Shown here piece after piece: positions 1-32,018 of a DNA stretch of 32,018 bases. The stretch spans positions 1-32,018 of the forward strand of contig JAFRIJ010000005.1 in the NCBI GenBank assembly GCA_017432825.1. Reading direction: 5' to 3'. The notes under the pieces are model-generated. The model made no database searches and had not been told where the DNA came from. It saw nothing but the letters and a program-made list of their open reading frames with translations. The stretch is from Bacilli bacterium. GTDB taxonomy: Bacteria; Bacillota_I; Bacilli_A; RF39; UBA660. The position numbers and the translations under genes are program-made. Numbering within the stretch: position 1 is the first letter of the stretch; every line of letters begins with the position of its first letter.

Positions 1-48
1 AATTTTTATTTTATTTTTTTCTTATTTTTATTTTATTGAAAATTCTTT

Positions 49-77
49 TTGATTTATACTATAACAAGTGATATGAT
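49..77 (+). promoter_or_regulatory. Sigma-A type promoter for a short leader
   Basis: A TTGATT -35 (49-54) and a TATGAT -10 (72-77) are separated by exactly 17 bp. A strong terminator begins about 26 bp after the -10, so the expected transcript is only about 45 nt unless read-through occurs. Confidence 0.45.
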
Positions 78-102
78 ATGGTTAAATAGGAATAATTATG
101 TG

Positions 103-127
103 GAGAAGAAGTAAGTTCTTCTCTTTT
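103..127 (+). terminator. Intrinsic terminator
   Basis: GAGAAGAA (103-110) and TTCTTCTC (116-123) form a perfect 8-bp stem with a 5-nt loop, followed by a T run. It directly follows the promoter at 49-77. Confidence 0.7.
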
Positions 128-141
128 TATGTTGGGAGAAG

Positions 142-195
142 GTGGATAGAAATTCAAAATACGAGGAAGCACATTTTTTTGTAATTTTTAATTAA
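142..195 (+). other. Possible 17-codon remnant of a gene start
   Basis: A GTG at 142 follows a GGGAGAAGG-like ribosome site and opens a 17-codon frame (MDRNSKYEEAHFFVIFN) ending at TAA 193-195. The composition looks protein-like, but the frame is far too short to assign. It may be the truncated start of a lost element gene or chance. Confidence 0.15.
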
Positions 196-292
196 GTGGT
201 CACTTTTTATAAAATAAGTAGCCACTTTTTTTGTTGCAGTAAAAGGAATTATTTATTATGAGTGGTCACTTATAGTTGAATATGTAGTCATT
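195..292 (+). repeat. Iteron-like repeats with 22-bp phasing
   Basis: AGTGGTCACT at 195 and 261, AGTAGCCACT at 217 and TGTAGTCATT at 283 start 22, 44 and 22 bp apart. A degenerate AGT-containing unit sits near 238, where the missing phase would fall. Spacing of two helical turns is typical of initiator-binding iterons in plasmid and ICE origins. A further copy lies inverted at 431-440. Binding by the nearby winged-helix protein is only inference. Confidence 0.5.
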
Positions 293-444
293 TTTGCAAG
301 TGCAAAAATTTTGTGACACCAGTTTTTACCATTTATTTATAATTGTAAAACGGAAAAATGGTGTCGTTCTCCTTATGCCCATTAAAAAAATACAATGTTT
401 TTGTTACAAAAAAAGCCTAAAAAATGTAAAAGTGACCACTCATA
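257..444. repeat. Long-range inverted repeat bracketing a hairpin
   Basis: TATGAGTGGTCACTT at 257-271 recurs as its exact reverse complement at 430-444. The 158 bp between them contain a further long hairpin (315-365). The arrangement resembles plasmid or element origin and control regions. Confidence 0.55.
315..365. repeat. Long imperfect hairpin in the control region
   Basis: GACACCA (315-321) pairs with TGGTGTC (359-365), and the stem continues with TTTTT/AAAAA and CC/GG across one-base bulges. No T tract follows on the plus strand, so a replication, transfer or regulatory structure is likelier than a terminator. The rest of the 195-633 gap shows no coding frame I can support. Confidence 0.45.
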
Positions 445-633
445 CTTAAAAAAATTTAAAAAGTACTTGAAAAAAATAATTTTTTAAGTGATAAATGGAA
501 CGAAATAAATTTGAAATTAAATGCATTTTGATGCCTATATTAGAGATGTAAGTGTTAGTCTTAGTCAGTTATGTGTACTTAAAATAATAGGCCATAGAAT
601 TGATTTATTTCATTGAAGAAAGAAGGTGATAAA

Positions 634-870
634 GTGAAAGAAACATTTATTGTAAATTCAGATTTATTAGACTACTTAATAAAAAATATTAAATCAATAT
701 CTGAATGTGATATAGAAGAAAAAGCACATAGTTTTCCTTATACAAGATCTGTTAGTAATTTTTTTCAAAAGTTATCATTTGAATACGATATTGATTTTGA
801 TGAGAAGTTAATTAGTGAAGAATTATTATCAAAAATGATTGATGAAATTGAAAAAAGTTTACCAAGATAG
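634..870 (+). CDS. Small hypothetical protein of the element
   Basis: The frame gives a 78-residue acidic, probably helical, soluble protein that I do not recognise. I chose the GTG at 634 because AGAAGG lies just upstream; a TTG at 613 in the same frame has no ribosome site. It has no membrane segment and no obvious catalytic motif. It is the first gene of a tight run on the plus strand (15 bp before the next gene), so it is probably co-transcribed with the replication-type genes. Its role is unknown. Confidence 0.6.
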   Translation: MKETFIVNSDLLDYLIKNIKSISECDIEEKAHSFPYTRSVSNFFQKLSFEYDIDFDEKLISEELLSKMIDEIEKSLPR

Positions 871-884
871 AAAGGAGAAGAATT

Positions 885-1400
885 ATGTATATTAGTGGTG
901 TTAGCAAAGATGTAAGTAAGCTATTTTCTTACATAGAAAAATTGAACGATGAAGGTAAGTTAAAAATTTTGATTTATATATTTAGTCTTATAAATAATAA
1001 TCAAATAAATGATAGAAATGAAATTAATCCAGATTTAAAATTAGATGACGATTTAAAAATATTGAAATTTTCATATATTGGATTAAGTGATGGTCATTGC
1101 GAAATATTTATACAATATTTAATTTCAATTTATAATATGTTGAACAAATATGATAAAGCTATATATGTTAATAATAATGTTGAAGGCTTAATATATACTG
1201 AAGAAGAAAAAATAATTGTTCATATGTTTGAGAATTTATCTTTTAATGATAAATTGGATATTATTAGGGAGTTATTTATAAGGTATGATAATGAAACTTA
1301 TTTTAAGAATAAAATAACTATTATAACTTTTAATTCAAAACTAAATGGTTATAATATTGCAAATAATATTTTAAAGTTTAAGGAGAGTGATTTGCATTAA
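885..1400 (+). CDS. Hypothetical helical protein of the element
   Basis: This is a 171-residue soluble protein with alternating charged and hydrophobic stretches. It has no signal peptide and no membrane segment, and I recognise no family. The start is well supported by AAAGGAG 5-10 bp upstream. The 3' end overlaps the next gene by 14 nt, which indicates translational coupling with the winged-helix protein. Its position in the replication/control cluster suggests an element-maintenance role, but nothing in the protein shows which. Confidence 0.6.
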   Translation: MYISGVSKDVSKLFSYIEKLNDEGKLKILIYIFSLINNNQINDRNEINPDLKLDDDLKILKFSYIGLSDGHCEIFIQYLISIYNMLNKYDKAIYVNNNVEGLIYTEEEKIIVHMFENLSFNDKLDIIRELFIRYDNETYFKNKITIITFNSKLNGYNIANNILKFKESDLH

Positions 1401-1680
1401 AGATTTTATAATAATACCAAGAAGAATAATGGAAGATAACAGTTTGACTAAATCAGACTGTTTTTTATTTGGAAATATTTATAATTTAAGTAGATTAAAT
1501 GGTTATTGTTTTGCTACTAATAAAGTTTTATCGACTTTATCATTTGTTAAAATAAGAACGATTAATTATTCGTTAAAAAGGTTAGAAAATAAAGGCTATA
1601 TAAGAATAGAAAGAGTTAAAAATAGTGAACTAGTACAAAGAAGAATTTATATAGAAGATATGAAAATTGATTCTAGTTAG
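1387..1680 (+). CDS. Winged-helix (HTH_36-like) replication-type protein
   Basis: The 97-residue product reads as one winged helix-turn-helix domain. A segment LTKSDCFLFGNIYNL is followed by GYCFATN, a recognition-helix region, and LKRLENKGYIRIER, the pattern of replisome-organiser and HTH_36 N-terminal domains. It lacks the C-terminal DnaD-like region of full phage initiators, so it is either a short DNA-binding regulator or a minimal initiator. The start is uncertain: GTG 1387 sits only about 2 nt from AGGAG, and no better start is visible until the ATG near 1420. It overlaps the upstream gene. The phased repeats at 195-292 are candidate binding sites (inference). Confidence 0.55.
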   Translation: MICIKDFIIIPRRIMEDNSLTKSDCFLFGNIYNLSRLNGYCFATNKVLSTLSFVKIRTINYSLKRLENKGYIRIERVKNSELVQRRIYIEDMKIDSS

Positions 1681-1722
1681 TATGCAAGTATATTCATTCT
1701 AGATATGAACTATATTGCATAC
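1680..1722. repeat. 43-bp dyad downstream of the winged-helix gene
   Basis: GTATGCAA (1680-1687) and TTGCATAC (1715-1722) form the outer arms. The symmetry continues inward through TATA and TTCAT/ATGAA with one-base bulges to a 6-7 nt loop. There is no T tract, so an operator or processing site before the SSB-like gene is likelier than a terminator. Confidence 0.45.
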
Positions 1723-1791
1723 ATATAATATAAATTAAAAGAAAAATAATATAAATAATTATATATATAATTTAGACAGGAGGTTTTAAAA

Positions 1792-2223
1792 ATGACATAT
1801 AATCAGGTATTATTATCTGGTGATATTAATAATGTTTTAATTAATAATAAATATATTACACTAGGACTTACTTGTAAAAAGTATTCTCCTAATGAAAATA
1901 GTAATATAGTTTATGCAAGTTTGAGAGTTTATAAGGATCTTTATAAAAATAATAAAGGTCTTTTTTTTATTGGTAAAAATGTTTATATAAAAGGTTACCT
2001 AAATTCATATTCGGATAAAGATAAAAAAATACATAATTATGTAACAGTAACAAGAATAGAAGGGTATGATTTTGAAAGTGCTGCTGGTCCAGTTATTGGT
2101 GTGGATTATGATGGAGTAGAAACATGGAATGGTAAAAGAATCGAAAGTACACCATCAACTCCAGAAGAACAAGCTGAAATGGAAGAACTTATCAAATCAA
2201 TTATAGGTGATACAGATGAATAA
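1792..2223 (+). CDS. SSB-like OB-fold protein
   Basis: This 143-residue protein reads as a single-stranded-DNA-binding-type OB fold. It has an early beta strand VLLSGDI, a central strand YASLRVYKDLY, and a later V-Y-IKGYLNSYSDKDKK segment that resembles the strand and loop before the last SSB strand. The C-terminus is acidic and ends DTDE, without the DDIPF-type tip of housekeeping SSBs. A strong AGGAGG precedes the ATG. Mobile elements often carry divergent SSBs for their own replication or transfer. Similarity is at the fold-pattern level only, so other OB-fold proteins are possible. Confidence 0.5.
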   Translation: MTYNQVLLSGDINNVLINNKYITLGLTCKKYSPNENSNIVYASLRVYKDLYKNNKGLFFIGKNVYIKGYLNSYSDKDKKIHNYVTVTRIEGYDFESAAGPVIGVDYDGVETWNGKRIESTPSTPEEQAEMEELIKSIIGDTDE

Positions 2224-2329
2224 TCAATTATTAAACAACATAAATTTAACTATGAAAGAAGATAAAAAAGATATTTTTAAAGAATTAATAATTAATTATC
2301 TATTAAAGCAAATTAAAGAAGAAAAATAG
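2216..2329 (+). CDS. 37-residue small protein overlapping the SSB-like stop
   Basis: An ATG at 2216 inside the last codons of the SSB-like gene opens a 37-codon frame in another phase. It ends at TAG 2327-2329 and encodes a charged helical peptide (starts MNNQLLNN, ends QIKEEK). The overlap suggests translational coupling. No ribosome site beyond the coupled overlap is obvious and no family is recognised. Confidence 0.4.
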   Translation: MNNQLLNNINLTMKEDKKDIFKELIINYLLKQIKEEK

Positions 2330-2340
2330 TTCTGAATGAT

Positions 2341-2369
2341 TTGCTTATTTTTATTTATTATGGTATGAT
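2341..2369 (+). promoter_or_regulatory. Promoter of the serine recombinase gene
   Basis: A TTGCTT -35 (2341-2346) and a TATGAT -10 (2364-2369) are spaced 17 bp, with an extended -10 TG just before. A hairpin GCACTT/AAGTGC (2370-2375 with 2391-2396) falls at the expected transcript start and may control translation or recombinase binding. Confidence 0.55.
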
Positions 2370-2417
2370 GCACTTGTCTCGAAGAAAGTTAAGTGCTATA
2401 AGATGAGGAGGTATAAA

Positions 2418-4079
2418 GTGAATTATAGTTACTTAACGAATATGAATTATAATGCAGGTATTTATATTAGACTTTCTCAAGAAGATAAAGATAAAAAATA
2501 TGAGTCAGATAGCGAAAGTGTTACTAATCAAAAAGAAATATTAAGAGACTATTGTTTAAAAAATGGATTTAATTTAATAGATGAGTATGTAGATGATGGC
2601 TATTCAGGAACTAATTTTGATAGACCAGGATTTATTAGAATGATTGAAGATATTAAAAATAAAAAGATAAATCTTGTAGTAGTAAAAGATTTATCTAGAC
2701 TTGGTAGAGATCATGTAATGACTGGTTATTATATTGAAACTTATTTTCCTGAAAATAAAGTAAGATTTATATCAATTGTTGAAAATTATGATAGTATGAA
2801 AAATCAGGCAAGTAATGATTCATCAACATTTATTATTGCTTGTAATGACTATTATAGTAAACAAAACTCATTGAAGATAAGAAATGTATTAGATTCTAAA
2901 AGAAAAGATGGTAAATTTATAGGTAGTAAACCATGTTATGGTTATATGAGAGACCCAGAAGATAAAGGACATTTAATCATAGACCACAATACAGCACCTT
3001 ATGTTAAGCAAATGTTTGAATGGAGAGCAAATGATATAGGAATATCTGAAATAGCTACTCGTTTAACTAAATTAGGAGCACCAACACCAAGCACTTATAA
3101 AAATTTACCAATATCTTCAAGAGTAAAAGAAAAAAATGTATGGACAATACATTCAGTTAAGAAAATATTACAAAATAGAATGTACACAGGTGATATGGTA
3201 CAACATACTCAAACTAACATTAGTTATAAATCCAAAAAGAAGGTAACACTAGATCAAAACTTATGGGTAATAGTAGAAAATACTCATGAACCATTAGTTG
3301 ATAAAGAGACATTTAGAATAATTAATAAGAAAAGGGATAATAATAATCGAAAAGTTGATGTTAGAACTAAAAGACCAACTAGATTATTAGAAGGATTAAT
3401 TTATTGCAAAGAGTGTGGAAATAGATTAGGTGTTATTTATAGAAAAAATCATGATTACTGGACTATTAATTGTAATAGATATGCAAGAGACCCAATTAGA
3501 GGAAGATGTAAGGCTCATTTCTTTCCTTATGATTATTTTGAAGAAGAAGTATTAGAAGAATTAAACAAATTATTATCTGATTTATTTAGAGGATTAAGTA
3601 TTAAAGAATTAAATGAAGAAATAGTTAATAGAACTAACTCAGGTACTAAATCACTTGATGAAATAAAGAAAGATATAGAAAAAGAAATTTTAAAATTATC
3701 TTCTAATATTCAAACGGTTTATCAAGATAGAATTGATGGTAATATTTCTTTAGAATCATACAAAATGATAGTATCTCCTTATGAACAAAAAATGAGAAAT
3801 TATAAAGATAAATTAGAAGAAATAGAACTAGAAATTTTAAAGAGAAAAAATAGTGCTAATAAAATACCAAATTATACTAAAAAGATAAAAGAATTATTAA
3901 ATATAGAAAAACCAAATAGAGACTTGTTATTTACCATAATAGATAGAATAGAAGCAGATGAAGATAGAAATATAACAATTAAATTTAAATATAAAATACT
4001 AGAAGATTATACATTCAAATATGTTGATAAAAATCCAATTAGAAATCCCTATGGTAGATGTGGTAAAATAAAGAAGTAG
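2418..4079 (+). CDS. Large serine recombinase (integrase)
   Basis: This protein catalyses integration and excision of the element through a 5'-phosphoserine link. The 553-residue chain has the standard order: a resolvase catalytic domain (about residues 12-160; Ser20 in YIRLSQED, arginines in DLSRLGRDH), a recombinase domain (about 170-290), a zinc ribbon with CKECG and a later cysteine (about 330-365), and a C-terminal coiled-coil region. The GTG at 2418 is preferred because GAGGAGG lies 7 bp upstream. An in-frame ATG at 2403 would overlap that ribosome site. It sits near the right edge of the element, separated from the junction only by the DUF4238 gene. Confidence 0.93.
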   Translation: MNYSYLTNMNYNAGIYIRLSQEDKDKKYESDSESVTNQKEILRDYCLKNGFNLIDEYVDDGYSGTNFDRPGFIRMIEDIKNKKINLVVVKDLSRLGRDHVMTGYYIETYFPENKVRFISIVENYDSMKNQASNDSSTFIIACNDYYSKQNSLKIRNVLDSKRKDGKFIGSKPCYGYMRDPEDKGHLIIDHNTAPYVKQMFEWRANDIGISEIATRLTKLGAPTPSTYKNLPISSRVKEKNVWTIHSVKKILQNRMYTGDMVQHTQTNISYKSKKKVTLDQNLWVIVENTHEPLVDKETFRIINKKRDNNNRKVDVRTKRPTRLLEGLIYCKECGNRLGVIYRKNHDYWTINCNRYARDPIRGRCKAHFFPYDYFEEEVLEELNKLLSDLFRGLSIKELNEEIVNRTNSGTKSLDEIKKDIEKEILKLSSNIQTVYQDRIDGNISLESYKMIVSPYEQKMRNYKDKLEEIELEILKRKNSANKIPNYTKKIKELLNIEKPNRDLLFTIIDRIEADEDRNITIKFKYKILEDYTFKYVDKNPIRNPYGRCGKIKK

Positions 4080-4104
4080 TAATAAAGAAAGGAAGTATCT
4101 CTGT

Positions 4105-5127
4105 ATGGGATTGAAACGAGACAATCATTTTTTATCTAGGATGTATTTGAATGCATGGAAAAATGAAAATGGAAAAGTTAATGTGTCAGAATTACTTGTT
4201 CCATCTGAAAATGTACCTTATTGGAAAGAAAAATATATATCATCGGTTTGTAGATATGATAGTATGTTTGTTAGATTAAAAAATGGTGTGGAAGTTGATG
4301 ATATAGAGGATTGGTTTAATACAAAGTATGAAACACCTGCAAAACTTGCTTTAGAGCACGTTATAAATGATGAAAGAATATCAATTGATGAATGGCATTG
4401 TTTGATTGATTTCTTAGCTTGCCATATTGTACGTTCTCCTGCTTTTATAATAAAAATATTAGATTTAGCAAAAAAGGATTGTGTACCAATTTTTGAAGAA
4501 AAGTGTGAAGAAATATCTTCTATATCAACAGATGAATTTATAAAAACAATAAATAATCAAAAATCAGAAGTAACAAATGATTTGTTTCCAATAAAAATTA
4601 CTGATGTTGGCAAATGTGATAATGACAATGAATTATTTAAAATTGAAACTATATTTGGCAAACAATTCTATTTGTGGATTATGATGCATATGTTAAAAAA
4701 CACATCCAAAGTTTTGCATAATCATAAATGGGGAATTATTACAGTAGATGACGAAGTAACATTACCTACAAGTGATGACCCTGTAATTTGTTTAAACTAT
4801 AATAATCAGAATGAATACGATTTTGGTGGAGGCTGGGGTAAAAAGAATTGTAATATATTATTTCCAATATCACCAAAGAAAATATTATATACGCAAGTTG
4901 GAGTAAAAGTTAATCCAAGATGGAATGCTGATTATAAGACAAGTGTTATGTTTAAAAAAATGATTGTTGAACATTCATTTAGAAAAGTAATTTCTAATTA
5001 TGAAGATGATGAAATTAAATTTTTGAAACCAAGATTTGTTGATGATTTAGAATTTAAGAGAGAACTTCAAATGTGGAAAGATTTTCAAGAAAATTATATA
5101 AAAAAAGAAATTGAATATATTAAATAA
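4105..5127 (+). CDS. DUF4238 family protein, cargo at the element edge
   Basis: The N-terminus has the family pattern HFLSRMYLNAW. A central segment has LIDFLACHIVRSPAF, matching the conserved aromatic/arginine region of DUF4238. The protein has 340 residues, is soluble, and has no signal peptide. The biochemical function of the family is not known to me; members are often found on mobile elements. The gene starts 25 bp after the recombinase stop, is preceded by AGGAAG, and ends at the integration junction, so it is boundary cargo. A defence or host-interaction role is possible from position only. Confidence 0.7.
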   Translation: MGLKRDNHFLSRMYLNAWKNENGKVNVSELLVPSENVPYWKEKYISSVCRYDSMFVRLKNGVEVDDIEDWFNTKYETPAKLALEHVINDERISIDEWHCLIDFLACHIVRSPAFIIKILDLAKKDCVPIFEEKCEEISSISTDEFIKTINNQKSEVTNDLFPIKITDVGKCDNDNELFKIETIFGKQFYLWIMMHMLKNTSKVLHNHKWGIITVDDEVTLPTSDDPVICLNYNNQNEYDFGGGWGKKNCNILFPISPKKILYTQVGVKVNPRWNADYKTSVMFKKMIVEHSFRKVISNYEDDEIKFLKPRFVDDLEFKRELQMWKDFQENYIKKEIEYIK

Positions 5128-5145
5128 CCACTAGAGCCGTCACGA

Positions 5146-6078
5146 GGTGGGGAAGGAGCAGAAATAATATATGCTCTAAGAAATAATCCAACATTAGCAA
5201 ATATAATACTAAATAATATAAAACAAACAGGACAAAAAGCAAGAAGAACATATCAAAGAAGATTACCCTCTAATATAACAAAAGATTATTACTTTATTCA
5301 TAGAAATACTGGTAATACTGAACCATTAATAGTAGAATATGGCTTTATAGATGATAAAGATAATATTGATTTCTTAAATAATTATTATCAAGAATTAGCA
5401 GAAGCAGTAATAAAAGGAATATTAACTTATAAAGGAATACCATATATTCCACCAGTAGGAAGCTCTTCTTCTACATATACTGTAAAAAAAGGTGATACCT
5501 TATATGGAATTGCCAATAAATATAACACTACAGTAGATAATTTAAAAAAACAAAACAATATTACATCTAATACATTATCTATAGGGCAAATACTAAAAAT
5601 AATACCAACTAAATTAGAAAGTACTTATACTATCCAAAAAGGAGATACTCTATATAGTATTGCAAGTAAATTTAATACTACTGTAGATAATTTAAAAGAA
5701 TTAAATAATATTGTATCTAATATCCTAACCATAGGAACTACTATTAAAGTGCCTTCTGGTAAAATTACAGAAAATATAATAGAAGATAATAAAGAATATA
5801 TAGTTAGAGTAGGAGATACTTTATATTCAATAGCAAGAGAATTTAATACAACAATAGATGAATTAAAAAAATTAAATAATAAGAGTAATAATACAGTATC
5901 TATAGGTGAAAAACTAATTATACCTAATACTATGGAAACAACATCTTATATAGTAGAAAAAGGTGATACTTTATATGGAATTGCTAACAAATTCAACACT
6001 ACTGTGGATAGCTTAAAAGAATTAAACAATTTAATATCAGATAGTCTATCTATAGGGCAGGAATTAATAATAAGATAA
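5146..6078 (+). pseudogene. 3' part of N-acetylmuramoyl-L-alanine amidase with four LysM repeats, split by the element
   Basis: The frame resumes at GGEGAEIIYALRNN, a conserved stretch in the middle of Amidase_3 domains. It continues through LIVEYGFID, which contains the C-terminal catalytic glutamate, to the domain end near 5450. Four LysM modules follow (about 5476-5607, 5620-5752, 5797-5930 and 5944-6075), each with a GDTLY and an N-N-L segment. The N-terminal half with the first zinc ligands is missing, and an in-frame stop (5125-5127) lies just upstream. No usable start precedes the catalytic part. Excision of the element would restore the gene. An internal GTG near 5749 could at most yield two LysM repeats. 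Confidence 0.85.
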
Positions 6079-6102
6079 ATTATAAATTAATTTATCTTTT
6101 TT
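6072..6102 (+). terminator. Terminator of the amidase gene
   Basis: AAGATAAATT (6072-6081) pairs with AATTTATCTT (6089-6098), followed by T residues. It overlaps the stop codon. Confidence 0.65.
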
Positions 6103-6171
6103 ATATGTTAATAAACTTGAAAAAAATATATATCTTTGTTATTATAATATAGAGTTTATAGAGGTGATAAT

Positions 6172-7299
6172 ATGATATATCTAGATTATAGTGCAACTAC
6201 ATTTACTTGTGATGAAGTACTAGATTATTTTATAAAAATAAATAAAGAATATAATGCTAATCCTAATAGTAACCATTTATTAGGGAAAAAAGCTAAAAAT
6301 ATTATAGATGAAACAACTAAAAAAATAAGTAAATTACTTAAAGTAAAAGAAAATGAAATAATATATACATCAGGTTCATCTGAATCTAATAATCTAGCTA
6401 TAAAAGGAGTAATGCTAAGAAATAGTAAAAAACATATTATAACAACTAGCTTTGAGCATTCTTCTGTAGTAGCACCAAGTAATTACCTAAGTAGAAATGA
6501 TTACATAGTAGATATAGTTAAAACAGATGAGTATGGAAGAGTAGACATTAATAATTTAAAAGAACTAATTACAGATGATACTGCTTTAGTATCCATAACA
6601 GCAGTAAATAGCGAAATAGGAATAATAGAACCAGTAGAAGAGATAGGTAAATTCTTAAAAGCTAATTATCCTAATATTATTTATCATGTTGATTTAACTC
6701 AATTAATAACCAAAAAGAAAATAGACTTAACTAATATAGATTTAGCTAGTTTTTCAGCTCATAAATTTTATGGAATAAAAGGAATAGGATGTTTAATTAA
6801 AAAAGAAAATATAAAAATTGAACCAATAATACATGGAGGAAAAAGCACCACTAATTATAGAAGTGGAACACCAGCAACATCTCTAATAGCATCCCTAGGA
6901 AAAGCTTTAGAATTAGCCTACAATGATATGGATAAAAAATATAAATATGTATCTGAATTAAATATCTATTTAAAAAATAAACTATCTAAATTAGATAATA
7001 TCCATATAAATAGCAATGAATATTCATTACCACATATCTTAAATTTTAGTGTAGTAGATAATAATCCAAATAAAATACAAGAATTATTATCAGATAATGA
7101 TATATATATATCTACCCAAACAGCATGTGCTACAGGAAGTAATATAAGTCCATCAGTATTAGCTCTAACTAATAATGAAAAGTATGCATCTTCATCCTTA
7201 AGAGTAAGTATATCACATCTTACTACTAAAGAAGAATTAGATAAATTTATTACTGAATTATCTAAAATAATAGGGAGTATTAATAATGAAACTAATTAA
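6172..7299 (+). CDS. Cysteine desulfurase (NifS/IscS-like)
   Basis: This PLP enzyme takes sulfur from L-cysteine to form a protein persulfide for Fe-S clusters or thiolation. The N-terminus is MIYLDYSATT. TSGSSESNN binds the cofactor phosphate, FEHSS follows, and Lys198 in SAHKFYG is the PLP-binding lysine. Cys319 in TACATGS is the catalytic cysteine on the mobile loop. At 375 residues it is of normal size. An AGAGGTGATAAT ribosome site precedes the ATG. The stop overlaps the start of the thioredoxin-like gene by 14 nt, and the next gene is a CcdA-like thiol transporter, so this is a sulfur/redox operon. No IscU/SufU partner lies next to it. Confidence 0.9.
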   Translation: MIYLDYSATTFTCDEVLDYFIKINKEYNANPNSNHLLGKKAKNIIDETTKKISKLLKVKENEIIYTSGSSESNNLAIKGVMLRNSKKHIITTSFEHSSVVAPSNYLSRNDYIVDIVKTDEYGRVDINNLKELITDDTALVSITAVNSEIGIIEPVEEIGKFLKANYPNIIYHVDLTQLITKKKIDLTNIDLASFSAHKFYGIKGIGCLIKKENIKIEPIIHGGKSTTNYRSGTPATSLIASLGKALELAYNDMDKKYKYVSELNIYLKNKLSKLDNIHINSNEYSLPHILNFSVVDNNPNKIQELLSDNDIYISTQTACATGSNISPSVLALTNNEKYASSSLRVSISHLTTKEELDKFITELSKIIGSINNETN

Positions 7300-7546
7300 A
7301 ATAAGTGCTATATGGTGCCCAAGCTGTCTTATTATGGAAAAAGTATGGAATGAAATAAAAGATACTTATCCTAATTATGAATATATATCATATGATTATG
7401 ATCTAGATGATGAAGCAGAATCTTTTAATCCAGGAAATATCTTACCAGTAATAATACTCTTAAAAAATGGTGAAGAAATAACTAGATATATAGGTGAAAA
7501 AACGAAAGAAGAAATAATAGAAGGAATTAAAAAATATGAAGAATAA
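7286..7546 (+). CDS. Small thioredoxin-like protein
   Basis: The 86-residue protein has a WCPSC active site (Cys11 and Cys14) and the cis-proline segment ILPVIILLKNGEE. These are the two thioredoxin hallmarks in a shortened fold. It has no signal peptide, so it is cytoplasmic. It overlaps both neighbours (14 nt upstream, 11 nt downstream), so the three genes are translated together. It may reduce the persulfide or disulfides of the desulfurase, or feed electrons to the CcdA-like protein; that pairing is inferred from context. Confidence 0.85.
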   Translation: MKLIKISAIWCPSCLIMEKVWNEIKDTYPNYEYISYDYDLDDEAESFNPGNILPVIILLKNGEEITRYIGEKTKEEIIEGIKKYEE

Positions 7547-8705
7547 AATAATAATTTTACTATTACTATTATTTGCTTTTATTACTCCTACTTATGCCTT
7601 ATCAAAAGATTATGAAGATAAAGTAGCAGATATTACTAATACAAAAGTAGAAGAAGATATTATTAATATTTATTTCTTTAGAGGAGAGGGATGCCCTCAT
7701 TGTGCTAAAGAAGAAGAATTCTTTAAAGATTTAGTAAAAGAATATGATAATATCAAAATATATGATTTTGAAGTATGGAATAATGAAGATAATAGTAAAC
7801 TATTAACTGAAGCTAAAGGAAGATTTAAATTAAAAAGTACCAGTGTTCCATTCACTATAATTGGAAAGAAATATTTTTCAGGATTTAGTGATCTAACTAA
7901 AGAAAGAATATATAGTACATTAGATGAATATAGTGGAGATAAAAAATCATCTAATACTTATAAATTACCTATAATAGGAGAAGTAAATGTAAAGAATTTT
8001 TCCTTACCTTTAATAGCAGTAATTTTAGGATTTATAGATGGATTTAATCCATGTGCTATGTGGGTGTTATTATTTTTAATAAATGTATTAATAGGTAGTA
8101 AAGATAAAAAGAAAATGTTTATCCTAGGAAATATATTTCTATTAACAAGTGGACTCGTATATTTCTTATCTATGCTAGGAATAAGCTTAGTATTAAATAT
8201 ATCTACTGTTATTTGGATAAGAAATATAATAGCCTTAATAGCAGTATTTATAGGAATATTAAATATAAGAACATATATTAAAACAAAAAATGATGATGGA
8301 TGTCATGTTGTAAAAGATAATAAAAGAAAAGAACTATTTAAAAAAATAAAGAATTATACCAATAAAAAAAGCCTACTAATAGCATCATTAGGAATGATAG
8401 TTTTAGCAGCAAGTGTAAACTTAGTAGAATTAGCATGTTCCTTAGGATTTCCAGCAGTATTTTCTGAAATATTAGCAGTAAATAAAATAAACACAATAGA
8501 AAGAATATTATATTTAATATTATATGATTTATTCTACATGCTAGATGATATAGTAATATTCTATATAGCAATGTTTACACTAAATATAAAAGCAATAAGT
8601 CATAAATATACAAAGTATTCTAACCTAGTAGGAGGAATAATAATACTATTAATAGGATTATTATTATTAATAAAGCCAGAATGGATAATGTTTAATTTTA
8701 GTTAA
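7536..8705 (+). CDS. Thioredoxin-domain/CcdA-like membrane thiol transporter (DsbD-like fusion)
   Basis: The 389-residue protein starts with a signal sequence (about residues 1-21, ending PTYA). It continues with an extracytoplasmic thioredoxin-like domain holding Cys53-Pro-His-Cys56 and a cis-Pro segment (STSVPFTII). It ends in a six-helix-type membrane domain. The two membrane cysteines Cys173 (FNPCAMW) and Cys301 (ELACSLG) match the redox pair of CcdA/DsbD. The family moves reducing equivalents from cytoplasmic thioredoxin to the outer surface. Fusion of domain and transporter plus coupling to the upstream thioredoxin suggest a self-contained relay. Confidence 0.85.
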   Translation: MKNKIIILLLLLFAFITPTYALSKDYEDKVADITNTKVEEDIINIYFFRGEGCPHCAKEEEFFKDLVKEYDNIKIYDFEVWNNEDNSKLLTEAKGRFKLKSTSVPFTIIGKKYFSGFSDLTKERIYSTLDEYSGDKKSSNTYKLPIIGEVNVKNFSLPLIAVILGFIDGFNPCAMWVLLFLINVLIGSKDKKKMFILGNIFLLTSGLVYFLSMLGISLVLNISTVIWIRNIIALIAVFIGILNIRTYIKTKNDDGCHVVKDNKRKELFKKIKNYTNKKSLLIASLGMIVLAASVNLVELACSLGFPAVFSEILAVNKINTIERILYLILYDLFYMLDDIVIFYIAMFTLNIKAISHKYTKYSNLVGGIIILLIGLLLLIKPEWIMFNFS

Positions 8706-8757
8706 AAAAAGATAACTATATGTATTTTAAATACTTAATAATATAGTTATCTTTTTT
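8705..8757. terminator. Bidirectional terminator between convergent genes
   Basis: AAAAAAGATAACTATAT (8705-8721) is matched exactly by its reverse complement at 8741-8757, giving A/T runs on both strands. It serves the thiol transporter gene and the opposing S4-domain gene and overlaps the coding end of the latter. Confidence 0.85.
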
Positions 8758-9402
8758 AGTTGTTTTTATAATACCAACATATTTATACTTACCAAATTTT
8801 CTAATACTAAAAATATCCCCATCACGAAAAGTATAAGAATTATTAGATAAATAATTATAATTAATCATAATTTCTTTATTCTTAATCTTATCTTTAATTT
8901 TATCTCTATTAGTACCAATAATTCTAGATATAACAGTATCTATTCTTAAACTAGATACAATTATTTCTACTTCTTCATATTTCTTTTTATAATTATCTAA
9001 AGTATGAATATCTATTTCTTTAATTTTAATAGGCTTATTACCAACAAAAGAATAATCCTTTTCAATTAAGTCAGATATTTCATCCATAGCATAAAAATAA
9101 TATTTATCATTATCTACAATAATATCACCAAATACCTCATTACTAATATTTAAACCAAACAAACTACCCATTATTTCACTATGGGATAGAGGATAGTAAC
9201 TAATTATTTCATATAACTTAACCTTAGGAATACTATCAGTATACATAATAACCTTATCACTATCTGGATAAGGATAATAAAGTTTATAATCATTCTTATT
9301 TAATTTATAACTAACTTCCTTACAAATATTAGGAAGCAAAAAGAATGTATAGCTACCTCTTTTAATTTTATCTACATTCTTTTTTATTTCATACATATCC
9401 AT
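8716..9402 (-). CDS. ylmH: YlmH-like S4-domain RNA-binding protein
   Basis: This 228-residue protein ends in an S4 RNA-binding domain: LRIDTVISRIIGTNRDKIKDKIKNKEIMINY, then a GDIFSIRKFGKY strand pair. An N-terminal region resembles the YlmH/YggW-like alpha-beta part (HSEIMGSLFGLNI, then FGDIIV). YlmH relatives bind ribosomes and RNA and act in ribosome rescue and around cell division genes. I chose the ATG at 9402 because GGTGAT precedes it; a frame-open start at 9465 would overlap the upstream gene and lacks support. It follows the DUF5684-type gene on the minus strand by about 45 bp. Confidence 0.75.
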   Translation of the reverse strand: MDMYEIKKNVDKIKRGSYTFFLLPNICKEVSYKLNKNDYKLYYPYPDSDKVIMYTDSIPKVKLYEIISYYPLSHSEIMGSLFGLNISNEVFGDIIVDNDKYYFYAMDEISDLIEKDYSFVGNKPIKIKEIDIHTLDNYKKKYEEVEIIVSSLRIDTVISRIIGTNRDKIKDKIKNKEIMINYNYLSNNSYTFRDGDIFSIRKFGKYKYVGIIKTTKKDNYIIKYLKYI

Positions 9403-9446
9403 ATTATCACCAACAAAAGAATTATAGCAAAAAAAAAGAAATATTA

Positions 9447-10100
9447 CTATATTTCCTTTCCACACTTACTACAGAATTTACTATCTTTACTAATCTTAGC
9501 ACCACAATGAGGACAATACACAGAATCTTTTTCACTAGATTTAGCTTTATCGTCCTTCTTTTCTTTTGCAGTATCTTTTTTCTTTTCAGGTTCAGTAGTA
9601 TCATTTTTCTTATCATCAAATGGACCATTCTTAGATAATTCTACATCATTATCAAATGTATAACTATCAGAAAAACCAATTAAAGGTATCATAACAACAG
9701 GAAATAATGTCATAAGTACTGCAAATGCAGTATCCTTATGTAATTTTTTACTGATATTATAATTACATACAAATTTTCCAAATAAAGAACCTAAAGCAGC
9801 AAGACTAACTAAATCATCCATATCTAATAGTTTAGCAATAGAATAAGCTAAAACAACAGCAACCCACCAAGTATTTAAGTTTGCTATTTCAACATATACC
9901 CAATTATTATAAAAAGGTACAATAGCCTCCCATCCTTGTCTACCAGCTTTCTTATATGTTTTAACAGCCCCTATAATATAAATAACAACAACAGGTATTA
10001 TAAGAATTAAAAGAAATATAGCAAAAACACCTAAAGCAGCAATAATACCTTCAAACCCTCTATCCAAACCATTAACTAAATTATAATTACTATTATACAT
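9447..10100 (-). CDS. DUF5684-type membrane protein with C-terminal zinc ribbon
   Basis: The 217-residue protein begins with a hydrophobic segment (about 20-45). The pattern YKKAGRQGWEAIVPFYNNW, typical of DUF5684-type membrane proteins, comes next, followed by two or three more membrane segments (about 78-138). A long charged linker rich in Lys, Glu and Asp follows (about 150-190). The C-terminus is a zinc ribbon CPHCGAKISKDSKFCSKCGKEI with four cysteines. Function is unknown; the charged linker and ribbon probably face the cytoplasm. An AAAGGAG ribosome site precedes the ATG. Confidence 0.7.
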   Translation of the reverse strand: MYNSNYNLVNGLDRGFEGIIAALGVFAIFLLILIIPVVVIYIIGAVKTYKKAGRQGWEAIVPFYNNWVYVEIANLNTWWVAVVLAYSIAKLLDMDDLVSLAALGSLFGKFVCNYNISKKLHKDTAFAVLMTLFPVVMIPLIGFSDSYTFDNDVELSKNGPFDDKKNDTTEPEKKKDTAKEKKDDKAKSSEKDSVYCPHCGAKISKDSKFCSKCGKEI

Positions 10101-10123
10101 TTTATAAACTCCTTTCTACAATA

Positions 10124-10129
10124 ATTATA
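10124..10129 (-). promoter_or_regulatory. Probable -10 box of the DUF5684-type gene
   Basis: The minus strand reads TATAAT here with an upstream TG, about 24 bp before the start codon at 10100. The -35 region is weak. Confidence 0.35.
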
Positions 10130-10242
10130 TCATTAATGTTATAAAATTAAAATATAAAATTTAAAAAGTCATATTTTATATGTTTAAAAAAGTATAACAA
10201 TACCCAATATAAACATAGAATATAAAATGAAAGGGGAATAAT

Positions 10243-12525
10243 ATGCTAGGAAATTTTAATGAAGAAGCACAATATATTTTATTAAAAGCAAGAGAAGAAA
10301 TGTTAGAACTAAACCATCCCTATATTGGAAGTGAACATTTAGTATTATCTATATTAAAAAATAATGATTCATTATCCAAAAAATTAAAGAATTATGGATT
10401 AACTTATGATAATTTTAAAGAAGAAATTATAAACATAATAGGTAAAGGAACTAAAAAATCAGAATTTTTTTTATATACACCATTATTAAAAAAAGTAATA
10501 GAAAATTCCTTATTAGATGCAAAAGAAAATAATAATGGAAATGTTACACCAGAACATTTATTTTCATCTCTATTAGAAGAAGGAGAAGGAATAGCAATTA
10601 GATTACTTATTGGAATGAATATAGATATTGATGAACTATATGAAGAATTTAATAATAATTTAAGAATAAAACCCAAAAAGAATAAAAAGTTACTAATAAA
10701 TGAATTAGGCATTAATCTAGTAGAAGAAGCTAAAAAAAATAAACTAGATCCTGTAGAGGGAAGAGAAAAAGAAATAAATAGAGTAATTGAAATATTAGGA
10801 AGAAGATGTAAAAATAATCCCATTCTTATAGGAGAAGCTGGAGTGGGTAAAACTGCTATAGTAGAATGGTTATCTCACTTAATAGCAAAAAAAGAAGTTC
10901 CAGCAAATCTTCAAAATAAAAAAATTATTTCTATAGATATGGCTTCTCTAGTAGCAGGAACTAAATATAGAGGAGAATTTGAGGAAAGATTACAAAAAAT
11001 AATTAAAGAAATAGCTAGTGATGGAGAAATAATATTATTTATAGATGAAATACATACCTTAGTAGGAGCAGGAGGAGCTGAAGGCGCTATAGATGCATCC
11101 AATATTCTAAAACCAGCACTAGCAAGAGGAACTATTAAATGTATAGGAGCAACTACTACTAAAGAATATAAAAAATATATAAGTATAGATAAAGCCCTAT
11201 CTAGAAGATTTCAACCAGTATTAATAAAAGAACCTACTAAAGAAGAAACAATTAAAATATTAAATAAATTAAAAAGTATTTATGAATCATATCATCATGT
11301 AACTATAGATGATAATATTATTAATTATATAGTAGAGTTATCAGACAAATATATTTACAACAGACATAATCCTGATAAATCTATAGATATACTAGATGAA
11401 GTATGCTCTAAAGCCAATATAAAAGAAACACCCACTATAAAAAATATAAATAAATTAAAAAATAAATTAGAAGAAATATCTAAAAATAAAAATAGTTTAA
11501 TATTAGAAAATAAATTAGATAAAGCTTATAATTACCTTAAAGAAGAATCAAAAATAAAAAGTGATATAAACAAACTAGAATTAGAATATAAAAATAATAT
11601 AAATAAAATAACAAAAGAAGATGTAAGAATAATAATAAGTGAAAAAACTAATATACCTATAAATAATATAGAACTAGATACTATAGATAACATAAATAAA
11701 TTAAATAAAATATTAAATAATAATATAATAGGTCAAGAAAATGCTATAAAAGAATTAATCAATTATACCAAAAAAGAAAAACTAGGATACTCATCAAATA
11801 AAGTAAAATCATTTCTCTTTATAGGACCAACAGGAGTAGGAAAAACAGCCTTAGCAAAATTATACACTAAATTAGTAAAAGGAGAATTAATAAGACTAGA
11901 TATGAGTGAATATTCTGATTCCACATCAATTAATAAAATAATAGGATCTTCACCAGGTTATGTAGGATATAATGATAATAACAATATAGTAGATAAAATA
12001 AAAGATAGTCCTACTAGCGTAATACTATTTGATGAAATAGATAAAGCACATCCCAATGTATTAAATTTACTATATCAAATGTTAGATGATAGTATCATTA
12101 AAGATGCAAATAATAATATAATTAATCTAAATAACAATACTATCATAATGACTTCTAATATAGGATATAATTATAATTCATTAGGCTTTAATAAAAAAGA
12201 TAACACAAATAATGAATTAAAAGATAGCTTTAATATATCATTAATTAATAGAATAGATAATATAGTAAAATTTAATAAATTAACTAAAGATAATATAACT
12301 AAAATAATAATAAATAAATTAAAAAAACTACAATCTAAATATAAAGAATTTAATTATAATAATAATCTAATAGAAGAAATAATAAAAGAATCTAACTACG
12401 AAGAATTAGGAGCAAGAAAAATAGATAAAATAATAGAAAGCAAATTAGAGAGTATTATAATAGATAATATTATTAATAATAAACCATTAAAAATAACCAC
12501 AATAAAAGAATATATAAATAATTAA
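10243..12525 (+). CDS. clpC: ClpC-like AAA+ unfoldase of the Clp protease
   Basis: This ATP-driven unfoldase feeds proteins to ClpP. The 760 residues comprise an N-terminal double Clp_N domain (about 1-145), a first AAA+ module with Walker A GEAGVGKT (197-204) and Walker B LFIDEIHTLVGAGGAEG, a coiled-coil middle region (about 400-480), and a second AAA+ module with GPTGVGKT (528-535) and LFDEIDKAHP. An LGF tripeptide after TSNIG occupies the place of the ClpP-docking loop, so it probably works with ClpP. It is shorter than typical ClpC (about 810). The usual FRPEFINRID segment has drifted to FNISLINRID. A GGGG ribosome site precedes the ATG. Confidence 0.9.
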   Translation: MLGNFNEEAQYILLKAREEMLELNHPYIGSEHLVLSILKNNDSLSKKLKNYGLTYDNFKEEIINIIGKGTKKSEFFLYTPLLKKVIENSLLDAKENNNGNVTPEHLFSSLLEEGEGIAIRLLIGMNIDIDELYEEFNNNLRIKPKKNKKLLINELGINLVEEAKKNKLDPVEGREKEINRVIEILGRRCKNNPILIGEAGVGKTAIVEWLSHLIAKKEVPANLQNKKIISIDMASLVAGTKYRGEFEERLQKIIKEIASDGEIILFIDEIHTLVGAGGAEGAIDASNILKPALARGTIKCIGATTTKEYKKYISIDKALSRRFQPVLIKEPTKEETIKILNKLKSIYESYHHVTIDDNIINYIVELSDKYIYNRHNPDKSIDILDEVCSKANIKETPTIKNINKLKNKLEEISKNKNSLILENKLDKAYNYLKEESKIKSDINKLELEYKNNINKITKEDVRIIISEKTNIPINNIELDTIDNINKLNKILNNNIIGQENAIKELINYTKKEKLGYSSNKVKSFLFIGPTGVGKTALAKLYTKLVKGELIRLDMSEYSDSTSINKIIGSSPGYVGYNDNNNIVDKIKDSPTSVILFDEIDKAHPNVLNLLYQMLDDSIIKDANNNIINLNNNTIIMTSNIGYNYNSLGFNKKDNTNNELKDSFNISLINRIDNIVKFNKLTKDNITKIIINKLKKLQSKYKEFNYNNNLIEEIIKESNYEELGARKIDKIIESKLESIIIDNIINNKPLKITTIKEYINN

Positions 12526-12560
12526 TACTTTATTTGTAAACTTTACAGTAAAGTATTTTT
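12524..12560 (+). terminator. Terminator of clpC
   Basis: AATACTTTA (12524-12532) pairs with TAAAGTATT (12549-12557), followed by T residues. It overlaps the promoter of the next gene. Confidence 0.65.
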
Positions 12561-12570
12561 ATTGTATAAT
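12542..12570 (+). promoter_or_regulatory. Promoter of the pyrophosphatase gene
   Basis: TTTACA (12542-12547) and TATAAT (12565-12570) are spaced 17 bp. The -35 lies inside the clpC terminator hairpin. Confidence 0.6.
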
Positions 12571-12592
12571 TAACCTAGAAAGAAGTGGTAAA

Positions 12593-14224
12593 ATGAAAAG
12601 TAAAAAAGTATTAATTTTCGGTCATAGAAATCCTGATACTGATAGTGTAACATCTGCTATAGCACTTTCTTATTTAAAAAGAGAATTAGGAATAGATGCA
12701 ATACCTGCAGTACTTAGTGATATAAACCAAGAAACTAAATTTGTTTTAAATTACTTTAACGAAAAAGAACCAATGTTTATTAATGATATAAAAATAAAAG
12801 TAAGAGATTTAAATTATACTAAAAGATATAATGTAACAGAAGAAGACTCTATAAATACTACTTATAAGAAAATGGCCGAAGCAGAAATAAGTAAAATACC
12901 AGTAATAGACAATAATAAAAAATTATTAGGAATTATTAGCATGAAAGATATAGCAAAAGATCAATTCTCTAATAATATAGATTTATTAGATACAACCTAT
13001 AATAATATAATAGATACAATAGACGGTGAAGAAGTGTTAAAGTTTGATGAAGAAATAAATGGTAATTTATCAATCATTAGCTATCAAAAAGAGTATGCCC
13101 TAGAAGAATCAAAATTTAATAATAATACTATTCTTATGGTTGGAGATAGACATAATATAATAGAACAAGCTCTAAATAAAGGAATAAAATTATTAATAAT
13201 AACAGGACCAAATAAAATAAAAGAAGAATATTTAGAAATAGCTAAAAGAAATAGAGTAAATATAATAAATACAAATAATAGCACTATTATTACTGCCCGT
13301 AAAATAAATCTATGTAATAAAGTAAAAACATTGCCATACGAAAAAAATATTACAGTTATTAATGAAAATGATAGCTTAACAGATTTAATTAAATTTGCCA
13401 CTAAAACTAGATATAGTTACTATCCAGTAGTAAATAATAAAGATGAATGTATTGGAATATTAAGATTATCAGATGTAGTATATAATAACAAACAAAAAGT
13501 AATATTAGTAGATCATAATACTCCAGAACAAACAGCAATTGGCATTGAAGAAGCAGAAATATTAGAAATAATTGATCATCATAATATAGGAAGCATTGGT
13601 ACTAATAGTCCAATTAGTTTTAGAAATATGCCAGTAGGTAGTACTAATACAATTATAAATTTAATGTATCAAGAAAATAATATTGAAATACCTAAGAATA
13701 TAGCAGGTTTAATGTTAGCAGGAATACTTTCTGATACACTAGTATTAGCATCTCCTACAACAACAGATATAGATAGAGAAGCAGTAAAAAAACTAAGTTC
13801 CATAGCAGAAATAGATTATAATGATTTTGGATTAAAAATGTTAAAAGCAGGATCATCATTAAAAGGAAAAACAAAAGAAGAAATAATATTTGGAGACTTC
13901 AAGAATTATCCAATAGGAGATGAAAAAATAGGATTATCTCAATTATCTACAACTAATGCAGACGAAATATTAAACTCCAAAGATGAATATATTAGTTTAC
14001 TAAATAATATTGAAGAAGGAAGCAATTATTATTTTGTAATATTATTTGTAACAGATATTATAAAGCAAGGATCATATGTTATTTATAGCAAAAGAGCAGA
14101 AAATATACTAAAGAAAGTATATAATAATGACGAATTAAAGCAAGGTACATTCTTAAAAGGAATAATATCTAGAAAAATGCAAATAGTACCAGGAATAATG
14201 CTAGAGATGGAAAGTAACTATTAA
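12593..14224 (+). CDS. ppaC: Manganese-dependent inorganic pyrophosphatase with CBS and DRTGG-type insert
   Basis: This enzyme hydrolyses pyrophosphate to phosphate. At 543 residues it is the long, regulated form. The DHH domain begins with FGHRNPDTDS and continues with LVDHN and IIDHHNIG; the DHHA2 domain ends near SRKMQIVPG. Between the first DHH motif and LVDHN lie paired CBS segments (around KIPVIDNNKKLLGIISMKDI and YYPVVNNKDECIGILRLSDV) and a DRTGG-like domain. In the family these bind adenine nucleotides and tune activity. It has its own promoter. The next gene is acetate kinase; both touch phosphate metabolism. Confidence 0.92.
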   Translation: MKSKKVLIFGHRNPDTDSVTSAIALSYLKRELGIDAIPAVLSDINQETKFVLNYFNEKEPMFINDIKIKVRDLNYTKRYNVTEEDSINTTYKKMAEAEISKIPVIDNNKKLLGIISMKDIAKDQFSNNIDLLDTTYNNIIDTIDGEEVLKFDEEINGNLSIISYQKEYALEESKFNNNTILMVGDRHNIIEQALNKGIKLLIITGPNKIKEEYLEIAKRNRVNIINTNNSTIITARKINLCNKVKTLPYEKNITVINENDSLTDLIKFATKTRYSYYPVVNNKDECIGILRLSDVVYNNKQKVILVDHNTPEQTAIGIEEAEILEIIDHHNIGSIGTNSPISFRNMPVGSTNTIINLMYQENNIEIPKNIAGLMLAGILSDTLVLASPTTTDIDREAVKKLSSIAEIDYNDFGLKMLKAGSSLKGKTKEEIIFGDFKNYPIGDEKIGLSQLSTTNADEILNSKDEYISLLNNIEEGSNYYFVILFVTDIIKQGSYVIYSKRAENILKKVYNNDELKQGTFLKGIISRKMQIVPGIMLEMESNY

Positions 14225-14240
14225 AATAGTTCTTTCTTTT
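14216..14240 (+). terminator. Weak terminator after ppaC
   Basis: AACTAT (14216-14221) pairs with ATAGTT (14226-14231) with a 4-nt loop, followed by a pyrimidine-rich tract. The stem is short and AT-rich. Confidence 0.4.
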
Positions 14241-14249
14241 TATTTATTG

Positions 14250-14278
14250 TTTAAAAAACTAAATCTTTATGTTATAAT
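14250..14278 (+). promoter_or_regulatory. Probable promoter of ackA-nrnA
   Basis: TATAAT at 14273-14278 has a TTTAAA-type -35 at 14250-14255, 17 bp away. The gene starts at 14299 after an AGAGGTG ribosome site. Confidence 0.45.
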
Positions 14279-14298
14279 AACGAAGAAGAGGTGAAATT

Positions 14299-15492
14299 AT
14301 GAAATATTTGTGTGTAAACGCTGGTAGTTCTTCATTAAAATTTCAACTATTTGAAATGCCAGAAGAAAAAGTTATAATCAGTGGTTATATTGAAAAAATA
14401 GGATTAAAAGATAGTTTTTGGAATACAAAAATTAATGGAGAAAAAATAAGAGGAGAAAGATACTTAAAAGATCATACAGAAGCAGTAGATGTATTAATAG
14501 AAGAATTATTAAAACATAAAGCAGTATCTTCTCTTAATGAAATAAAAGGAGTAGGACATAGAGTACTACATGGTGGAGAAAAATATAGTGATTCTGTATT
14601 AATAACAGATGAAGTAATAGAAGATATAAAAGAATTAACCAAATTAGGACCACTTCATCATCCCGGAAATTTAGCAGGAATAGAAGCTATGAAAAAAGCT
14701 TTGCCTAAAGTACCAATGGTAGCGGTATATGATACAGCATTTCATCAAACAATGCCTGCTAATAATTATTTATATCCAGTACCATACGAATGGTATACAA
14801 ATTATGGAGTAAGAAAATATGGATTCCATGGTACAAGTCACAAATTTATTACACTACAAATGAAAAAAAAGCTAAAAAAAGAAAAAGTAAATCTAATTAT
14901 TTGTCATATAGGAAGTGGAGCATCAATAAGTGCTATTAAAGATGGTAAGTGCTATGATACAACAATGGGAATAACACCATTAGATGGATTAATGATGGGA
15001 ACACGTTCAGGTTCAATTGATGCATCAATATTAGAATACGTATGTAAAGAGTCAGGTATGGATATTTCTGAAGTAACTAACGCACTAAATAAAAAAAGCG
15101 GACTATTAGGAATATCAGGATTTAGTGATAGTAGAGATGTAGAACAAGCTGCAGGTACTGGAGATGAAATGGCTAAATTAGCTATCACTATGTATAATCA
15201 AAGAGTAGCAAATTATATAGCAGAATATTATATTGAATTAGAAGGAAAAGTAGATGCAATAGTATTTACAGCAGGTGTAGGAGAAAACGGAATAGCATTT
15301 AGACAAGATGTTATAAATAGACTAAAACCATTAGGTATAAAACTAGACGATAAAACTAATGAAAAAGTAGCAAGTTATAAAGAATTACATGAAGGATTAA
15401 TAAGTAGTAAAACATCAAGTGTTAAGGTATATGTATTACCAACAAATGAAGAGTTAATGATAGTAAGAGATACATACAATTTAACAAAATAG
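14299..15492 (+). CDS. ackA: Acetate kinase
   Basis: The enzyme interconverts acetyl phosphate plus ADP and acetate plus ATP, the energy-yielding last step of acetate fermentation. The 397 residues match the family length. Motifs appear in order: NAGSSSLKFQLFEM at the N-terminus, GHRVLHGGE, DTAFHQTMP, GFHGTSH, HIGSGASISA, GLMMGTRSGS, and FTAGVGENG near the C-terminus. These cover the nucleotide- and acetate-binding sites. nrnA follows 15 bp later and is probably co-transcribed. No phosphotransacetylase gene lies nearby. Confidence 0.97.
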   Translation: MKYLCVNAGSSSLKFQLFEMPEEKVIISGYIEKIGLKDSFWNTKINGEKIRGERYLKDHTEAVDVLIEELLKHKAVSSLNEIKGVGHRVLHGGEKYSDSVLITDEVIEDIKELTKLGPLHHPGNLAGIEAMKKALPKVPMVAVYDTAFHQTMPANNYLYPVPYEWYTNYGVRKYGFHGTSHKFITLQMKKKLKKEKVNLIICHIGSGASISAIKDGKCYDTTMGITPLDGLMMGTRSGSIDASILEYVCKESGMDISEVTNALNKKSGLLGISGFSDSRDVEQAAGTGDEMAKLAITMYNQRVANYIAEYYIELEGKVDAIVFTAGVGENGIAFRQDVINRLKPLGIKLDDKTNEKVASYKELHEGLISSKTSSVKVYVLPTNEELMIVRDTYNLTK

Positions 15493-15507
15493 AAAGAGAA
15501 TGTTAAT

Positions 15508-16458
15508 ATGAATATATTTAGGAGAATATATAAAGAAATAAAAAAATATAATAAAATAATTATAGCAAGACATATAGGACCAGATCCTGATGCCTTAGGA
15601 GGACAATTTGCCTTAAAAGAACTAATTCAAAATAAATTTAATAATAAAAAAGTATATGCTATAGGTAGCTCACCAGCTAAATTTAAATTTTTTGGTAATT
15701 TAGACAGATTAGATGAAATAAATATTGATGATGATACACTATTAATAATATTAGATACACCAGACATAAAAAGAATAGATGGAATAGATAATATTAAAGA
15801 ATATAAAAACATAATAAAAATAGATCATCATCCAATAATAGATAATTATGAATCATTATCATTAATTGATGAAACGTCATCATCAACATGTCAACTAATA
15901 TTAGAATTAATATTTAAAAATCATTTAAAATTAACAAAAAGTATTGCCGAAAAATTATATATGGGAATAGTATCAGATACAGGAAGATTTATGCATGATT
16001 ATACAACTAAAAAAACATTTGAATTAGTAACCAAATTATTAAAAAAATCAAATATTAATTTTACAAGCTTATATTCTCCATTATATGCAAGACCACTATC
16101 AGAAATAAAATTTCAAGGATTTATTTTTGAAAACATAGAATTAACTGATAATGGATTAGCCTATATAAAAATAACTGATGATATACTAAAAGAATATGGC
16201 GTAGATGCTGCCAGTGCAGGAAATATTATCAGTGAATTAAACTTTGTTAATGAAATAAAAATATGGATGTTCTTAACAGAAGATAAAAAAAATAATCAAA
16301 TTAGAGCAAATATTCGTTCAAGAGGGCCAATTATTAACGAGATAGCGTCCAAATATGGTGGCGGTGGTCACAAATATGCATCAGGTGCAAGATTATCTAG
16401 TTGGGATAAAGCTAATGAATTATTAGAAAAATTGGATGATTTAATAACCAAAGAATAA
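15508..16458 (+). CDS. nrnA: NrnA-like DHH/DHHA1 phosphoesterase
   Basis: This 316-residue enzyme belongs to the oligoribonuclease/pAp-phosphatase group (NrnA), which degrades very short RNAs and 3',5'-bisphosphate nucleotides and may act on cyclic dinucleotide products. Metal-binding DHH-family motifs appear in order: RHIGPDPDALGG, LDTPD, IDHHP, and SDTGRF. The C-terminal DHHA1 signature GGGGHKYASGA is complete. It has no membrane or PAS domain, so it is not GdpP. It follows ackA by 15 bp and is closed by a perfect terminator hairpin. Confidence 0.9.
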   Translation: MNIFRRIYKEIKKYNKIIIARHIGPDPDALGGQFALKELIQNKFNNKKVYAIGSSPAKFKFFGNLDRLDEINIDDDTLLIILDTPDIKRIDGIDNIKEYKNIIKIDHHPIIDNYESLSLIDETSSSTCQLILELIFKNHLKLTKSIAEKLYMGIVSDTGRFMHDYTTKKTFELVTKLLKKSNINFTSLYSPLYARPLSEIKFQGFIFENIELTDNGLAYIKITDDILKEYGVDAASAGNIISELNFVNEIKIWMFLTEDKKNNQIRANIRSRGPIINEIASKYGGGGHKYASGARLSSWDKANELLEKLDDLITKE

Positions 16459-16460
16459 TT

Positions 16461-16489
16461 AACATGTATATTATGTATACATGTTTTTT
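16461..16489 (+). terminator. Terminator after nrnA
   Basis: AACATGTATA (16461-16470) and TATACATGTT (16476-16485) form a perfect 10-bp stem with a 5-nt loop and a T run. Confidence 0.85.
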
Positions 16490-16517
16490 GATATAAAAAA
16501 ATTGTAAAATAAAAGAC

Positions 16518-16546
16518 TTGATTTTTATATTTATATTTGTTATACT
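16518..16546 (+). promoter_or_regulatory. Promoter of the first TasA-like gene
   Basis: TTGATT (16518-16523) and TATACT (16541-16546) are 17 bp apart, with an extended -10 TGT before the -10. A GAGGAGG ribosome site follows, so strong expression is expected, as fits a structural surface protein. Confidence 0.65.
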
Positions 16547-16572
16547 TATAACAGAATAGAGGAGGAATCCAA

Positions 16573-17580
16573 ATGGAAGATAATAATAATCAAAAAATAA
16601 AAAATCCTGGAAACGGAAGAGAACTTTTTTATGTTGTAATAACAATTGCAATATTTATAGTAATGGCAGTTGGAGCAACATTTGCCTTCTTTACTGCAAC
16701 AGCAAATAGTGGCGATGCAGCTGTAGGAACAAGGTCAACAACATTATCACTTGAGTATATAAGCTATGGTACTGCATGGTCAAAAAATGATTTAATACCA
16801 GCAGATAGAGTAGTTTCAGAATATTCAGTAGAATATCAAAGTGACACTACATTAGGTCATAATACGTTACTTGGTAATACTTTACCTGAAACGTTAGGAG
16901 CAGTAGACAAGATGAATAATACATTATGTAAAGATGACTATGGGAACTCAGTATGTAGTATATATGAATTTCAAGTAAGAAATCCAGCAAACTCTCCTCA
17001 AACAGTAAATATAAGTTTAATAAGTGAAACAAATGAATTTGCACATTTAAAAGCAATGGCTTATGAAGTTGCAGTAGGAGATACTGTCGCATATAACAAC
17101 GTAGAAAACAAAGCAACAGCAGGAAATAATGGATATGGAGACCCTGTATTTAAAGCAAGTGCTTCAGATGAAACAGAAGGAGCAATTCAAGTAAAAGATG
17201 GATATAATACAGATTTATATGATACAACTCCAGTATATATTAATAGAGCAGGCGTTACAAAAACATTATTAACATATGAAGCTTCTCCACAAGATGAGAT
17301 AGCAAACTTAACCCCATCTATTAATATAACAGTTCCAACTGAATATGATGGAACAGCTATTTTAGCAAATGATGTAGAAATAGCTGGAGGAACAACTAAA
17401 ACATATATAATCGTTTTATATGTACAAAACTTAGAAAGCGATCAAACTGCAGGAGATGCTAACAAATCATTTACAGGAAGAGTATCAGTAAGTAATGGTA
17501 CAGGAACTGTTGGTGTTAGTGGTGCTATATCAGCAAGTGGAAGTGCTACATTACAAGGAGATCAAACATCAGGTGGCTAA
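16573..17580 (+). CDS. TasA-like surface protein with SipW-type signal anchor
   Basis: The 335-residue product has a short cytoplasmic N-terminus, a membrane segment (about 21-38), and the sequence VGATFAFFTATA, the cleavage context of SipW-dependent TasA/camelysin-type proteins. The mature part is beta-rich, starts with a TTTLSLEYIS-like strand, contains one Cys pair (LCKDDYGNSVCS), and ends in a Gly/Ser/Thr-rich tail (GTVGVSGAISASGSA). By family analogy it would be cut by the dedicated signal peptidase encoded downstream and assemble into extracellular fibres. It has its own promoter and terminator, unlike the downstream operon, suggesting it is made in larger amounts. No sortase signal is visible. 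Confidence 0.75.
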   Translation: MEDNNNQKIKNPGNGRELFYVVITIAIFIVMAVGATFAFFTATANSGDAAVGTRSTTLSLEYISYGTAWSKNDLIPADRVVSEYSVEYQSDTTLGHNTLLGNTLPETLGAVDKMNNTLCKDDYGNSVCSIYEFQVRNPANSPQTVNISLISETNEFAHLKAMAYEVAVGDTVAYNNVENKATAGNNGYGDPVFKASASDETEGAIQVKDGYNTDLYDTTPVYINRAGVTKTLLTYEASPQDEIANLTPSINITVPTEYDGTAILANDVEIAGGTTKTYIIVLYVQNLESDQTAGDANKSFTGRVSVSNGTGTVGVSGAISASGSATLQGDQTSGG

Positions 17581-17596
17581 TATAGTCACCTTTTTT
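17572..17596 (+). terminator. Terminator overlapping the first TasA-like stop
   Basis: GGTGGCTA (17572-17579) pairs with TAGTCACC (17583-17590) with one G-U pair, followed by a T run. Confidence 0.75.
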
Positions 17597-17621
17597 ATTT
17601 GCATAAAAGGGAATAAAATAA

Positions 17622-17650
17622 TTGACTTTTAAAATAAAGTTTGATATTAT
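17622..17650 (+). promoter_or_regulatory. Promoter of the second TasA-like gene
   Basis: TTGACT (17622-17627) and TATTAT (17645-17650) are 17 bp apart, with TGA forming an extended -10. Confidence 0.6.
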
Positions 17651-17686
17651 TGAAATAGATATAAATAGATAGTAGAAGGTGAAAAA

Positions 17687-18658
17687 ATGGATCAAGAAAA
17701 AAAAGAACTTAATGAAGAAGTAAATGCAACAAATGAACCCATTGAAAAAGAAAATAACAAAAGAAATGTATTTAATATAATTATAGGAATTGCAACATTA
17801 CTAATTGCTCTTTTAGGAGCAACTTTTGCCTATTTCTCTGCAACAGCGCGTAGTAAAGAAGATGATGTAAATGTAAAATCAGCCTATGTTAGTATATCTT
17901 ATGATGGTGGTACAGAAATAAAAGCAAGTCACTTGATACCTGCAACAGAAACAGTTGCAATAAATAAATTTACAAAATCTGTTACATCAATTGGAACAGA
18001 AGATGATGAAACATTAGAATTTATTGATGAAGATGAATATACAAATGATCTTGATAGAAGATGTGTAGATGCCCTAGGAAGAGAAGTTTGCTATGTATAT
18101 AGATTTAGTATAGATAGTGATGGTGAAGCAGGCGGATATACAGGTATAGCTGGCGGAATAAAAGTAAACCAAAACGATTTTGATAATTTGAGCTATATAT
18201 TATATGAAGTAACTTATCAAGAAGAAGATGGAAAAATACTAGTAGATAAATTTGGACACAAAGTAGTAGATAGTTTTCAAGTAGTAAGCCAGTTTAATAA
18301 AACAGATACTAATCCAGATAACGTAGATTACACTGATGTAAAATTTGCAACTTTTAATAAACCATTTGATAAAGCGGTTGAAGGTAGTGATTTTGTTAAT
18401 ACAATTTATCCAGTAGAGTGCTTATTCGGCTATAGTGAAACATTTGATGATGAAGCAGAAGATAGCTTAAGTAGATGTTCAGTTCGTAATGTAACTAATC
18501 AAGCAAAACATAATTTTGAATTATTAATATGGTTAGAAGAAACAGGAAGTGTACAAAATGAACAAGGATTTGAGTTCAAAGGTACAGTATTATTAGAAGT
18601 TCCAGGAGGACAAGCTGGAAGTGAATATCCTGATGGTAGAATTACTGGTAAAGATTAA
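17687..18658 (+). CDS. Second TasA-like protein with SipW-type signal anchor
   Basis: The 323-residue protein has a charged cytoplasmic stretch (1-27), a membrane segment (about 28-45), and LLGATFAYFSATA, almost the same cleavage context as the preceding gene. The mature region starts with an AYVSISYDGG strand, has a Cys pair (RRCVDALGREVCY) in the same position as in the first protein, and ends FKGTVLLEVPGG, similar to the C-terminal strand of TasA-family domains. It is acidic. It has its own promoter and terminator. A second fibre subunit, tip or anchor is likely; which one is not visible. Confidence 0.72.
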   Translation: MDQEKKELNEEVNATNEPIEKENNKRNVFNIIIGIATLLIALLGATFAYFSATARSKEDDVNVKSAYVSISYDGGTEIKASHLIPATETVAINKFTKSVTSIGTEDDETLEFIDEDEYTNDLDRRCVDALGREVCYVYRFSIDSDGEAGGYTGIAGGIKVNQNDFDNLSYILYEVTYQEEDGKILVDKFGHKVVDSFQVVSQFNKTDTNPDNVDYTDVKFATFNKPFDKAVEGSDFVNTIYPVECLFGYSETFDDEAEDSLSRCSVRNVTNQAKHNFELLIWLEETGSVQNEQGFEFKGTVLLEVPGGQAGSEYPDGRITGKD

Positions 18659-18663
18659 TAATT

Positions 18664-18690
18664 AAAAGCAATTTTATGATTGCTTTTTTT
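18664..18690 (+). terminator. Terminator after the second TasA-like gene
   Basis: AAAAGCAAT (18664-18672) and ATTGCTTTT (18679-18687) form a 9-bp stem followed by T residues. Confidence 0.8.
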
Positions 18691-18726
18691 ATTATTTTTT
18701 GGTAATATTATAATAGAGGTGGAATC

Positions 18727-19284
18727 ATGAATAAGGCTGAAGAAAAAAAGAACTTTTTTTACATAGTAATGATGATTTTAACCCTTGTAACAGTGATAAT
18801 AGGAGCAGCTTTTGCTGTCTACACTTTTTTACATAGTCAAAAAGAAGGTAGTACAAATGTTTATACCGGAACACTTTCAGTTGAATATATATCAGGTACT
18901 AAAATAAATTTGAGGAATATTTATCCTATTAACAATCCAAATTTTAATACAACTGAAAATGTATATAAAAATACATTTAGAGTAAAAAATACCGGAACAC
19001 TAGATGGGGTATTAAGAATAAACATAGATATAACTGCAAATGAATTTAGTGATAATAGTTTAAAATATAAAGTATATAGTGAATCAGGGAATGAATTAAC
19101 AACAGGATCTATAGCAAGTAAAGATAATTTTGAAATAATAAATAATGTTCTTTTAGAAAGTAATAGTACTTCGGAATACACAATATTGATATGGTTAGAT
19201 GAAACAGGCGAAAATCAGAATGTAGAAATGAGAAGAACATTACTAGGAAGTATAAGAGTAGATTTAAGTCAAAAAAGAGACTAA
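18727..19284 (+). CDS. Third, short TasA-like protein
   Basis: The 185-residue protein has a membrane segment (about 10-30) ending IGAAFAVYTFLHS, a variant of the SipW cleavage context. A compact beta domain follows: GTLSVEYISG, FRVKNTGTLDGVLRINIDI, then EYTILIWLDETGENQN and a terminal LLGSIRVDL strand. It lacks the Cys pair of the two larger paralogues. It starts the gene set with the signal peptidase (12-bp gap). A minor subunit or nucleator role, as for TapA-like partners, is plausible but inferred from size and position. Confidence 0.68.
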   Translation: MNKAEEKKNFFYIVMMILTLVTVIIGAAFAVYTFLHSQKEGSTNVYTGTLSVEYISGTKINLRNIYPINNPNFNTTENVYKNTFRVKNTGTLDGVLRINIDITANEFSDNSLKYKVYSESGNELTTGSIASKDNFEIINNVLLESNSTSEYTILIWLDETGENQNVEMRRTLLGSIRVDLSQKRD

Positions 19285-19296
19285 GAGGTGTTGAAA

Positions 19297-20535
19297 ATGG
19301 ATAAGAATAAAAAGGAACAGACATTTAAAGATTTATTTTCCAACTTAGAACAAGAAGATAATAAAGAATCATTTAATAATCTTTTTGCAGAAACAAAAAG
19401 CACTGATACATCTGAGAATAAATTATTTAATGATATATTAAAAGAAACACCATCTCTTATAGAAGAATCTGAACAAGTTAAAGAAGAAAAAAATGATATT
19501 AATCTAAACAACCTAGTAAGCGAAAATAATAAGTTAGAAGAAGAAAAACATAATGAAGTAGTACCAGAAAAAGAAGATGAATCAATTAATACAAATATTT
19601 TCTTCGAAGATAATAATACTCCTTCTGAAACAGTTGAAAAAAATGAAGAAACATCAAAAATAGAATTAGATAACATCTTTAAAGAGGAAAAGAAAGAGGA
19701 ACCTCAAATAAATCCATTCCTTGAAGAAATAAGCTCAGAAGAACCAATAATTGAGGAAGAAAAAGATCCATTAGATGAAAATCCATTCTTTGTAGATAAT
19801 GAAGAAAATTTAGAAGTAATGGAAAAACAACTAGTAGATGATAAAATAAATTTAGTAGAAAATAAAAAACATGAAGCAATAGAAAATGATAATAACAAAA
19901 TAGACACTACTAATGTAAAACATTTTAATGTAAAAATAGTTAAAAAGAAAGATCCACCAATTAAGTTCATATTAGGAGTATTATCATATGCCTTATTTAT
20001 ATGGTTATTACTAATAGGAATAGCACTATTGGTATATGTAGCAGATATAAAAATAAGAGCTGCTAAAGGTGATACAAGTAGTCCAACATTTAATGCCTAT
20101 GTGGTTTTAACAGGAAGTATGCTACCTGAAATACAAGTATACGACGTAGTGGTAACAAAGAAAATTGAAGTGAAAGATTTAAAAGAAGGAGATATAATAA
20201 CATTTGCATCATCTGATACTAGATTCTTAAATACAATTATAACTCACAGAATATTGAAAAAATATTATGATTCTGAGAAAAAACAATATACATTCCAAAC
20301 AAAAGGTGATAATAACAACGTAGCAGATAGTGCTTTAGTTCAAGAAAATAACATTTTTGGTAAAGTAATACTTAAAATACCTAAACTCGGATATTTACAA
20401 GAGTTCTTAGCGTCACGTGGAGGATGGATTGTAGTAATATTATTACCATGTTTAGCAGTAATATCTTATGATATAGTTAAACTAATGAAAAGTTTAAAAA
20501 GGAAAAAATATAAAAATATAAAAGTACAAAAGTAG
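19297..20535 (+). CDS. sipW: SipW-like (ER-type) signal peptidase with long acidic N-terminal domain
   Basis: The last ~190 residues form a type I signal peptidase of the SipW/ER class: a membrane segment (about 223-250), Ser274 in TGSMLP, and His317 in THRI in place of the bacterial lysine. A TKGDNNNVAD segment carries the acidic residue, and a second C-terminal membrane helix follows. The Ser-His spacing fits SipW. Unusually, some 220 residues of acidic, low-complexity sequence rich in Glu, Asn and Asp (repeated NPF, NNLF and DNIF-like bits) precede the first helix and would lie in the cytoplasm. ATG 19297 is chosen because AGAGGTG lies just upstream. It should process the TasA-like proteins. 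Confidence 0.88.
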   Translation: MDKNKKEQTFKDLFSNLEQEDNKESFNNLFAETKSTDTSENKLFNDILKETPSLIEESEQVKEEKNDINLNNLVSENNKLEEEKHNEVVPEKEDESINTNIFFEDNNTPSETVEKNEETSKIELDNIFKEEKKEEPQINPFLEEISSEEPIIEEEKDPLDENPFFVDNEENLEVMEKQLVDDKINLVENKKHEAIENDNNKIDTTNVKHFNVKIVKKKDPPIKFILGVLSYALFIWLLLIGIALLVYVADIKIRAAKGDTSSPTFNAYVVLTGSMLPEIQVYDVVVTKKIEVKDLKEGDIITFASSDTRFLNTIITHRILKKYYDSEKKQYTFQTKGDNNNVADSALVQENNIFGKVILKIPKLGYLQEFLASRGGWIVVILLPCLAVISYDIVKLMKSLKRKKYKNIKVQK

Positions 20536-20543
20536 ATGATAAT

Positions 20544-22349
20544 ATGAAAACGAATCTTTTCAGAGTAAAAGAAAAAAAAGAAGAAAAAATAGTAATAGAA
20601 GAGGAAAGAACAGAAAATCCTTTCCTCTTATTCCTAAAAAGACATAAAAACTTTATAATAACATCACTAATATTATTAGGAATATCTTCATTACTTATAA
20701 CTATAGGACTAGCTTTCTCTTTATTTCAACCATCAACAGAATTTGATATTAGCTTTTTAGAAGATACAAACGAAGAGGTAATATCCAATGTTGATCCCAA
20801 TTTAAATGAAGATGATTATAAAGAAGAAATATTAGGTGCAGTTGGAAGATCAGATGGAGTAGTAATACTAGTAAAAACATTTATGGATTCAAATAATGAT
20901 GTAATATACTATTTTTCTGATAAAACTGCAATTGTAGTAAGAGCTGATGGAAAAATATATAGAGTATCAGCAGATTCAAATGGAAAATATGGAATAGATG
21001 AAAATGGAAAAATAGCAGAATCTGCAAAGACAATTCAAGTAAAATCAACAACAACAACTTTAAGTGATGGAGCAATAATTACAAACTATACTGATGGTAC
21101 AGCTAAAATAGAACATAACGGAATTACAATATTTGTAAGAGATAATACTAAAATAAAACTACATAATGGTTCATCATTAAAAAATGTAGTACCAAGTGGT
21201 GTAGCACTAAATGAATCTACAGAAAAAGGTAACAATGCTACATTAAATACTTTTACAGATAAGACAAAATTAGTAACAACAACAGATAATAAAAAATATA
21301 TAGTAAATCCTAATGCTAATGCAGTAATGAATAATAATCAGGATGTAACCTATGATAGATATAATTCTTATGGAGTATTAGAAGAAAAAGTACTATCAGA
21401 TGATAACACAGTAACATATTATGAAAATGGTAGTGCGACAATAATAAATAAAAATGGTAACAAAATATATGTAAAAAAAGCAGGAGATATAATTATAAAA
21501 GATAATGCAGTATATGAAATAATAACTAATAAATATGGTTATTCTAAAAAAACATTTAATACATCTGATGGTAAAAAAGTAACATTCTTTGATAATGGAG
21601 CAGCCATAATACAATATCCAGATGGTACTAAAAAATATGTAGAAAATAGTGATGATATATTATTTGATGCAAATAAGAATATAACATCAAACCCACAAAC
21701 ATCAGGTCAAAAAGATATAAGAACAACAACAGATGGATATAAAGTAATAAACTTTGATAATGGGAAATCAGAAGTAATAAAAGACGATGGAACAAGCTTT
21801 ATAGTAGATACAAGTAAATTAATATTTGATAGTGAAGGAAATATTACCAATAAAGACAAGGATAAAGATAAAGACAAGAATGATGATAAAGACAAAGATA
21901 ATAGTGGTAATAATACAACTGAGGGTGACCCATTAGAAGGAATGTACGTTAGTGAAGCAGAAACAAAATATAATGATAAAAAAAATATTCAATATACAAA
22001 ATTCTTGATTCAAAATACCAATAGTAAACCTAAAAGATTTCGTATTGTTATAGAAGAAGTAAAAGACTATAGTAAATATAATGCAACTAGACTAGAACCA
22101 AAATATGTAAAATATCAAGCATTAATAGGTACTACATTTATAAGCAATAAAAGATTAGTTGAAGACGTATGGGACAATAATGGAACAGTAAATTATGTTA
22201 TTGATAACTATATATTATATGAAGGAACAATAAATGCAGTATCAACCATAGAAGTAACAATAACACTATTTGTAGACTATTCTGAATTAGATAATTCAAA
22301 TCAAGATAAATATTTTATTGGTACAGTTAAAACATATGTAGTTAGTTAA
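20544..22349 (+). CDS. Membrane-anchored repeat protein of the TasA-like locus
   Basis: The 601-residue protein has a cytoplasmic head (1-36), a membrane segment (about 37-62, ending GLAFSLF), and five beta repeats. Each pairs a Y/F-rich strand with a DG turn, as in VTFFDNGAAIIQYPDGTKKYV. They lie near residues 117-140, 175-198, 287-322, 342-377 and 397-432. An Asp/Lys linker (about 438-455) and a C-terminal domain resembling TasA-type beta domains (FLIQNTN..., then TITLFVDY and FIGTVKTYVV) follow. It is 8 bp after the signal peptidase gene, so part of the same operon. A cell-surface anchor or fibre-base role is inferred. I do not recognise the repeat family. Confidence 0.65.
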   Translation: MKTNLFRVKEKKEEKIVIEEERTENPFLLFLKRHKNFIITSLILLGISSLLITIGLAFSLFQPSTEFDISFLEDTNEEVISNVDPNLNEDDYKEEILGAVGRSDGVVILVKTFMDSNNDVIYYFSDKTAIVVRADGKIYRVSADSNGKYGIDENGKIAESAKTIQVKSTTTTLSDGAIITNYTDGTAKIEHNGITIFVRDNTKIKLHNGSSLKNVVPSGVALNESTEKGNNATLNTFTDKTKLVTTTDNKKYIVNPNANAVMNNNQDVTYDRYNSYGVLEEKVLSDDNTVTYYENGSATIINKNGNKIYVKKAGDIIIKDNAVYEIITNKYGYSKKTFNTSDGKKVTFFDNGAAIIQYPDGTKKYVENSDDILFDANKNITSNPQTSGQKDIRTTTDGYKVINFDNGKSEVIKDDGTSFIVDTSKLIFDSEGNITNKDKDKDKDKNDDKDKDNSGNNTTEGDPLEGMYVSEAETKYNDKKNIQYTKFLIQNTNSKPKRFRIVIEEVKDYSKYNATRLEPKYVKYQALIGTTFISNKRLVEDVWDNNGTVNYVIDNYILYEGTINAVSTIEVTITLFVDYSELDNSNQDKYFIGTVKTYVVS

Positions 22350-22423
22350 AAAAATGATATATTTTGTCGAATCTAATGAAATTATTATTAATAAGTGCTA
22401 TCCTTAATAAAAGGAGAATAAAT

Positions 22424-22525
22424 ATGCCAAATAAAATAATAATAGATGATATATTAGATGAGATGTTAGATAATATAAATTTTATTAAATTAAATATTTA
22501 TATAAAACTAGAAAGCAACAAATAG
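22424..22525 (+). CDS. 33-residue small protein overlapping a terminator
   Basis: AAGGAG stands about 7 bp before ATG 22424, which opens a 33-codon frame (starts MPNKIIIDD, ends KLESNK). The peptide is amphipathic and unrecognised. Its last codons form the left arm of a strong terminator. Good ribosome-site spacing supports translation; the short length keeps confidence low. Confidence 0.4.
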   Translation: MPNKIIIDDILDEMLDNINFIKLNIYIKLESNK

Positions 22526-22538
22526 CCTTCTAGTTTTT
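22504..22538 (+). terminator. Terminator between the surface locus and hpf
   Basis: AAAACTAGAA (22504-22513) and TTCTAGTTTT (22528-22537) form a perfect 10-bp stem. The left arm is inside the small ORF. Confidence 0.8.
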
Positions 22539-22582
22539 ATTTGTCAAATAACCGTAAAAGAAAAGACAAACATAAACAAATA

Positions 22583-22591
22583 TGATATAAT
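22583..22591 (+). promoter_or_regulatory. Extended -10 promoter of hpf
   Basis: TG followed by one base and TATAAT (22586-22591) lies about 28 bp before the hpf start; the -35 is poor, as often seen with extended -10 promoters. Confidence 0.5.
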
Positions 22592-22618
22592 TAAGATGTA
22601 AGAAAGGATCGTGATAAA

Positions 22619-23158
22619 ATGAAATGCATGATAAGAGGAGAAAAGATAAAAGCAACAAAAGCTATAAGTGATTATATTGAATTAAAAATATCTAAACTAG
22701 ATAAATATTTTAAAGATAGCGATGTTAGTGCTAATATCTTAATCAAACTAAAAGGAAACAAGCAAGCAATAGAAGTAACCATACCTTACGATAAACACAT
22801 ATTAAGATGTGAAGAAGACCACGATGATTTATATGCAGCTATAGATTTAGTATCAGACAAATTAGAAAGACAAATTAGGAAAAATAAAACTAAATTAAAA
22901 AAACAAACAAAATCAAATAATAAAATATTTAACTTTAATTATGAACTAACTGAAGAAGAAGAAAAAGACAATAAAAAGAAAAATAAAATAGTAAAAAGAA
23001 AAGTAATTGAAATGAAACCAATGGATGATGATGAAGCAATATTAGAATTAGAATTACTATCACATGATTTCTTTATATACAAAGATATGGATAATATAAT
23101 TAAAGTAGTATACAAAAGAAAAGATGGTAATTATGGAATTATAGAAACTAATGAATAA
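22619..23158 (+). CDS. hpf: Long-form ribosome hibernation promoting factor
   Basis: The 179-residue protein joins an N-terminal RaiA/YfiA domain (about 1-100: MIRGEKIKATKAISDYIELKISKLDKY, then DLYAAIDLVSDKLERQIRKNK) to the C-terminal dimerisation domain (about 125-179: KRKVIEMKPMDDDEAILELELL, then DFFIYKD). In Firmicutes the long form joins two 70S ribosomes into inactive 100S dimers in stationary phase. The order hpf then secA is common in Bacillota and supports chromosomal backbone here. It has its own promoter and a terminator. Confidence 0.94.
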   Translation: MKCMIRGEKIKATKAISDYIELKISKLDKYFKDSDVSANILIKLKGNKQAIEVTIPYDKHILRCEEDHDDLYAAIDLVSDKLERQIRKNKTKLKKQTKSNNKIFNFNYELTEEEEKDNKKKNKIVKRKVIEMKPMDDDEAILELELLSHDFFIYKDMDNIIKVVYKRKDGNYGIIETNE

Positions 23159-23171
23159 TTAGTTTCTTTTT
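23144..23171 (+). terminator. Terminator overlapping the hpf stop
   Basis: GAAACTAAT (23144-23152) and ATTAGTTTC (23158-23166) form a 9-bp stem followed by T residues. Confidence 0.8.
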
Positions 23172-23234
23172 ATATAAAATATACTAGTATTTTTAACTAA
23201 TTTTTGTTAAAATAGTAATTACGGAGATGATATA

Positions 23235-25733
23235 ATGCTAAAAGTATTTAAGAAGTTATTTGATAACGAATATAAAGAATTAGAAAGATTTAAAAAATTA
23301 GCAGATGAAATAGATAGTTTAGATGAAAAAATGTCTAAATTAAAAGATAAAGAATTAAAAGAATATACAAGTATTTTTAAAGAAAGATTATCTAAAGGAG
23401 AAACATTAGAAGATATCCTAGTAGAAGCCTTTGCAGTGTGTAGAGAAGCTTGCTATAGAACTTTAAAAATGAAACCATTCTATGTACAATTATTAGGAGG
23501 ATTAGCAATACATTATGGAAATATTGCTGAAATGAAAACAGGTGAAGGTAAAACATTAACAGAAACAATGCCAGCATATCTAAATGCCTTAGATGGTAAT
23601 GGTGTACATATAGTAACAGTAAACGAATTTCTAGCAGGAAGAGATGCTGAATGGATGGGAGAAGTATTTAAATTCCTAGGATTAACAGTAGGACTAAATC
23701 TAAGAGAATTATCTCCAGAACAAAAAAAAGAAGCTTATAACTGTGATATATTATATTCAACTAATAATGAATTAGGATTTGACTATCTAAGAGATAATAT
23801 GGTTGTAAAAAAAGAAAATAGAGTTCAAAGACCATTAAACTTCTGTATAGTTGATGAGGTAGACTCTGTATTAATAGATGAAGCTAGAACACCATTAATA
23901 ATATCAGGTGGAGTAGCTCAATCAGCAAATCTATATATGCAAGCAGATAGCTTCGTAAAAAGCTTAAAAGAAAATATAGATTATATAAAAGATGAAAAAA
24001 CACAAAGTATTAATCTAAGTGATGAAGGAACAAGAAAAGCAGAAGAAAGATTTAATCTAAAAAATCTATTTGATATAGATAATACTTCCTTAGTACATCA
24101 TATACAACAAGCATTAAGAGCTAATTACTTTATGAGTAGAGATGTAGATTATGTTGTAAAAGATGATGAGGTAGTAATAGTAGATCAGTTTACAGGAAGA
24201 TTAATGCCAGGAAGAGCATTTTCCGAAGGATTACACCAAGCAATACAAGCTAAAGAAGGAGTAACAATAGAACAAGAAACTAAAACTCTAGCAACCATTA
24301 CATTCCAAAATCTATTTAGAATGTATAAAAAATTATCTGGTATGACAGGTACTGCTAAAACAGAAGAAGAAGAATTTAGAAACATATATAACATGTATGT
24401 AATATGTATACCAACTAATAAACCAGTAATAAGAACAGATGCTGTAGACTTACTTTATCCAGGAAAAGAGGGTAAATATAGTGCTATAGTAAAAGAAATA
24501 GCCAGAAGACATAAATTAGGACAACCAATATTAGTAGGTACTATCGCTATAGAAACAAGTGAATTAATAAGTAAAATGCTAACAAAAAACAAAATACCAC
24601 ATGAAGTATTAAATGCAAAGAATAATGCAAGAGAAGCTGAAATAATAGCAAAAGCAGGACAAAAAGGAGCAGTAACTATTGCAACTAATATGGCTGGACG
24701 TGGAACAGATATCAAATTAGGCGAAGGAGTAGCAGAACTAGGAGGATTATGTGTAATAGGAACTGAAAGACATGAATCAAGAAGAATAGATAATCAGTTA
24801 AGAGGACGTTCAGGACGTCAAGGAGATCCAGGATTTACTCAATTCTATCTATCATTTGAAGATGACTTGATGGTAAGATTTGGATCAGATAGATATAGAG
24901 GAATGCTAGCTAATTTAGGATTTACAGGAGAACAAGTAGTTCAAAATAAAATGTTAGCAGGTTCTTTTGAATCAGCCCAGAAAAAAGTAGAAGGAAATAA
25001 CTTTGATATAAGAAAACAATTATTACAATATGATGACGTAATGAATAATCAAAGAGAAATAATATATTCAAAAAGAAATGAAATACTAGATAGTGACTCT
25101 ATTCATGAACAAACACTAAAACTATTACAAGATCATGTAACAGAATTAGTAAATAATCACTTAATAGAATCAAATAAATTAAACGATAATGATTATGATG
25201 AAATATTAGAAGCTGCTAATGAGAATTTATTAAAAAAACATAGAATAGCACTATCTGAAATAAAAGGAAAATCTCCAGAAGAAGTAATAGATATATTATC
25301 TAAACTAGTATTAGAAGATTATGAAGAAAAATTAAAAGATATTCCAGAAGATATAGTAAATGAATTTGAAAAAGCAATAACATTAAAAGTAATAGATTCA
25401 TATTGGATGGAACATATATCTACCATGAGTCACTTAAGAGAAGGAATAGGATTAAGAGGATACGCTAATGAAAATCCATTGCAAGCATATACTATGGAAG
25501 GATATGAACTATTTGATTTAATGCTTGCTAAAATAAATAAAGATGTATCTATATATTTATTAAAAGCAGAAATAATGCAAAACACAGAAAGAAAAGAAAT
25601 AGTAAAAAATAAAATAACTAACGATGGAAAAGATCACAAAAAAATTCAAGCCAAATCTACTAAAAAAATAGGTAGAAATGACCCATGTCCATGTGGCAGT
25701 GGTAAAAAATACAAGCAATGCTGTGGTAAATAA
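23235..25733 (+). CDS. secA: Protein translocase ATPase SecA
   Basis: SecA drives export of unfolded preproteins through SecYEG. The 832 residues show Walker A MKTGEGKT, the DEVDSVLIDEART box, the GMTGTAKTEEEE motif, ATNMAGRGTDI and GRSGRQGDPG, all in the usual order. The C-terminus is the SEC-C zinc tail with Cys818, Cys820, Cys829 and Cys830. The coding 3' end is of special interest: the last 43 nt plus 14 nt past the stop recur twice downstream, each time next to accessory genes. The present secA end is intact and its own terminator follows directly. Confidence 0.98.
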   Translation: MLKVFKKLFDNEYKELERFKKLADEIDSLDEKMSKLKDKELKEYTSIFKERLSKGETLEDILVEAFAVCREACYRTLKMKPFYVQLLGGLAIHYGNIAEMKTGEGKTLTETMPAYLNALDGNGVHIVTVNEFLAGRDAEWMGEVFKFLGLTVGLNLRELSPEQKKEAYNCDILYSTNNELGFDYLRDNMVVKKENRVQRPLNFCIVDEVDSVLIDEARTPLIISGGVAQSANLYMQADSFVKSLKENIDYIKDEKTQSINLSDEGTRKAEERFNLKNLFDIDNTSLVHHIQQALRANYFMSRDVDYVVKDDEVVIVDQFTGRLMPGRAFSEGLHQAIQAKEGVTIEQETKTLATITFQNLFRMYKKLSGMTGTAKTEEEEFRNIYNMYVICIPTNKPVIRTDAVDLLYPGKEGKYSAIVKEIARRHKLGQPILVGTIAIETSELISKMLTKNKIPHEVLNAKNNAREAEIIAKAGQKGAVTIATNMAGRGTDIKLGEGVAELGGLCVIGTERHESRRIDNQLRGRSGRQGDPGFTQFYLSFEDDLMVRFGSDRYRGMLANLGFTGEQVVQNKMLAGSFESAQKKVEGNNFDIRKQLLQYDDVMNNQREIIYSKRNEILDSDSIHEQTLKLLQDHVTELVNNHLIESNKLNDNDYDEILEAANENLLKKHRIALSEIKGKSPEEVIDILSKLVLEDYEEKLKDIPEDIVNEFEKAITLKVIDSYWMEHISTMSHLREGIGLRGYANENPLQAYTMEGYELFDLMLAKINKDVSIYLLKAEIMQNTERKEIVKNKITNDGKDHKKIQAKSTKKIGRNDPCPCGSGKKYKQCCGK

Positions 25734-25744
25734 CTCGTAAAGCC
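25688..25744 (+). repeat. secA 3' tail, copy 1 (in secA)
   Basis: This 57-bp segment covers the last zinc-tail codons, TAA stop and 14 nt beyond. It begins TCCATGTGGCAGTGGTAA, which is identical in all three copies. Copy 2 (28186-28242) differs at three third-codon positions. Copy 3 (29166-29222) has the same three changes plus TAA to TGA and one base after the stop. Confidence 0.9.
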
Positions 25745-25770
25745 AGGAAATATAAAGGTTTCCTGGCTTT
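25739..25770 (+). terminator. Terminator of secA
   Basis: AAAGCCAGGAAA (25739-25750) and TTTCCTGGCTTT (25759-25770) form a 12-bp stem followed by T residues. The terminators after copies 2 and 3 differ, so this one belongs to a different downstream arm. Confidence 0.9.
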
Positions 25771-25812
25771 TTATTTTTCTAAAAAGTTGTAATTTTTCTC
25801 CAAAAACAGCCT

Positions 25813-25850
25813 CTACATACGTTTCACATACGTATGTAAAACGTATGTAG
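25813..25850. repeat. 38-bp palindrome built from ACATACGT half-sites
   Basis: CTACATACGTTT (25813-25824) mirrors AAACGTATGTAG (25839-25850) around a central perfect ACATACGTATGT (25826-25837), with one mismatched pair. The same ACATACGTTTT motif occurs as a direct pair before tail copies 2 and 3. It is probably a protein-binding site shared by the system. Confidence 0.7.
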
Positions 25851-25946
25851 CCATTATTTTGAGACTAATAAAGTCTTTATTTATAAGGTTTTACGAAGAA
25901 AATGATCACTGCCCCTATAGTTCAAGACAAAGACTATAAAAGTTTA

Positions 25947-25955
25947 TGATATAAT
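25947..25955 (+). promoter_or_regulatory. Extended -10 promoter of the NERD gene
   Basis: TG, one base, then TATAAT (25950-25955), about 25 bp before the start at 25980. The -35 region is not consensus. Confidence 0.45.
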
Positions 25956-25979
25956 ATTAATGAGAAGAAGGTGCATTTT

Positions 25980-26732
25980 ATGTCAAATTTCACTAACGAA
26001 TTTTTAAAGTATTATCTAACAAATCCATTAATAATATCAATATTAGTTTTAGGACTAATATCAGCAATTTTTTATAAACAAATAGTTGGATGGTTTGGAG
26101 AACATTGGACTAAAAAAGCCTTAAGAAAATTACCTAAAGCTAAATATAAAATAATAAATGATTTGTTTTTATCAGTTAATGGATTAACTCATCAAATAGA
26201 TCATGTAATAGTTTCTCCGTATGGAATATTTTCTATAGAAACAAAACAATATAATGGTTACATTACAGGAAGTAAATATGATAAAAATTGGGTAAGACAT
26301 GCAGGAAAAAGTAAATATTATTACACAAATCCTATTAGACAAAATTATGGGCATTGCAAAGCATTGTCTGAATTATTAAATATAGATGAATCAAAAATAT
26401 ATAATATAGTTTGTATCCCAAGCAATGCAAAATTAAAAATAGAACACGATGGAGAACTTGTAAGATATGATACCGTTGCTGATAAAATATTTTCTTATAA
26501 TGAGAAAAAAATTGATAATGTTAATGAATTATATAACCAATTAATTAAAAGTAATGTAAAGGACAGAAAAATAAAAAAAGAACATATTGAAAATATCAAA
26601 AATAATATTGATAAAAATGATACTAACAAATGTCCTAAATGTGGTGGAATGCTAGTTGAACGAGAGAGTAAGTATGGTAAATTTATTGGCTGTTCCAATT
26701 ATCCCAAATGTAAATATACAAAAAATAACTAA
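25980..26732 (+). CDS. Membrane-anchored NERD-domain nuclease with topoisomerase-type zinc finger
   Basis: The 250-residue protein has an N-terminal membrane segment (about 15-35) and a NERD domain (about 45-160). The PD-(D/E)xK-type residues are Asp74 in QIDHVIVS and Glu87-x-Lys89 in SIETK. A C-terminal C4 zinc finger of topoisomerase I type follows (CPKCGG, then GCSNYPKCKYT). NERD proteins are predicted nucleases common on mobile and defence loci. ATG 25980 is chosen because AAGAAGGTG precedes it. The HEPN-type gene starts 28 bp later, so the two are probably one operon. Ile codon use mixes ATT and ATA more evenly than in the backbone genes. Confidence 0.85.
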   Translation: MSNFTNEFLKYYLTNPLIISILVLGLISAIFYKQIVGWFGEHWTKKALRKLPKAKYKIINDLFLSVNGLTHQIDHVIVSPYGIFSIETKQYNGYITGSKYDKNWVRHAGKSKYYYTNPIRQNYGHCKALSELLNIDESKIYNIVCIPSNAKLKIEHDGELVRYDTVADKIFSYNEKKIDNVNELYNQLIKSNVKDRKIKKEHIENIKNNIDKNDTNKCPKCGGMLVERESKYGKFIGCSNYPKCKYTKNN

Positions 26733-26760
26733 ATATAATAATTGAATGGAGGACGGCAAA

Positions 26761-28050
26761 ATGGATTTTAATACTTTTAGAGATTTTTCTAAATTATCAG
26801 TTAAAATTAGACTAGGAAGAAAACAGTATAATGCTATATTTATAGAAAAAAATAATTATCTAATGTTAGAAGTTAATGTAATTAATGATATTGAATTTTT
26901 TGAAAAGGCTAAGGATTTTTACAAAATCGTAAATGGACAAATATTATTTAATAATATTGATGTGTCATTGCTAGATTGCCAGTTATATAATAAAGCAGTA
27001 ACACAAGGTGGAAAAAATTTAAATGACATTAAAGAGGCATATTTAATATATAGAGTAGATAGAATTTTACTTGGTAAAAGATTGTTGCAAAAGGAAATGA
27101 ATAACATATTAAAATGTGAAGTAGTTTATAATAATATTGAATGCTTTTCAAATTCTTATCCATATAAAACAAATTACAATACATTAGAGTATAGTGGGAA
27201 TCTTGATGTTTTTAATATTTATACCTCCAGAGTAAGCATATCAATTAATTACGGAAGTATCACTGAATATAAAGATACTTCATTAACTATGAAGAGAAAT
27301 ACAAATGTTGTATTAAATTTTCAAAATAAAAAAAGTATTAGCAAGTCACTAGATGAAATATATAAATTTAGAAATTTTTTAGTATTATTATTAAAAAAAC
27401 ACATTGTTGTTCAAAAACAATATGTTTATTATGGAGATAATAAATATCAATTATTTGATTGTAATGATATTATACTAAAAGTTAATTCAAATGAACTAGA
27501 AGAACATTTATCGCATCGTTGCATAAAAATAGAAAAATTAAATAATATAAATGAAATATATAAATTATTTGAAAAAAACTATAATAAATTATTTTCATTG
27601 ATCGAACTTTATTATAATGTCACGCAAATAAGTGTACCTAATTTAACAAGATTTATTAATGCTGTTACAATGATTGAGAATATGTCTAGAAATTATGATT
27701 ACAATTCTGCTTTTAAATTAACTAAAAAAAATAATAACAGGATAAAAAATGATGCGGATTATAAATACATGGTTTATTCATTAATTAAAAAAGTTAATGA
27801 TGTTTATAACTTGTCTGATCAACAAATAGAGCAAATATCAGATAATATTAAGAATGCGAGAGTATACTATATTCATTATAAGAAAAAAAGTACAGCAAAA
27901 AAATTGTCATATGAAGAGCAATTTAGATTTTCTTATTTTATGCAAGATATTGTTTTGCTTAATATTTATAAATTATTTAAAATGGATATTAAAAATATAG
28001 AATATTTATCATTTAATGATTATTACTATGCTGTAAATGATTTGTTATAA
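26761..28050 (+). CDS. ApeA-like HEPN-domain protein, putative RNase
   Basis: The 429-residue protein has a beta-rich N-terminal half containing an IDVSLLDCQLYN-type segment like those of ApeA-family N-terminal domains. Its C-terminal half is helical, with Arg367-x4-His372 (RVYYIH) fitting the HEPN RNase motif. HEPN proteins of this kind act in abortive phage defence by cutting tRNA or other RNA. I chose ATG 26761 because GGAGG lies 8-9 bp upstream; ATG 26746 would include that ribosome site. Pairing with a NERD nuclease inside a secA-tail unit suggests a two-gene defence cassette. Family assignment is by motif reading only. Confidence 0.6.
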   Translation: MDFNTFRDFSKLSVKIRLGRKQYNAIFIEKNNYLMLEVNVINDIEFFEKAKDFYKIVNGQILFNNIDVSLLDCQLYNKAVTQGGKNLNDIKEAYLIYRVDRILLGKRLLQKEMNNILKCEVVYNNIECFSNSYPYKTNYNTLEYSGNLDVFNIYTSRVSISINYGSITEYKDTSLTMKRNTNVVLNFQNKKSISKSLDEIYKFRNFLVLLLKKHIVVQKQYVYYGDNKYQLFDCNDIILKVNSNELEEHLSHRCIKIEKLNNINEIYKLFEKNYNKLFSLIELYYNVTQISVPNLTRFINAVTMIENMSRNYDYNSAFKLTKKNNNRIKNDADYKYMVYSLIKKVNDVYNLSDQQIEQISDNIKNARVYYIHYKKKSTAKKLSYEEQFRFSYFMQDIVLLNIYKLFKMDIKNIEYLSFNDYYYAVNDLL

Positions 28051-28185
28051 AATAATTTTCACATACGTTTTTACATACGTTTTGGTAGAGTTCTCGGACG
28101 CTCTCAAACGCTTTCAAAAGCCAATTTGTGAGGTTTTATAAGGGTTTTAAAGAGTTTTATAGTCTCAGAAGCTTGAAATATCGCA

Positions 28186-28242
28186 TCCATGTGGCAGTGG
28201 TAAGAAATATAAGCAATGTTGTGGTAAATAACTCGTAAAGCC
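28186..28242 (+). repeat. secA 3' tail, copy 2
   Basis: 54 of 57 bases match the secA end. The differences (AAA/AAG, TAC/TAT, TGC/TGT) are all synonymous in the secA frame and TAA is kept. There is no start codon upstream in frame, so it is not itself a gene. Confidence 0.92.
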
Positions 28243-28272
28243 CCATGAATAAAGGGAAAACACGAGTTTTTC
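28230..28272 (+). terminator. Terminator after secA tail copy 2
   Basis: AACTCGT (28230-28236) pairs with ACGAGTT (28262-28268), with an inner CCC/GGG pairing and a T run after. The same structure follows copy 3. Confidence 0.7.
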
Positions 28273-28416
28273 TTTTCTTAAAAATTATTCAAAGAAAGGC
28301 TTTAGATCAGTTTTAGATCATCATATTTTTAAAAGGTAAAATAAGGGAATATAAAATTCGCAAAATAGTAATATTACGCTGATTAAAGTTACTGATAAAA
28401 ACAACTAATTATGTAG

Positions 28417-28422
28417 TATAAT
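28417..28422 (+). promoter_or_regulatory. -10 box of the cassette 2 gene
   Basis: TATAAT lies 20 bp before the start at 28442; no good -35 is visible. Confidence 0.35.
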
Positions 28423-28441
28423 AGAATTATAGGAGATGATT

Positions 28442-29032
28442 ATGAAAAAGAAAATAGTAATAATTGTAATTATAATGTTACTTATAATACTAATACCAAT
28501 ACCTACTCAATTGAAAAATGGTAATAAAGAATATAAAGCAATTTTGTATAAATACACCAAAATTCATCAACCAAGCGATACATCATCAACTGGTTATGAA
28601 GATGGCTGGGAACTAAAGATTTTAGGAATCCATGTTGGTGGAGAAATAAATACTTATGTCAGTACTGAAACATTAAAACCAAATTTATTTGATAGAAGTG
28701 AAATAATAAAAGTAGCCATTGATAATTATTCACAATACAAAAATAATTTTGAATATGCAGATAAAAATACTATTGATAAGATTTATAATTTGTTTAAAGA
28801 TTTAAAAACAAATGTTGCAAGTAAGAGTGATGAGCCAGAAAATCCTGAAGAATTATACAAAGTAACTTTTTTCAATAGTGAAAATATGCTAATAGAAAGT
28901 GACAATGATATTTTTAAAGCAATCATATATGTATATAAAAGAGATAATAAATATTACGTAGAAGAACCAAAAAATGGAATTTATGAAGTAACAGAAGAAA
29001 CTTTCAACAATATCAAAAACTATGCTAAATAA
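28442..29032 (+). CDS. Membrane-anchored hypothetical protein, sole cargo of cassette 2
   Basis: The 196-residue protein begins with a Lys-rich start and a single hydrophobic helix (about 4-22), with no lipobox cysteine, so it is a membrane-anchored extracellular protein. The body contains YKAILYKYTKIHQ and a TGYEDGWELKILGIHVGGE segment, a pattern I recall from short uncharacterised Bacillota membrane proteins. The C-terminal half has a beta-rich VTFFNSENMLIES and a YYVEEPKNGIYEV segment. AGGAGATG precedes ATG 28442, which I prefer to the in-frame ATG 6 nt upstream. Function is unknown. Confidence 0.7.
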   Translation: MKKKIVIIVIIMLLIILIPIPTQLKNGNKEYKAILYKYTKIHQPSDTSSTGYEDGWELKILGIHVGGEINTYVSTETLKPNLFDRSEIIKVAIDNYSQYKNNFEYADKNTIDKIYNLFKDLKTNVASKSDEPENPEELYKVTFFNSENMLIESDNDIFKAIIYVYKRDNKYYVEEPKNGIYEVTEETFNNIKNYAK

Positions 29033-29165
29033 TGCTTTTTTACATACGTTTTTACATACGTTTTGGTAGCGTTCTCGGACGTTCTCAAACGTTCTCAAAA
29101 GTTCATTTATGAGGTTTTATAAGGTTTTATGAAGTTTCATAGCCTCAAAACTTCGAAAAACCGCA

Positions 29166-29222
29166 TCCATGTGGCAGTGGTAAGAAATATAAGCAATGTT
29201 GTGGTAAATGACTCGTAAAGTC
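29166..29222 (+). repeat. secA 3' tail, copy 3
   Basis: 52 of 57 bases match the secA end. It has the same three synonymous changes as copy 2, the stop TAA replaced by TGA (still a stop under the standard bacterial code), and one change after the stop. Confidence 0.9.
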
Positions 29223-29252
29223 CCATAAATAAAGGGAAAACACGAGTTTTTC
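29210..29252 (+). terminator. Terminator after secA tail copy 3
   Basis: ACTCGT (29211-29216) pairs with ACGAGT (29242-29247), followed by T residues, as after copy 2. Confidence 0.7.
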
Positions 29253-29365
29253 TTTTTCTAAAAATTACTCAAAAAAAGGCTTTAGATCAGTTTTAGATCA
29301 TCATATTTTTAAAAGGTAAAATAAGGGAAGATATAATTCATAAAATAGTAATGTTATGATACATT

Positions 29366-29396
29366 AGACCAACAAAAAAAGCTGGTCTTTTATTTT
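29366..29396 (+). terminator. Terminator next to the tetR 3' end
   Basis: AGACCA (29366-29371) pairs with TGGTCT (29383-29388), with TTTTATTTT after on the plus strand. It may stop read-through into the antisense side of tetR and may weakly end tetR itself. Confidence 0.55.
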
Positions 29397-29899
29397 GCTA
29401 AAAGATCAACCATCTTATTTGCTAATTCTTTTGGACTTTCTTTGCTATCATTTATTAACCAGAAATAATAAACATTAAATATTCCCCCTGCTATAAAATA
29501 TGATTTATAGCTTTCGTATTCTTTTTGATGCAAGTTTATTAGTTTATTATCAAACTCATTTTTTAATAAATTAAATAGATTTGCTTTATATATTAAATAG
29601 GCTTCTGTTTTATATTTTTCTAAGTGAGTAAATAACTTAATGAAATAATCTTTGGTAGAGTCATTTTTATAACTAATATCTGATTCTTTTAAAAAGTTAT
29701 CTGTAGTATTGGTAATCCACTTTTTTATTATATCTTCTTTTGAATCAAAATTTCTATAAAATGATAATCTACTTACACCAGCTTTTTTAGATAATTCAGT
29801 AATAGCAATATCATTAAATTTTTTTTTAGACATCAAAGAAAACAATGCATCAGTTAAACTCTCTTTAACTATATTATTTGCAATTTCATTTTTATTCAT
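29390..29899 (-). CDS. TetR/AcrR-family regulator
   Basis: The 169-residue protein has an N-terminal TetR DNA-binding domain (ALFSLMSKKKFNDIAITELSKKAGVSRLSFYRNFDSKEDII, about residues 18-58) and a helical ligand domain with a TetR_C-type pattern. I chose ATG 29899; a start at 29920 would overlap the GGAGGTG ribosome site, although the spacing from there to 29899 is long (about 12 nt). It is divergent from the two hydrolase genes. TGTAACA/TGTTACA pairs lie in both leaders, so it probably represses itself and the hydrolase operon. The inducer is unknown. Confidence 0.85.
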   Translation of the reverse strand: MNKNEIANNIVKESLTDALFSLMSKKKFNDIAITELSKKAGVSRLSFYRNFDSKEDIIKKWITNTTDNFLKESDISYKNDSTKDYFIKLFTHLEKYKTEAYLIYKANLFNLLKNEFDNKLINLHQKEYESYKSYFIAGGIFNVYYFWLINDSKESPKELANKMVDLLAK

Positions 29900-29901
29900 G
29901 A

Positions 29902-29928
29902 TGTAACAAAACACCTCCATTTGTTACA
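29902..29928. promoter_or_regulatory. Putative TetR operator in the tetR leader
   Basis: TGTAACA (29902-29908) and TGTTACA (29922-29928) form an inverted pair with a 13-bp spacer around the tetR ribosome site. The same half-sites recur at 29984-29999. Confidence 0.5.
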
Positions 29929-29983
29929 ATTCCTGATCAGAATATTGTTGGAAATAAATTTCTATAATATAATTATAACAAGG

Positions 29984-29999
29984 TGTAACAAATGTTACA
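29984..29999. promoter_or_regulatory. Putative TetR operator before the hydrolase operon
   Basis: TGTAACA-AA-TGTTACA is a perfect 16-bp inverted repeat located between the TATAAT-like box (29963-29968) and the hydrolase start, a good position for repression. Confidence 0.65.
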
Positions 30000-30017
30000 A
30001 GTATGAGGAGTTGTATT

Positions 30018-31037
30018 ATGAAAAAAGTTTTAAAAGTAATTGGAATTATATTTGGAATATTATTATTAATTGTAATTGGTGGTTATTTTATTTTAATGAC
30101 ACATACTCAAATAATTGTTGGATTTATTCAAAAAGCATCTAGTGAGACTGTAAATACTAAAAATTCTTATGAACCATTAAGAGAACCATATACAGGGGTT
30201 AAGAAAAATGGACAATATGTTATTGCTGAAATCAATTATTCAAAAGAGTATCCTAATAGTTTTTTAGATATTACATATACAAATGAAAATACTGAAGAAG
30301 ATAGAACTACATTATTTTACTTTCATGGTGGGGGATTCTTTGGAGGAAGTAAAAATGATGGAGATCCATTAGCAGAAAGTGATGTTACTGCTTTACTTGA
30401 TGATATTTGTGCTGAGGGATTTAATATAGTAAATGTTGACTATGCTCTTGTTCCTGATTACCATTTTCCAACACCACTTATTCAAGCCAATCTTGCATTT
30501 CAATATATGATAGAACATTCCGAAGAATATCATATTAATATGGATAAAGTGATTATAATGGGTTCATCTGCTGGAGCAATAATGACAAGTCAAATTGGAA
30601 GTATTATTACTAATAGTGAATATGCAAAATTATTGAATATTACTCCTGTATTAAAAAGAGAACAAGTAAAAGCGTTAGTAATTGATGATGCACCACTTGT
30701 TTATAATAAATTTAGTTTAGCAACTAAGATTTTAGTCGGTAATTATATAAAAGGTTCTATTTATATTAGTAAAGAAGAATTAAAGAAATATAATAATATT
30801 TTATCAATCGATTCAAATTATATTCCATCAGTTTTACTTGGTAGTGAATATTATGTTGATATGAGAGATATGGATGCTAAATTAAAAGAGATGAAAGTAG
30901 AACATGAACTTGTAGATCCACTTGCAGAAAGAGGAAAAGAAATGCAACATTGTTTTGTTGCCAATGAAAGAGCAGATGAAATATCAAAAGATGCCTTCGA
31001 TAGAATGATTAAATTTATAAAAGAAAAAACAAATTAA
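30018..31037 (+). CDS. Membrane-anchored alpha/beta hydrolase (HSL/esterase type)
   Basis: The 339-residue protein has an N-terminal membrane helix (about 5-26). The alpha/beta-hydrolase fold-3 pattern then follows: FHGGGFFGG oxyanion-hole motif, DYALVPDYHFP, and MGSSAGA with the nucleophile serine. A late His in MQHCF is a candidate triad member. The catalytic domain would lie outside the cell. ATG 30018 is chosen because GAGGAG precedes it. The next gene, a second hydrolase with a nearly identical N-terminal helix (MKKVLKxIGIIF), follows 16 bp later. Substrate is unknown; ester or xenobiotic hydrolysis is plausible given TetR control. Confidence 0.88.
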   Translation: MKKVLKVIGIIFGILLLIVIGGYFILMTHTQIIVGFIQKASSETVNTKNSYEPLREPYTGVKKNGQYVIAEINYSKEYPNSFLDITYTNENTEEDRTTLFYFHGGGFFGGSKNDGDPLAESDVTALLDDICAEGFNIVNVDYALVPDYHFPTPLIQANLAFQYMIEHSEEYHINMDKVIIMGSSAGAIMTSQIGSIITNSEYAKLLNITPVLKREQVKALVIDDAPLVYNKFSLATKILVGNYIKGSIYISKEELKKYNNILSIDSNYIPSVLLGSEYYVDMRDMDAKLKEMKVEHELVDPLAERGKEMQHCFVANERADEISKDAFDRMIKFIKEKTN

Positions 31038-31053
31038 AAGGTGATAAGTAAGT

Positions 31054-32004
31054 ATGAAAAAAGTGTTAAAAATAATTGGAATCATATTTTTAGTATTAAT
31101 AATAATTCTTGGTATATTAGCAATAAAAGGATATATTGAAAGTCAGCAACCAGTATATGAAGATGATTATTATAAAGACTTTAAATCAGATTCAGAACTT
31201 GAAATGAAGTATTCTAAACTTGGAGATTATGAAGTTGCTTATGAAGAGCATGAGTCAGATAATAAATCTATAAAAAAGATTAGAATTTGGTATCCAAAAG
31301 AATTAGAAAATAACGATACTGAATATCCAATGATTGTAGTAGTTAATGCTAGTGGTGTTCCTGCTTTTAGATATAAGCCATTCTTTAAAAGACTTGCATC
31401 ATGGGGATTTATAGTAGTTGGAAATGAAGATGGACAAGCTGGTAAAGGAGAAACAACTTCTATTACATTAGAATATATGTTAAACATACCAAATGATAGT
31501 AAGCTTTATAATAAAATAGATAAAGAGAATATTGGAATAATAGGTTACTCTCAAGGTGGAGCAGGAGCTTTAAGAGCTGTTACTGAATTTGAAAATGGAA
31601 AATATTATAAAGCTATCTTTACTGGAAGTGCTGCATATCCATTTTTAGCAAATAATATGGGATGGAGTTATGATACATCTAAAATAAAAATCCCATACTT
31701 TATGACAGCAGGTACAGGCAAGTCAGATGATGCTGGAAATGATTCAAGTAAAGAATTTGGTGGAGTTGCTCCTTTATCATCATTAATAGATAACTACGAT
31801 AAAATATCAGATGATGTATTTAAAATTCGTGCAAGATCAGTAGGAACAGAACATGAAAATATGCTTGAGAAAACTGATTCTTACATGACAGCATGGATGT
31901 TATATCAATTAAAAGATGATGAAGAAGCAAGTAAGGTATTTATTGGAGAAGATGCCGAACTTTTAAATAATAAGAATTGGCAAGATGTAGAGAAAAACAA
32001 ATAA
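31054..32004 (+). CDS. Second membrane-anchored alpha/beta hydrolase (chlorophyllase/PET-hydrolase-like)
   Basis: The 316-residue protein has a membrane helix (about 4-25), a RIWYPKEL strand, a VVVNASGV oxyanion region, and GYSQGGAGALRA with the nucleophile serine. The segment PYFMTAGTGKSDD may hold the acid and GTEHENM the histidine. The pattern is closer to chlorophyllase- or dienelactone-type hydrolases than to its neighbour, so the pair is not a simple duplication despite near-identical N-terminal anchors. An AAGGTGATAAG ribosome site precedes the ATG. Both genes are probably one TetR-regulated operon. Confidence 0.85.
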   Translation: MKKVLKIIGIIFLVLIIILGILAIKGYIESQQPVYEDDYYKDFKSDSELEMKYSKLGDYEVAYEEHESDNKSIKKIRIWYPKELENNDTEYPMIVVVNASGVPAFRYKPFFKRLASWGFIVVGNEDGQAGKGETTSITLEYMLNIPNDSKLYNKIDKENIGIIGYSQGGAGALRAVTEFENGKYYKAIFTGSAAYPFLANNMGWSYDTSKIKIPYFMTAGTGKSDDAGNDSSKEFGGVAPLSSLIDNYDKISDDVFKIRARSVGTEHENMLEKTDSYMTAWMLYQLKDDEEASKVFIGEDAELLNNKNWQDVEKNK

Positions 32005-32018
32005 TCGGAAGATTAAGA

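Follow-up and report, generated by a model that had tools for sequence, protein, structure and literature searches.

Silent-variant copies of the secA 3' end as probable attachment sites of serially inserted elements in a family of uncultured gut Bacilli

The window, that is, the whole stretch of DNA analysed here, is one entire contig of 32018 bp from a MAG (1.16 Mb in 17 contigs, 93.5% complete). The likely target gene, secA, is encoded on the plus strand (23235..25733, an ORF of 832 aa); its last 13 codons and stop codon form a tail that we interpret as an attachment site, and 149 secA genes with the same tail were compared. Three 57-nt copies of this sequence are present, all on the plus strand: copy 1 (25688-25744) overlaps the 3' end of secA, and copies 2 (28186-28242) and 3 (29166-29222) repeat the secA tail. 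Delimited as 13 codons and a stop, the working tail of copy 1 occupies 25692..25733 (ending in TAA), the orphan tail of copy 2 28190..28231 (TAA) and that of copy 3 29170..29211 (TGA), and the three form the left ends of cassette 1, cassette 2 and the next unit, respectively. The 5' edge of the tail is marked by CCATGTGG (25689..25696, plus strand), the putative crossover region according to the orphan boundary, linkage profiles and prophage comparisons, which delimit a region rather than a single base. Elsewhere in the window, a large serine recombinase with Resolvase, Recombinase and zinc ribbon domains is encoded near the contig start (2403-4079), probably as part of another mobile element, and a run of secreted-protein-like genes with a signal-peptidase-like gene (16573-22349) resembles, by eye, a TasA/SipW-type cluster.

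The initial annotation stated that copies 2 and 3 differ from secA only silently, in the stop codon or past it, and re-reading of the three copies agrees. The only in-frame differences are AAA to AAG, TAC to TAT and TGC to TGT, all silent; copy 3 additionally carries TGA instead of TAA and one changed base beyond the stop (GCC to GTC). Because just 19 of the 117 single-base changes possible in the tail (16%) are silent, three silent changes out of three are unlikely by chance (probability about 0.004). The match to secA starts at CCATGTGG, and 5' of it the copies lack any likeness to secA, while copies 2 and 3 are ~84-92% identical to each other over more than 100 nt on each side. The search suggested in the initial annotation for secA genes with the AAG/TAT/TGT version was successful: in L244 and L203, the working secA carries the same 39 nt as copy 2. 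Copy 3 is followed by 37 nt identical to the stretch after the working secA of L228.

Cassette 1 (25692..28189, plus strand; 2498 bp from tail to tail) begins with the working tail, followed after the secA stop by a cassette-borne, terminator-like hairpin with a T-run, read in the sequence (25734..25780, plus strand), and by ACATACGT repeats (25815..25850), which are candidate integrase arm sites; similar repeats lie at the right ends near 28057-28080 and 29038-29063. Its cargo, on the plus strand, consists of a gene for a protein with a NERD nuclease-related domain and a zinc ribbon (25971..26732; PF08378, E 2.6e-28; PF01396, E 1.8e-16) and a gene for an ApeA-like HEPN protein (26746..28050; PF18862, E 1.1e-13; PF18739, E 7.7e-6). 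The ApeA family is known from anti-phage defence. Cassette 2 (28190..29169, plus strand; 980 bp from tail to tail) encodes on the same strand a DUF5301 protein with a hydrophobic N-terminus (28436..29032; PF17225, E 5.5e-12), and related cargo was found in a cassette of genome G005. Copy 3 is followed by a cassette-type left end and thus probably starts a further cassette (29170..32018, plus strand), the contig stopping before its far border; the genes after it encode a TetR-type regulator, an esterase-type protein and one more product, the types being taken from weak NCBIfam matches. The window cassettes hold no relaxase gene and are not phages.

When 145 genomes from the same family were searched with a degenerate pattern, the tail was detected in 120, many of them with several copies, up to 9 per genome; a second draw of 146 family genomes gave the same picture. 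Within a genome, an array may comprise as many as 8-9 copies, most of which share a contig and a strand. In a sample of 100 genomes from the class, those outside the family gave at most one match each, the pattern fitting their tails less well. Tail copies were also seen in MAG contigs labelled Saccharibacteria, Treponema and archaeon (L214, L224 and L233), which are probably mis-binned contigs of this family. In a codon-blind search allowing up to 10 mismatches, reversed patterns gave no matches. At empty sites, prfB lies 129-255 nt after secA; in G005, the distance is 8454 nt, with two tail copies in between. The cassettes have a median length of ~2.1 kb, 34 of 81 complete ones hold a single ORF of at least 70 aa, and 169 of 173 ORFs of at least 90 aa are oriented as secA is. 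Nine of 115 cargo proteins match a GNAT acetyltransferase model, and others match AAA/Abi-type ATPase, helix-turn-helix and tRNA-synthetase models. The tRNA-synthetase-type cargo genes, found at L034:6632-8167 and in other cassettes, include matches to a class II core with an anticodon domain and Pfam matches of the class I Lys/Cys type.

Altogether, 279 distinct tail copies were collected, 149 on secA and 130 orphan, a set biased towards intact peptides in that many loci were chosen by a codon-aware pattern; no frameshifted copy or net indel was found. The initial annotation proposed comparing synonymous with non-synonymous differences across related genomes, and in the 130 orphans silent differences dominate: relative to the modal tail, 442 codon differences are silent and 83 change the amino acid. 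The first 112 orphans show 369 silent and 69 changing differences, where a neutral simulation gives 89 and 378, and the 41 orphans that share a stretch with a secA-attached tail show 151 and 32 against a neutral 35 and 156. Most of the changing differences in orphans are also common in secA (K/R, Q/N, C/H), and, position by position, orphan tails hardly differ from secA tails in codon usage.

These patterns bear on the possibility that the sequence is kept just for recombinase binding, the peptide being irrelevant. Such a role would fit with the copies being attachment sites and with the very constant CC[A/T]TGTGG at the 5' edge of the tail. However, variation falls on third codon positions and obeys the amino-acid code (serine as AGY or TCN, R as CGC, Q/N and C/H as in secA), and codons 6-8 differ in DNA among the 112 orphans without ever changing the residue. 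Since a binding site would not obey the amino-acid code, we regard this explanation as very improbable. The intact frame could be expected if orphan tails were translated as separate small genes, yet in none of the 112 orphans is the tail preceded by an open stretch of 60 or more codons, and the sequences upstream vary from cassette to cassette; we reject this scenario as extremely unlikely.

The constraint on orphan tails is looser than that on secA tails: residues outside the secA repertoire occur in 22 of 130 orphans versus 5 of 149 secA tails (Fisher p = 1.6e-4). Given this relaxation, orphan tails are either under selection from time to time or recent, and not under continuous selection.

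Prophages were found at the same site. In a 40-kb viral contig, secA is followed by an integrase and phage genes, with tail copies at both ends; the repeated gene end thus flanks this temperate phage as attL and attR. Four more IMG/VR contigs encode close relatives of its integrase (58-94% identity), and three of the four hold a tail copy. The same prophage left end occurs in two of these contigs, within secA in L375 and within an orphan tail in L371; the tail and stop (42/42) and the next 300 nt (300/300) are identical, and the upstream flanks are unrelated, which indicates that the tail travels with the element. In L244, a related prophage resides in the secA of another host, with 41 of 42 positions of the tail and stop in common. 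The right arm of the prophage resembles the sequence upstream of 33 of the 130 orphans and of none of the 149 secA tails.

A second type of tyrosine integrase (Phage_integrase and SAM-like domains with a weak arm domain) is encoded in 34 of the 145 genomes, often ~160-260 bp past the secA tail on the same strand (PF00589). By this profile, 13 of 81 complete cassettes carry an integrase, 11 of them directly following secA, and 68 do not. Larger elements in G034 and G094 each encode two integrases and a MobV-type relaxase (120.6 bits against a cut-off of 100 in G034, with a homolog in G094). The right ends of cassettes fall into classes, one of which mixes integrase-bearing and integrase-less cassettes; together with the prophage-like arm upstream of 33 orphans, this sharing suggests that integrase-less cassettes may be mobilised in trans. 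Despite the 93.5% completeness of the MAG, neither integrase type was found in the genome of the window, which has just two PF00589 genes of XerC/D size. An integrase beside a window-like left end (G039:C14) was dropped as the cognate enzyme because its neighbour is, by eye, an IS91-type transposase and because most of its relatives in other genomes are XerC/D-like.

Two peculiarities of the integrase genes are worth recording. In one subclade (L099, L177, L153, L043, L184, L255, L278 and others), a run of ~7-9 A between the N-terminal and catalytic domains marks a point where the gene is split and the frame changes for the second half. The break is at the same place in several genomes and resembles a site of programmed frameshifting or transcriptional slippage in a tyrosine recombinase gene. 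Elements at secA in L169, L178, L179, L168 and L183 have two integrase genes ~3-5 kb apart, and those in L169 and L178 also contain a small excisionase-like gene (by eye) and a Mob_Pre/MobV-type gene.

Sequence comparison among secA genes points to exchange of the tails. In pairs with at least 80% codon identity, the likeness of the tails is 0.54 versus 0.46-0.50 in distant pairs, and over the 8 codons preceding the crossover the likeness climbs from 0.46 to 0.79. Thus, the tail hardly tracks secA relatedness, whereas the codons just before the crossover do. Linkage analysis showed that codons 9-13 and the stop go with the downstream flank, codons 2-4 are tied to both flanks, and the codon immediately before the tail goes mainly with the upstream flank, placing the crossover within the 5' part of the tail and no finer. 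A terminator-like hairpin was found after 62 of the 149 secA tails (2 in shuffles) and after 81 of the 130 orphan tails (6 in shuffles).

Ordinary homologous recombination, through segmental duplication or gene conversion of the secA end, could account for the ~84-92% likeness of the flanks of copies 2 and 3, in that one cassette end may have been copied. As the source of the tail copies in general, it is hardly credible and was rejected: identity starts sharply at CCATGTGG in all copies while upstream flanks are unrelated, the precise boundary recurs across species, the copies bear different silent variants, and integrases, a relaxase gene and prophages are present at the site.

A closer competitor assumes the same integration but no recurrent selection through reuse, the orphans being recently displaced secA ends that drift freely. 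The greater frequency of unusual residues in orphans (22/130 versus 5/149) fits with such drift, and orphan conservation could partly reflect recency. Orphans nevertheless serve as insertion targets, and 33 of the 130 orphan tails match a working secA tail from elsewhere at all 39 nt; because orphan tails recur together with their flanks on working secA in other genomes, tail sequences return to use. We consider free drift of recently displaced ends unlikely, while noting that it differs from our preferred explanation only in degree.

That explanation, which we consider highly probable, is that the copies are attachment sites and that serial site-specific insertion re-tails secA, with intact tails being kept. 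Phages, mobilizable islands and small cassettes would insert at CC[A/T]TGTGG near the secA end, the attachment site of each element bringing its own last 13 codons (the zinc tail), a stop and often a terminator. Integration would sever the resident tail and put the incoming one in its place, and the displaced tail would then sit at the far end of the element as a target for the next insertion. Repeated insertion would build an array of cassettes parted by orphan tails, and excision would presumably hand the next orphan tail back to secA. Because any tail may become the end of a gene that is probably essential in these hosts, non-functional tails would be removed and the copies would differ mainly silently. 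The sequences directly show the repeat structure, the coding constraint, the linkage between a tail and its downstream flank, the donation of a tail by one prophage to two targets and, in related genomes, tyrosine integrases adjoining the site. The initial annotation had suggested that each copy once served, or repeatedly serves, as the functional secA end and is selected for its peptide; the excess of silent differences (a neutral ratio being about 1:4), the intact frames and the working secA genes with the AAG/TAT/TGT version largely support this interpretation, with two refinements. First, the copies appear to be attachment sites of site-specific elements, swapped by integration and, putatively, excision; second, selection on orphan tails is intermittent, or the copies are recent.

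Several aspects of this arrangement are already known from other systems. Integration at the 3' ends of housekeeping genes with the gene kept whole, tandem accretion and decayed elements have been reviewed (PMC5704250). The IME/CIME accretion described there shares with the secA arrays the tyrosine integrase, which some elements at the site encode, the gene-preserving direct repeats, the tandem elements and the integrase-less decayed members, and the integrases accompanied by a MobV-family relaxase gene in G034 and G094 add to this likeness. In contrast to these systems, an array at secA can hold 8-9 copies, with units that lack an integrase and mostly measure 1-3 kb, and the site is also used by a prophage; secA has 0 mentions in that review. 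The e14 prophage replaces the 3' end of E. coli icd, the versions differing by 12 SNPs of which 10 are silent, and its excision restores the displaced icd end (PMC4759930). The same silent-difference signature is seen in the secA tails, but e14 is a single prophage without an array, whereas here many elements are spread across a whole host family.

Integron arrays likewise consist of rows of small cassettes with one or a few genes in one orientation, as was found here, with common recombination sites and mixed cargo, e.g., acetyltransferases and defence genes. However, the site at secA is coding DNA without the fold of an attC hairpin, and a terminator-like hairpin often precedes the cargo. 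No attC-like hairpin was found, the bottom strand of the window sites folding about like shuffles (z 0.19, 0.34 and -1.65), and the integron-integrase model TIGR02249 yielded 57.7 and 57.3 bits against a cut-off of 265. Membership among integrons was thus rejected on integrase type and site structure. A possible, if tentative, broader view is that secA is the platform of an integron-like system, in which recombinase-less cassettes would be captured and shuffled in trans by phage and island integrases sharing attachment arms, each capture re-tailing an essential gene.

The C-terminal tail of SecA contains a small metal-binding domain, and its part in modulating SecA has been studied (PMC6620043). 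No report of integration at secA was found in the open literature, most subscription journals lying outside this coverage. Gene-end restoration and tandem accretion are already known; what looks new is the use of secA as the target and the large arrays without integrase. In annotation, short copies of a gene end that differ silently can be used as a signature of serial integration. The secA tails provide a natural, replicated record of a gene end swapped repeatedly, with mostly functional versions surviving, and, across this family of uncultured gut bacteria, the secA end is a hot spot for cargo that includes defence genes, acetyltransferases and tRNA-synthetase-type genes.
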